A stretch of DNA of 52,787 bases, from the NCBI RefSeq assembly GCF_000801955.1, contig NZ_JSZO01000037.1, positions 1 through 52,787 on the forward strand, written 5' to 3'. This stretch comes from Ralstonia sp. A12. Its GTDB lineage: Bacteria > Pseudomonadota > Gammaproteobacteria > Burkholderiales > Burkholderiaceae. This document shows positions 1-52,787 of the stretch, one piece after another. Positions within the stretch are counted from its first letter, which is position 1. Each line of letters starts with the position of its first letter. Under the pieces are notes generated by a model. The model ran no database searches. It saw nothing but the letters and a program-made list of their open reading frames with translations, and was not told the DNA's origin. The translations under genes were made by a program, and so were the position numbers.

Positions 1-42
1 CCGGCAGGGGACGAAACACCGGATGCACCACCAGCATCAACC

Positions 43-322
43 GTTCCGCATCCAACCCCACCAGCAGGGTTTCGAACCCCGCACGCGGCGTTCCAAACCC
101 CACCCCTCGAAGTTCCGAACCTTATTGATGAAGTTCCGAACCTGACCCGCGAGGTTCCCAACGCCGCCCCCAGCGTTCCGAACACCAACGGTTTGAGTTC
201 CAAACGCCATGCATGCGGTTCGGAACCCCATGCACGCGGTTCCGAACCCGGCCAATGCCGTTCCAAACGCCGTCGACGATGTCCCGAACGCCATCCATGC
301 AGTTCGGCACCCTACCCCGCCA
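43..322. repeat. Degenerate 21-bp tandem repeat array (about 13 units)
   Basis: Units begin with a core close to GTTCCGAAC at positions 43, 69, 90, 112, 133, 154, 175, 197, 218, 239, 260, 281 and 302. Spacing is 21 bp except at three places (26, 22 and 22 bp). The core is itself nearly palindromic (GTTCCGAAC/GTTCGGAAC), and the rest of each unit varies around CCNNNCANGC. The last unit contains the stop codon of the chemoreceptor gene. Read on the minus strand, the array stays open and encodes heptads such as AFGTxxx or GVRNxxx, but I see no start or ribosome site that makes this a convincing gene. The function is unknown. Confidence 0.85.
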
Positions 323-1724
323 CCTTGTACCCAATCCGCAACCCGCCCCAGTGGCGCCCTTTGACGTAGATGGGCGCTGACACATCCTTCATCATCGCGA
401 AGCTGCCGTTGCCCATGTCACGGCGATAGGTCTGCAGTAGGAAAGCCTCGGTGTTGCGGGCGGCACCCAGGCCCGTGCGATCGGCAAACATCCGGCGGTT
501 GCGGCTGTTAGCGGCGTTCCACACCGGGTCACTGCCCTGCGGCTGCGAGAACTTCAGGTTGTGCGTCGGCAGGTAGCCGTTGGCATCCACCGCCGCGCAG
601 AACACCACGCGCGGGTCGAGCCCCAGCAGCGGCTCCTGCAGCGCAGGCAGCACGCGATCCGTAAACGCGGTGAAACGCGCCAGATGCTGCGGCGGGTCGG
701 TATTGGCGACGGGCTGATACGCACGGTCGAACAGGTCACCCTCACTGATGTCACCCCGCGCGACAGCCGATTCAAACAGTGCACCGATCTTGCGCGCCGT
801 CGCCTGCACGGCGTCGATGAACGCCGTATCGGCACTCTGCACACCGGTGGCAGCCGTGTGCCGAATCAGCGCTTCCGATACCGCCAGCAAACCCGACAGC
901 TGCTGCTGCGCATTGTCGATGTTGTGGCTCGATTGCTTGACGCCCTCAGCCATGGCCTCCACTTCGCGTGCAAGCGAGGCGCATTCATCTTCGATAGCGG
1001 CGGTGGAATCGGCAATGCTGGTGGCCTCGGCATCAAAACGCGCGATGGCCTCGCCTGCCACGCCGATCACCGCGCCGATGGCCTGCGTGCCCGTATCCAC
1101 GCGCTGGGCACGCGCCACGTTGGCGCTGCTGTCGCCGATCAGCTTGTCGGTCTGGCCAGACAGATCCGCCAGCGTGGTCTCGATGCGCTGGGTGGCCTCT
1201 GCGGTCTGACCGGCAAGCTGCTTGACCGCGCCCGCCACCACCGCAAAACTGCGGCCCGATTCTCCAGCGCGCGCCGCCTCGATAGCGGCATTGATGGCCA
1301 GCAGGTTGGTCTGCTTGGCAATCTGCGAAATCTGTTCGGATGCCTGCGCCACCTGCACCAGTGCTTCGCGCAGCGCCGCAATCTGCTGCTCCATGCTGGC
1401 CACGCCGATCGCCAGTTCGCGGATGTCGCGCAGCGACGCCTCCACCGTGGCGCGTGAACCACTCACCTCTTCGGTGGCATGCGAGGCCACTTCACGCGCA
1501 TGGCGCGCCGCCACGGCAATGTCGTGGTTGCCACGCATGGTGGCGTCGGCGGCACTGCGTAGTTGGTCGAACACATCGGCCTGGCGGCGCAGGCGCACGG
1601 CCACGTCTTCCACATTGCCGGACACCTCGCAGATGCCCATGCCCACGCGGCCGGCTTCTTCGGCAATGCGGGCGACAAGTTCAGGAGAGGCTTTGGGGCC
1701 GCGGCCCCAGGCGAATGGCTTCAC
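312..1724 (-). CDS. Soluble methyl-accepting chemotaxis protein with C-terminal Cache-like domain
   Basis: This is a chemoreceptor that would signal to CheA/CheW from the cytoplasm. The cytoplasmic hairpin tip is clear around residues 134–165 ([20 protein letters not shown], then [11 protein letters not shown]) and is flanked by long heptad helices. No transmembrane segment or periplasmic N-terminal domain is present. After about residue 290 there is a separate domain with [28 protein letters not shown] and [10 protein letters not shown], the pattern of the C-terminal Cache-like sensor found on many Burkholderiaceae receptors. I chose the GTG at 1724 because a GGAG lies 10 bases upstream. An ATG at 1793 would add a low-quality N-terminus. 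Family is certain; the ligand is unknown. A GGDEF-EAL gene follows upstream on the same strand. Confidence 0.9.
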
Positions 1725-1839
1725 GTGCGGTGGTCTCCAAGTGTTGTTTTGTGCGCCCTCGCAACGTTGGCGGGGCATCCCTCTATGGGGCATATCGGCG
1801 CGGGCGAATGCGCGCTTGAGAGACGCTACGCGCCCTGAC

Positions 1840-4560
1840 TTACGTGGGCATTACGTCGGTACTGGGCTGCGCGGTGCAGCCGCGTCGCAGCCGTGCCTCG
1901 TAGGCAGCAGCGGTCATCGGCGGGCCGAACAGGAAGCCCTGCAGCTTGTCGCAGCCGGCGGCTTGCAGAAACTCGGCCTGCTCCAGCGTCTCGACACCCT
2001 CGGCGGTCACGGTCATGTCCAGCGACGCAGCCATCGCCACAATGGCACGCGAGATCACCACCGAATCGCGATGGCGCGGAATGCCAGAGACGAACGAGCG
2101 GTCCACCTTCAGGTTGTCGATCGGGAAGCGCTGCAGATATGACAGCGATGAATACCCCGTGCCGAAATCGTCGACCGAGATGCGGATGCCCAGCGCGGTG
2201 AGCGCGTCGAGCACGGGCATCACAGCAGCGGTGTCGCGCATCAGCAGGCCTTCGGTGATCTCCATCTCCAGTGCACACGCGGGCAGACCGGCTTCAGCCA
2301 GGCACCGCGAGATGGTCGGCACCAGCCCCTCGCCAAACTGGCGCGGCGACAGGTTCACGGCCACGAAGAAGTTCGGCATGCAGGTGGCGCGCCAGTGCGC
2401 GGCCTGGTGGCACGCCTGCGCCAGCACCCATTCGCCGATCGCGCCAATGAGCCCGGAGTCTTCGGCCACGGGGATGAACTCGGCGGGCGACACCTCGCCC
2501 AACTCCGTGCTGTGCCAGCGCAGCAGCACCTCGGCACCGACAATCTCCATCGACGTTGCATCGACGATGGGTTGAAAACGCAGCGACAGCTCTTCCGCAG
2601 CCAGCGCGCGGCGCAGGTGGTATTCCAGCTGGAAGCGCCGCTGCGCCCGCTGTGACAGCCGCGCGGTGTACACGCGGTGCTGGTTGCGCCCGTTCTGCTT
2701 GGCGTTGTACATCGCGGTATCGGCGCAGCGCAGCAGCGTGGCGGCGTCGCTGCCGTGCTCGGGATACACGGCAATGCCGATCGATGCCCCCAGGTAGTAC
2801 TCCGTGCCGCTGGTGGAGAACGGCTGCGCGATGGCGCCGACGATGCGCTGGGCCAGGCGCTCGGCCTCGCCCAGCGAGCGCACGTTATCGAGCAGCACGA
2901 CGAATTCATCGCCGCCCAGACGCGCCAGCGTATCGCTCTGGCGCACGCAGGCCGACAACCGCTGCGCGACGATGCGCAGCAGATGGTCACCCGCTTCGTG
3001 GCCAGCGGTGTCGTTGACTTTCTTGAAGCCGTCCAGATCCAGAAATAGCACGGCAACCTGATGGCCATCGGTGGTGGCCTCGTCCAGCACGGCCTGCATG
3101 CGTTGCGAGAAATAGGCGCGGTTGTACAGGCCAGTGAGCGCATCGCGCTGCGCGAGGAACTTGAGCTGCTGCTGGGCCTGGCGCGCGGGGCCGATGTCGT
3201 TGAACGAGATGAGCACGGCGGTGGGCGCGTCGTCGCCGGGGCGTGCGATGGGCAGCACGTTCTCGTGCACCCACACCACGTCGCCGTCCACCAGTTCCAG
3301 GCCGATCGTCAGGCCCAGCAGCGGGCGGCCGGTGCTCAGCACCACGTGCGTCGGCCGCTCGTTGAAGGGGATCTCGCTGCCGTCTTCACGCAAGGACCGG
3401 CGCATCAGCGCAAGGTGGCTGGTGCCGACCGGCGACGCGTTGCCCGCCCGCAGGATGCGCCGCGCACTCGGGTTGCACGCGAGGATGGTGCCGTCGGCCG
3501 CCTGCACGACGATGCCTTCGGTCAGGTTGTCGACGGCCAGGCGGTAGCGCTCTTCGCTCTCCTGCAACTCACGCGCGATGTGCGCCTTCTGGATCGCCAC
3601 GCCGACAATGTCGGTAATGCCGTCAAGCAGCCCCATCGTGTCGTGCGTGGGGGCGCGCGGCGTGTCGTAGTAAATGCCCATCGCGCCGATCATCTGCGCG
3701 TTGTCGCCGCGGATGGGGGTCGACCAACAGGCACGCAGGCCAAGCGGTTGCACGATGTCGCGGTGGTCGTCCCACAGCGGGTCGGTGTCGATGTCTTCCA
3801 CCACCACGCGCTTGTTGTGGAACATGGCCGTGCCGCACGAGCCGTGCGCCGGCCCGATCGACAGCCCGATCAGCACCTGCGAGAGCATGAACGGCAGCGA
3901 GGGCGCGACCGCCTGCGTGACGTGCTCGCCATCGCCGCACAGCAGGACGGAGCACATCGCCCCGTCGTCGAGCAGCACTTCAACCAGCCGGCAGACCTCG
4001 GCCAGCAGATCGGGCAGCGGCACGTTGCGCGAGCTCAGTTCGAGCACCGTCTTTTCGCAGCGCAGCAACTCCTTGGCGCGTGCCGTCTCTGCGGCCAGGG
4101 CGCGGTAGTTGGCTTCGGATTCACGCAGGGCCTGCTCGGCCTGCTTGCGTTGGGTGATGTCGCGGGCCACCACCTGGATGGCGGTGCGCCAGCCCAACTG
4201 TACGGGGGCAGACAACACCTCCACGTCGACCGGTGTGCCGTCGCGGCGCAGCAAGGTCTGCTCTACCGGCGGCAGGCCTGCGCCGTGCGCAACCATCCAC
4301 TCGCGGCGCTGGCGGGCAAGGTGCACCGAGTCGCCATGCACGAACTCGTCCAGCTCGTGGCCGACGATGTCGCGGGCGTGCTGCGCGCCAAACAGCCGAA
4401 CACCCGCCTCGTTGATGAAAACGATGATGTCGTCCGCGACGATGTACAGCGCATCCGGCATCTGCCGGACAAGCGCCTCGTAGCGATCATCAGCAAGCGG
4501 TAGCGGCCTGGCAGCGTCCGGTTCGGGACGTTCGGGCCGCTCTGCAGAAGTGGCGTCCAT
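1840..4560 (-). CDS. PAS-GAF-PAS-GGDEF-EAL cyclic-di-GMP turnover protein
   Basis: This protein synthesises and/or degrades cyclic-di-GMP and shows no transmembrane segment. From the N-terminus it has a PAS domain (about 25–140), a GAF domain (about 165–330), a second PAS (about 345–460), GGDEF (about 470–630) and EAL (about 650–895). The cyclase signature is intact (LGGDEF, residues 549–553 of the chosen frame). The EAL signature reads EVL (677–679), a common active variant. The other phosphodiesterase motifs are present: [31 protein letters not shown] and QGFLFGPP. Both activities are therefore possible. The start is taken as the ATG at 4560. The frame is open to a TTG at 4596, and neither has a strong ribosome site. 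It may act on the same motility or attachment decision as the adjacent chemoreceptor, but that is inference. Confidence 0.92.
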
Positions 4561-4672
4561 ATGGGCTGGGGGGCCTGTTTCTCTTGCTATCGACAATGGT
4601 TTCAGGAAAGTTAAGGCGTTTGGATGGTCCTCCCTACTTCAGAGTGGTGCAAATGACCGAGGTCAGGTCGAA

Positions 4673-4688
4673 TGGCACGTGAGTTGCG
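4673..4688 (+). promoter_or_regulatory. Sigma-54 (-24/-12) promoter candidate for phnM
   Basis: The sequence reads TGGCAC-GTGAG-TTGCG, which fits the RpoN consensus TGGCAC-N5-TTGCW at every core position. It points at phnM with an expected start near 4699, giving a leader of about 60 bases. It lies in the divergent gap between the GGDEF-EAL gene and phnM, with about 75 bp upstream for an activator. Confidence 0.7.
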
Positions 4689-4757
4689 GCACAATGCCAG
4701 CACAACTTCGATGCGCGCGAGCACTGCATCGCGCACACTTTCTCTCAGGCACGGGCT

Positions 4758-5933
4758 ATGCAATCGTTTTCGTCCTCTGTCGGTCACTTGGCCGGCCTCG
4801 TTTCGCGCCGCACGCTCCTGGCCGAAGGCCTGGCGGAGGCGGCAGTCCAGTTTCGCGACGGTCGCATCGCCGCGTGTGATGCCGACCCGACGCGCGGCAT
4901 GCTCGACTGTGGTGACCTGCTTGTCCTGCCCGGCATCGTCGATCTGCATGGCGATGCCTTTGAGCGCGCCGTCATGCCCCGCCCCGGTGTGGCGTTTCCG
5001 TACGACACGGCGCTGGCAGATGTGGACGGCCAGTTGCTCGCCAACGGCATCACCACTGAATTCCACGGCGTGACCTACTCCTGGGAAGGCGGCCTGCGCG
5101 GCCACGCCTATGCGCTGCGCATGCTCGACACGCTCGAAGCCATGCGCCCGCACCTGGGTGCCGAGCACCTGATGCACCTGCGCTTCGAGCTGCACCACGC
5201 CGATGGCGTGGCCGATGCGCTGGCCTGGATGGCCGCCGGCCGCGTGCACTTCCTGTCATTCAACGACCACCTGCCGGTGATGCGCGACAAGCTGGGCGAC
5301 GCGCGCAAGCTCGCCCAATACGCCGACCGCGCCGAGTGCGATGTCGACACATTCCGCACCCGCCTGGACACCGCCGCCGTCAACGTCCACAAGCTCGACG
5401 AGGTGCTCGGCGTGCTGGCACGGGCGGCACAGCAACGCGGCATCCGCATGGCCTCGCACGACGAGCCCGACATCGCCACGCGCAACGCCTTCCACGCGCA
5501 TGGCTGCACCGTCACCGAATTCCCGCTGACCGAGGATGTGGCCCGTGCGGCGCGTGCGCACGGTGGGCACATCGTCTTCGGCGCCCCTAACGTCGTGCGC
5601 GGCGGCAGCCACAACGGCGCCCCCAACGCAGCGGCCATGGTGGCGGCCGGGCTGGGCACGGTGCTGGCCTCCGACTACTACTACCCCGCTCTGCTGGCCG
5701 CACCGTTCAAGCTGGCCGAACGCGGCGTCGTGCCGCTGGCACAGGCGTGGGACCTGGTGTCCGCCAACCCGGCAGAAGCCGCCGGGCTGACCGACCGTGG
5801 CAGGTTCACCGCCGGCCTACGTGCCGATGCCATCGTGGTCGATGACCGCCGTCCCGGCCTGCCGCGCGTGGTGGCTGCGGTGGTGGGTGGGCGCCTGCGC
5901 CACGCCACCGGGCATCTGCCCCTCATTGCCTGA
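4758..5933 (+). CDS. phnM: PhnM-type alpha-D-ribose 1-methylphosphonate 5-triphosphate diphosphatase
   Basis: PhnM belongs to the amidohydrolase superfamily and removes pyrophosphate from the phosphonylated ribose triphosphate intermediate of the carbon–phosphorus lyase pathway. The 391-residue protein has the usual length. It shows the family stretch LVLPGIVDLHGDAFER followed by MPRPGVAFPYD and ANGITTEFHGVTYSWEGG, and later SHDEPD and ASDYYYPALL, which hold the metal and substrate ligands. A DUF1045 phosphonate-associated gene follows 13 bases after the stop. None of the core C–P lyase genes (phnGHIJKL) is in the window, so the pair is detached from the usual operon here. A good sigma-54 promoter precedes it. 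Confidence 0.87.
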   Translation: MQSFSSSVGHLAGLVSRRTLLAEGLAEAAVQFRDGRIAACDADPTRGMLDCGDLLVLPGIVDLHGDAFERAVMPRPGVAFPYDTALADVDGQLLANGITTEFHGVTYSWEGGLRGHAYALRMLDTLEAMRPHLGAEHLMHLRFELHHADGVADALAWMAAGRVHFLSFNDHLPVMRDKLGDARKLAQYADRAECDVDTFRTRLDTAAVNVHKLDEVLGVLARAAQQRGIRMASHDEPDIATRNAFHAHGCTVTEFPLTEDVARAARAHGGHIVFGAPNVVRGGSHNGAPNAAAMVAAGLGTVLASDYYYPALLAAPFKLAERGVVPLAQAWDLVSANPAEAAGLTDRGRFTAGLRADAIVVDDRRPGLPRVVAAVVGGRLRHATGHLPLIA

Positions 5934-5946
5934 GGGCCTCGTGCCA

Positions 5947-6699
5947 ATGGACGCGCCGCTGCAACCTCCGCCCGCACTGTCCAAGGCTTGGCGATACGCG
6001 CTCTACCTGCTGCCGCCCGAGCCCTGGTATACGCTCGGCACCCGCTGGCTCGGCCGCTGCGTGCTGCACGGCGAGCAGATCGACACCCATGCGCGCCAGC
6101 CGCTGGCCAGCGACGCCCGTGTCGACCTCACCACGCTCGACCGCTGGACCGCAGACCCACGCCACTACGGCCTGCACGCCACCTTCAAGCCGCCCTTCCG
6201 CCTGGCAGAGACCCACACGGTTGATGACCTGGATGCGGCGCTGCGCCGGTTCGCGCGGCAGCATTCCCCGTTCACGATCGAGCCGGCCTTGCAAACGCTG
6301 CGCGGCTTCCTGGCGTGGCGCCTACGCCACGGCGATCCGGCCCGCGATGCGCTTCACGAATTCGCCGATGCGTGCGTACGCGAGTTCGACGCCTTCCGCG
6401 CGCCGGCCCCCGCTACCGAACTCGCTCGCCGGCGCATGGCCGGCCTGTCCGATGCACAGGAGCGCCATCTGCAGCGCTGGGGCTATCCGTACGTATTCGA
6501 CACGTTCACCTTCCACATCACGCTGACCGGGCTCCTGGGCCATACCGAACAGCTGGCCTGCTACCGCGCGCTGGAAGCCGGCAGCGTAGTGCTGCCGCCC
6601 ACAATGTCCATCGACAACATCGCGCTGTTCACGCAGCTCGAGCCCGAGGCGCCCTTTACGGTGGCGCGCGTGTACCGCTTCGACGGCAGCGTTGAATGA
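5947..6699 (+). CDS. DUF1045 phosphonate-operon protein, 2H phosphoesterase-like
   Basis: This is a 250-residue cytoplasmic protein of the DUF1045 family, known mainly as a companion of phn genes. Two HxT motifs are visible, HATF (H77, T79) and HITLTG (H190, T192), at the spacing typical of the 2H phosphoesterase superfamily. Members of that superfamily open cyclic phosphodiesters. In the C–P lyase pathway the product of PhnJ is a ribose 1,2-cyclic phosphate, normally opened by PhnP, so a similar role is possible here; this is inference. The ATG at 5947 follows the phnM stop closely, and a GTG six bases upstream is an alternative start. The two genes almost certainly share a transcript. Confidence 0.8.
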   Translation: MDAPLQPPPALSKAWRYALYLLPPEPWYTLGTRWLGRCVLHGEQIDTHARQPLASDARVDLTTLDRWTADPRHYGLHATFKPPFRLAETHTVDDLDAALRRFARQHSPFTIEPALQTLRGFLAWRLRHGDPARDALHEFADACVREFDAFRAPAPATELARRRMAGLSDAQERHLQRWGYPYVFDTFTFHITLTGLLGHTEQLACYRALEAGSVVLPPTMSIDNIALFTQLEPEAPFTVARVYRFDGSVE

Positions 6700-6720
6700 T
6701 GTCGCGACAGGTATTGATGC

Positions 6721-7527
6721 TCAGCGCGTGAGATCGACCACGTCGATCGTCTGCGTCTGGCCGTGCTGCTCGACCTCCTGACGCATCACCACGCCGGCTT
6801 CCGGGCAGAACCAATCGGTGATGTGGGCGACGGTCGGGTCCGGCTCAAGCGACTCATTACCCAGCTGCAGCACGCCCAGCGTGGCCGTGCGCGTATAGCG
6901 GATCGGCCGGCACTGCAGGATGCCCACAACCGTGTTCATCGGTTGCGGCCGCCCGACCTCGCGCTCGGACACCACCACCTTGGCGTGCTCGGCACGCATG
7001 TGCCCGACGGAAATGCCCAGGCGCGGCGATACCACATCAAAGTCGAAGCTCGATTCGTAGGTGTCGCCCGGCAGCATCTCGGCCTCGGGCGCCAGGCCCG
7101 CGCCGTACAGGAACATGCCGGAAATGGCGGTGCTGACGGTGCCGACCAGATCGGCATGCTCGCTTTGCGCAAACACACGCCCGTTGATACTGACCACGCG
7201 CGTGACGACGCCCGCCTCGTCCACCAGCAGTTGATGCTCCTGCACCGTCTCGATGGGCCGACCGCCCAGCGCCACGAGGCCCGACTTGGCGTAGATGTGC
7301 AGGCCGATCTCGCAGCCGTCCTGGATATCGCGGTTGACGTCGTGCAGCGTGAACTCGACGATCATCGGCGTCTTGCCGTTGCCGTCCAGCCGCAGGCGGC
7401 TGCCATCGTGCACCCACGACGCGGTGCACAGGCCGCCAGCGTGCGCAGGCAGCGTGATGCAGGCCGCCACGGCTGCCACCCACAAAGAAAAACGCCGATG
7501 CATCTGGCGATGCATCAGCGTCTTCAT
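6721..7527 (-). CDS. Secreted protein of unknown function
   Basis: The predicted protein has 268 residues. A signal peptide is evident: a basic start (MKTLMHRQMHRRF), a hydrophobic core LWVAAVAACITLP and a cleavage site AHA-GG. The mature part has cysteines in GGLCTASW, QDGCEIGLH, ILQCRPI and DWFCPEAG, enough for two disulfides, and looks beta-rich. I do not recognise the family. The frame stays open far upstream only because it shadows the next gene, so the start is either this ATG or one at 7542. The upstream repeat-protein gene ends about 20 bases away, so the two are likely co-transcribed and translationally coupled. Confidence 0.75.
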   Translation of the reverse strand: MKTLMHRQMHRRFSLWVAAVAACITLPAHAGGLCTASWVHDGSRLRLDGNGKTPMIVEFTLHDVNRDIQDGCEIGLHIYAKSGLVALGGRPIETVQEHQLLVDEAGVVTRVVSINGRVFAQSEHADLVGTVSTAISGMFLYGAGLAPEAEMLPGDTYESSFDFDVVSPRLGISVGHMRAEHAKVVVSEREVGRPQPMNTVVGILQCRPIRYTRTATLGVLQLGNESLEPDPTVAHITDWFCPEAGVVMRQEVEQHGQTQTIDVVDLTR

Positions 7528-7546
7528 GAACCCGAGCGGCATGGGC

Positions 7547-7933
7547 TTACTGCTTGGGCGCATCCTTCTTGTTGGCGCCTTCGCTGTACGGGTCAAACTT
7601 GCCGCCCGCCTTGGCACCCTGGGAGTACGGGCTGGTGGCGTCGCCCTGGCGAGCACCTTGCGTGTACGTATCGTACTTGCCCTTCTCGACGTTGGCCGGC
7701 TGTGCGCCCGGGTTGAGCGCGCTGGCGGTACTGTCGTCCTTGTTGGCACCCTGCGAATACGGGTCGAACTTGTCGCCGGCCTTTGCGCCCTGGGTGTACG
7801 GGTCGAACTTCTTGTCGGCGTTGGCGCCTTGGCTGTAGGGGTCGAACTTCTTGTCGGTTTGCGCGTGCGCCACACCGCTGATGGCTGCCACGACAGCAAC
7901 CGCTGCCACGAGGTTGAGACGTTTGTACGGCAT
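7547..7933 (-). CDS. Small secreted DPYSQGA-repeat protein
   Basis: This is a 128-residue protein with a clean signal peptide (MPYKRLNL, then VAAVAVVAAISGVAHA, cleaved before QTDKK). The mature part consists of six imperfect copies of a motif close to KFDPYSQGA, each separated by a short charged linker such as NADK or KAGD. The fifth and fourth copies are the most diverged (TSPYSQGA, YDTYTQGA). It has no cysteines and is strongly hydrophilic, so it is probably disordered or binds a ligand repeatedly. The start has an excellent ribosome site, AAGGAG seven bases before the ATG. No function is known to me. A second secreted protein follows in the same operon. Confidence 0.85.
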   Translation of the reverse strand: MPYKRLNLVAAVAVVAAISGVAHAQTDKKFDPYSQGANADKKFDPYTQGAKAGDKFDPYSQGANKDDSTASALNPGAQPANVEKGKYDTYTQGARQGDATSPYSQGAKAGGKFDPYSEGANKKDAPKQ

Positions 7934-8059
7934 CTGAAGCTCCTTTCCTATGGGTCGTTTGGGCTGATCACATGGTGCAGCCTCGTTTTGAACGTATCCC
8001 GGTGCCGTCACCACGGTTTGGCCATGACAACGCGCCGGGGAACCCCCTCTCCTCGTCGT

Positions 8060-8088
8060 ACGCTATGGCAAGCGCACGCGAAAGTCAA
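8060..8088 (-). promoter_or_regulatory. Sigma-70 promoter candidate for the secreted-protein operon
   Basis: On the minus strand TTGACT and TAGCGT are separated by 17 bp, pointing at the DPYSQGA-repeat gene with a leader of about 120 bases. The -35 is good and the -10 is weak. Confidence 0.4.
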
Positions 8089-8145
8089 CGCACAGGAAGT
8101 GCCTATTTTTTTGGCGATCCGCACTCAATCGGTGTTGACCCTTAA

Positions 8146-8190
8146 GCCCTTTCTAGCCCCTTTTGTCCCTCTGGTCCTTCTGGCCCTTCT
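8146..8190. repeat. Five tandem 9-bp repeats at the 3' end of the MFS gene
   Basis: On the minus strand the units read AGAAGGGCC, AGAAGGACC, AGAGGGACA, AAAGGGGCT and AGAAAGGGC. They encode the charged tail RQKGQKDQRDKRG, and the stop codon TAG spans the junction of the fourth and fifth units. Copy-number change would alter only the length of the tail. Confidence 0.8.
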
Positions 8191-9358
8191 GCCGAATCGC
8201 CCCCGGGCCCGCCACCGCAATCAGCGCCATCGTCAGTGCCACCACTGACAGCCCCCAGCGCAAGTCCGACCGATGGGCAATCAAGCCGATGATGACCGGG
8301 CCGATCAGCAAGCCCACATAGGCGAAGCGCGCCACCGCCGCGATGCCCTCCGCAGCCGGCACGCCCGGCAGGCGCGATGCAGTAATGAAGAAGATCGGCA
8401 CCATGTTGGCCGCGCCCACGCCCATCAGCGCAAAACCGGCCAGTACAGCAGCCGGGTCCGGCCACAGCAGCGCCAGCAGGATGCCGCCCGTGGCCAGCAC
8501 GCCGCTGGCGCCCAGCACGCGCATGTTGCCCCAGCGCCCGCGCGCGAAATCGCCGCCGAAACGCGCCAGCGCCATGCCGCCTGAAAACGCGGCGTACCCC
8601 GCGCTGGCAACGGCCTCGGGCGATTGCGCGATCTCGCGCATGTACACCGTCGTCCAGTCGTACATCGCGCCTTCACCCAGCAGCCCGAAGAAGGCCAGGA
8701 GACCCAGTACGAACAGCGTGCGACCGGTGGTCGGGTGTGCGGGCTCGCCTTCCGCATGCACGTGGTCGGGCAGCATGAACGGCCCGGCGCACAGCGCGGT
8801 CGCCATCAAGACCAGCGCCATACCGCCACAGTGCACGGCCGGTGGCACCCCCAGTTCCAAGAGCACGCCGCCCACGGCTGCACCCACCATGCCGCCCAGG
8901 CTGAACATGCCGTGCAAAGACGAAATGATCGGCTTGTGGTGGTTGGCTTCCACCGTGGTGGCCTGTGCATTGATGGCCACGTCAAACCCTACGGTGCTGA
9001 TGCCAAACAGAAAAAGCGCCACCAGCAGCGCCGGGTAGCTGGGCATCAGCATGATCAACGCCAGCATCGCGCTGAACGCGATGCCGCCCCGCACGCTGGC
9101 GTGTTGCGTGCCAACGCGCGCCACCCAGCGGCCCACAAATTTGATGGAGAGGATGGCGCCAAAGGCAACCATGAACATCGCCAATGACAACGATGCCTCG
9201 GACAAGCCAAAGCGCGCCTTCACGGTGGGAATGTGGATACCCCAGGTCGCAAACGTTGCACCGTTGACGAAAAAGAGGGCCATCGTCGCCGCGCGGGCTG
9301 ACAGGGGAAGCCGGCGAGGCTGCAGCACGCCGGCAGATTGCACGAATTCGGAAGACAT
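8153..9358 (-). CDS. Major facilitator superfamily transporter (YbjJ-like)
   Basis: This is an inner-membrane transporter of about 401 residues with the 12-helix MFS pattern. Visible features are the early segment TMALFFVNGATFATWGIHIPT, the loop KFVGRWVARVGTQ between helices 2 and 3, and FLFGISTVGFDVAINAQ in helix 4. It resembles the FucP/YbjJ branch, for which the substrates of most members are unknown. The ATG at 9358 (MSSEFVQ) is preferred, and the frame reaches an ATG at 9412 as an alternative. The last 13 residues are a charged low-complexity tail encoded by a 9-bp tandem repeat. It is divergent from dacB, with a gap of about 250 bp in which I see no other gene. Confidence 0.85.
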   Translation of the reverse strand: MSSEFVQSAGVLQPRRLPLSARAATMALFFVNGATFATWGIHIPTVKARFGLSEASLSLAMFMVAFGAILSIKFVGRWVARVGTQHASVRGGIAFSAMLALIMLMPSYPALLVALFLFGISTVGFDVAINAQATTVEANHHKPIISSLHGMFSLGGMVGAAVGGVLLELGVPPAVHCGGMALVLMATALCAGPFMLPDHVHAEGEPAHPTTGRTLFVLGLLAFFGLLGEGAMYDWTTVYMREIAQSPEAVASAGYAAFSGGMALARFGGDFARGRWGNMRVLGASGVLATGGILLALLWPDPAAVLAGFALMGVGAANMVPIFFITASRLPGVPAAEGIAAVARFAYVGLLIGPVIIGLIAHRSDLRWGLSVVALTMALIAVAGPGAIRQKGQKDQRDKRG

Positions 9359-9607
9359 GAGGACAACGAGGAATGCGCTTGCCGCACGAACGTCGCGCAG
9401 CAAAGGTGCCATGCTACCGCGCCAAGCTGATCACTGCTTTGCGCCAGATTGCCCACGCGATGACGCCGCCGTCACACGCGGATGATTCTTCAGGAATTGG
9501 ACGGTGAACGCCGCATTGCTTGTCGTCCGAAGCATGGGGTCACTGCGTTAACATGCCTGCATCCGCACTTGGCGCACGCACGTGTGCCCCACTCTGCCCC
9601 CCGCCCG

Positions 9608-11155
9608 ATGGCCCGAATTCGCTCGACCCGTTTGCTGAACCTGTCGCGCTGTGCACTTGCCTGCGCGACGCTCCTTACCCTCACGGCCGCGCCGCTGGCG
9701 CATGCCAAGAAACCCAAGGCCCACACTGCACACGCTACGCCCGCTGCAACCGCAGCACAAAAGCGCCAAGCGGCACGCAATCCGGCCGGGCTGCCGGCCA
9801 ATGTGGCACTGGCATTTGCCCGTGCGCACATCCCGCTCGACGCGGTGAGCGTGTTCGTGATCCGCACCGGCACCGCCAACCCCATCCTGCAGTGGAACGC
9901 CGATGCCGGCATGAACCCGGCGTCGACCATGAAGCTGCTGACCACCTTTGCCGGACTGGATCTGCTGGGCCCCAACTTCCGCTGGAAGACCTCGGCCTAC
10001 GCCGATAACCAGCCCGTCAACGGCACACTCACCGGCAACCTCTACCTGCGCGGCCAGGGTGATCCGAAGCTGATCCCAGAAGAGCTGGTCAAGCTGGTGA
10101 GCGATGTGCGCCGCGCCGGCGTAGATGAGCTGGCCGGCAACGTCGTGCTGGACCGCACGTACTTCGAGAATGGCCTGTCTGAAGCGCCGCCGCTCGATGG
10201 CGATAGCGGACGCGCCTACAACGTGGCGCCCGATGCGCTGCTCTACTCGTTCAAGACGCTCACCTTCACGCTCACGCCGGACGCGGGCAACGGCGCAGTC
10301 AACATCGACGTGTCGCCACCCTTGGCACAACTGCAGATCGACAACCAGCTGCGCACCACGCGCGGCGGCTGTGGCGACTGGAAGACCAACTCCGGCGCCA
10401 ACATCAGCACTCAGACCGATGGCCACGTACTCGCCAGCTTCGACGGCCGCTACGCCGCCGCCTGCGGAGAACGCGTCTACAACATTGCCGCGCTCACGCA
10501 TGCCGACTTCATCTGGGGCGGCTTCCTGGCGCTGTGGCAGCAAGCTGGCGGCACGACACGCTTCACCCCCGGCCTGCGTGAAGGCAAGGTGCCGCGCCAG
10601 GCCGTGCTGCTGGCCACACACTACGGCCCCACGCTGGCGGAGGTCGTGCATGACATCGACAAGTACTCGAACAACGTGATGGCGCGCCAGCTCTTCCTCA
10701 CCATCGGTGCGGAGATCGGCCGCAAACCTGCCTCGGTGCCGCAGTCGACCGAAGTCATCAACCGCTGGCTGGCCAAGCAGAACCTGACAATGCCGGAGCT
10801 GGTGCTGGAGAACGGCTCGGGCCTGTCGCGCACCGAGCGCATCAGCGCGCGCAACATGGGGCGCCTGCTGCAACAGGCCGACGCCAACCCGAACGGCGGC
10901 ATCCTGCGCGATGCGCTGCCCGTGGTGGGCGTGGACGGCACCATGCGCAACCGCCTTACGCGCGCCGGCGTGGCCGGCAACGCCGAGATCAAGACCGGCA
11001 CGCTCAATGACGTGCGCGCCATCGCCGGCTACGTGGAAGGCGAGAACGGCGAGCGCTTCGTGGTCGTCAGCATGATCAACCACCCGAACGCGAGCGGCGG
11101 CCAGGCTGCACACGACGCGCTGCTGCAATGGATCTACCAGGGCGCGCCGCGATGA
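9608..11155 (+). CDS. dacB: D-alanyl-D-alanine carboxypeptidase/endopeptidase (PBP4)
   Basis: This periplasmic class C low-molecular-mass penicillin-binding protein trims or opens peptidoglycan cross-links. All three active-site boxes are present: SxxK as STMK (S106, K109), SxN as SNN in KYSNNVMARQ, and KTG in EIKTGTLNDV. Between the first two boxes lies the large insert typical of PBP4. A signal peptide is visible (MARIRSTRLL, then LACATLLTLTAAPLAHA). The ATG at 9608 is chosen because the preceding 42 in-frame codons do not resemble a leader. At 515 residues it is slightly longer than Escherichia coli DacB. Its stop overlaps the mobB start (ATGA), which indicates translational coupling. Confidence 0.93.
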   Translation: MARIRSTRLLNLSRCALACATLLTLTAAPLAHAKKPKAHTAHATPAATAAQKRQAARNPAGLPANVALAFARAHIPLDAVSVFVIRTGTANPILQWNADAGMNPASTMKLLTTFAGLDLLGPNFRWKTSAYADNQPVNGTLTGNLYLRGQGDPKLIPEELVKLVSDVRRAGVDELAGNVVLDRTYFENGLSEAPPLDGDSGRAYNVAPDALLYSFKTLTFTLTPDAGNGAVNIDVSPPLAQLQIDNQLRTTRGGCGDWKTNSGANISTQTDGHVLASFDGRYAAACGERVYNIAALTHADFIWGGFLALWQQAGGTTRFTPGLREGKVPRQAVLLATHYGPTLAEVVHDIDKYSNNVMARQLFLTIGAEIGRKPASVPQSTEVINRWLAKQNLTMPELVLENGSGLSRTERISARNMGRLLQQADANPNGGILRDALPVVGVDGTMRNRLTRAGVAGNAEIKTGTLNDVRAIAGYVEGENGERFVVVSMINHPNASGGQAAHDALLQWIYQGAPR

Positions 11156-11688
11156 CTCGGCCGAACCCACGCACGGCACTTCTGGGCATCACCGGCACCT
11201 CGGGCAGCGGCAAGACCACGCTCGTCGAGCAGCTCATCGCGCGCTTCGTGCGCGATGGGCGCCGCGTGGCTGCCGTCAAGCACACGCATCACGGTTTCGA
11301 CCTCGATACGCCGGGCAAGGATTCGCACCGCATGCGCTCGGCCGGCAGCGCCGACGTGGTGCTGGTGGGCGGCGAGCGCCTCGTGCTGATGCGCGAGTTT
11401 GCGCCGGCACAGGAACCGGAACTGGCCGACGTGCTGGCACTGCTCTCTCCCGATACCGACGTGGTAATCGTGGAAGGCTACAAGCGCAGCGATTTCCCGA
11501 AGATCGAGGTGTTCCGTCCTTCGCTGGGTCGTCCACCGCTGTGGCCGGAGATTGGTGGCGTGATCGCCGTGGCCACGGATGCGGCCGATGCCATACAGGT
11601 GCCTGAAGGCATCACCGTGCTCGATCTCAACGATGTCGATGCGGTGTACCGGTTTGCCGTACAGCAGATCGCGCAAGCCTCAACATGA
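11152..11688 (+). CDS. mobB: Molybdopterin-guanine dinucleotide biosynthesis adaptor MobB
   Basis: MobB is a GTP-binding helper of MobA in attaching GMP to molybdopterin. The P-loop is GTSGSGKTT (G15–T23). It is followed by AAVKHTHHGFDLDTPGKDSHR, where the conserved KHxHH and DxPGKDSxR of the family sit, and later by IVEGYKR. The 178-residue length is normal. The ATG overlaps the PBP4 stop codon by four bases, so the two unrelated genes are translated as a coupled pair. Another molybdenum-cofactor gene, moaC, lies about 20 kb away in this window. Confidence 0.93.
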   Translation: MTRPNPRTALLGITGTSGSGKTTLVEQLIARFVRDGRRVAAVKHTHHGFDLDTPGKDSHRMRSAGSADVVLVGGERLVLMREFAPAQEPELADVLALLSPDTDVVIVEGYKRSDFPKIEVFRPSLGRPPLWPEIGGVIAVATDAADAIQVPEGITVLDLNDVDAVYRFAVQQIAQAST

Positions 11689-11764
11689 AGCACTCTTAAC
11701 ATCTGCGCGAAGCAGCTTGGCTATGATGGGGTGTTGAAATTTTTGCCAGCCCCCTCCTAACAAT

Positions 11765-12937
11765 ATGCTTTCCCGTCTGTCAGCCGCGCTTCTTGGCGCG
11801 GCATTTTTTTGCTCCGCGCTGCCTGCTGCTGCGCGCGACTGGATCGCCCCGACAGCCACCCTCGGCCGCGGCGCACAGGTCCACCAATTCGTGCTGATCG
11901 ACCCGTCGACCGGGAAGCCGATGCCCAATGCACGTTACCGCCTGCTCCTGCCGGACCACACCATCGCCGGCAAACCGCCCAAGCCGGGCGAACACGATAG
12001 CGTGATCTTCGGCACCACCGATAGCGCGGGGCGTACGGTCAAGGTCCGTCTGCCCAAGCGCTATCCAGCCGAGCGCTGGATACTCAACCCGATCATCGGC
12101 CACGGTGAATTTGGCGAATCCTTCCACCTGGTCAGCACGCTCGATCACGTCCCGTTGAGCAACTTCCCGTACCTGCTGGATGTGACAGACGAATACCTGA
12201 TCTGCGGCCGTGCCAATGACGGGGGGTATTCGTACTACGCGCAGTCGCGCGAGGCGCGCGGGGTGCAGCTCGATATCGACATGCAGTTCACGCCGCAGGA
12301 CTACGCCTGGTGCGCAGGCCCCGGCAGAGCCATCGCCAACGCAGACGAAGCGCAAAGCCCGTCGGCACTCTACGCGCAGTACCTCGGTGCGCTGACTGCC
12401 AACGGCACAACGCTGAGCGAAGGCTTTCAAAACCGCATCGCCCGCAAGCTGATCTCGCTGGCGATTGCCGAGCGCAACCTCGAACACATCGACTTCGCAC
12501 TCAATCTGCGTCCGTTGCCGGACGACAAGCTCAACGGCTACGGCTATGACCTCGTCGATGCAGGACTGCGCGTGGAGCGTGGCCTGTCGATGATCGAAGC
12601 CTATCTGGACAAGAACACGGACGATCCATTTGCCCTCGACAGCAAGGGCTGGGCGCTATATCGGTTGGGCCGCAATGAAGAAGCACTCACGTGGTTCGAT
12701 CGCTCCATCGCCATCTTCAGCCAGCCGGACGGCAGCTATGGCGTCAGCGACGATGTGGTGCGCGAGGCGCGTGCGGAAGGTCTCGCACACAAGGGCGAGG
12801 TGCTGTGGAAACTCGGCCGGACCGACGAAGCGCAGGAGGCCTTCAAGCAGGGCCTCGCCATCTTGCCGACCAGCGAAGCATTGAAGGCGACGCTGGCACG
12901 CCTGGCAGTCACGTTGCCGACAGCGACTGCACAGTAA
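11765..12937 (+). CDS. Secreted TPR-containing protein of unknown function
   Basis: This is an exported 390-residue protein. The signal peptide is MLSRLSAALLGAAFFCSALPAAA, cleaved before RDW. Residues about 25–110 look like a beta domain (QFVLIDPSTGKPMPNARYRL…DSAGRTVKVRLP) resembling the tip-associated or carrier domains of type VI secretion proteins, but this is weak. The C-terminal third contains tetratricopeptide helices (DSKGWALYRLGRNEEALTWF; KGEVLWKLGRTDEAQEAFKQ). There is no clear ribosome site before the ATG. An intrinsic-terminator hairpin lies within codons 7–15 (see separate entry), so expression may be conditional, or mobB transcription may end here. A bidirectional terminator follows the gene. 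Confidence 0.78.
   Translation: MLSRLSAALLGAAFFCSALPAAARDWIAPTATLGRGAQVHQFVLIDPSTGKPMPNARYRLLLPDHTIAGKPPKPGEHDSVIFGTTDSAGRTVKVRLPKRYPAERWILNPIIGHGEFGESFHLVSTLDHVPLSNFPYLLDVTDEYLICGRANDGGYSYYAQSREARGVQLDIDMQFTPQDYAWCAGPGRAIANADEAQSPSALYAQYLGALTANGTTLSEGFQNRIARKLISLAIAERNLEHIDFALNLRPLPDDKLNGYGYDLVDAGLRVERGLSMIEAYLDKNTDDPFALDSKGWALYRLGRNEEALTWFDRSIAIFSQPDGSYGVSDDVVREARAEGLAHKGEVLWKLGRTDEAQEAFKQGLAILPTSEALKATLARLAVTLPTATAQ
11783..11810 (+). terminator. Intrinsic-terminator hairpin inside the signal-peptide codons
   Basis: GCCGCGC (11783–11789) and GCGCGGC (11796–11802) form a perfect 7-bp stem with a six-base loop, followed by A and seven Ts (11804–11810). It has the full form of a Rho-independent terminator, yet it encodes AALLGAAFF in the signal peptide of the TPR protein. 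It may be the mobB terminator, an attenuator relieved by translation, or chance. Confidence 0.6.
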
Positions 12938-12965
12938 GCCCGCATACGCGGCATCGCCACCAATG

Positions 12966-12993
12966 AAAACGCCCGCTTGCGCGGGCGTTTTTT
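12966..12993. terminator. Bidirectional intrinsic terminator
   Basis: The stem is CGCCCGC/GCGGGCG with a TTGC loop, with an A run on the left and six Ts on the right. It separates the convergent TPR and GDSL genes and can serve both. Confidence 0.85.
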
Positions 12994-13015
12994 GCTTGAG
13001 CCGGTACTTGCCAGA

Positions 13016-14059
13016 TCAGTGCATCAGGCTGTCTGCCAGCAAACGCTGCAGCACGTTGCTCGCGATCAGGCGATGGCCGCCCGTAGTCGGGTGCACACCA
13101 TCAGCAAACAGGTAGGTCTGGACATTCCCGCCCGTAATCAGCGTATTGGCCGAGCAGAACAGCGAGCTGCCGCCGGCGCTTGGTACCAAGGCATTGATCT
13201 TGGTCGCATCGCACACGGGCGTGCTGGTGTTGACAAAGCCGAACTGCGCGCCGTTCTGGATCACGGCCGTCAGTTGCGAGTTGAAGTCGATCACACGCGC
13301 GGTCGTGCCCGCCAGGCCGGTTTGCAGCGTGGTGTTGAACGTGCCCACCAGCGCATGCAACAGCGCCTGACCTGCCGGGCCACCAGACACGCCGAACGGC
13401 GTCAGGCTGCTGTCGGGCAGGTTGAACACATAGAGCTGCGTCGCGTTCTTGCTGATCATGTCCTTGATGTAGCCGACCAGGTCGGTTGCGGCCTGCTGCA
13501 CCTGTGCGGTGGCAATGGCCGGCGTCACGCCCGAATTCGGCGTCGCCACGGCGGCAGCCCAGTAGAAGATGTCATTGTTGCCGCCGAACACGAACACCAC
13601 GTCGCTGCTGCCGTTGAACGTGTTGTTGCTGGCCGCGTAGAAATTGGCGAGCTGCTGCTTGACCGGGTACGTGAGCGCCCCTGCACCGCCGTTGTGGCCG
13701 ATACCGTTCGGATCGGTCACGCGCGAGCCGCCTTGCGCATAGTCGAAGCAACCGGGTTTCGGACACGTCTGCACCTGGTTCGCGTAGCCCATCACAGCCG
13801 GCGTAAGTGCCACGCCCATCTGCGATGCCACGGTTTCCGCCCAGATCGGGCCGGGGTTGGTGGTGAACTTGCCACCGCCCACAGGGGCTGCCGCCGGCGT
13901 GTAGGTACCCGCGTCGCTCAGGCTGTCGCCAAACACCACCATGCGCTGAACCTGGGGGGTACTGCTGCTGTTACCGCTCTGATCGGATTCGCCGCCGCAA
14001 GCGGTCAGGCCCAATGCAAGGGCCGCCGATGCGAGCCCCATCCATTGACGCAACTTCAT
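13016..14059 (-). CDS. GDSL/SGNH-family esterase lipoprotein
   Basis: This is a secreted, lipid-anchored hydrolase of 347 residues. The signal peptide ends in the lipobox L18-T-A-C21 followed by GGES, so the mature protein starts with a lipidated cysteine. Catalytic blocks of the SGNH fold are visible: block I VVFGDSLSDAG (S46), the Asn block FVFGGNNDIFYW, and the C-terminal block FADGVHPTTGGH carrying the Asp/His pair. The ATG at 14059 has GGGAGA about seven bases upstream; an upstream extension to 14146 is not needed. It resembles the autotransporter-less EstA/thermolabile-haemolysin type enzymes. The substrate is not predictable. It converges on the TPR gene and shares its terminator. Confidence 0.88.
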   Translation of the reverse strand: MKLRQWMGLASAALALGLTACGGESDQSGNSSSTPQVQRMVVFGDSLSDAGTYTPAAAPVGGGKFTTNPGPIWAETVASQMGVALTPAVMGYANQVQTCPKPGCFDYAQGGSRVTDPNGIGHNGGAGALTYPVKQQLANFYAASNNTFNGSSDVVFVFGGNNDIFYWAAAVATPNSGVTPAIATAQVQQAATDLVGYIKDMISKNATQLYVFNLPDSSLTPFGVSGGPAGQALLHALVGTFNTTLQTGLAGTTARVIDFNSQLTAVIQNGAQFGFVNTSTPVCDATKINALVPSAGGSSLFCSANTLITGGNVQTYLFADGVHPTTGGHRLIASNVLQRLLADSLMH

Positions 14060-14218
14060 GGTCTGTCTCCCGTATGGAATTTTTATGATCTGTGGTGCCG
14101 CGATGCGTAACCTCGCCGCGCGTTTGAAGCACGCGGAACGACACACCGACCAAGTGTAGCGAGGTTGGCGGGCGCACGGCGAACGCGTGCGCCTTAAGAA
14201 TTAGAGGCTCGACTCGAA

Positions 14219-15223
14219 CTAAGCAGCGAACGCGGCGGCGGCGCGACGCAGGCGGTCATTGACCGCTGCCCAGGCGGGCGTATCGGCTAGGGTTTCTACC
14301 CAGATGGCGTCGTAGCCACCGCGATCGAGATCACGCAGCAGCGCATACAACGCATTGGCATACGCCGCGGGTGTCGCAGGCGCGGCATGCTGGTCGCAGC
14401 CGGCGGGCAACGCTACAGGAGCACCCAGCCAGACGATGCGCTTACCAGGTTGCAACGCTGTCAGACGCACGGGCACGTCAGCGGCGGAGAGCAAGTACAG
14501 CGGTGTACGCGGCGCGTAATGCGCCTTCAACGTACCGGAAGCACGCGGCGCAGCGGCATCCGGCAGCGCAGGCAGCTCGCCCGTCACGCGCTCGATGTCC
14601 TCAGGCGTGATGGCACCCGGACGCAGCAGCACCGGGCCCATCCCCTGGTCCAGGCGCGAGAGATCGATGATGGTCGATTCAATGCCAACGTCCACGCCGT
14701 CGCCTTCGAGCACGAACACGGCATCGCCGAATTCGTCACGCACGTGCTGCGCGGTGGTCGGGCTGACCTGACCGAACTTGTTGGCCGACGGCGCAGCAAT
14801 GCCGCCGCGCCCGCGCTTGAAGCGCGAGAGCAACGCCTGCGCCACCGGATGCGACGGGCAACGCAGCCCAATGCTGTCCTGCCCGCCTGCCACCGCTGCC
14901 GGAATGTGCGGCGCACGCTTCAGGATGAGCGTGAGTGGACCGGGCCAGAAGGCTTCGATGAGTTGCAGCGCGATGCCGGGCACATCATCGGCCCAGTAGG
15001 AAATGTCTGCGCCATCCACCACGTGCACGATCACGGGGTGGTTGGACGGCCGCCCCTTGGCGGCGTAGATCTTGGCGATGGCCTGCGGGCTTTCGGCATC
15101 GGCACCGAGACCGTAGACGGTCTCGGTCGGGAAGGCGACCAGCTCGCCCGCCTCCAGCTTGCGCGCAGCTTCATCCAGGCGCTCGCGCGAAGGCATGACG
15201 TAGGGCGTGGTCGACTTGTGCAT
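14219..15223 (-). CDS. tsaC: L-threonylcarbamoyladenylate synthase (Sua5 type)
   Basis: This enzyme makes threonylcarbamoyl-AMP for the t6A37 modification of ANN-decoding tRNAs. The N-terminal YrdC/TsaC domain is clear: FPTETVYGLGADAESPQAIAKIYAAKGRP, HPVIVHV, SIGLRCPSHP and SANKFGQVSPT. About 130 further C-terminal residues form the Sua5 domain (334 residues total), so this is the long form rather than the short TsaC. The ATG at 15223 is used. A TTG at 15241 overlapping the purK stop is possible. It is the last gene of the purC–purE–purK run and is probably translated by coupling. Confidence 0.92.
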   Translation of the reverse strand: MHKSTTPYVMPSRERLDEAARKLEAGELVAFPTETVYGLGADAESPQAIAKIYAAKGRPSNHPVIVHVVDGADISYWADDVPGIALQLIEAFWPGPLTLILKRAPHIPAAVAGGQDSIGLRCPSHPVAQALLSRFKRGRGGIAAPSANKFGQVSPTTAQHVRDEFGDAVFVLEGDGVDVGIESTIIDLSRLDQGMGPVLLRPGAITPEDIERVTGELPALPDAAAPRASGTLKAHYAPRTPLYLLSAADVPVRLTALQPGKRIVWLGAPVALPAGCDQHAAPATPAAYANALYALLRDLDRGGYDAIWVETLADTPAWAAVNDRLRRAAAAFAA

Positions 15224-15237
15224 GATGACGCTCGCGA

Positions 15238-16473
15238 TCAATCCGGCTGCAGACCGAGCACGTGTGCGGCGTGGCGGAAGGCCTCGTCCACCACTTCCGG
15301 CGAGGTGCCAACGCAGTTCACGTGACCCATCTTGCGGCCCGGGCGGGCGTCAGCCTTGCCGTACAGGTGAACCTTCGCTCCGCTATGGCCCATCACTTCG
15401 TGCCACGCAGGCGACCGTTCCAGACCATATTCGAACCACACGTCGCCCAGCACATTCAGCATACGCCCCGGCGAGTGCTGACGCGTGCTGCCCAGCGGCA
15501 GGCGGGCCATGGCACGCACCTGCTGTTCGAACTGGCTGGTCTCGCACACATCCATGGTGATGTGGCCGGAGTTGTGCGGGCGCGGCGCCATTTCGTTGGC
15601 GACCAGCGAGCCATCCTGCAGCACGAAGAATTCAACGCACAGCACACCGACGTAGCCCATCTCTTCGGCGATCATCGCGGCAGCGGCACGCGTGCGCGTG
15701 GCGATGTCATCCGACACGCTACGCGACGGCATGATGGTCGAGAACAGAATGCCCTCGCGGTGCGCGTTCTCTGCCAGCGGCCACGTGGCAGTGGTGCCAT
15801 CGGCGGCACGGGCAGCCAGCACAGACACCTCGTAGGCCAGCGGCAGCATCTTTTCCAGCACGCACGGTACGTGCTGCATGGCGCCCCAGGCGGTACGCAA
15901 TTCTTCGATGGTGGAAACGCGCGCCTGGCCCTTGCCGTCATAGCCCATGCGGGCAATCTTCAGGATGCCGGGCAGCAGGTCGGCGGGCAGTTGCTCGATG
16001 TCGGCTTCGTGCTCGATCACCCAGCTCGGCGCCGGGTGAATGCCCGTGCGTGCAGCGCACAGCGCGAAGAATTTTTTCTCGGCGATGCGGTTCTGTGCGA
16101 TCGATACGCAGTTGGCGCGCGGTGCGACAAACGCGCCGAGTTGCTCCAGGCGGTCGAGCGCGAGCGCCGGCACGTTCTCGAATTCGGTGGTGACGGCCGG
16201 GCACAGCGCGGCCATCTCGGCCAGTGCGGTTTCATCGGTATAACCAGCGCAGATGTGGCGCTCAGCGATGGTGCCGGCGGGGCTGTCCGGGTCCGGGTCG
16301 AGCACGCAGACCTTGTAGCCCATCGCCTGCGCGGCGTGCGTGAACATGCGGCCGAGCTGGCCGCCGCCCAGCATGCCCAGCCAGGCATCGGGCAGGATTG
16401 CGTTGGGAACGTTCAGCGCGCGGGATTCCGCGGTGTGGGCTTGCGCCAGGCGCGGGTTCAGGTCGTCGGCCAT
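15238..16473 (-). CDS. purK: N5-carboxyaminoimidazole ribonucleotide synthase
   Basis: PurK carries out the ATP- and bicarbonate-dependent carboxylation of aminoimidazole ribonucleotide in purine synthesis. The 411-residue ATP-grasp protein shows the N-terminal [22 protein letters not shown] dinucleotide-like fold. It also shows [11 protein letters not shown]-grasp elements ([24 protein letters not shown]), and the metal region [28 protein letters not shown]. There is an N-terminal extension of about 30 residues before the fold. It lies directly downstream of purE, its partner in the next step. Confidence 0.95.
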
Positions 16474-16501
16474 GGATCAGGTCGCGGGGGTCGTCAGGTA
16501 C

Positions 16502-17011
16502 TTAGGCGCCATGCACGGGCAGCGTCATGCCGCGTGCCACTTCGGTTTGTTGCGCGCGGAAGGCTTCGAGCTTGTCGGCCAGCGCTGCGTCGGTAGTCGC
16601 GATGGTGGCGATGGCCGCCAGCGCCGCGTTGGCCGCTCCCGCTTCACCGATGGCGAACGTCGACACCGGAATGCCCTTGGGCATCTGCACGATGGAGAGC
16701 AGCGAGTCTTCGCCGCGCAGGTACTTGGACGGCACCGGCACACCGAACACCGGCACGATCGTCTTGGCAGCGATCATGCCTGGCAGATGCGCTGCCCCGC
16801 CGGCACCGGCGATGATGGCGCGCAAACCCCGGCCGCGTGCGGCTTCGGCGTAGCGGAACATGTCGTCCGGCATGCGGTGCGCGGAGACAACCTGCGCCTC
16901 GAATGGAATGCCGAACTGGGTGAGCATGTCCACCGCGTGGCGCATGATTTCCCAGTCAGAGTTGGAGCCCATCACCACGCCAACGAGCGGAGCAGATTGC
17001 TGTGCGGTCAT
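16502..17011 (-). CDS. purE: N5-carboxyaminoimidazole ribonucleotide mutase
   Basis: PurE moves the carboxyl group from N5 to C4 of the imidazole ring to give CAIR. The class I signature is present: [40 protein letters not shown] and [19 protein letters not shown] place the start at the second ATG (17011, 169 residues) because the AAGGAG lies 8 bases before it but only 2 before the ATG at 17017. That ribosome site overlaps the purC stop codon, so purC and purE are coupled. Confidence 0.95.
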
Positions 17012-17023
17012 CGTCATCGCTCC

Positions 17024-17947
17024 TTAGCGCAGCGTCTCACCGGTCAGGCGCGTGAGCGCTTCGCGGTACTTGTCAGCGGTCTTTTCGATCACGTCGGCAG
17101 GCAGTTGCGGCGCTGGGGCCGTCTTCGGCCACGGCTTGCCGTCGATGCGCACGGCCTCCAGCCAATCGCGCACGAACTGCTTGTCGAACGACGGCGGGTT
17201 GGTGCCCACCTGGTACGAATCGGCCGGCCAGAAACGCGACGAATCGGCGGTAAGCGCCTCGTCCATCAGGGTGAGCGTGCCGTTCTCGTCCAGGCCGAAC
17301 TCGAACTTGGTGTCGGCGATGATGATGCCGCGCGTGGCAGCAAAGTCGGAGGCTTCCTTGTACAGGCGGATGCTCACGTCGCGGATCTGCGCGGCGAGGT
17401 CGGGGCCGATGCGGCGCACGACTTCATCGAAGGAGATGTTCTCGTCATGCTCACCCATCTCGGCCTTGGCGGCGGGGGTGAAGATCGGCTCGGGCAGCTT
17501 CTGCGCGTTCTGCAGGCCGGGGGCAAGGTGCACGCCGCAGACAGCACCGGTCGCTTGGTAATCCTTCCAACCGCTGCCGGCCAGGTAACCACGCACAACA
17601 GCTTCCACCAGGATCGGCTTCAGGCGCTTGACCACGATGGCGCGGCCGCGCACTTGGTCGACCTCGTTTGCGGCCACCACGGTTTCCGGGGCGATGCCCG
17701 TCTCGTGCGTCGGCACGATATGGCGCAGCTTGTTGAACCAGAAGTCCGACATCTGTGCGAGCACGCGGCCCTTGTCCGGAATCGGCTGGCCGAGAATCAC
17801 GTCAAACGCCGACAGGCGGTCGGTGGTGACCATCAGCAGCTTGTCGTCGCCGACAGCGTAGTTCTCGCGCACCTTGCCGCGGCCGAGCAACGGCAGGCTG
17901 GTGATCGACGATTGATAAAGGGCGGAGGCAGCAGGGGTGGCGGACAC
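17024..17947 (-). CDS. purC: SAICAR synthetase
   Basis: PurC joins aspartate to CAIR with ATP to form SAICAR. The 307-residue length matches the longer SAICAR synthetases. Motifs include [58 protein letters not shown] and IADTKFEFG, with the terminal [19 protein letters not shown]. The start codon is GTG, with only a weak ribosome site. A TATAAT-type promoter sits about 40 bases upstream, inside the edge of an unusual inverted repeat. It is the first gene of the purC–purE–purK–tsaC run. Confidence 0.95.
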
Positions 17948-17988
17948 GGCGAAACCCGAGAGGAGATGAGAAAACGTGGAAGGCCAGC

Positions 17989-18016
17989 ATTATATAGGGT
18001 CTGTTGGCACGCCAAA
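17989..18016 (-). promoter_or_regulatory. purC promoter candidate embedded in an inverted-repeat arm
   Basis: On the minus strand a perfect TATAAT (17989–17994) follows TTTGGC or TTGGCG by 15–16 bp. The -35 lies inside TTGGCGTGCCAA, a 12-base palindrome within the left arm of the 30-bp inverted repeat, so a protein binding that palindrome would control purC. Confidence 0.55.
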
Positions 18017-18187
18017 CGCGCGCACGTTGGCCCGAGCGGGGGTCAGATGCGCGGAGGACGCCGCCGCAAAGGGCCTTCCCTTTGCAAGGCGCGCCGACAA
18101 AGCAGATGGCCCCTGATCGGGTCAACCCGAAGGGCTAGGTGGCTTCAAGCCACCTAGCGTGCGTGCGTTTGGCGTGCCAACAGGCCC
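17997..18187. repeat. 191-bp element bounded by 30-bp inverted repeats, with internal hairpins
   Basis: The arms 17997–18026 and 18158–18187 are reverse complements at 28 of 30 positions. Each contains TTGGCACGCCAA or its complement. Inside are a perfect hairpin GCAAAGGG/CCCTTTGC (18066–18085), CGGGT/ACCCG (18118–18129) and a 10-bp hairpin CTAGGTGGCT/AGCCACCTAG (18135–18157). There is no open reading frame. It fills most of the 307-bp gap between fba and purC. It could be a small non-autonomous element, a structured RNA or a pair of operators. No clear target duplication is visible. Confidence 0.8.
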
Positions 18188-18202
18188 TTTGGCCCATGCA
18201 AT

Positions 18203-18231
18203 GCAAAACGGCTGGCGCAGTGCCAGCCGTT
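18203..18231 (-). terminator. fba intrinsic terminator
   Basis: A 10-bp stem AACGGCTGGC/GCCAGCCGTT with a five-base loop is followed on the minus strand by TTTTGC, just downstream of the fba stop. Confidence 0.85.
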
Positions 18232-18254
18232 GTTCTACTTGTGACGCAAAATGC

Positions 18255-19319
18255 TTATTGCACCACTTGCGCCAGCTTGCCGCTCGCGTAGTCAGCAGCG
18301 ATGACCGACAGGCCGATCGGCTTGATCTTGCCGGCCTGGCCTTCGCAGCCGAACTCGATGTAGCGCGCCTTGCAGACTTGCTTGGCAGCTTCGCGGGCGG
18401 GTTTGAGCCATTCGCGGGCATCGAACTTGTCCGGGTTTTCGGCCAGGAACTTGCGCACCGCGCCGGTCATCGCCAGGCGGATGTCGGTGTCGATGTTGAT
18501 CTTGCGCACGCCGTACTTGATGGCTTCCTGGATCTCTTCGACCGGCACGCCGTAGGTTTCCTTCATCTTGCCGCCGTACTGGTTAATGATGGCCAGCAGC
18601 TCTTGCGGCACGGAGGACGAGCCATGCATCACCAGGTGGGTGTTCGGGATGCGCGCGTGGATTTCCTTCACGCGGCTGATCGCCAGGATGTCGCCGGTGG
18701 GCTTGCGCGAGAACTTGTAGGCGCCGTGGCTGGTGCCGATGGCGATGGCCAGGGCGTCGAGCTGGGTGGCCTTGACGAACTGGGCAGCCTCTTCCGGGTC
18801 CGTCAGCAGGGCCGAGTGGTCGAGCTTGCCCTCAGCGCCGTGGCCGTCTTCCTCGCCGGCCATGCCGGTTTCCAGCGAGCCCAGGCAGCCGAGTTCGCCT
18901 TCCACGGTCACGCCAACCTTGTGTGCCATCTCGACCACGCGGCGCGTCACGTCGACGTTGTAGTCGAAGTCGGCCGGGGTCTTGCCGTCTTCGCGCAGCG
19001 AGCCGTCCATCATGACCGAGCCGAAGCCCAGATCAATGGCACCCTGGCAGATCGCCGGGCTTTGGCCGTGATCCTGGTGCATGACCAGCGGGATCTCCGG
19101 ATAGGCTTCCACAGCCGCCTGGATCAGGTGCTTGATGAAGGACTCGCCGGCGTACTTGCGGGCGCCTGCGCTGGCCTGCAGGATCACCGGCGCGCCGGTT
19201 TCCTTGGCCGCTTCCATCACGGCCTGGACTTGCTCCAGGTTGTTGACGTTGAACGCCGGCAGGCCGTAGCCGTTTTCAGCGGCGTGGTCCAGCAGTTGGC
19301 GCATGGAAACGAGTGGCAT
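18255..19319 (-). CDS. fba: Class II fructose-bisphosphate aldolase
   Basis: Fba catalyses the zinc-dependent reversible cleavage of fructose 1,6-bisphosphate. The 354-residue protein belongs to the Calvin-cycle subtype of class II aldolases. Visible elements are [17 protein letters not shown], the metal/active-site [26 protein letters not shown], the second metal region [12 protein letters not shown], and the phosphate-binding HGSSSVPQE and [11 protein letters not shown]. The ribosome site AGGAG precedes the ATG. It is the last of the leftward glycolytic run pgk–pyk–fba and ends in a strong terminator. Confidence 0.96.
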
Positions 19320-19389
19320 GGTTTTCTCCTATGGGTCGATCTGTATTCGGTTCTCAGGAACGCCCTAGCAAGCGGCATTCCCTCGGGCG

Positions 19390-20829
19390 TCAGTGCATGC
19401 CGACGCGGACAATCTTGAGTGTGTTGGTGCCGCCCGGCTGCCCCATCGGCTCGCCGACGGTCAGCACGATGAAGTCGCCGCGCTGTACGACGCCGCGCGC
19501 GACCAGCAGCTCTTCCGCCTGGTGCAGTGCCTCGTCGCGGTCGTTGCTGGTGGCCATCGGCAGCGCCTGCACGTTGCGGTACAGCGCCATCTTGCGTTGC
19601 GAGCCCACGTTGGGCGTCATCGCATAAATCGGCACGTTGATGCCGTGGCGGCTCATCCACAGCGCGGTGGCGCCGGAATCGGTCAGTGCGGCAATCGCCT
19701 TCACTTGTAAATGGTAGGCCGTGAACAGCGCCCCCATGGCGATCGATTGGTCGATACGGCTGAAGGTCTGTTCCAGGAAATCGGTATCCAGGTGCACCGG
19801 CTGCGACTTCTCGGCTTCCACGCAGATGGCTGCCATGGCTTCGATGGTCTCGACCGGGTAGCGGCCAGCGGCGGTCTCGGCGGAGAGCATCACGGCATCG
19901 GTGCCATCCAGCACGGCGTTGGCGACGTCCGACACCTCGGCGCGCGTCGGCACCGGGTTCACGATCATCGACTCCATCATCTGCGTGGCGGTGATGGTCA
20001 GCTTGTTGGCTTCACGCGCCAGCTTGATCATGCGCTTCTGCAGCGCCGGCACGGCTGCGTTGCCGACTTCCACGGCCAAGTCACCGCGGGCAACCATGAT
20101 GCCGTCGGACGCGGCCAGGATCTCTTCGAGCACGCCCGGGCGGATGGCCTCGGCGCGTTCGATCTTGGCGATCATGCGCGGCTTGTGGTTGTGCGGCTGC
20201 CCCGCCACCACCGCCAGTTGGCGCGCCATTTCCATGTCGGTGGCGTTCTTGGGGAAGCTGACCGCGACGTAGTCGGCGCCCAGCGCCATCGCGGTCTTGA
20301 TGTCTTCCATGTCCTTGGCGGTGAGCGCCGGGGCCGACAGCCCGCCGCCTTGGCGGTTGATGCCCTTGTTGTTGGACAAGTCACCGCCGATCTTGACGAT
20401 GGTTTCGATCTCTTCACCCACCACGCGCTCGACCTGCAGCACGATCAGGCCGTCGTTGAGCAGCAGCAAGTCGCCAGGGCCGACGTCGCGCGGCAGTTCC
20501 TTGTAGTCGAGGCCGACGCGCTCCTGGTTGCCCAGTTCGCAGCGGGCGTCCAGCGTAAAGCGGTCGCCCGGCTCCAGCGTGATCTTGCCGTTCTCGAACT
20601 TGCCCACACGAATTTTCGGGCCTTGCAGGTCGGCCATGATGGCGACCTCGCGACCCACCGAGCGCGCCACCTCACGCACGAGCTGCGCGCGATCGATGTG
20701 ATCCTGCGCCGTGCCGTGCGAGAAGTTCAACCGCACCACGTCCACCCCGGCAGCGATCATGCGGGTCAGGACTTCCTGCGTGCTCGATGCAGGGCCGAGC
20801 GTTGCGACGATCTTGGTAGCGCGGGTCAT
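19390..20829 (-). CDS. pyk: Pyruvate kinase
   Basis: Pyk converts phosphoenolpyruvate and ADP to pyruvate and ATP. It has 479 residues and starts with the family opening TRATKIVATLGPASSTQEVL. Other motifs are VVRLNFSHG, IMADLQGPKIRVG, the active-site lysine region MIAKIERAEAI, MVARGDLAVEVG, ATQMMESMI and the C-terminal allosteric domain. It sits between pgk and fba with about 50–70 bases on either side, fitting one glycolytic/gluconeogenic transcript. Confidence 0.96.
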   Translation of the reverse strand: MTRATKIVATLGPASSTQEVLTRMIAAGVDVVRLNFSHGTAQDHIDRAQLVREVARSVGREVAIMADLQGPKIRVGKFENGKITLEPGDRFTLDARCELGNQERVGLDYKELPRDVGPGDLLLLNDGLIVLQVERVVGEEIETIVKIGGDLSNNKGINRQGGGLSAPALTAKDMEDIKTAMALGADYVAVSFPKNATDMEMARQLAVVAGQPHNHKPRMIAKIERAEAIRPGVLEEILAASDGIMVARGDLAVEVGNAAVPALQKRMIKLAREANKLTITATQMMESMIVNPVPTRAEVSDVANAVLDGTDAVMLSAETAAGRYPVETIEAMAAICVEAEKSQPVHLDTDFLEQTFSRIDQSIAMGALFTAYHLQVKAIAALTDSGATALWMSRHGINVPIYAMTPNVGSQRKMALYRNVQALPMATSNDRDEALHQAEELLVARGVVQRGDFIVLTVGEPMGQPGGTNTLKIVRVGMH

Positions 20830-20876
20830 GGGCGGTGTCTCGTTGGTGTTGTGGGGCGATGCGGGATGAAGCGTAA

Positions 20877-22088
20877 TCAGGCCGTTGCTGCCTGATTCTG
20901 TGCGCGCTGCTCCAGGATTTCCACAGCTGGCAGCGTCTTGCCTTCCAGGAACTCCAGGAATGCGCCGCCGCCAGTGGAGATGTAGCCCACCTTATCGGCG
21001 ATGTTGTACTTGGCAATGGCAGCCAGCGTGTCGCCGCCACCTGCGATCGAGAAGCCCGACGAAGCGGCGATGGCTTCGGCCAGCACCTTGGTGCCGTTGC
21101 CGAACTGGTCGAACTCGAACACGCCGACCGGGCCGTTCCACACGATGGTGCCGGCAGCCTTCAGCTGGTCAGCCAGTTGGGCAGCCGTCTTCGGGCCGAT
21201 GTCGAGAATCATGTCGTCGTCCGCCACGTCCTTCACATCCTTGACGGTGGCGGCAGCGGTGGCGCTGAATTCCTTGGCGCAGACCACATCCACGGGAATG
21301 GGCACCGAGGCGCCGCGTGCAGCCAGCATGTCGATGATGGCTTTGGCGTCACCCACCAGATCAGCCTCCGCCAGCGATTTGCCGATCTTCAGGCCGGCGG
21401 CCAGCATGAACGTGTTGGCAATGCCGCCGCCAACGATCAGGTTGTCCACCTTGTCGGCCAGCGATTTCAGGATGGTCAGCTTGGTCGACACCTTCGAGCC
21501 CGCCACGATGGCAACCAGCGGGCGCTTCGGCGCGCCCAGGGCCTTGCCCAGCGCATCCAGCTCCGCGCCCAGCAGGGGGCCAGCGCACGCTACGGGTGCG
21601 AACTTGGCGATGCCGTGGGTGGTGGCTTCCGCGCGGTGGGCGGTGCCGAACGCGTCGTTGACGTAGATGTCGCACAGCTTGGCCATCTTCTGGGCCAGTT
21701 CGTCGCTGTTCTTCTTCTCGCCCTTGTTCACGCGGCAGTTTTCCAGCAGCACGACCTGGCCGGGCGCGACTTCCACACCGTCGACCCAGTTTTGCACCAG
21801 CTTCACGTCACGGCTCAGCAGTTCGGACAGGCGCTTGGCAACCGGTGCCAGCGAGTCTTCCGGCTTGAATTCGCCTTCAGTCGGGCGGCCCAGGTGCGAC
21901 GTGACCATCACGGCAGCGCCGGCGCCCAGCGCAGCCTCGATGGCCGGCACGGAGGCGCGGATGCGCGTGTCTTCGGTGATGTTGCCCGCGTCGTCTTGCG
22001 GCACGTTGAGGTCGGCGCGGATAAAGACGCGCTTGCCGGCAAGCTTGCCTTCGGAGATGAGATCGGACAGACGCAGAACGTGAGGCAT
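20877..22088 (-). CDS. pgk: Phosphoglycerate kinase
   Basis: Pgk transfers phosphate between 1,3-bisphosphoglycerate and ADP. The 403-residue protein shows the signature [26 protein letters not shown], the helix region [27 protein letters not shown], and the C-terminal nucleotide part [17 protein letters not shown] and [12 protein letters not shown]. It heads the pgk–pyk–fba run. The 180-bp upstream gap is shared with the divergent M66 protease. Confidence 0.97.
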
Positions 22089-22268
22089 GGCAGCAACAGT
22101 TGGAATCGCGGAAAACGACGATTTTACCTGATCGCCCTTGCACCTCTGCCGTAAAACGGACGAACGAACCGACGAATCCCCTGGTTAGGGGAGCGCACCT
22201 AGCTCCACAATTCTCCACAAAGCTAGAATGTGCGCGCCAATAAACATAAATACGTCGGGAGTTTCACC

Positions 22269-24164
22269 ATGAGCCAAGCGCCAATCCTGGGCCGCGCCAC
22301 GCTGGCGGCCGCCTTGACCACTCTCCTGCTGACCGCTTGCGGCGGCGGTGACGGTGCCTCCACAGGCACCACGACCAGCACCCAACCGGACGGCGGATCG
22401 ACCGGCACCCCAACTTCGCCCACCACGCCAGCAGCAGGCCCGCTGGCGCTGAACAAGCTGGAGTTCGCGCAGACGCACGTGCTGCCCGAGGGCGGCCTGA
22501 CCTGGACGCTGCCCAACACCACCGGCACGCTGCAGCTCACCGGCAACCGCGCGGCGCTGGCGCTGGTGTCGATCGGCCAGGTGGATGTGCAGCAGCCGAA
22601 GCTGGAAGCCTGGCGCAACGGGGCACTGGTCGGCAGCCTGGTGCTGAATGCGCCCTCGGCCTTGCCGCCCACCGAATCCAACGGCCGCCCGTATGCCACC
22701 GACCGCTGGAGCGTGACCGTGCCCGCGGCGTGGATGGTGCCCGGCACGTCGTTCCGCGTATCGGCAGCCAACTACACCGCCAGCACCGGCCACACGCCCA
22801 GCTTCGGTACCAATGCCGACATTACGTTGCGTGTGCTGCCGTTCTACCTGTTCGGTGCGAACGATTCGAATACGACGCCGCTGTCGACCGTCAAGGCGCC
22901 GGACGCCGTGACGCAGCAGGAGATTTTCGCCAAGTGGCCGGTCTCGGCACTGACGGCCGCCAACCACCCGATCGGGCGTGTGTCGTGGCCGAGCATGGTG
23001 ATTGCGCCACGTGCGGACAGCGCCAACGTGGCGCAGTCGGCCTATGTGGTCACGGCCATGAGCCAGCAGAAGGAGGGCTACGCGGTGATGAGTTCGGTGC
23101 TCAGCCTGATCCAGAGCTTGCGCAACGCCAACGGCGAAGGCCCGACCAACAACCAGTACTACGCGCCGATCCTGCCGGTCGACCCGGTGACGAACAAGCC
23201 GGTGTTTCTTGGCGGCGGCTTGGGCGGCGGCAATGCGGGCGTGGGCGACCAGAACTACACCGGTGTCTTCATCCACGAGCAAGGCCACGCGTTCGGCCTA
23301 CCGCACGCGGGCGATGCCTACACCGCCGGCACGTATCCGTACGCGGGCGGCAGCCTGACAGGCTCGGTGTGGGGTTATGACCCGAACAAGAACCAGTTCC
23401 TGGACATCCGCGTGCCGACCACGGCCAGCAGCTACGCCAATTGCGCGAGCGGTCATCAGAGCGACTCCGCCGGCCGCTGCATCAAGCAAGACCCGATGCA
23501 GGGCGGCGCGGGCGATCAATCGCCCGGCTACAAGTTCGCGACGTTCTCGGATTTCAATACGGGGAAGATGCAGGCCTGGCTGCAGGGCCGCATCCTGGTC
23601 GACGCGGCCTCACCCACCGGCTACAGCCAGTGGAATGCCACCACACAGGCGCGCGTGACCTACACGCCCGCAACCACCAGCAACGGCCTGTACGGCATCA
23701 ACCAGAACCTGCCGACGCAGACCAACGTGCCGGTGTACGCCATCGCCATCACGCTCAGCCGTGCGGGCACGGCGGGTGTCTCGCAGATCTATCCGCCGCT
23801 GCCGTTCACCGGCAACCTGATCCAGACGTTTGACCCGACCAACGCTGCGGACCGCGCCGCCATCGTGCCCAACACCGGCACGTATGCGTGGTACTGCCAC
23901 GCCAGCGGCTGCGATTACACCGTGCGCGTGACCTACGCCGACGGCTCGCAGATCACGCGGGTGCTGCAAGGCGGTTTCCGCCCGTGGTTCAGCCCGACCG
24001 GCACACCAGCCACCAGCACAACGGACCCGACCAGCGGTGACAGCTTCAAGCTGTGGACGATCAACGTGCCCGGCGACAAGGCCATCACCAAGGTGGAACT
24101 GCTCGATACGCCGATGGCGTGGAACGGCTTGCCCGCCACGCCGACCGTGCTACTTAGCCGGTAA
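22269..24164 (+). CDS. M66-type zinc metalloprotease lipoprotein
   Basis: This is a 631-residue secreted, lipid-anchored metallopeptidase related to StcE/M66. The leader ends in [10 protein letters not shown], a lipobox, followed by a Ser/Thr/Pro/Gly linker. The extended zinc motif is [15 protein letters not shown]336, E337, H340 and H346 match HExxHxxGxxH plus the GD of M66 enzymes, which in StcE cut mucin-type glycoproteins. Downstream there are conserved tryptophans (GSVWGYD) and a paired-cysteine segment [15 protein letters not shown]. The ATG at 22269 has GGGAG about 7 bases before it. Its stop overlaps the end of the convergent rarD gene by 15 bp. Family assignment is good; the substrate is unknown. 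Confidence 0.85.
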
Positions 24165-25064
24165 CACCTGAGGGCGGCGCTGCAGACGCAGCGCGCTCTC
24201 GGCACTGTAGAGCGCCAGGCCGATCCAGATCAGCGCGTAGCCCGCCACCTTCGGCCCGGCAAACGGCTCGTTGTAGAGCCACACGCCCAGCAGCAGCTGC
24301 AGCGTGGGGCTCACATACTGCAACAGCCCCAGCAGCGACAGCGGAATGCGCTTCGCCCCGGCGCCGAACAGCAGCAGCGGCAACGCCGTCAGCGGGCCGG
24401 CCAGTGCCAGCAGCAGTTGCATGCCGGGTGACGCGGCCAGGAAAGCGTTCTGCTGTTGCGCGGCCAGCCAGCCAAGGTAGGCCAGCGCCAGCGGAAACAG
24501 CAGCAGCGTCTCCAGCGTCAGCCCTTCCAGCGCGCCCAGCGGCGAGGTCTTGCGCAGCAGGCCATAGAACCCAAACGAAAACGCCAGCGCCAGCGCAATC
24601 CACGGCAGCGTGCCGGCCTGCCAGGTCAGCCACGCCACCCCGGCTGCGGCCAGCGCCACCGACACCCACTGCACCGGTCGCAGCCGCTCGCCCAACACCA
24701 GCGCGGCCAGCATCACCACCACCAACGGGTTGATGAAGTAGCCCAGGCTCGCGTCGAGCACGTGGTCATGGTTGACGGCCCAGATGTAGGTCAGCCAGTT
24801 GGCCGCCAGCAATGCGGTGCTGGCGGCGTAGCGCCCCACCACACGCGGCTGCGTGCGCAGCGCCCACAGCCACGCCCAATGCCGCTTGATGAGCAGGATC
24901 ACCACCATCACCGCCAACGACCAGATCACCCGGTGCGACAAGATCTCCACCGGTGACACCGCCTTGAGCAGCTTGAAGTACAGCGGGAACAGGCCCCACA
25001 TCGTGTAGGCCAGAAACGCGAAGATCACGCCGTTGCGCGTGGAAGCAGAGCCCGACACATTCAT
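24150..25064 (-). CDS. rarD: EamA-family transporter RarD
   Basis: This is a ten-helix membrane protein of 304 residues. It opens with the RarD-specific [39 protein letters not shown] and includes [27 protein letters not shown] and [27 protein letters not shown]. The transported molecule is not established for the family. Its ATG overlaps the azlD stop (ATGA), so it is translated as part of the azlC–azlD–rarD operon, which hints at a role in amino-acid or related metabolite export. Confidence 0.92.
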
Positions 25065-25384
25065 CCCCAAAGACGCAGCACGGTGAACACACCCATGCCG
25101 ACGAAAATCATGCCCAGCATGCGCCGCGTCGCCACGTAGAACGCCGTGGCCGCAACGCCGGCCATCAGGCGCGGGTTGGTCCAGGTCGCATCAAAGTGGC
25201 CGTGGTTCCAGAGCAGGTCGGGCAGCACGATGGCGATCAGTGCGGCGGCCGGCGCAAAGCGCAATGCGTGCTGCAGGCGCATGGGCAGCGTGACCTTGTC
25301 CCCAACGATCAGGAACAGCGAGCGCGTGACGATCGTCACCACCGTCATGCCGGCAATGACCAGCCAGATCTCGAGCGCGCTCAT
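25061..25384 (-). CDS. azlD: AzlD family branched-chain amino acid export subunit
   Basis: This is the small, four-helix partner of AzlC. The 107-residue protein reads SALEIWLVIAGMTVVTIVTRSLFLIVG with the family pattern TRSLF, then ALRFAPAAALIAIVLPDLLW. The ATG at 25384 overlaps the azlC stop in an ATGA, and its own stop overlaps the rarD start in the same way. A longer frame to 25429 is ignored because it overlaps azlC further without a ribosome site. Confidence 0.92.
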   Translation of the reverse strand: MSALEIWLVIAGMTVVTIVTRSLFLIVGDKVTLPMRLQHALRFAPAAALIAIVLPDLLWNHGHFDATWTNPRLMAGVAATAFYVATRRMLGMIFVGMGVFTVLRLWG

Positions 25385-26172
25385 GCGTCGTCTTCCTTCG
25401 GTGCCTGCGCGCCGCGGCGACGCTGCCACTGCAGGCGCGCGGCGGCTTCATCGGCGGCCAGGCCTGCGGCCATCGCACCGGTCACTGCAATCACCAGGCT
25501 CAATCGATACGGCAGCTTGAAGGCAACCAGCGCCAGCACCGCCGCCACGGCCACCGCCATGAGGGTGGCACGGCTACGAATGGTCGACACCATGACAGGA
25601 ATCAACGCGAGCGTCCCGGCCAGCGCCAGGCCCCACGCGTCAGGAAACAGGCTCGCCGCGACGATGCCCAGGATGGATGACACCTGCCAGGCCACGAAGC
25701 TCAGCAGGACCATGCCCCAGTAGTACCCTTCCTTGCCCGCCTCCGGCGCCGCGGACGGATATTGCTGGGTGAACAGCACAAACGGCAGATCGCCGTTGAA
25801 CACGCCCAGGACCACCCGCCGCACAAACGGCAGATGCCCGAAATGCTGTGCAAGCCCCGCGCTAAAGATGATGAAGCGCACATTGACGATGAACGCCGTC
25901 AGCAGCACCGTCCAGATCGGCAACCCCGCGGCCAGCAGCGGCAACACCGCCAGTTGCGACGACCCCGCATAGACAAAGATCGTCATGCCGATCGCCTGCG
26001 GAATGGTCAGCACCGACTTGCTCATCGCTACACCCGTCACCACGCCCCAGGTGAACACCGGCGGCAGCGACGGCATGTACGCCCGGATGCCGGCAACGAA
26101 GCCGGCACGCTCAGCGGGGTCGATGGCCTGCCAGCGGCGTTGCAGCGCAGTGCTCCAGCGAACTAGTGGCAT
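25381..26172 (-). CDS. azlC: AzlC family branched-chain amino acid export protein
   Basis: This is the large subunit of the AzlCD exporter of branched-chain amino acids or analogues. The 263 residues include the family blocks MPSLPPVFTWGVVTGVAM, FVYAGSSQLAVLPLLAAGLP, IVNVRFIIFSAGLAQHF and an acidic C-terminus. AGGGGG precedes the ATG by about six bases. It is the first gene of the operon, behind a TATAAT promoter overlapped by an 18-bp palindrome. Members of this family are often controlled by AsnC/Lrp-type regulators; none is encoded next to it here. Confidence 0.92.
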   Translation of the reverse strand: MPLVRWSTALQRRWQAIDPAERAGFVAGIRAYMPSLPPVFTWGVVTGVAMSKSVLTIPQAIGMTIFVYAGSSQLAVLPLLAAGLPIWTVLLTAFIVNVRFIIFSAGLAQHFGHLPFVRRVVLGVFNGDLPFVLFTQQYPSAAPEAGKEGYYWGMVLLSFVAWQVSSILGIVAASLFPDAWGLALAGTLALIPVMVSTIRSRATLMAVAVAAVLALVAFKLPYRLSLVIAVTGAMAAGLAADEAAARLQWQRRRGAQAPKEDDA

Positions 26173-26287
26173 GACACCCCCTTAAGCGGCGCATTCGTCT
26201 CTTTTTTTTGGTCCGGCCAGAGGCTGCCGGCAGCGCGCGGGCGCGGATGCGTCGGGGGCGACATGGGTGGCTCGTAGGAAACGGACG

Positions 26288-26319
26288 ATTATACTTTTGA
26301 TGTTAAGCGTCCGCTTAAC
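26288..26319 (-). promoter_or_regulatory. azlC promoter with palindromic operator
   Basis: On the minus strand a perfect TATAAT lies at 26288–26293. Just upstream, covering the -35 and spacer, is GTTAAGCG-TC-CGCTTAAC (26302–26319), a perfect 8-bp inverted repeat. The expected leader is about 110 bases. The placement suggests repression. Confidence 0.6.
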
Positions 26320-26510
26320 GTCGATGGGCATGCGCCCTGTCCGGCGCAGCAATTCGTGCCGGGCGCCACGCACTGCAACAATCGGCGTTGGCGCGCCCGC
26401 GCCCACCCCTTACAATTTCGCCTCTTCGTCGAAATTTTCGGCATTTGAATTTGCGGCCCATATCAAGGCGCGGCTGACCCGCTCAGACCGTACCGGCACT
26501 CCTACTCATC
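26320..26510. other. Intergenic remainder between the azl promoter and the CHCC gene
   Basis: This is the right part of a 338-bp divergent gap. I see no gene, terminator or strong repeat in it. It presumably holds the promoter of the rightward genes, possibly in the more AT-rich stretch near 26410–26460. Confidence 0.4.
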
Positions 26511-26708
26511 ATGACCACGCAAACCGCACCCACAATCGAAATCGGCGCAGATGACCTGCCGCTGCACTGCCCGACCGCCAAGACCCCGACCTGGAACTAC
26601 CACCCGCGCGTGTTCCTCGACATCGCCGACACCGGCGAGGTCAAGTGCCCGTACTGCGGCACCGTCTACAAGCTGGCCCCCGGCGTTGAACTGAAGGGCC
26701 ACCATTGA
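26511..26708 (+). CDS. Zinc-finger (CHCC) domain protein
   Basis: This is a 65-residue protein of the zf-CHCC family, related to the NDUFS6-type zinc finger. The four ligands are C20, H31, C46 and C49 (LHCP … WNYHPRVFLD … KCPYCGTVY). Its molecular role in bacteria is not settled. It often lies next to amino-acid aminotransferase or LPS genes. Here it is followed 52 bases later by waaF. Confidence 0.9.
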   Translation: MTTQTAPTIEIGADDLPLHCPTAKTPTWNYHPRVFLDIADTGEVKCPYCGTVYKLAPGVELKGHH

Positions 26709-26760
26709 GCCGTCTTCACACGCTGTACGACGCCGGTCGCAACACTCATCCGGCGAATCG

Positions 26761-27786
26761 ATGATGCGCAAGATCCTCGTCGTCGCCCCCAACTGGATCG
26801 GTGATGCGCTGATGGCGCAGCCGCTGTTTGCGCAGATCAAGGCGCGCCACCCGCGCGCGCAGATCCACGCCATCGCGCCCAAGTGGGTCGCACCGGTGCT
26901 CGCGCGCATGCCCGAGATTGCCCGCGTGCTGCCGACCGACCTCGCGCACGGCAAGCTGCAGCTCGGCAGCCGCACGATGTTCGCCCAGCAGCTCAAGAAC
27001 GAGACGTTCGACGCGGCCTATGTGCTGCCGAACTCGTTCAAGAGCGCGCTGATCCCGTGGCTGGCTGGCATTCCGCTGCGCATCGGTTACAAGGGCGAAT
27101 CGCGCCTGGGCGTGCTGAACGTGCGCTACCCGAACCCGCCCAAGAACGCGCGCCCGCCGATGGTGCAGCATTACGCCGCGCTGGCTTTCAAGCCCGGCGC
27201 CAAGCTGCCCGACGCCCTGCCCGACCCGAAGCTGAACGTTGACGTGCAGCGCGTGGCCGCCACGTCTGCCAAGTTCGACATTCCTGGCAATGCACGCCTG
27301 GTCGCCTTCTGCCCCGGCGCGGAATACGGCCCCGCCAAGCGTTGGCCCGCCGAGCACTTTGCCGAGCTTGCACAGATGCTGCGCCGCTCGTTTCCGTACG
27401 CGCAGATCGTCGCGCTCGGTTCGGGCAAGGACCGCGAGATGGCCAACGCCATCGTCGAACGCGCCCCCTTCGTGCGCAACCTGTGCGGCGAGACCTCGCT
27501 GGACGAGGCCATCGAACTGCTCGCCCGCTCCGAAGCCGCCATCTGCAACGACTCGGGCCTGATGCACGTAACGGCCGCCCTCGGGCGCCCGCAGGTGGCC
27601 GTGTTCGGCTCCAGCGACCCGCGCCACACGCCGCCCCTGTCGCCCGCTGCGAGTATCATGTGGCTCCATCTGGAGTGCAGTCCGTGCTTTGCGCGCGAAT
27701 GCCCGCTGGGCCACCTGCGCTGCCTGCGCGACATCGGCCCCGAGATGGTGTTTCATGAATTGCGCCGGCTGCTGCAGCCGGCTTGA
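26761..27786 (+). CDS. waaF: Lipopolysaccharide heptosyltransferase II
   Basis: WaaF adds the second heptose to the LPS inner core from ADP-heptose at the cytoplasmic face of the inner membrane. The 341-residue glycosyltransferase family 9 protein opens with ILVVAPNWIGDALMAQPLFAQIKARHP. It contains PNSFKSALIPWLAGIPLRIGYKGE and the nucleotide-sugar site FCPGAEYGPAKRWPAEHFAEL, with ICNDSGLMHVTAALG near the end, the usual WaaF pattern. The cysteine-rich stretch ECSPCFARECPLGHLRC is also typical of the family. Two adjacent ATGs are possible starts. Confidence 0.95.
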   Translation: MMRKILVVAPNWIGDALMAQPLFAQIKARHPRAQIHAIAPKWVAPVLARMPEIARVLPTDLAHGKLQLGSRTMFAQQLKNETFDAAYVLPNSFKSALIPWLAGIPLRIGYKGESRLGVLNVRYPNPPKNARPPMVQHYAALAFKPGAKLPDALPDPKLNVDVQRVAATSAKFDIPGNARLVAFCPGAEYGPAKRWPAEHFAELAQMLRRSFPYAQIVALGSGKDREMANAIVERAPFVRNLCGETSLDEAIELLARSEAAICNDSGLMHVTAALGRPQVAVFGSSDPRHTPPLSPAASIMWLHLECSPCFARECPLGHLRCLRDIGPEMVFHELRRLLQPA

Positions 27787-27818
27787 GTCCGCAGTCTTTC
27801 CCTCAACGTCCAGCCGCC

Positions 27819-28259
27819 ATGCCACGATTTGCCCGCCTGTTCGAAGCCGCCGAGGACATCCTCGAAGCCTATCGCGATGCGCTCAAGCGCCGCGATGCCG
27901 ATGGCGCGCTCAGGCTGTGGCTGGATGAGGATTCGGTGAGCTTCATCCTGCCTGACGGCCAGCGCCTGCACGGCCACGAGCAACTGCGCGGCTGCCTCGA
28001 CGCGCTGGTCGAGAAGAACCCGGTCTGGATCGAATGTCTCTCGCAGCAGGTGCATTCGTCGCTGGGCGTGTCGATCTTCGAGGCCACCGAAGCGCTACGC
28101 TTCTCCGCCACCGCTACCGAAGCCGATCTGTACGTGCACACGACCTACGTGCTGATGCAGAACCACGAAGGCTGGCGCATCGCCCACGTGCATTCCAGCC
28201 AGGCCGCGGAAGAACGCGTGGCCGCCTCCATCTCCAGCGCCACACACTCCCTGCACTGA
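27819..28259 (+). CDS. NTF2-like (SnoaL/DUF4440-type) protein
   Basis: This is a small 146-residue cone-fold protein. The pattern is typical of ketosteroid-isomerase-like domains: an N-terminal helix EAAEDILEAYRDALKRRDADGALRLWLDED, SVSFILPDGQRLHGHEQLRG, and a terminal YVLMQNHEGWRIAHVHSSQ. Such proteins bind small hydrophobic molecules, or occasionally catalyse isomerisation, and no specific function is predictable. The ATG at 27819 is used. The frame also has a TTG overlapping the waaF stop. Confidence 0.8.
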   Translation: MPRFARLFEAAEDILEAYRDALKRRDADGALRLWLDEDSVSFILPDGQRLHGHEQLRGCLDALVEKNPVWIECLSQQVHSSLGVSIFEATEALRFSATATEADLYVHTTYVLMQNHEGWRIAHVHSSQAAEERVAASISSATHSLH

Positions 28260-28296
28260 GCCGCGCCACCACCGGCGTGGCAGTTGCATCGTCACG

Positions 28297-29394
28297 ATGA
28301 ACCGCCCGCTCCGCCAAGCCGCCCCCGTTGAACTGAACCTCGGCGCCATGCTGGCGGGGCCGTTCGAGCCGCACGCGTTCCGCTCACCGTGGTGGCTCAT
28401 CGGCGGCAACGCGCAGACGATTGTGCCGGCGCGCCTCTGGCGCTTTCCGCGCATCACGTACCGGCGCGAGCGCTGGGACACGCCCGACCAGGATTTCATC
28501 GATCTCGACTGGACCACGCATGACACGGATGCGCACGCGCCGCTCGTCGTCATGTTCCACGGCCTGGAAGGCGATTCACGCAGCCATTACGCGAGCCTGC
28601 TGATGGACGCGCTGCGCGCGCGCCGCTGGCCCGGCGTGATCCCGCACTTCCGTGGCTGCTCGGGTGAGATGAACCGCGCACCGCGCATGTACCACTGTGG
28701 CGATGGTGCGGAAATCGCCTGGATTCTTGAGCGGCTCTACCGGACGGTTTGCCAACCGCAGGGCCGCAAGCTGCTGGCCGTCGGCATCTCGCTGGGCGGC
28801 AACGCGCTGCTGCGCTATCTGGGTGAGCACGGCACCGGCGCGCGCCACCTGAGCGCTGCAGCAACGGTTTCCGCACCGCTGGACATGCGGGCTGGCGGCG
28901 CTGCGCTGTCTCGCGGCTTCAACCTGGTGTACACGCGCATGTTCCTGAAGACGCTCAAGAGCAAGGCCAACGCCAAGCTCGACCAGCACCCCGGCCTGTA
29001 CGACCGCGCCGCCATGATGGCGACGCGCACGCTGGGCGAATTCGACAACCTCGTCACCGCGCCGTTGCATGGCTTTAGCGACGTGCTGGACTACTGGACA
29101 CGCGCGTCGTCCAAGCCGATCCTGCGCGACGTGCGCGTGCCAGCGCTGGTGCTCAACGCGCGCAACGATCCCTTCCTGCCCGGACAGCACCTGCCCGGCC
29201 CTGCCGATGTGTCATCCGACATCGTGCTCGACCAGCCGCAACATGGCGGCCACGTCGGCTTCCTGCTGCGCCACGACAGCGGCCTGCGCCACATGACCGG
29301 CCGCATCGACTGGATGCCGGCGCGCGTGCTGCGTTTCTTTGATGACGTGCTCGGCCGCCAGACGCAGGCCGGAGGCGCAGATTCCCGTGGATGA
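28297..29394 (+). CDS. YheT-family alpha/beta hydrolase
   Basis: This is a cytoplasmic hydrolase of 365 residues in the AB-hydrolase 4 (YheT/EMB8) family. Visible are FRSPWWLIGGNAQTIVPARLW, the oxyanion-side VMFHGLEGDSRSHYAS, HFRGCSGEMNRAPRMYHCGDG and the nucleophile elbow GISLGGNALLRYLGEHG. The triad completes with NARNDPFLPG (Asp) and QHGGHVGFL (His). The physiological substrate is unknown. The next gene starts within its last codons. Confidence 0.92.
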   Translation: MNRPLRQAAPVELNLGAMLAGPFEPHAFRSPWWLIGGNAQTIVPARLWRFPRITYRRERWDTPDQDFIDLDWTTHDTDAHAPLVVMFHGLEGDSRSHYASLLMDALRARRWPGVIPHFRGCSGEMNRAPRMYHCGDGAEIAWILERLYRTVCQPQGRKLLAVGISLGGNALLRYLGEHGTGARHLSAAATVSAPLDMRAGGAALSRGFNLVYTRMFLKTLKSKANAKLDQHPGLYDRAAMMATRTLGEFDNLVTAPLHGFSDVLDYWTRASSKPILRDVRVPALVLNARNDPFLPGQHLPGPADVSSDIVLDQPQHGGHVGFLLRHDSGLRHMTGRIDWMPARVLRFFDDVLGRQTQAGGADSRG

Positions 29395-29968
29395 CATCGT
29401 CCGCCAGGCGATGGCCAAATGGCCAAACGTGCCGAACTGCTTCGGCTGGTTGGCGCTGGACCGGCGCGGCCAATGGCGCATGCGCAACGAGTTCGCGCAG
29501 CAGCACAAGCTGTCGGGGGATCCGATCCGTCATGCGCCGCTCATCGATTTCATCGTCCGCAACTACGCGCACGACGACACGGGCCGATGGTTCTTCCAGA
29601 ACGGCCCGCAGCGCGTGTTTGTGGCGTTGGACTACACGCCGTGGATTGTGCGACTGGCACCCGGTGACCTGGCACCCGTCTTCACGACCACCACGAGCGC
29701 AGCCTTCACACCCACCGGCTGTTTTGCCGATGAGCAAGGCAACGTGCTGCTGCCTGGCCACGTGGCAGGGTGGGATGCCGAAGACACCATCGCCGTGCTG
29801 CACGATCACGACCTGGAGCCGTTTTCATCGCTCGCGCAATGGCATGGGCAGGCGTGCGGCGCCGCGCTCGGCACACTGACCCTCGGCGACCGCACCGTCG
29901 AGATCGAGCCGATTCTTCGCACAGAAGTCGCGCAACGTTACGGATTCGTGCCGCATCCGACGGCGTAA
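29387..29968 (+). CDS. Conserved protein of unknown function downstream of yheT
   Basis: This 193-residue protein has no signal peptide or membrane segment. Distinct stretches are KWPNVPNCFGWLALDRRGQWRM, FIVRNYAHDDTGRWFFQNGPQRVFVALDYTPWI and TGCFADEQGNVLLPGHVAGWDAEDT. It looks like a family conserved beside yheT in Burkholderiaceae, but I cannot name it. A GTG at 29387 with GGAGG 11 bases upstream overlaps the yheT stop by eight bases and is taken as the start; an ATG at 29409 is an alternative. Confidence 0.75.
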   Translation: MDDIVRQAMAKWPNVPNCFGWLALDRRGQWRMRNEFAQQHKLSGDPIRHAPLIDFIVRNYAHDDTGRWFFQNGPQRVFVALDYTPWIVRLAPGDLAPVFTTTTSAAFTPTGCFADEQGNVLLPGHVAGWDAEDTIAVLHDHDLEPFSSLAQWHGQACGAALGTLTLGDRTVEIEPILRTEVAQRYGFVPHPTA

Positions 29969-29992
29969 CGGTGGAGGCGATTGCGTGCCGTC

Positions 29993-31696
29993 CTACTTCG
30001 GCAGCGCCTTATCCTCGATCTTCTCTTCCTTGTACTGCCGTTCCATCTGATGCAGCCGCGCATCGACTTCGGACAGCGTATAGAAATCCGCATCGCCCGC
30101 TTCACGCGCCAGCTTGAGTTGCTCAACCGCTGAGCCCCACGCACCATCGCGCGCGTATTTCTCGGCCAGCGCGCGGTGCTGTTCGACGCGCTTTCCCTTG
30201 TCGGCGTAGGCACGCGCAAGCATGTCCCACCAGATCGATTGCGCCGTGTCTTCGCGCGTCTTGTCCTTCAGATACGGAATCGCATCATCGATCCGGCCGG
30301 CCATCAGCAACGTCTGCGCATAGGTGAGGCCGACTGCGCGCGACAGCGGATACGCGACAAGCGCCGCGCGCGCCAAGGTGAGCGCATCGGACGTGCGGTT
30401 GCGGGCCCGCGCCAGCTCGATGGCCGTCACGTCCAGATCGACGCTGCCTGAGGTGATGCCTGGAATGTTGCCGTACAGGCGTCGTGCCTCAAGCAATGCC
30501 TGCTCAGCCTCGTCCAGCTTCCCCGCCATCTGATTGGCAACAGCCACGCCGTACCACAACGCCGCACGCTTCTCGACAGGCGCATCCGGCGCTGAGGACA
30601 ACTGCGATTGCATTGCATTGCGCACGTCGATGTAGGCGCTGGTCGACGTCTCCTGCAACACCCGCGCACGCTCCTTGGCAAAGCCGAACTCCGGCCGGCG
30701 CGGTTGGCGCGGATGCGGCAGGCCGCGCGCGCGGTCGGCCATGTCGGCGATGCGCTCGCCGGTGAGCGGGTGGGTACGTGCATAACCGGGGACGACACCG
30801 GTATCTGCAATGTTGGTAACCCGCTGCATGCGGCGGAAGAAGTCCGGCATGCCCTCCGGGTCATAGCCTGCGCCGGTGAGCAGTGTGAAGCCGACGCGAT
30901 CCGCCTCGCGCTCCGCACTGCGCGAGAACGAGAGCTGGTTCGACACCGCCGCCGCCTGCCCGCCAATCGCCAGCGCCTGCGCTGCGTCGCCGCTCTTGGT
31001 GGCGGCTAGACCGGCCAACAGGATCGACGCCAGCGCAATCCACATCGACTCGCCTGACTTGTCGATGCCGCGCGCGATATGCCGCTGCAGCACGTGGCCG
31101 ATCTCGTGGCCAAGCACGGAGGCCAGCTCCGATTCGCTCTCGGTGGCCACCAGCGTGCCGGTGTTCACGCCGATATAGCCGCCTGGCAGCGCAAACGCAT
31201 TGATGGCCGGATCACGCACCGCAAACAGCTCGAAGCTCGACGACGACGTGCTGCCCGCCACGTGCTGCCGGCGCGCCGCCTCGATCAGTTTGAAACCGAT
31301 GCCGTTCAGGTAATCGCTGAGCAACGGATCCGGCACGTAATCCGGGTCTCGGCGGATCTCACGCATCACCCGGTCGCCCAGACGGCGCTCCATATCGGGC
31401 GACAGTGCCGCCGTGGACGGATCGCCCAGGTCGGGCAATTCGTACGTTGGCGCGTCAATGACGGTCGGGTCTTTCTGCAGATACGGCGACTGGCGGCCAA
31501 TCTGCACGCTGCGGTTCAGGTTGCTCTGCACCTGGTCGGCTGCTGCGGCGGAACCCAAACCCAGGTTGATCGAAGCCGCCGGCGCCGAAGCAGGCACCTG
31601 CGCCAGCACGGGCAACGGCAATGGGATCAGCCACGTCGACAACAACACAACAGCCGTCAGCTTGCGTGCGCGCGGCCGGGAGAGGAAATGCGTCAT
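29993..31696 (-). CDS. bepA: Periplasmic M48 metalloprotease/chaperone with TPR (BepA-like)
   Basis: BepA assists LptD and BAM assembly in the outer membrane and degrades misassembled proteins. The 567-residue protein has a signal peptide ([18 protein letters not shown]) and the M48 zinc motif [10 protein letters not shown] (H197, E198, H201). The third-ligand region is EREADRVG (262–269), and there is an HPLTGERI loop. A C-terminal half of TPR helices completes the domain order of BepA/YfgC. It is divergent from moaC and converges on the unknown gene after yheT. Confidence 0.92.
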
Positions 31697-31800
31697 ACGG
31701 AAAGCGCAGTGTGCGGGATCAGCCCAGCAGCATCGGGAACCGTCGGGCGCTTGCTATCATAAAACGCTTCGTCTTCTGCTCCGCAATCCAGCGGTCACTT

Positions 31801-32277
31801 ATGTCGCAACTCACCCACTTCGATTCCGCCGGACAAGCCCATATGGTCGACGTCGGCGACAAGGCCGTCACGCATCGTGTGGCGGTGGCTACCGGCACGA
31901 TCCGCATGCTGCCCGAAACGTTTGCGCTGGTGCGCGATGGCACGGCCAAGAAAGGCGATGTGCTGGGGATTGCGCGTATTGCGGCCATCCAAGGCTCTAA
32001 GCGGACGTCGGATTTGATTCCGCTGTGTCATCCGTTGGCGTTGACCAAAGTGGCGGTTGAGTTTGAGCTGAACGAAGCTGAACACGCCATTCGCTGCACC
32101 GTACGTGCGGAGACACGTGGGCAGACTGGCGTGGAGATGGAGGCACTAACCGCCGTGCAGGTTGGGCTGCTGACGATCTACGACATGTGCAAGGCCGTGG
32201 ATCGGGGGATGGTGATTGGGGATGTGCGGTTGATGGAGAAGCACGGGGGGAAGTCGGGGGATTGGGTGGCGGGGTAA
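31801..32277 (+). CDS. moaC: Cyclic pyranopterin monophosphate synthase
   Basis: MoaC converts the MoaA product to cyclic pyranopterin monophosphate, the first stable molybdenum-cofactor intermediate. The 158-residue protein shows [33 protein letters not shown] (active-site Lys and His), [30 protein letters not shown] and the terminal [12 protein letters not shown]. The last 60 bases are strikingly G-rich. The frame runs open further upstream, but the family starts at this ATG. Confidence 0.96.
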
Positions 32278-32296
32278 CGAGTCCCGAGCCTCAATG

Positions 32297-32323
32297 AAAA
32301 GAGCGCCCCCGGACGCTCTTTTT
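32297..32323. terminator. Bidirectional terminator between moaC and a pilin gene
   Basis: AAAAGAGCG and CGCTCTTTT form a 9-bp stem around an eight-base C-rich loop, with an additional T on the right. It lies between the two convergent genes. Confidence 0.85.
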
Positions 32324-32338
32324 CTTGTGCCAGTCAGA

Positions 32339-32851
32339 TCAGCGGCACTCTGATGGGGTGAGGTTGGCCACAAGTGTCGGTGCACCCTTCAACTCGTCGG
32401 ATCCCGCACGAATTTGAACACCCTTTGCGTAGCAATCCCAGCGAATCGGACCAACGGGCCGATTGCCGCTGCTCAATGCAACATCATTCGCCGTTGGTTT
32501 TAAAATCACCGTATTTTCACCATCTGGAACGACGCTGCTCGCGTAGGCAATGGTGATTTCCCCTGTCGACGCATCAATCGTAATACCACCCGCTTGGACG
32601 TTCTTTGTCGCCTTGGTATCGGAGGCGTAACCTTGGTCAAGCGATACACCTGCGATCGCGTTCTCGGAGACCAGCGTCTTGGCACTCGAGGCCAATGTCA
32701 GCCCTTCAGTCACGCGCGAGCGCGTAACGTAGTCCTGGTATGCGGGCACGGCGATCGCGGCCAGAATGCCAACGACGGCGACCACGATCATCAATTCAAT
32801 TAGAGTGAAACCGGCTTGGACTCGCCTGTTCGATCTATGCTTCAAATACAT
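32339..32851 (-). CDS. Type IV prepilin (third pilin of the cluster)
   Basis: This 170-residue prepilin has a 14-residue basic leader [14 protein letters not shown], cleaved before [27 protein letters not shown], the N-methylated hydrophobic helix with Glu5. The C-terminal loop is bounded by cysteines (WDCYAK … PSECR). The ATG at 32851 is supported by a strong AAGGAG seven bases upstream. It differs from the two tandem pilins upstream in its core and has no recognisable sigma-54 element, so it may be a separate major pilin or a strain-variable copy. It sits downstream of the oligosaccharyltransferase gene and ends in a strong terminator. Confidence 0.93.
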
Positions 32852-32985
32852 TGCCCTCTCCTTTCCGTTCGGACACCTAGTCACTGCCTCAATTTGCAGT
32901 TACGGTAGAGAAGATTAAGCGAGTAGAATTCACTCGATTGTCATTGCAATGATTTTTATCGTTTCCAATAAGAATCGGCGTAGTG

Positions 32986-33012
32986 AAAAAAAAGCGCCCA
33001 AAGGACGCTTTT
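32986..33012 (-). terminator. Terminator downstream of the oligosaccharyltransferase gene
   Basis: A short stem GCGTCC/GGGCGC (one mismatch) is followed on the minus strand by eight Ts, immediately after the stop codon. Confidence 0.75.
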
Positions 33013-33014
33013 GC

Positions 33015-34787
33015 TTATTGCGATGCAGAGGGTGAGTTTTCTCCTGATGAGGCATCGTCCCCCACAAGCAGGTTCTCTGACTGAAGGCGAGCGCAGAACA
33101 CCTTGAGCGCTTCATTCTTCTTCTGCTTACACGTCTGCGCGATGGGCCGGGACTGCACAGCGTAATCAGTCCAATATTGGTCACGCAGGCGGCGGATCTG
33201 GAGCACGGCATCGTCAGTCTTCCCAAGATACGCGAGTGCGAGGGCGTAAGGCCCAACGGTACCAGGGCCAGGATAGAACTGCACCGCCTGGAGTTCCAGC
33301 TTCTCTAGCGACGCGGCCATCTCCGGAGTCACTCGCCAGTGGATTGCCATTGCCAAGTGCTCATATGGCAGCAGCAACGTCTGGCCGTGCTCCTGATATC
33401 GAGCCAACTCCTTTGGCCACCCCTCGGCACTGTACTGGAGGCGTTCTATCGCTTTGTAGTCCCCCCAGAGGTGGGCCAGCAGCGTCGTCGCGCCAACAGA
33501 CAAGATGGCAGACGACGTCCACGTCATGCTAGCTGAAGGAACGCGCATGTTTCTCTCATCCACGAAACCTAGTGCAAACGCGACTGGCAGCAAAAAAAAG
33601 ACGTAGTGCAGAGGATATTCCGCCATTGAATGCACCCCCATCACAAAGATGATGGCTAGCGGGAATACTAAAGTGGGCGTGACCTGTCGCTTGCGCAGAC
33701 TCCACATGAACCCCAGACAGGGCAACGCTATGGCAAGCAAGCCAGCTAGACCGACCTTGGCCAACTGGTCCAGCAAGATGTTGTGGGCATTCATCGACAT
33801 CTCGACATGGCCGAGCGTATCGGTCTGCAGGAACTGGTTCCATGCATAGTCGCCCCAACCACCTCCCAGCCACGGATGTGCAATGAACATGTGCCACGCG
33901 TGCTTCCACAGTAACGGTCGCAATCCTGCCCCCTGCTCCATACGTTCGCCGAGGGAAGAAGGCAGGTCGAGATGCCAGATCACGTTGGCATAAGCGACCA
34001 GCCAGTTGCATAGCTGATACACGATCGCCAGTGCAACAATCGGCGTGCAAGCCATCATCCAACGCCGCCAACCCCGCTGGTCAGCCGTCCAAGCCAAACC
34101 TGACAAACCACCGATCACAGTGATGTGCAGCCACGTGATGCGTGAAAAGGTCAGTGACATACCAAACAGGAAAGCCAGTGCGATCACTCCCAACAAAAGC
34201 CTTACCCGCCGGCACTTTGACTCCAGCAGCACGCAGGCCGCCAAACCGAACGCGAGGTACGACGCAACATGGTTGGGCTGATTCATGTTCCCCCACATGC
34301 GGCGGCTGGTTCCAGTGGGCTCGAAGGAATAGAAAAAGCCGGGTGACAAATTTGGTACGTGGAACAGATGCAGCAATTCGACCGCCACGGTGGCCAACCC
34401 GCCCACGATGACACCGATGGCAAACGCTTCCAGCACACCCGGTAATTCCCGGCTGCGAGCGCCCAAGCCACACACAACGGCGGCCGCGAGCAGGTAGACC
34501 GTAGCAGCCAGAGAAAGAAAGGGATTCAGTGGCGGTGCCAACTGCAGTTGTAGAAACAGGACGAGAATCAGCGCGAGGGGCGCCAACGCAATCCTTGGTA
34601 ATCCGGTCTTGCTGCCCCATGTCAGCGCGAGTACGGCAACCGCCAGCGCGGCCCAACAAACGCCCGCCCCAAACTCGGCATAGAAGGTCGGCAAAGGATA
34701 CGTATGCCACGCCATCAGGTATGGAAACGCCCCGCAAATGGCGACAACAAGCCAGAGCGGTATCAGAACAACACGCGATCGAAGCAT
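33015..34787 (-). CDS. PglL/Wzy_C-type O-oligosaccharyltransferase (pilin glycosylation)
   Basis: This 590-residue inner-membrane protein has about 11–12 helices and a large periplasmic loop, followed by a C-terminal soluble part with helical repeats. The O-antigen-ligase family motif is GNMNQPNHVASYLAFGL. The periplasmic region contains HPWLGGGWGDYAWNQF and MNAHNILLDQLAKVGL, conserved in PglL and WaaL enzymes. The Wzy_C-type tail contains HSMAEYPLHYVFFLLP. Its position between pilin genes makes a pilin O-oligosaccharyltransferase more likely than an O-antigen polymerase, but this is inference. The ATG at 34787 is chosen; a GTG at 34838 is possible. Neither has a good ribosome site. Confidence 0.85.
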   Translation of the reverse strand: MLRSRVVLIPLWLVVAICGAFPYLMAWHTYPLPTFYAEFGAGVCWAALAVAVLALTWGSKTGLPRIALAPLALILVLFLQLQLAPPLNPFLSLAATVYLLAAAVVCGLGARSRELPGVLEAFAIGVIVGGLATVAVELLHLFHVPNLSPGFFYSFEPTGTSRRMWGNMNQPNHVASYLAFGLAACVLLESKCRRVRLLLGVIALAFLFGMSLTFSRITWLHITVIGGLSGLAWTADQRGWRRWMMACTPIVALAIVYQLCNWLVAYANVIWHLDLPSSLGERMEQGAGLRPLLWKHAWHMFIAHPWLGGGWGDYAWNQFLQTDTLGHVEMSMNAHNILLDQLAKVGLAGLLAIALPCLGFMWSLRKRQVTPTLVFPLAIIFVMGVHSMAEYPLHYVFFLLPVAFALGFVDERNMRVPSASMTWTSSAILSVGATTLLAHLWGDYKAIERLQYSAEGWPKELARYQEHGQTLLLPYEHLAMAIHWRVTPEMAASLEKLELQAVQFYPGPGTVGPYALALAYLGKTDDAVLQIRRLRDQYWTDYAVQSRPIAQTCKQKKNEALKVFCARLQSENLLVGDDASSGENSPSASQ

Positions 34788-34917
34788 GGGGGAAATAGCA
34801 AGACAGCGGGAGAAAGGAGTGGCGCCCAGCAGCGCCACATGTGACCCACGAGTTTAACCAAACCGGGTATGCAAACGCGCATATCCGTTTTTGTATGCGC
34901 CAGCGCGCAAGGCGCAT

Positions 34918-34950
34918 AAAAGCAAAGGGCGCCTGTAGGGCGCCCTTTGC
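34918..34950 (-). terminator. Terminator of the middle pilin gene
   Basis: A 12-bp stem GCAAAGGGCGCC/GGCGCCCTTTGC with a five-base loop is followed on the minus strand by TTTTAT. It lies between the middle pilin and the oligosaccharyltransferase gene and should limit read-through. Confidence 0.85.
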
Positions 34951-35010
34951 TCTCATATTTCACGCCAGATCAGCTTTGGTAGATAACTGGCATGAACAGA
35001 GACCCAACGA

Positions 35011-35517
35011 TTAGTTCTGGCAGGCTGCCGGCAAGAACGCGTAGAACGCTTGCTGCCCCATTGCTCCCGTAGCAGTCGACGCCGTTGCCGTGCCGCACGT
35101 CCAGCTCACGGTGCCGTCGTTTTTGCCGGCGCCGAACATACCAAGGAACAGCTTGCCGTCAACCACCGCAGAGCCCGTGCTCGCGATGCCGACAATCACG
35201 CTCACCGCCTGGGCGCCAGCCGAGTTGTAAGCAATACTCTGCACAACCTTGGCGTTCTGCGGCGTCGTCGTGGAGATCGGTGCGCTTGCGGTCGCCGGGA
35301 ACGTGTTGGTACCACTGTTCGCATAGGCTTCCGAAATGGCGGCCCGTGCCGAATCCAGCAGGGTCGTTGCTTCCGTCAGCTTCGACTTGATCATGTAGTT
35401 GTTGTAGGCCGGCAGCGCAATGGCGGCCAGGATACCGACGATCGCGACCACGATCATCAGTTCGATCAGCGTGAAACCCTTCTGGACACGCTTGTTCAGT
35501 TGACGCATCGACTTCAT
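35011..35517 (-). CDS. pilA: Type IV prepilin PilA
   Basis: This 168-residue prepilin has the leader [14 protein letters not shown], cleaved before [27 protein letters not shown]. The globular domain has the disulfide loop WTCGTA … PAACQN. GGGGGAA precedes the ATG. A sigma-54 element lies 46–61 bases upstream of the ATG with possible PilR sites at about -100, the arrangement of a main pilin gene. A second, similar pilin lies just upstream; the two share KSKLTEATT and the LGMFG…DGT…WTC region, so they are tandem paralogues. Confidence 0.94.
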
Positions 35518-35562
35518 GAAATTCCCCCGGAATGTGTGGTTAAGATGATGCGAGGGACATGG

Positions 35563-35578
35563 AGCACGGACCGTGCCA
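35563..35578 (-). promoter_or_regulatory. Sigma-54 promoter of pilA
   Basis: On the minus strand it reads TGGCAC-GGTCC-GTGCT, one base off the core RpoN consensus. The predicted start is near 35552, giving a leader of about 35 bases. Confidence 0.75.
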
Positions 35579-35642
35579 GGTGAGCTTTGTGGGTTTACCG
35601 AGCAAATCCGGCACGATTTTGGCAACTCACGCCCCCCGCATT

Positions 35643-35657
35643 GACAATTTTCGACAC
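35643..35657 (-). promoter_or_regulatory. Candidate PilR sites for pilA
   Basis: The minus strand carries GTGTC and TTGTC about 90–105 bp upstream of the predicted start. PilR of Pseudomonas binds copies of (C/G)TGTC at a similar distance. The match is short. Confidence 0.4.
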
Positions 35658-35886
35658 AACATGACGTAATGCGTTAGCTTTATGGCAAATAGATCACAAA
35701 GTTACTTTTGAATTGATGCGATTATGAAGGATGTTCATTGCCTGCCTCTGCACATCGACGATTCCCAGCCATTCGATCTGGGTGGTGGCGGACCAAAAGA
35801 ATCATCGCCACCAACTGACCAAAGTTGCTTGGCCAGCGGGCGGCGATGCCTGTTCGGGTAGAGTGGCTATCGGCTGATCTGCCGAC
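35658..35886. other. Gap between the tandem pilin genes
   Basis: No gene is visible in this comparatively AT-rich part of a 369-bp gap. A hairpin GGTGGCG/CGCCACC (about 35785–35813, 15-base loop) lies downstream of the first pilin on its strand, but it lacks a T tail. Confidence 0.4.
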
Positions 35887-36405
35887 TTAGTTCTGGCATG
35901 CGACCGGGAGATAGGGAAACATCGCCGGCACCGGAGCACCGTTTGCAGCGATCGCAGCGGCAGCGCTAGCCTTTGCCGTGGCGCAGGTCCACTGCACCGT
36001 GCCATCAGGCTGACCAACCCCGAACATACCCAAATACCCACCATCGATCTGACTAGCGCCGGTATGGCCAAGTGTTATGACCACACCAACGTTGGAAGCT
36101 CCGCTCACGTTGTAGCTGATTCCCGTGACAACTTGAGCATTGCTCGCCACCGACTGCACGACGATTGGCGGCGAGGATTGTGATGGGAAGACTCCTCCAC
36201 TCGACGTATAAACTTCCGTGATCGCAACCCGCGCCGCATCCAGCATCGTCGTCGCTTCGGTCAGCTTGGATTTGACCATGTAGTTGTTGTAAGCCGGCAG
36301 CGCAATCGCCGCCAAGATGCCGACGATCGCAACCACGATCATCAGTTCGATCAGCGTAAAGCCGCGTCCCCGCCGCCTTGTTCCCGTACTGTGTTGGAAA
36401 CCCAT
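35887..36405 (-). CDS. Type IV prepilin, tandem paralogue of PilA
   Basis: This 172-residue prepilin has the leader [15 protein letters not shown], cleaved before [38 protein letters not shown]. It shares the disulfide architecture of its neighbour (WTCATA … PVACQN) but has a different middle ([17 protein letters not shown]) and an alanine-rich segment. GGGGAGAGG precedes the ATG. It has its own sigma-54 promoter and upstream repeats, so both tandem copies appear independently expressed rather than one being silent. Confidence 0.93.
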
Positions 36406-36445
36406 GACCTCTCCCCAAAAGGCATTTTGTTGTGGGAGGCCACGG

Positions 36446-36461
36446 TGCAGGGACTATGCCA
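36446..36461 (-). promoter_or_regulatory. Sigma-54 promoter of the tandem pilin
   Basis: On the minus strand it reads TGGCAT-AGTCC-CTGCA, two bases off consensus, with the same spacing and leader length as the pilA element. The predicted start is near 36435. Confidence 0.7.
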
Positions 36462-36534
36462 AGGCACACACTGTGTTTCCGGGCGAAAACTGGCGCACTT
36501 TGACGGGCATTCGAACGCGAATCTGACCGTTCTT

Positions 36535-36551
36535 GACAGAATTCCCGACAG
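36535..36551 (-). promoter_or_regulatory. Candidate PilR sites for the tandem pilin
   Basis: Two CTGTC copies lie 12 bp apart on the minus strand, 100–116 bp upstream of the predicted start. This matches the (C/G)TGTC repeats bound by PilR. Confidence 0.45.
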
Positions 36552-36589
36552 ATCGCGTCATCACCTACTTTCGAGGGGATTCTTTCGGA

Positions 36590-37288
36590 TTAGGCTTGCC
36601 GCAGCGTCCGGCGGCTGAACCACCAGCCCGCTGCAACCACAAGCAGCGCGCCCGCACAGCCAATCACGATGTCTGCATACGGGACTGAATTCGCGAACCA
36701 CGCCGCATCCACCGGATCTGTGACCAGCATGTCGCCAGCCAAATAGCCGAGCAACGCCGCCCCCAGCGTCACAATGATCGGAAACCGCGCCATCACCCCT
36801 ACCAACAACGTGCTGCCGAAGATGATGAGCGGAACCGACAGCCCCAGGCCGAGTACGAGCAATAGAAACGTCGTACCCGGCGGCCCCTTCTCCGCCGCAG
36901 CGGCCACAGCGACCACGTTGTCGAGCGACATCACCAGATCGGCAATCAGGATGGTCTGGACAGCAGGCCACAGGCCATCGCGTTGCTTGCGACCATGCGC
37001 GTCATCCTCATCGGCTTCGGCCAGCAGCTTGACGCCGATGTAGACAAGCAGCACCGCGCCGATCGTCTTCAGATATGGCAACGCCAGCAGCTTGACGGCC
37101 AGAATCGTCAGCACGATGCGCAGCGCAATGGCGCCGGCACTCCCCCAGAAGATGGCCTGCTTCTGCTGCCTCTGTGGCAGGTTGCGCGCAGCCAAGGCGA
37201 TGACCACCGCGTTGTCCCCCGACAGCACGATATTGGTCAGGATGATGGAGCCAAGCGCGAACCAGAATGCGCTGGAGGTGAGCGCCAT
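36590..37288 (-). CDS. TerC-family integral membrane protein
   Basis: This 232-residue protein has seven predicted helices and is of the YjbE-like TerC branch. The two signature acidic stretches are present, NIVLSGDNAVVIALAARNLP and LIADLVMSLDNVVAVAAAAE. Between them lies a charged cytoplasmic loop EADEDDAHGRKQRD. TerC proteins are linked to metal-ion (often manganese) export associated with secretion, or to tellurium resistance; which applies here is not visible. It lies between the pilins and sucCD on the same strand. Confidence 0.9.
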   Translation of the reverse strand: MALTSSAFWFALGSIILTNIVLSGDNAVVIALAARNLPQRQQKQAIFWGSAGAIALRIVLTILAVKLLALPYLKTIGAVLLVYIGVKLLAEADEDDAHGRKQRDGLWPAVQTILIADLVMSLDNVVAVAAAAEKGPPGTTFLLLVLGLGLSVPLIIFGSTLLVGVMARFPIIVTLGAALLGYLAGDMLVTDPVDAAWFANSVPYADIVIGCAGALLVVAAGWWFSRRTLRQA

Positions 37289-37397
37289 GGATGTTCTTGT
37301 TGGATAGGGGTGAATGGGAAAAAGAGCTACGGTTTTTCTTATACACAGGTCATGCAGGGTGCGCACGCTGCATTGCTCGCAAACCGTCGCGCCCAAA

Positions 37398-37424
37398 CAA
37401 AAACGGGAGGCTAGGCCTCCCGTT
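37398..37424 (-). terminator. sucCD terminator
   Basis: A 10-bp stem AACGGGAGGC/GCCTCCCGTT with a three-base loop is followed on the minus strand by a T-rich tail, 25 bases after the sucD stop. Confidence 0.88.
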
Positions 37425-37449
37425 CTCGCACAACCTCAAACCTTGCCGA

Positions 37450-38331
37450 TTACAGCATCGCCTTGAGCAGACGTGCCATTTCCGACGGGTTCTTGGTGGT
37501 CTTGATGCCGCACTCTTCCATGATGTCCAGCTTGGCTTGCGCGGTATCAGCACCGCCCGAGATCAGCGCGCCGGCGTGGCCCATGCGCTTGCCCGGAGGC
37601 GCGGTCACGCCAGCGATGAAGCCAACCACCGGCTTCTTCATGTTGTCCTTGATCCAGTAAGCCGCGTTGGCTTCGTCCGGACCACCGATCTCACCGATCA
37701 TGACCACGGCGTCCGTTTCCGGATCGTCGTTGAACATCTTCATCACGTCGATGTGCTTCAGACCGTTGATCGGGTCGCCGCCGATGCCGACTGCCGACGA
37801 TTGGCCCAGACCCAGCGCGGTGAGCTGGCCCACAGCTTCGTACGTCAGCGTGCCCGAGCGCGACACCACGCCGATGCGGCCCTTGCGGTGGATGTGACCC
37901 GGCATGATGCCGATCTTGATTTCGTCCGGCGTGATCAGGCCAGGGCAGTTCGGGCCCAGCAGCAGCGTCTTGCTGCCGGCCTTACGCATCTTGTCCTTGA
38001 CCATCATCATGTCGCGCACGGGGATGCCTTCGGTGATGCAAACCACCAGATCCAGTTCGGCCTCAACGGCTTCCCAGATCGCATCAGCAGCGCCTGCGGG
38101 CGGCACGTAGATCACCGACACGGTGGCGCCGGTCTGTGCCTTGGCGTCCTTGACGCTTGCGTAGATGGGAATGCCTTCGAAGTCTTCGCCGGCCTTCTTC
38201 GGGTTCACGCCTGCCACGAAGGCGTTCTTGCCGTTGGCGTAGTCGCGGCAACCGCGGGTGTGGAACTGGCCGGTCTTACCGGTGATCCCCTGGGTGATGA
38301 CCTTGGTGTCTTTGTTGATCAGAATCGACAT
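37450..38331 (-). CDS. sucD: Succinyl-CoA synthetase alpha subunit
   Basis: SucD is the TCA-cycle subunit that binds CoA and carries the phosphorylated histidine. The 293-residue protein begins [25 protein letters not shown] and contains [26 protein letters not shown] and [13 protein letters not shown]. The phospho-His region is [18 protein letters not shown]. It follows sucC by about 90 bases on the same strand and ends in a strong terminator. Confidence 0.97.
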
Positions 38332-38424
38332 GCTTAATCCTTGTTGGCCTTTTAGGCAGCGAGCCGCGCCGTCGTGTTCAGCGGGCGCCGCTCGCGTTCG
38401 CGTATGGTTGGGTCAGCGGGCGGC

Positions 38425-39591
38425 TTACTTGCCGGCGGCTGCGGCCACGACCTTCTCGGCGGCCTCTGCCATCGTGTCAGCGGCGATGATGGGCAGACCC
38501 GAGTCAGCCAGCATCTTCTTGCCGAGGTCTTCGTTGGTACCCTTCATGCGCACAACCAGCGGCACCGACAGCGACACAGCCTTCGCCGCAGCGATCACGC
38601 CTTCGGCGATCACGTCGCAACGCATGATGCCGCCGAAGATGTTGACCAGAATGGCCTTCACGTCCGGGTTCTTCAGCATCAGCTTGAAGGCTTCGGTCAC
38701 CTTCTCGGTGGTGGCACCGCCGCCCACGTCGAGGAAGTTGGCCGGCTCGCCGCCGAACAGCTTGATGGTGTCCATCGTGGCCATGGCCAGACCGGCGCCG
38801 TTCACCAGGCAGCCGATGTTGCCGTCCAGCGAGATGTAGGCCAGGTCGAACTTCGATGCTTCGATTTCGGCCGGATCTTCTTCATCCAGATCGCGGTAAG
38901 CCACGATTTCCGGGTGGCGGAACAGCGCGTTCGAGTCGAAGTTGAACTTGGCGTCCAGTGCGATGACCTTGCCGTCGCCGGTCAGGATCAGCGGGTTGAT
39001 TTCAGCTTGCGAAGCGTCGGTTTCCCAGAATGCCTTGTACAGGCCTTGCAGGGCTTGGCGGGCTTGCGGCACGCTCGCGTCGGGCACGCCGATCTTGCGG
39101 GCGATGTCGTCAGCTTGCGCGTCTTGCAGGCCAGCTTGCGGATCGATCAGCAGCGTGTGGATCTTTTCCGGGTGCGATTCGGCAACTTCTTCGATGTCCA
39201 TCCCGCCTTCGCTCGAGGCCATCAGCGCGACCTGCTGCGACACACGGTCCACCACCAGCGACACGTACAGTTCCTTCTTGATGTCCGCGCCCTCTTCGAT
39301 CAGCAGGCGCTTGACCAGCTTGCCTTCCGGACCGGTCTGGTGCGTCACCAACGTCATGCCCAGGATGCTGCTGGCGTATTCCTTGACCTGGTCCATGCTC
39401 TTGGCAACCTTCACGCCGCCGCCCTTGCCACGGCCACCTGCATGAATCTGTGCCTTCACGACCCACACCGGGCCGCCCAGGGTTTCAGCGGCTTTGATAG
39501 CCTCGTCGACCGAGAAGGCCGGAATGCCGCGCGGAACCGGCACATTGTATTTGCGCAGGATTTCCTTGCCTTGGTACTCATGGATATTCAT
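38425..39591 (-). CDS. sucC: Succinyl-CoA synthetase beta subunit
   Basis: SucC is the nucleotide-binding ATP-grasp subunit of succinyl-CoA synthetase. Its 388 residues start with the family [22 protein letters not shown]. It includes [65 protein letters not shown] and [17 protein letters not shown] precedes the ATG. It is the first gene of the pair. Confidence 0.97.
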
Positions 39592-39657
39592 GCGTGTTTC
39601 CTTTGCTAGGCAGAGTGAGTGTGATGAGTGTTGAAAACGCGAGCAGCGCGGTGCCCT

Positions 39658-40284
39658 TCAGGACGAGGGCTCAGGCGACAGCTCGGTGGGTGGCGGTTGG
39701 ATCTTGGCTTCGGGCTGGTAGGCATACCAGCGCGGATAGTGCTTGCGGACCACCTCGCCCTCAAAGTGCAGAGCGTGGCAGCCATGAAGTTGGTAAGGCG
39801 GCTTTTCGCCGGGCTCGATCGGCCGGAGGTCGTTGGAGTTGTCGCGCACCGGAAAGACGTCACCCGCGAAGGCCTGGATGGCAGCGGTCGGCAGCACGCC
39901 GCACAGCTCGGTCAGGTGCGTACAGCCCGCCACGCCGCCAAGTCTCTCACGCGCGGCCTTTCGAAAACCCTTCATCAGGTTCAGGCCGATGAGCTTGCGG
40001 TAGGCCGGGCCGATCGTGTCACAGTGTGTGGGGTACGGCACCCAGTCGGAACACGCTTCGGCATCCACGACGTTCATGCGGGTGTCGATGGTCACGCGCA
40101 GCCACAGGTCATGCAGCGGCTCACCCTCGGGGCGTACGCCACCGCTGGCCAGCGGGATATCACGCGGTTTGGTGTCGGTCAGGCGCGCTTCGATGTCCCA
40201 CAGGCCGTCTTCTCGCAAATAAGCCTCCACCGTGATGGCACGGCGGTGGCGCATGACGCGCGGGACGGGAGCAGACAGAGGCAT
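39658..40284 (-). CDS. DUF2889 family protein
   Basis: This 208-residue protein is of unknown function. The family opening MPLSAPVPRVMRHRRAITVEAYLREDGLWDIEARLTDTKPRD is clear, followed by HDLWLRVTIDTRMNVVDAEA and CTHLTELCGVLPTAAIQAFAG. A C-terminal HGCHALHFEGEVVRKHYPRWY holds conserved His and Cys residues. The start at 40284 is set by the family pattern; an ATG at 40338 would add an arginine-rich segment. It lies alone between sucC and recX, with a 287-bp leader gap that contains an 11-bp inverted repeat. Confidence 0.88.
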   Translation of the reverse strand: MPLSAPVPRVMRHRRAITVEAYLREDGLWDIEARLTDTKPRDIPLASGGVRPEGEPLHDLWLRVTIDTRMNVVDAEACSDWVPYPTHCDTIGPAYRKLIGLNLMKGFRKAARERLGGVAGCTHLTELCGVLPTAAIQAFAGDVFPVRDNSNDLRPIEPGEKPPYQLHGCHALHFEGEVVRKHYPRWYAYQPEAKIQPPPTELSPEPSS

Positions 40285-40482
40285 GGACCAGACAGACCGA
40301 TAGGACCGATGGAGGCGGCGCACGCGGATCTCGCGCATCGCCTACGGGACGTATGCAGCAGCGCATCAGCCGCCACACACGAACACAACCGCCCTGCAAC
40401 CGAAGTAGAGGACGGTATCAAAGACTTGGATTTTAACACGTCGCAACGACCGCGCCGGGTCACATGCTGCAATGCAGTGTCA

Positions 40483-40518
40483 GACGGGTTGCAACAACCG
40501 TCGTGGGTGCAACCCGTC
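40483..40518. repeat. 11-bp perfect inverted repeat upstream of the DUF2889 gene
   Basis: GACGGGTTGCA and TGCAACCCGTC flank a 14-base spacer. A smaller palindrome CTGCA-A-TGCAG lies just before it. The repeat sits in the gap between recX and the DUF2889 gene and could be an operator or an RNA hairpin. No T tail is present. Confidence 0.6.
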
Positions 40519-40571
40519 ACATCGGTGCACAGGCGGATTGTCTGCGGAAATTGTTGCGAGATCAGCGACGT

Positions 40572-41051
40572 TCAGGCCGATTCGTCATCGTCGCCCAGCA
40601 ATTCATCTGCACCTGAAATAATGCGCGACACCACCGAGCGTGAAAACCCGCGCGCCATCATGTAGCGAACTTGCTTGGCGCGCTCAGCCAGATCGGCCGG
40701 TGGACGGCCGAAGCGCTTTTCCCAGAGTGCCTTGGCGCGGGCGGTTTCGGTACTCTGCAGTTGTGCCTTAACCTCGCCCAGCGTCTCTTCGCCGAGTTGG
40801 TGGGTTTTCAACTCCTGCATCAACCGGGCAGTGCCGTAGCGGCCCGCGCGGCGGTGCACCACACTTTCAGCAAAGCGCGTGTTGGACAGCCAGTTCTCAC
40901 CTTCCAGCCAATCCAGCAGCGCATCCACCTCCTCCGCAGACTCGGCGTGCGGCGCCAGCTTGCGGCGCAGTTCGACACGACTGTGTTCGCGCCTGGACAG
41001 ATAGCCCAGCGCGCGCGCCTTGAGTGATAGCGGTTGACGCGGCAACGGCAT
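40572..41051 (-). CDS. recX: RecA regulatory protein RecX
   Basis: RecX binds RecA filaments and limits their activity. The 159-residue all-helical protein shows LKARALGYLSRREHSRVELRRKL, LLDWLEGENWLSNTRFAESVVHRRAGRYG, and the C-terminal KQVRYMMARGFSRSVVSRII. It lies 96 bases downstream of recA on the same strand; a terminator-like hairpin in between probably lets only part of the transcript through. Confidence 0.94.
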   Translation of the reverse strand: MPLPRQPLSLKARALGYLSRREHSRVELRRKLAPHAESAEEVDALLDWLEGENWLSNTRFAESVVHRRAGRYGTARLMQELKTHQLGEETLGEVKAQLQSTETARAKALWEKRFGRPPADLAERAKQVRYMMARGFSRSVVSRIISGADELLGDDDESA

Positions 41052-41071
41052 GCGGTTTTACGCCCCAAAAG

Positions 41072-41102
41072 AAAACGCCCACCGTTGGGGGACGGCAGGC
41101 GT
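41072..41102 (-). terminator. Partial terminator between recA and recX
   Basis: On the minus strand an interrupted stem (CGCC..CCGT / ACGG..GGCG) is followed by TTTTCTTTT. The imperfect stem suggests incomplete termination, allowing some recX transcription from recA. Confidence 0.6.
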
Positions 41103-41147
41103 ATGAAGCTCGATAGAGCCGCCGATCTGCGCCGGCGGCCAACCCAA

Positions 41148-42206
41148 TTACTCTTCTCCGACTTCCTCGGCCACTGCGATGGCGCTCATCGGTGTCACGC
41201 CCAGCGCCTCACGGACCTTGTTCTCGATGTCGCGAGCCAGATCGGGGTTCTCACGCAGGTATTCGCGGCAGTTGTCGCGACCTTGACCGATGCGCTCGCC
41301 GCCGTAGCTGTACCAGGCGCCGGACTTCTCAACGATCTTGGCTTCGACGCCCAGGTCGATGATCTCGCCCTCGCGCGACACGCCTTGGCCGTAGAGGATG
41401 TCGAAAATGGCTTCGCGGAACGGCGGCGCCACCTTGTTCTTGACGACCTTGACCTTGGTTTCGTTGCCGACCACGTCGTCGCCCTTCTTGATCGAGCCAA
41501 TGCGGCGGATATCCAGGCGCACCGAAGCGTAGAACTTCAGCGCGTTACCGCCCGTGGTGGTTTCCGGCGAGCCAAACATCACGCCAATCTTCATCCGGAT
41601 CTGGTTGATGAAGATGACCATGCAGTTGGTCTTCTTGATGGTGCCGGTCAGCTTGCGCAGTGCCTGGCTCATCAGGCGGGCTTGCAGGCCGGGCAGCGCG
41701 TCGCCCATTTCGCCTTCGATTTCAGCCTTCGGCACCAGGGCAGCCACCGAGTCGATGACGATCAGATCAACCGAACCCGAGCGCACCAGCGCATCGGCAA
41801 TTTCCAGGGCCTGTTCACCGGTGTCCGGCTGGGAGATCAGCAGGTCCGGCACGCTCACGCCAATCTTGTCGGCGTAAGTGACGTCAAGCGCATGTTCCGC
41901 GTCGATAAAAGCGCAGGTACCGCCCAGTTTCTGCATCTCGGCAACCACTTGCAGCGTCAGCGTGGTCTTACCAGACGATTCCGGACCGTAGATCTCAATC
42001 ACACGGCCACGCGGCAGACCGCCAACGCCCAGCGCCACGTCCAGCCCCAGCGAGCCGGTGGACACGACCTGGACCGGCTCCACCTCAGCATCGCCCATCT
42101 TCATGATGGAGCCCTTGCCGAACTGCTTTTCGATCTGCGCGAGCGCGGCAGCCAGCGCCTTCTGCTTTTCTGCGCTCATCGTGGCTGCCTTCTTGCCGTC
42201 TTCCAT
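41148..42206 (-). CDS. recA: Recombinase A
   Basis: RecA performs strand exchange in homologous recombination and is the co-protease for LexA. At 352 residues it has the normal length. Visible are [19 protein letters not shown], Walker [32 protein letters not shown] with Walker B, and [29 protein letters not shown]. The tail ends in EEVGEE. The ATG at 42206 has AAGGA seven bases upstream; the open frame further upstream covers the promoter and is not coding. Its promoter carries a LexA box. Confidence 0.98.
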
Positions 42207-42359
42207 GGTCGTCCTTCGTGCGATTTGGTGTATAAATGGGCCGCAAGGGCCGATGATTCCTGCGTTTGTTCGCAACAGCGGATCAGCTGCACGGCCTGAC
42301 GCTAGAACCAATCTTGATACTTTAGCGCCGCCAAGACTACAGCACCGCGAGTTCGGAGT

Positions 42360-42388
42360 ACTGTATAAAAAACCAGTGGTTTTGACAA
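42360..42388 (-). promoter_or_regulatory. recA promoter with LexA (SOS) box
   Basis: On the minus strand TTGTCA and TACAGT are separated by 17 bp. On the plus strand CTGTATAAAAAACCAG (42361–42376) fits the SOS box CTG-N10-CAG and covers the spacer and -10, so LexA would block transcription. The leader is about 150 bases. Confidence 0.85.
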
Positions 42389-42475
42389 GTCTCCAACGCA
42401 GTTGTCGCGTGAAAACAATGTAGCAGGCGGGATGGGCAGGCCAGACACCCTGCCCGGCATCGCGGGGAGACACGC

Positions 42476-43183
42476 ATGCGCATCCTGATAGCCGAAGACG
42501 ACGCCACCCTGGCCGACGGGCTGACCCGTTCGCTGCGCCAGGCCGGCTATGCCGTCGACCGGGCCGAAGATGGGGCCGCCGCCGACGCGGCGCTTGCCAC
42601 CCAAACGGCCCAGACCTATGACCTGCTGATCCTCGACGTGGGGCTGCCGCGCCTGTCGGGGCTGGAGGTGCTCCGGCGCCTGCGCTCGCGCGGGGCCATG
42701 CTGCCGGTGCTGATCCTGACCGCCGCAGACAGCGTGGAAGACCGCGTCAAGGGCCTGGACCTGGGCGCCGACGACTACATGGCCAAGCCCTTCGCCCTGT
42801 CCGAACTGGAAGCGCGTGTCCGTGCGCTGGTCCGGCGCGGTACGGGCGGCGGCGCCACGCTCGTGCGTCACGGCCCGCTGGCGTTCGACCAGGTCGGGCG
42901 CATTGCCTATATCCATGACCAAATGATCGACCTGTCGGCGCGTGAGATCGGGCTGCTGGAGATTCTGCTGGCGCGCGTGGGCCGGCTGGTGTCGAAGGAG
43001 CAGTTGGTCGACCACCTGTGCGGCTGGGGCGAAGAAGTCAGCAACAACGCCATCGAGGTGTACGTCCACCGCCTGCGCAAGAAGATCGAGGTGGACGGCA
43101 TCCGCATTGCCACCGTGCGCGGGTTGGGCTATTGCCTGGAGCGCGCCGCCACCCCCGCCACCTCGACTGCGGCCCATGGCTGA
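42476..43183 (+). CDS. OmpR-family response regulator
   Basis: This 235-residue two-component regulator is related to TctD/QseB. The receiver domain has the acidic pair EDD (residues 7–9), the phospho-acceptor D54 in LLILDVGLP, and conserved Thr and Lys (TAAD, AKPF). The winged helix shows [31 protein letters not shown] lies before the ATG. The partner kinase starts inside its last codons. It is divergent from recA. Targets may include the DUF4212 gene or its lost transporter, by analogy with transport-linked systems; this is inference. Confidence 0.94.
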
Positions 43184-44744
43184 TCGGCTGGCCTGGCCGT
43201 GGCGTCGCCACCGCGCACCTCACGCATCCAGCGTACCGCGCAACAGCGCCGCGCCCCAGGCTGACGACCGCGACCTCGCCGACACCCTCCCACATCTCGA
43301 AGACGACGCCACCGGGCCAGTCGCCCGATCCCTGTTTGGCGAGATTCTCGACTGGATGCTCGCACCACTGTTGCTGCTCTGGCCGATGAGCATTGCGGTG
43401 ACGTACCTCGTGGCCAAGTCGATCGCAAATGCGCCTTACGACCGCGCGCTGGAATCGAGCGCCATCGTACTCAGTCAGCAGTTGCGCGAAGTCAACGGGC
43501 GCGTGACGCTGCAACTGCCGATCTCCGCCCGCGAGATCCTGCGCGCCGATGAGACCGACAACATCTACTACCAGGTGCTGGGCGAGAACGGCGAATTCGT
43601 CTCGGGGGATCGCGACCTGCCGCTGCCGCCCGAAGAAGACGCCAACGCCGGCAGCCTCGTGCAATTGCGCGACGACCGTATCCACGGCGCGGAGATTCGG
43701 GTGGCGTATACGTTTGTGCAGCGGCCCGGCATGAACGGCGGCAAACCCGCGCTGGTACAGGTGGCGGAAACGCTCGACAAGCGTGCGCAACTGGCCAACG
43801 AAATCATCAAGGGCGTGATCCTGCCGCAGTTCGTGATCCTGCCGCTGGCGGTCATCCTGGTGTGGTTCGGCCTCACGCGCGGGCTGGCGCCGCTCAATGC
43901 GATTCAGGAGCGCATCCGCGCGCGCAACCCGGGTGATACCAGCCCCATCGACGAAGGCGCTGCACCGCAAGAGCTGACACCACTGGTGGCATCGTTCAAC
44001 GACCTGCTCGGGCGCCTGGAGCAGTCGGTACAGACACAGAAGCGCTTCATTGCCGATGCCGCGCATCAGATGAAAACGCCGCTGGCCGGCCTGCGCATGC
44101 AAGCCGAGTTGGCCCAGCGTGAACAATCGCCCGACGAGCTGCGCCGCACGCTCGCCCATATCGCCGACAGCTCGGATCGCACGGCGCACCTCGTCAAGCA
44201 ACTGCTCTCGCTGGCGCGCATGGAGAACATGGGCGCGACCGACGGCCTGGTGCCGCTCGACATCTGTGCGCTATCGCGCGAGGTGGTGGCCGACTGGCTG
44301 CAGAAGGCGTGGGCCAAGCAGATCGACCTCGGCTTCGAAGAACCCGGCCCCCCGGTCTTGATCTCCGGCAACGCGACGATGCTGGCCGAGATGCTCAACA
44401 ACCTGCTCGATAACGCCATCCGCTATACGCCCGACGGCGGCCATGTGACGGTGCGCGTGACAACCGCGCCGTTCGAGCCGTTCGTGTTCATCGACGTGGA
44501 TGACACCGGCCCCGGTATCCCCGTGGCCGAACGCGAACGTGTGATGCAGCGCTTCTATCGCATCCTTGGCACGCAGGCGGAGGGCAGCGGGCTGGGCCTG
44601 GCCATCGTGCGCGAGATCGTGCAGCAGCACGGCGGCGATATCGAGGTGCTCGACAACGTCTACCAGACCTCGCCACGCGTGGCCGGGGCGCGCTTTCGCA
44701 TCACGCTGCACCGATGCACGCCGGATGGGGAGACCACCGCATGA
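43176..44744 (+). CDS. Sensor histidine kinase (TctE-like)
   Basis: This is an inner-membrane sensor kinase of 522 residues. Helix 1 is at about 60–80 and helix 2 at about 212–233, enclosing a periplasmic domain of about 130 residues of the 2CSK_N type (YDRALESSAIVLSQQL … YYQVLGENGEFVSGD). There follow a HAMP-like linker, the H-box DAAHQMKTPLAG (H297), the N-box NNLLDNAIRYTPDGG, and G-boxes DDTGPGIP and GSGLGLAIV. The ATG lies eight bases before the end of the regulator gene, and its stop overlaps the next gene in an ATGA. TctE relatives often sense carboxylates. Confidence 0.92.
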   Translation: MADRLAWPWRRHRAPHASSVPRNSAAPQADDRDLADTLPHLEDDATGPVARSLFGEILDWMLAPLLLLWPMSIAVTYLVAKSIANAPYDRALESSAIVLSQQLREVNGRVTLQLPISAREILRADETDNIYYQVLGENGEFVSGDRDLPLPPEEDANAGSLVQLRDDRIHGAEIRVAYTFVQRPGMNGGKPALVQVAETLDKRAQLANEIIKGVILPQFVILPLAVILVWFGLTRGLAPLNAIQERIRARNPGDTSPIDEGAAPQELTPLVASFNDLLGRLEQSVQTQKRFIADAAHQMKTPLAGLRMQAELAQREQSPDELRRTLAHIADSSDRTAHLVKQLLSLARMENMGATDGLVPLDICALSREVVADWLQKAWAKQIDLGFEEPGPPVLISGNATMLAEMLNNLLDNAIRYTPDGGHVTVRVTTAPFEPFVFIDVDDTGPGIPVAERERVMQRFYRILGTQAEGSGLGLAIVREIVQQHGGDIEVLDNVYQTSPRVAGARFRITLHRCTPDGETTA

Positions 44745-45046
44745 GCATCACGCCCGGAACGCCCGCACGCCGCCGCTGGATTGCCAACATGCGCTGGATC
44801 GCTGCGCTGCTGGGCGTGTGGTTCGTCGTCACCTATGTGGTGGCGTTCTTTGCGCGCGATCTGTCGATGCGCTTCTTCGGTTGGCCGTTCGCTTACTGGG
44901 TGGCGGGCCAGGGCGCGCCCATCGTCTATGTGCTGATCACGGTGATCTATGCGTGGCGCACGAATCGCGCCGCCGATGCTGCATCGCAAGATGTCGATGC
45001 ACCGCAAACCGACGCCCACGAGCCGCCCGCACCGCCCTCCATTTGA
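44741..45046 (+). CDS. DUF4212 small symporter subunit (orphan)
   Basis: This 101-residue protein has two transmembrane helices (WIAALLGVWFVVTYVVAFFA and FAYWVAGQGAPIVYVLITVIYAW). DUF4212 proteins are the small companions of a sodium:solute symporter permease of the ActP/VC_2705 type, encoded directly downstream. Here the gene is followed by a hairpin and then an unrelated MFS transporter, and no such permease lies in the window. It is translationally coupled to the kinase. It may be a remnant, or the MFS protein or a distant permease may take its place. Confidence 0.85.
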   Translation: MSITPGTPARRRWIANMRWIAALLGVWFVVTYVVAFFARDLSMRFFGWPFAYWVAGQGAPIVYVLITVIYAWRTNRAADAASQDVDAPQTDAHEPPAPPSI

Positions 45047-45106
45047 TGCGCTGAAGCAGCGAATTTGCGCTGCGACGCAACGCGCACATCCTCGTGTATA
45101 CCCCGA

Positions 45107-45132
45107 TAAAAATGCCCCGTTTGCGGGGCATT
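45107..45132. terminator. Hairpin after the DUF4212 gene
   Basis: AATGCCCCG/CGGGGCATT forms a 9-bp stem with a four-base loop. On the plus strand the T tail is poor; on the minus strand it is followed by TTTTTAT. It probably ends the two-component operon, but its orientation fits better for minus-strand transcripts. Confidence 0.55.
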
Positions 45133-45258
45133 CGTGTCAGAACGCAGTAAGTTTCGCTTTCCACAATCGTTCACAATTCCGCGGGCGGTTGCTTTGCGTT
45201 GTCATGTCCATGCCCAGCGGGACAAATCGACGAGAACTCGACGAAAACAGGAGACAAC

Positions 45259-46962
45259 ATGGCAACCGTGCAGAGTGCACCGAATGCGCCCACCGGGCGC
45301 GTTCAGCCCGCGCCCATGACGAAGGAGGAGAAGAAGGTCATCTTCGCCTCGTCGCTGGGGACGGTGTTTGAGTGGTACGACTTCTATCTATACGGCTCGC
45401 TGGCGGCAGTCATCGCCAAGCAGTTCTTCTCGGGCCTCGATCCGACGGCGGGCTTCATCTTTGCGTTGTTGGCCTTTGCAGCGGGCTTCCTGGTACGGCC
45501 GTTCGGCGCGCTGGTGTTTGGCCGCCTGGGCGACATGATCGGGCGCAAGTACACGTTCCTGGTCACCATCGTCATCATGGGTTCGTCGACGTTCATCGTC
45601 GGCTTGCTGCCCTCTTACGGCACGATTGGCGTGGCGGCCCCGATCATCCTGATCGCGCTGCGCATGCTGCAGGGTCTGGCACTGGGCGGTGAGTACGGCG
45701 GCGCTGCCACGTATGTGGCCGAACATGCGCCGCATGGCCGTCGCGGCGCCTATACGTCGTGGATCCAGACCACGGCTACGCTGGGCCTGTTCCTGTCGCT
45801 GATCGTCATCCTGGTGGTGCGCGAGCTGACCGGCAAGTCCTTCGACGATTGGGGCTGGCGTATCCCGTTCCTGGTGTCGATCCTGCTGCTGGCCACGTCG
45901 GTGTACATCCGCCTGTCGATGAGCGAATCGCCGGCGTTCCAGAAGATGAAGGCCGAGGGCAAGACCTCCAAGGCCCCGCTGACGGAAGCCTTCGGCCAAT
46001 GGCGCAACCTGAAGATCGTGATCCTGGCGCTGATCGGCCTGACCGCCGGCCAGGCTGTGGTCTGGTACACGGGCCAGTTCTACGCGCTGTTCTTCCTCAC
46101 GCAGGTGCTGAAGGTGGACGCGTTCACGGCCAACGTGCTGATTGCGGTGGCGCTGGCCATCGGCACGCCGTTCTTCGTGTTCTTCGGCTCGCTGTCGGAC
46201 CGCATCGGCCGCAAGAAGATCATCATGGCCGGCTGCCTGCTGGCTGTGCTGACCTACTTCCCGCTGTTCAAGGCGCTCACACACTACGCCAACCCGGCGC
46301 TGGAGCGTGCCCAGCAGACCGCGCAGATCACCATCACGGTTGACCCGAAGGAGTGCTCGTTCCAGGGCAGCCCGATCGCCCGCGAGGTGGATTTCCGCTC
46401 GTCGTGCGACATCGCCAAGCGCACGCTGGCGCAGTCGTCGGCCAGCTACGAAACGCTTGAGGGCCCGGCCGGCACGGTCGCCTCGGTGTCGATTGCGGGT
46501 AAGCAGATCGCCTCGCTCAACGCCAGCCGCACGGCAGACGGCCAGAGCTTCGACGCCGAGAGCAAGGCGAAGATCGCCGACTTCAAGAAACAGGTAAGCG
46601 AGTCGCTCAAGGCCGCCAACTACCCGAGCAAGGCTGACCCGGCGCAGATGAACACGATCATGGTGCTGGTGATCCTGGTGATCCTGGTGATCTACGTGAC
46701 CATGGTCTACGGCCCGATCGCAGCGATGCTGGTGGAAATGTTCCCCACACGCATCCGGTACTCGTCGATGTCGCTGCCGTATCACATCGGCAACGGCTGG
46801 TTCGGGGGGCTGCTGCCGACCATCTCGTTCGCCCTGGTGGCCCAGAACGGCAATATCTATCACGGTTTGTGGTACCCGATCTGGATCGCGGCCATCACCT
46901 TCGTGATCGGCGTGCTGTTCGTGCGGGAGACCAAGGACGTGGATATTTATCGCAACGACTGA
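45259..46962 (+). CDS. MHS-family metabolite:proton symporter (MFS) with a periplasmic-type insertion
   Basis: This 567-residue MFS permease is in the ProP/ShiA/KgtP-like branch. Family features are SSLGTVFEWYDFYLYGSLAAVIA, FGRLGDMIGRKYTF, RMLQGLALGGEYGGAATYVAEHAP and GSLSDRIGRKKII. Between two late helices there is an extra soluble stretch of about 118 residues (about 347–464) with two cysteines (DPKECSF, SSCDIAK), then the helix segment VLVILVILVIYV encoded by three 9-bp repeats. The insertion explains the length above 500. ATG 45259 has GGAGA eight bases upstream. The substrate could be a carboxylate or amino acid; it is not determined by sequence. Confidence 0.9.
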   Translation: MATVQSAPNAPTGRVQPAPMTKEEKKVIFASSLGTVFEWYDFYLYGSLAAVIAKQFFSGLDPTAGFIFALLAFAAGFLVRPFGALVFGRLGDMIGRKYTFLVTIVIMGSSTFIVGLLPSYGTIGVAAPIILIALRMLQGLALGGEYGGAATYVAEHAPHGRRGAYTSWIQTTATLGLFLSLIVILVVRELTGKSFDDWGWRIPFLVSILLLATSVYIRLSMSESPAFQKMKAEGKTSKAPLTEAFGQWRNLKIVILALIGLTAGQAVVWYTGQFYALFFLTQVLKVDAFTANVLIAVALAIGTPFFVFFGSLSDRIGRKKIIMAGCLLAVLTYFPLFKALTHYANPALERAQQTAQITITVDPKECSFQGSPIAREVDFRSSCDIAKRTLAQSSASYETLEGPAGTVASVSIAGKQIASLNASRTADGQSFDAESKAKIADFKKQVSESLKAANYPSKADPAQMNTIMVLVILVILVIYVTMVYGPIAAMLVEMFPTRIRYSSMSLPYHIGNGWFGGLLPTISFALVAQNGNIYHGLWYPIWIAAITFVIGVLFVRETKDVDIYRND

Positions 46963-46972
46963 CCGAAGGGGG

Positions 46973-47000
46973 TTGACATCTTCGCCGAAGACAGTAGAAT
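46973..47000 (+). promoter_or_regulatory. tRNA-Met promoter
   Basis: TTGACA and TAGAAT are separated by 16 bp, with the expected start about 5 bases before the tRNA. The spacer contains the palindrome TCTTCG-C-CGAAGA. The promoter begins only 10 bases after the MFS stop codon. Confidence 0.85.
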
Positions 47001-47011
47001 CTCGCTTCTTC

Positions 47012-47088
<77 letters not shown>

Positions 47089-47096
47089 AATAAAGC

Positions 47097-47134
47097 AAAA
47101 GGCCACAAGCGCAAGCTTGTGGCCTTTTGTCTTT
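47097..47134 (+). terminator. tRNA terminator
   Basis: A 14-bp stem AAAAGGCCACAAGC/GCTTGTGGCCTTTT with a GCAA loop is followed by GTCTTTT, nine bases after the tRNA. Confidence 0.92.
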
Positions 47135-47169
47135 TCTGCTCCGCCCGTTCAAGGGCTCACTAAATCTCG

Positions 47170-47181
47170 CCCCCCCCCCCC
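47170..47181. repeat. Run of 12 C residues
   Basis: The homopolymer lies between the tRNA terminator and the end of the broken acetyltransferase gene, in non-coding sequence. Such runs are prone to slippage. Confidence 0.9.
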
Positions 47182-47196
47182 TCCGGTCAATCCAAT

Positions 47197-47724
47197 CTAC
47201 TCGACGGTCTTTTCATAGACATCGAGCCCAACACAGCCCGAAGGCACCACACCGTGCCGCCGCCGGACAAACCCGGCTCGGCGCAGCAGCGATTTCATGT
47301 GGTTGGCATATCGCGTGCACTCGGCGCGTACCACCGCCCCCTTGGGCGCCCGCCGGACGATGTTGCCAAGCAACGCGAGTCCGTATCCCTTGCCGGAATA
47401 CTCGGGGGCAATCGACAACATCAGCACGCTCACCAGCGGCTGCCCGTTGTCCAACGCCCCGCGCAGTCAGGTGAACCCGATGAACTCCTCACCGTGCTCC
47501 AACACCGCAAGCGGCGACAGCCCGCTGCCGATCCATGCATCGGCCAGCCACAAAGACAGGCACGCGCCAAGCAACTGCTTGAGCAGCAAGACGTGGCCTT
47601 TGCCGCTTAGATACTGATCGGTGTAGGCACCGTTCACGCTCCCCAATTGGATCAGTCGATAGATCGACGGAATGTCCAATAGCCCCGCACGGCGAAACAC
47701 CACCTCGCCTTCTTTCTTATGCAT
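47197..47724 (-). pseudogene. GNAT-family N-acetyltransferase broken by an in-frame stop
   Basis: The N-terminal half (MHKKEGEVVFRRAGLLDIPSIYRLIQLGSVNGAY … GEEFIGFT) ends at a TGA (47467–47469). The same reading frame then continues without shift as LRGALDNGQPLVSVLMLSIAPEYSGKGYGLALLG … YANHMKSLLRRAGF, which contains the acetyl-CoA loop (PEYSGKGYG, matching Q/RxxGxG/A) and the C-terminal GNAT helix. One nonsense substitution, for example from TGG, TGC or CGA, separates the halves. The start has GAGGAA just before the ATG. It could be a true pseudogene, a sequencing error, or a read-through case. Confidence 0.82.
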
Positions 47725-47880
47725 TTCCTCGCATCCCCCAAGCGGCGCGACATTGCAGTCGGCCGTTGCCCTTGTCGGCACTGTTCTATCGGCGACTCTG
47801 GCAAGAAGTTGAGAAGGCGGAAATCCGGGGAACTGCTATGGGTCAGACGGCAAAACGTTTGCCGACAAGGTGGCCAGCGC

Positions 47881-48798
47881 TCATTGCAGCGCCAGGCTCT
47901 CCAGCACGAAGTCTTTGATATCGCGCCGCGTCTCTTCGGGCATGCGGGAGAACTCTAGGCCGTAGACAAAGCGCTCACCCTCCTGCCGGCGGTTGCGTAC
48001 CTCGACGAATACCGTGATGGGCCGTACGCGGTGCTCGATGGCCAAGTCCACCCGGAGCCTTGCAGTGCGGCCGACGATCAGGAAGTCTTCCTTGGCCGAG
48101 ACGCCAGCGCCCGTGGTGCTCACGTTCTCGACCACCACATCGACAGCCGCACGCTGATACTCGCCGGAGGACAACTCGCCCGGAAACGCCGTGGTCACGC
48201 GCTGATGCTTGCGGACGAGCGCCTGTGCAACGGCCTCCGGATAGCGCAGGAAATAGCAGCCGAACGGCCCTGCCGCTTCCGGCAGCAACGCGGTCGAAAA
48301 CTTGAACAGCCGCGAGCCGGTGAAGAGCCGCGCGTCGTACTGCACGCCCACGGTCAACGCGGCGGCATGCTCGTCCACCACGCATTGCACGATCAACGCC
48401 TGCCCGGGGATCACGCCTACCAACTCCACGCGCAGCACATCCTTGGTGTCACCGGTCGTCAGGTGGAAGAACTCCACCTTCTGCGTGAAATTCGGCAGCG
48501 ACGACGGCTTGGTGAGCAACGCGTCGGCATCGCTGCTGGGTGCGGTGCCCTCAGCGTCCTGCTCGTTCGCTTCCGGCGATGGATGTTTCTCTATGGCCGG
48601 TGCGTGGACGGGCTTCAGCCCAAACCCTCCGGCATGCACGCTGTTGCGCCGATAGCCGAGACGGTACAGGCGCTGCAGCAGAATGTCGGACGTGATCACC
48701 TGGCCCTTCTGGAGAAGCAGGGCACCGTCGGCGTTGTAGATGGCGAAGTCGATGGGCCTGTCAAACCGGAGATCGCCGGAAGCGAGCTTGATGAGCAT
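47881..48798 (-). CDS. PilZ-domain (YcgR-like) cyclic-di-GMP receptor
   Basis: This 305-residue cytoplasmic protein has an N-terminal segment of about 95 residues with a proline/glutamate-rich linker. A YcgR-N-like beta domain follows (about 105–185), then a PilZ domain. The cyclic-di-GMP ligands are present: R196-KHQ-R200 (RxxxR) and N225-V-S227-TT-G230 (D/NxSxxG). Such proteins brake flagella or control exopolysaccharide and pili. It could read the second messenger made by the GGDEF-EAL protein of this window or others. A strong terminator lies upstream, so its promoter must be within the 200 bases before the ATG. Confidence 0.87.
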   Translation of the reverse strand: MLIKLASGDLRFDRPIDFAIYNADGALLLQKGQVITSDILLQRLYRLGYRRNSVHAGGFGLKPVHAPAIEKHPSPEANEQDAEGTAPSSDADALLTKPSSLPNFTQKVEFFHLTTGDTKDVLRVELVGVIPGQALIVQCVVDEHAAALTVGVQYDARLFTGSRLFKFSTALLPEAAGPFGCYFLRYPEAVAQALVRKHQRVTTAFPGELSSGEYQRAAVDVVVENVSTTGAGVSAKEDFLIVGRTARLRVDLAIEHRVRPITVFVEVRNRRQEGERFVYGLEFSRMPEETRRDIKDFVLESLALQ

Positions 48799-48993
48799 GG
48801 TTGTTCTTGACGAGGGTTGCGTGCAGCTGCGTGGCCGCGAGGAGTGTGCCGCGCACGTCGTCCGGGTGCGATACCCCTTGCGCAGGGGACGCGGCCATAG
48901 ACCGCAAGGAATGGCAGGGCTCCGGCCTATAACGGCATCTCTGGATCAACGTTGGCGAGTGAACCCAGGCGCACTCATCTTGGCGACAGCAAA

Positions 48994-49029
48994 AACAACA
49001 AAGCCCCGCATCAACGGGGCTTTGTTGTT
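48994..49029. terminator. Strong bidirectional-type terminator of the hydrolase operon
   Basis: A perfect 15-bp stem AACAACAAAGCCCCG/CGGGGCTTTGTTGTT has a six-base loop. It lies 20 bases after the alpha/beta hydrolase stop and separates it from the PilZ gene. Confidence 0.85.
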
Positions 49030-49049
49030 CCGAAGTTTCGGCTGTGCGC

Positions 49050-50024
49050 CTACCCGGCAAGCACCACAGGCTGCGCCGGCGCGGATGCCGGTGCCGCAAC
49101 CCCCATCACCCAGTCCGTCGTCAACGCAGGCTGCGTCACGGGCAACATGTGACCACCCGCCACGACGCGCAGGTTCACGCGGTCGAGCTTCTGCTTGAGT
49201 GCTTCGCCCTGACGCTTGACGTTGAGGATGCGATCTCCCTTGCCGTACAGCACGTCCACTGGCACCGTCATCGACGCATACCGGCGCTCCATCTCCGGCA
49301 AGTCTTGCGGCGCGGACACCAGGTCGGACGACGCGGCATAGAACACGTGCGGACGCAGCCCCAGCAGGCCACCGCCCTTGAACGGGAAGCTCTTCGGCAT
49401 GGACTCGGGCGCAAACACGGCCTCGACGGCCTTGCGCGAATGAATGATCGACATCGGAATCGCCAGCGTCCACGACACCAGCCGACGCGCCAGCGCTGAC
49501 GGCAGCACCAGTCCCTTGAATGCGCCCGGCGGCGTGCTCTCCGCATGCGTGAGCGGTGCAATCAAGGCCAGACGACGAACCACCTGCGGGTGATTGAGCC
49601 CGACCGCCAGCGCAATCGCACCGCCCAGTGAATGTCCCACCAGCACAGGCTTTTCCAGGCCCAGCCTTTCAATGCACCGCGCGATCGTGCGTGCCTGCGC
49701 GTAGACGTTGGCGGGAGACGCGTCACCGCGCAACGAGCGCCCTGACCCCGGCCGATCGATCAGGATCACGCGATGCGATTGCGTCAGCCGCTCCAGTTCC
49801 AGATACGCGAAGTTGCGCAGGTTCCCGCACAGGCCGTGCACGAACACGATGGCCGGGCCGCTGCCCTGATCGACGTAGTGCACGCGATCCCCATCGATAT
49901 CGATGAACTTGCCCTCCGGCGGAAACCCGTTGGTCACGCGACGCGCGGTAACAAACGTGAACGCCACCGGTACGGCGATCACCGCAATCAAGATTGCGAC
50001 GGCAGTCAGGATGATGCTGTTCAC
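49050..50024 (-). CDS. Membrane-anchored alpha/beta hydrolase
   Basis: This 324-residue protein has an N-terminal transmembrane anchor (IILTAVAILIAVIAVPVAFTFV) and a classical hydrolase fold. The oxyanion region is VFVHGLCGNLRNF, the nucleophile elbow GHSLGGAIAL, the acid region VLYGKGDRILN and the catalytic histidine GGHMLPVTQP. Its ATG overlaps the stop of the Baeyer-Villiger monooxygenase gene (ATGA). It could hydrolyse the ester or lactone made by that enzyme; this is inference from the pairing. It ends in a strong terminator. Confidence 0.9.
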   Translation of the reverse strand: MNSIILTAVAILIAVIAVPVAFTFVTARRVTNGFPPEGKFIDIDGDRVHYVDQGSGPAIVFVHGLCGNLRNFAYLELERLTQSHRVILIDRPGSGRSLRGDASPANVYAQARTIARCIERLGLEKPVLVGHSLGGAIALAVGLNHPQVVRRLALIAPLTHAESTPPGAFKGLVLPSALARRLVSWTLAIPMSIIHSRKAVEAVFAPESMPKSFPFKGGGLLGLRPHVFYAASSDLVSAPQDLPEMERRYASMTVPVDVLYGKGDRILNVKRQGEALKQKLDRVNLRVVAGGHMLPVTQPALTTDWVMGVAAPASAPAQPVVLAG

Positions 50025-51592
50025 AATGCCCCCGAGGTGAATGAAGCGGTTTGCTCGGCGCCGACCGGCTGACCGCGGCGCTCGAACTGCATCGCACTGT
50101 CGGCAAGCGACCCGAACTTGAGCATCATCAGATCGCGCGCGTAATTCTGATACGACTTCCAGGGCTGCTTCGTGCCCTGCTTGGGCAGGATGGTCGCGGC
50201 ACGTTGGATGTAGCCCGAGGTCAGGTCGACGGCGGGCTCGCGGCCCATCGCTTCATCGTCGAGCCGGGGCACGCAAACGTCGTAGCCATGTGCCTGCATG
50301 TGGTTGAGCAACCGGCACACGTACTGTGCAATCAGCTCGGCCTTGAGCGTCCACGATGCATTCGTATAGCCGAACGACGATGCGAGGTTCGGAATGCCGC
50401 TGTACATCATGCCCTTGTACGACACCGTCTGCGACAGGTCGACGGGGCGCCCGTCAACGGTCACCGACGCACCGCCCAGCACCTTGAGCTTGAGCCCGGT
50501 GGCAGTGACAACCACGTCAGCATCGAGATGCTCACCGCTCTTGAGCTGCAGGCCGGTGGGCGTGAAGCGTTCAATCTCGTCGGTGGCGATGGATGCGCGG
50601 CCTGAGCGGATCGTCTTGAACAGATCGCCGTCGGGCACCAGGCACAGGCGCTGGTCCCACGGGTTGTAGCGCGGCGTAAGGTGCTTGCGCACGTCGAAGT
50701 CCGGTCCGATCTGCTTGCCGGCCATGCGGATGATGAAGTCCTTGAACGCGCGGGGCTTGCGGCGCGCCAGGCCATAGAAGTACATCGTCAGCAGCACGTT
50801 CTTAGTGCGCACGAGCCGGTGCGCGAGCCCGGCAGGCAACCAGCGGCGCAGCGAGTTGGCCACGGCATCCTGCTCCGGCCGCGACACGATGTACGTGGGC
50901 GAGCGCTGCAGCATCGTCACGTGCTGTGCAGTATCGGCCATCGCGGGCACCAGCGTGACGGCGGTCGCGCCGCTGCCGATCACCACGACCCGCTTGCCTG
51001 CGTAATCCAGGTCCTGCGGCCAATGCTGCGGATGGACGATGCGGCCCTGGAACTGCTGCATCTCCGGCCAAGCTGGCGCGTGTCCCTCTTCGTAGTCGTA
51101 GTAGCCGCTGCACATGTAAAGGAACTTGCACGTGTAGTGCAGCTCCTCTTGGCGCTCGCCATCGGTGCGCAGCACGCGCACGGTCCAACGCGCGGCGGCC
51201 GAATCCCAGCTCGCACCAGTCACCTTGTGCTGGTACCGGATCGTCTTGTCGATACCGAACACACGCGCCGTGTCATGGATGTAATCGAGAATGGTCTGAC
51301 CGTTGGAGATGGCCTTGTCGCTATGCCACGGGCGAAAGCTGTAGCCGAGCGTGAACATGTCGGAGTCGGAGCGGATGCCGGGGTAGCGGAACAGATCCCA
51401 CGTGCCGCCCATCGTCGCGCGGCTCTCAAGGATGGCGAAGCGGGCCGATGGGCAACGCTCACGCAGGTGGTAGGCCGCACCCACGCCGGACAGGCCGGCA
51501 CCAACGATCAGCACATCGAACTCAGACTCCGATGCAGTCGCCCGGCTGCGGGGCGGTTGCGTAGCGGCTGCCCTCTCGATCGTCGTCTCCAT
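50021..51592 (-). CDS. Flavin-containing Baeyer-Villiger-type monooxygenase
   Basis: This NADPH- and FAD-dependent monooxygenase has 523 residues. The FAD Rossmann motif is VLIVGAGLSGVGAAYHL (G31, G33, G36) and the NADPH motif VVVIGSGATAVTLVP. Between them lies FQGRIVHPQHWPQD, which matches the type I Baeyer-Villiger fingerprint FxGxxxHxxxWP exactly. GTWDLFRYPGIRSDSDMFTLGYSF is also typical. These enzymes insert oxygen next to a carbonyl, turning ketones to esters. It is divergent from a TetR regulator and translationally coupled to an alpha/beta hydrolase. Confidence 0.92.
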   Translation of the reverse strand: METTIERAAATQPPRSRATASESEFDVLIVGAGLSGVGAAYHLRERCPSARFAILESRATMGGTWDLFRYPGIRSDSDMFTLGYSFRPWHSDKAISNGQTILDYIHDTARVFGIDKTIRYQHKVTGASWDSAAARWTVRVLRTDGERQEELHYTCKFLYMCSGYYDYEEGHAPAWPEMQQFQGRIVHPQHWPQDLDYAGKRVVVIGSGATAVTLVPAMADTAQHVTMLQRSPTYIVSRPEQDAVANSLRRWLPAGLAHRLVRTKNVLLTMYFYGLARRKPRAFKDFIIRMAGKQIGPDFDVRKHLTPRYNPWDQRLCLVPDGDLFKTIRSGRASIATDEIERFTPTGLQLKSGEHLDADVVVTATGLKLKVLGGASVTVDGRPVDLSQTVSYKGMMYSGIPNLASSFGYTNASWTLKAELIAQYVCRLLNHMQAHGYDVCVPRLDDEAMGREPAVDLTSGYIQRAATILPKQGTKQPWKSYQNYARDLMMLKFGSLADSAMQFERRGQPVGAEQTASFTSGAL

Positions 51593-51633
51593 GCGCCCTC
51601 CTGGTTGGCGGCTCGGCGATTTTCGCCTTAAAT

Positions 51634-51653
51634 GTGGTGTACGTTGTCACCAC
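51634..51653. promoter_or_regulatory. Candidate TetR operator between the divergent genes
   Basis: GTGGTG-N8-CACCAC is a perfect 6-bp inverted repeat. It extends imperfectly into TTAAA and TTTAA on the outer sides, in the only gap between the monooxygenase and TetR genes, as expected for an autoregulated local repressor. Confidence 0.6.
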
Positions 51654-51688
51654 TTTAATTTTTCAGCGTCCTGACGTCAAATAGCGAA

Positions 51689-52348
51689 ATGGAGAAAACA
51701 TTTGAAACGGCCAACGCACCGGCCAAGAAAGGCCGCCCCTATGGGGGTGTGGCGCCGGAAGCACGTGCGGCCGAGCGCCGAGAAGCGCTCATCCGTGCCG
51801 GCACATGCGTCTTCGGTACGGTGGGATTCCGCAAGGCCACGGTGCGGGCGATCTGCCAGGAAGCGAAGCTGAACGATCGCTACTTCTACGCTGCGTTCGA
51901 CAGCACCGAAGCGCTGCTGCGTGCAACCTATCAACAGCATGCCGAGGACCTGCGTGCCCAGGTGTCGCAAGCCACGGCCGCCGTGGACGGCACCCTGGAG
52001 GCGCGCGTCGACGCCGGCCTGCACGCGTTCTTTGCGTTTCTGCGTGACCCGTGCGCGGCGCGCGTGCTTTTGCTGGAAGTGATGGGCGTGAGCCCGGAGA
52101 CGGATTCGACCTACCAGCGCAACCTGCTGGAGTTCGGCAAGCAGATCATGGCGAACGCGCTGCCACCTGGCGCCGATGATGCCGACCTGCGCGCCGATCA
52201 CCGCATCATCGGCCTCGCACTGGTGGGCGCCATGACCAACGTGGGAGCGGCCTGGCTGCTGACGGGGTACCGGGACCCCGAAGAGAAGATGGTGCGCAAC
52301 TGCCGGCAGGTGCTGCTCGGCACGTTGCGGGCCATGGCAGCAAGCTAA
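51689..52348 (+). CDS. TetR-family transcriptional regulator
   Basis: This 219-residue regulator has a basic N-terminus (PAKKGRPYGG) and a TetR helix-turn-helix: REALIRAGTCVFGTVGFRKATVRAICQEAKLNDRYFYAAFDSTEALL. The C-terminal half is the variable ligand-binding domain. Its divergent placement against the monooxygenase–hydrolase operon suggests that it represses that operon and responds to a ketone, ester or related hydrophobic substrate. It is tail-to-tail with the ArsR-type gene, 35 bases away. Confidence 0.92.
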   Translation: MEKTFETANAPAKKGRPYGGVAPEARAAERREALIRAGTCVFGTVGFRKATVRAICQEAKLNDRYFYAAFDSTEALLRATYQQHAEDLRAQVSQATAAVDGTLEARVDAGLHAFFAFLRDPCAARVLLLEVMGVSPETDSTYQRNLLEFGKQIMANALPPGADDADLRADHRIIGLALVGAMTNVGAAWLLTGYRDPEEKMVRNCRQVLLGTLRAMAAS

Positions 52349-52383
52349 GGCCCCTCCCTAATCGCACCGCCGGCGCGGCCCGG

Positions 52384-52752
52384 CTACTCGCCGGAGGGCT
52401 CCCACGCGATCACCAACTGCAGCAAGCCGGGAAACCTGGCGTCAAGATCCTCCGTGCGCACGCGGCTGCGCCGTTCAAGCCCGTATTGCCGCTGGCGCAG
52501 CACGCCGGCTTCTCGCAACGCCTTGAAATGGTGGGTCAGCGACGACTTCGGGCGATCGAAGCCGAACCAGCCGCACGGGTGGTCATACGCCTCGGATTCC
52601 AGCATCAGCTTGCGCACGATGGTCAGGCGCAACGGGTCGGCCAGCGCACCAAATATCGCTTCCAGCTGCAAATCCGCCACGGCAGGTTCCGGCAACGGCT
52701 CAGGGAGATCGGCCGGCTCGGCAGCCGGTTCAGGCAGAGAAGTGCGTTTCAT
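52384..52752 (-). CDS. ArsR-type winged-helix regulator
   Basis: This 122-residue regulator has the ArsR fold at about residues 28–105: LEAIFGALADPLRLTIVRKLM and RPKSSLTHHFKALREAGVLRQRQYGLERRSRVR. Before it lies a proline/glutamate-rich stretch with LPEP repeated three times and AEPA. The ELCVCD metal motif of true ArsR is absent, so it probably responds to something other than metal (DNA-binding solo regulator type). The target is unknown; its own upstream region runs off the window. Confidence 0.88.
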   Translation of the reverse strand: MKRTSLPEPAAEPADLPEPLPEPAVADLQLEAIFGALADPLRLTIVRKLMLESEAYDHPCGWFGFDRPKSSLTHHFKALREAGVLRQRQYGLERRSRVRTEDLDARFPGLLQLVIAWEPSGE

Positions 52753-52787
52753 CTGCGCACTGTATCACTTGTACGAGTTTTTTCGAA

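Follow-up and report, generated by a model that had tools for sequence, protein, structure and literature searches.

Between the fba and purC genes of Ralstonia sp. A12, immediately upstream of the -10 hexamer of purC, lies a long inverted repeat, and its position raises the question of whether it belongs to the promoter, to an RNA, or to neither. The original prediction, made on the window (the whole 52,787-nt stretch of DNA that was analyzed), offered three answers: a mobile miniature element that had brought in a promoter, a looping pair of operators, or a structured RNA. The structure itself is confirmed. A repeat search returned outer arms at 17996-18026 and 18158-18188 that are 31 nt long, 94% complementary (29/31 positions), and separated by 131 nt, as well as a perfect 12-bp hairpin at 18134-18145/18147-18158, one of the kind that had been seen between the arms. 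The palindrome predicted within the arms, TTGGCACGCCAA, is an interrupted one (TTGGC-AC-GCCAA) in the left arm and is found as its reverse complement in the right arm. RNA folding of both strands, proposed at the same time, gave -149.7 kcal/mol for the 191 nt of the plus strand (z -14.47, with none of 200 shuffles as low) and z -9.96 for the minus strand. The segment at 17997-18187 is a whole element of the GGG...CCC type, with the same ends as in other copies; its parts and its surroundings are listed in Table 1.

Table 1. Features of the fba-purC gap in the window and of the 191-bp element that it contains
Feature	Positions	Strand	Basis
purC, downstream gene	17024..17947	-	NCBIfam NF010568 and TIGR00081, above cut-off
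TATAAT, purC -10 hexamer, in native flank outside the element	17989..17994	-	found in 14/14 readable relatives without the element
TA, left boundary, target-duplication position	17995..17996	.	right counterpart 18188-18189 is TT; TA on both sides in 39/80 copies
Whole element, GGG...CCC, 191 bp	17997..18187	.	repeat search; ends like 80/94 extracted copies; absent in 14/14 readable genus-mates
Left outer arm, terminal inverted repeat, stem P1; variable segment 18005-18015	17997..18025	+	repeat search, fold, copy comparison
TTGGCG, weak -35 candidate in left arm, 15 nt from -10	18010..18015	-	read by eye; no promoter by scan
First inner hairpin arm P2, apex CGCCGCAAAGGG..CCCTTTGCAAGGCG	18026..18126	+	fold; conserved in other Ralstonia and Cupriavidus copies
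Small linker hairpin CC-GAA-GG, junction	18127..18133	+	window fold, consensus fold
25-nt perfect hairpin at the position of P3, the second arm (~100 nt in full-length copies)	18134..18158	+	repeat search; alignments
Right outer arm, partner of 17997-18025 (27 Watson-Crick and 2 G.T pairs)	18159..18187	+	read from sequence; repeat search, fold
fba, class II fructose-bisphosphate aldolase, upstream gene	18255..19319	-	NCBIfam TIGR01521, above cut-off

The element is not confined to this gap. The genome of strain A12 (G000) carries four strong copies, on contigs C31 (the window copy), C24, C3, and C6, with E-values from 1.3e-103 to 2.2e-37, and matches to the window element were found in 9 of 41 genomes (its own and 40 relatives), all in its own genus. 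A scan of named genomes returned three copies in Cupriavidus, and the plasmid collection yielded a single match, in Burkholderia stagnalis; no match to the element was found in the phage collection or, by exact-pattern search, in the viral contigs. A single genomic copy with no arm conservation and no transcript had been named beforehand as the result that would argue against mobility or a functional RNA; there are four copies in the same genome and others in relatives. A covariance model of the second inner arm, R1, matches 110 of 398 genomes and 10 of 25 genera in the family (E up to 1e-3) and 100 of 399 genomes and 52 of 159 genera in the order (E up to 1e-6); these E-values are rough, and at most nine candidates per genome were scored, so that copy numbers are lower bounds.

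Such a distribution bears directly on the idea that the two arms are a regulatory pair specific to purC, bound by a repressor that loops the DNA between them. In its favor, two matching sites lie beside a biosynthetic promoter at a distance of ~160 bp from each other, but the same architecture is found beside unrelated genes of the same genome (of the six ORFs next to the other copies, two have a named family, acid phosphatase and beta-ketoacyl-ACP synthase) and in many other genomes, and the site is empty in all 14 genus-mates in which it is readable. Because arms mirrored in this way are also found at many further sites, the looping pair is not supported and must be regarded as highly improbable. 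On distribution and statistics (four copies, empty sites, shuffles, and 110 of 398 genomes), a purine operator pair, an RNA specific to purC, and chance were all rejected.

The fba-purC gap, whose comparison among relatives had also been suggested, could be read in 14 of 15 genus-mates (the fifteenth, G006, gave no match), and the element is absent from all 14. The empty gap of G004 reads CATTATACGTGGCCCATGC, as opposed to CATTATA-TAGGG...CCCTT-TGGCCCATGC in the window, and the gaps of the remaining genus-mates vary in length and keep ATTATAC. Since the -10 hexamer is kept in genus-mates without the element, it is native to purC, and the sequence upstream of it has been displaced by the element, which in the window stands where the native -35 region would lie; any effect on purC is putative. 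The left arm had been credited with providing the -35 region. It does contain a weak candidate, TTGGCG (18015-18010), with four of six -35 letters and a poor 15-nt spacing to the -10, but a promoter scan (16-18 nt spacing, 9 of 12 letters required) found no promoter. With the -10 native in 14 of 14 empty relatives and the -35 poor, the notion that the element brought in a promoter does not stand. Between the element and fba, at 18207-18231, there is a further hairpin, AACGGCTGGC..GCCAGCCGTT, which is also present in genus-mates and is terminator-like on the plus strand by scan, whereas fba is encoded on the minus strand.

Target duplication is cleanest at another locus, where the filled site reads AAACTTA-element-TAATCCATCG in G225 and G237, the only two of 28 fetched genomes in which the element adjoins the flank, and the empty site reads AAACTTAGTCCATCG in G183, the nearest relative without the element, revealing a duplication of TA. 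A second locus, also filled in 2 of 28 genomes, is consistent by length with a 2-bp duplication; at both loci, no call could be made for some less closely related genomes, the alignments of which lie too far from the junction. At a third locus, the flank of which is present in 59 genomes, 3 of the 30 fetched sites are filled and 27 are empty, with less clear boundaries. Among the 80 GGG-type copies, TA is found on both sides in 39, on the left in 49, and on the right in 48, so that 41 do not have it on both sides. In the window, the duplication is imperfect, because TA on the left (17995-17996) faces TT on the right (18188-18189). The search for further copies with flanking duplications has therefore upheld the mobile miniature element of the original prediction, with four own-genome copies, others in relatives, empty sites, and a TA duplication that is clean elsewhere. 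With dispersed copies (four in its own genome and R1 matches in 110 of the 398 genomes of the family), terminal inverted repeats (94 of 97 loci), and target duplication with empty sites (clean TA at one locus, a second by length, and TA/TT for the window copy), the element is a MITE in the broad sense, one whose nested and mirrored architecture with two hairpins is unusual.

Most of the extracted copies (87 of 94) are 263 to 288 bp long, and the seven shorter ones measure 164, 166, 177, 191 (the window copy), 194, 232, and 247 bp. The layout starts with one half of the outer stem P1 (~29 bp), continues with the first and then the second inner arm, between which many copies have a small CC..GG hairpin, and closes with the remaining half of P1; the window copy has a plain 25-nt hairpin at 18134-18158 instead of the second arm. 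A consensus fold of 14 full copies contains 109 pairs, 41 of which have at least one two-sided change. The model R1 also matches the first arm, on the opposite strand, in at least 25 of 88 elements; this is a lower bound, as the best 150 of 179 matches were used, and the count is limited to separate, non-overlapping matches, a long hairpin scoring on its own other strand as well. Each inner arm is therefore the inverted homologue of the other, which makes the element a nested palindrome, and a full copy can be pictured as an outer self-complementary stem (the terminal inverted repeats) around two such arms.

The outer inverted repeat is present in 94 of 97 loci, the other three being out of scan range, cut by a contig end, and missing the left part, respectively, and 80 of the 94 have GGG-type ends. 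Among 19 loci from outside the family, 18 have an outer stem with at least 17 of 20 pairs, the exception (L250) being cut by a contig end. The ends themselves vary by group (GGGYCTGTT, AGAACCCATTTC, TAGAGCGTGCTATG, GAGCCTATTTC, AGGGCTCG, AGGGCTCGTTAATG, and others), all with the shared core. In G006, the same core carries a third kind of end (TAGAGCGTGCTATGCAC..., L147 221-452). Palindromes of ~50 bp that consist of two AGAACCCATTTC arms alone and are too short for the inner core (G346:C46:105518-105571, with similar ones in G235, G296, and G346) share genomes with full elements. A 79- to 80-bp relative with the same ends and unmirrored arms (L025 146-224, L026, L028, and L030) apparently occupies one common site in four genomes of the genus, and one of its end sequences is also found in the A12 genome (G000:C58:196258).

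Between the conserved end and the inner arms, P1 of the GGG-ended set differs freely from copy to copy, and its two arms hardly differ within a copy. At positions 9-19, 788 of 803 cells pair within their own copy (73 copies, i.e., the 80 minus 7 that share flanks), whereas 2000 trials with the right arms shuffled among copies averaged 425 paired cells and never exceeded 483; the arm finder required at least 18 of 22 pairs, which somewhat conditions this score, and 94 of 97 loci passed. Outside the element, pairing rises above the cross-copy level at -1 to -3 (0.97 versus 0.78, 0.68 versus 0.47, and 0.42 versus 0.32), as would be expected from a palindromic YTAR target; at -4 to -12 it does not, except at -9 (0.36 versus 0.28). 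Two Cupriavidus copies at different sites are 96% identical elsewhere and 59% identical in the variable segment, the respective values being 91% and 41% for two own-genome copies and 98% and 95% for the single orthologous pair in this comparison. As the different-site pairs diverge in this segment and the orthologous pair does not, most of the arm variety seems to lie between different insertions and not to be the product of rapid change within a site.

The proposed source of the mirrored arms is DNA copying that sometimes switches template between them (quasipalindrome correction); a change in one arm would then be written into the other, and the arms would stay complementary. At fixed sites (six orthologous loci with 14 copies and flanks 84-99% identical, a small sample), five changes are two-sided with the pairing kept, in two loci and two of them adjacent, one is two-sided and leaves the bases unpaired, and about 20 affect a single side. 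Template switching would explain the paired two-sided changes, and so would conversion from another copy; because changes at fixed sites are mostly one-sided, arm-to-arm copying can be put forward only conditionally. It is a substantial, if not the favored, possibility that the element is the same but its arms are mirrored through gene conversion by other copies, or through loss of mobility of unmatched copies, instead of template switching within a copy. The variable segments partly recur between copies (42 distinct ones in 73), one-sided decay dominates at fixed sites, and gene conversion could produce two-sided changes; nevertheless, the five two-sided pairs in two of the six loci are more than the ~0.05 that, by a rough estimate, mutations independent of each other would give, and new matched variants must still arise somehow.

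The strength of the fold also calls for weighing selection on RNA, i.e., a family of structured non-coding RNAs (dispersed RNA genes or processing sites, such as RNase III substrates in mRNAs) with stems kept by that selection. The very low z-scores (-16 in L003 and -14.5 in the window), the two-sided changes in 41 of 109 consensus pairs from 14 copies, the tandem T.G that hardly varies in the inner arm, and the better folding of the plus strand of the window all agree with such a family. Mismatches offer a way to tell the two apart, as a selected transcript should tolerate G.U and not A.C. In the outer stem, they have no strand preference: of the first 23 P1 pairs in 73 copies, 1643 of 1679 are Watson-Crick, 10 are G.T, 10 are A.C, and 16 are other, and 24 P1 pairs in all 80 copies give 22 G.T versus 20 A.C of 1920. 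This equal rarity of G.T and A.C favors DNA-level arm-to-arm copying over RNA selection.

In the inner arms of 14 copies, with invariant wobbles left out, the two arms lean opposite ways on one strand, with 12 G.U versus 2 A.C in P2 and 8 versus 24 in P3. An alignment of 84 distinct second arms, fitted to the model, has two nearly invariant T.G pairs (in 84 and 81 of the 84); the raw count of 236 G.U versus 85 A.C becomes 32 versus 85 without both of these and a third T.G/T.T position. Because each inner arm is an inverted homologue of the other, a transcript that contains one of them in a given sense contains the other in the opposite sense. Their strand-specific features, which point opposite ways along a given strand, fit a single RNA less well than they fit hairpins read as DNA, or either strand being used, which is not proof. 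The nearly invariant tandem T.G is a sign of selection on the folded strand that arm copying does not explain. A search of 20 loci (19 further element loci and L095, an IS locus) against Rfam returned no family at the gathering threshold, and a permissive E-value added only matches far below it, mostly of the microRNA type. Given also the sporadic presence at sites, the structured RNA of the original prediction is not favored and appears unlikely.

If the element moves as DNA, without a transposase gene inside, its ends point to a candidate helper. An 826-bp IS5-family sequence (L088 in G002, 1426-2251) with the ends GGGCCTGTTTACATTTG and GGGTCTGTTCACATTTT reads CTAG across both boundaries, encodes its transposase in two frames, and shares the GGGYCTGTT ends and the TA target with the element; an IS5-family transposase of this DUF4096 type could act in trans on the common ends. 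The genus contains 11 DUF4096 loci, in 4 of 16 genomes, among which both ends are found only in L088 and nearly so in L090, 4 of the 11 being at contig ends and thus not judgeable. Since none of the three DUF4096 loci of the A12 genome has a pair of matching ends, the helper is a candidate only. The interior of L088 has no blastn similarity to the elements beyond the ends, the best interior match having an E-value of 0.2 among the matches listed. Ten plasmid records contain at least 80% of L088, some of them annotated as IS5 family transposase; the nine best are 74-79% identical, all Burkholderiaceae by name. For copies with other ends (AGAACCCATTTC, TAGAGCGTGCTATG, GAGCCTATTTC, AGGGCTCG, etc.), no helper is known to us. 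Exact AGAACCCATTTC ends occur at 55 places in six genomes, with no opposed pair at a distance of ~1 kb, the arrangement expected of a helper IS; all of these places are accounted for by ~270-bp copies, ~50-bp palindromes, single ends, and a lone ~180-bp pair.

BIME/REP and ERIC repeats are, like the present family, inverted hairpin units dispersed between genes; they differ from it in size, in end sequences, and in the long copy-specific outer stem. The GGGYCTGTT ends and TA target shared with L088, and the absence of a transposase gene inside, liken the element to IS5-family MITEs, from which it is set apart by an interior unlike that of L088 and by the occurrence of the two-arm core with other terminal sequences. 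The closest known kind appears to be the Correia elements (CREE or nemis) of Neisseria, which are not homologous to it as judged by model R1. According to PMC2649163, these are short, hairpin-forming elements with target duplication and variable yet mostly symmetrical inverted-repeat ends, all of which they have in common with the present family, and they can furnish half of a promoter, either a -10 or a -35 together with part of a -10. The Correia end pattern used for the locus search is present in 5 of the 399 order genomes, which belong to a single genus, and absent from G000. The loci that it retrieved (L263-L292, which we take to be from Neisseria) are 68-157 bp long, as opposed to 164-288 bp in the present family, and their ends are followed by GGCGTTG and similar mirrored segments. 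These alternative end segments are mirrored in some loci (L271 and L275) and unmirrored in others (L267, L279, and L290). Membership in the Correia group was rejected, as the ends are GGGYCTGTT instead of the TATAGTGGATTAA type and R1 has no match at E up to 1 in the 30 Correia-end loci. No description of the present family was found in the titles and abstract beginnings among the matches listed, subscription papers being outside their scope, and one may be in print; PMC10969869 cites a 2004 report on avrA in Ralstonia solanacearum for a MITE insertion.

Taken as a whole, the window probably holds a partly rearranged copy of a non-autonomous MITE-like element whose insertion in this lineage lies 2 bp upstream of the native purC -10 hexamer, with ends that would be moved in trans by an IS5-family transposase and arms that would be kept complementary by template switching. 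A wider and more tentative proposal, doubtful as it stands, is that of an order-wide superfamily of foldback mobile elements with a conserved double-hairpin core and interchangeable transposon ends, in which the ends of each copy would rewrite each other, giving every copy lineage its own self-complementary ends, and the folded DNA strand with the invariant tandem T.G would be the working intermediate of movement.

If the probable reading is true, the element represents a large repeat family, undescribed among the papers that were searchable, that reshapes intergenic regions across a bacterial order. It would also be a natural test bed for comparing selection with DNA template switching as the source of compensatory stem changes. 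Such changes are usually taken to prove that an RNA is functional; the strand-neutral mismatches of the outer stem suggest that here they have a DNA cause. Template switching, as argued in PMC8794818, can create and maintain hairpins in RNA genes, and a dispersed family with many independent copies would allow the upkeep of hairpins by this process to be measured.
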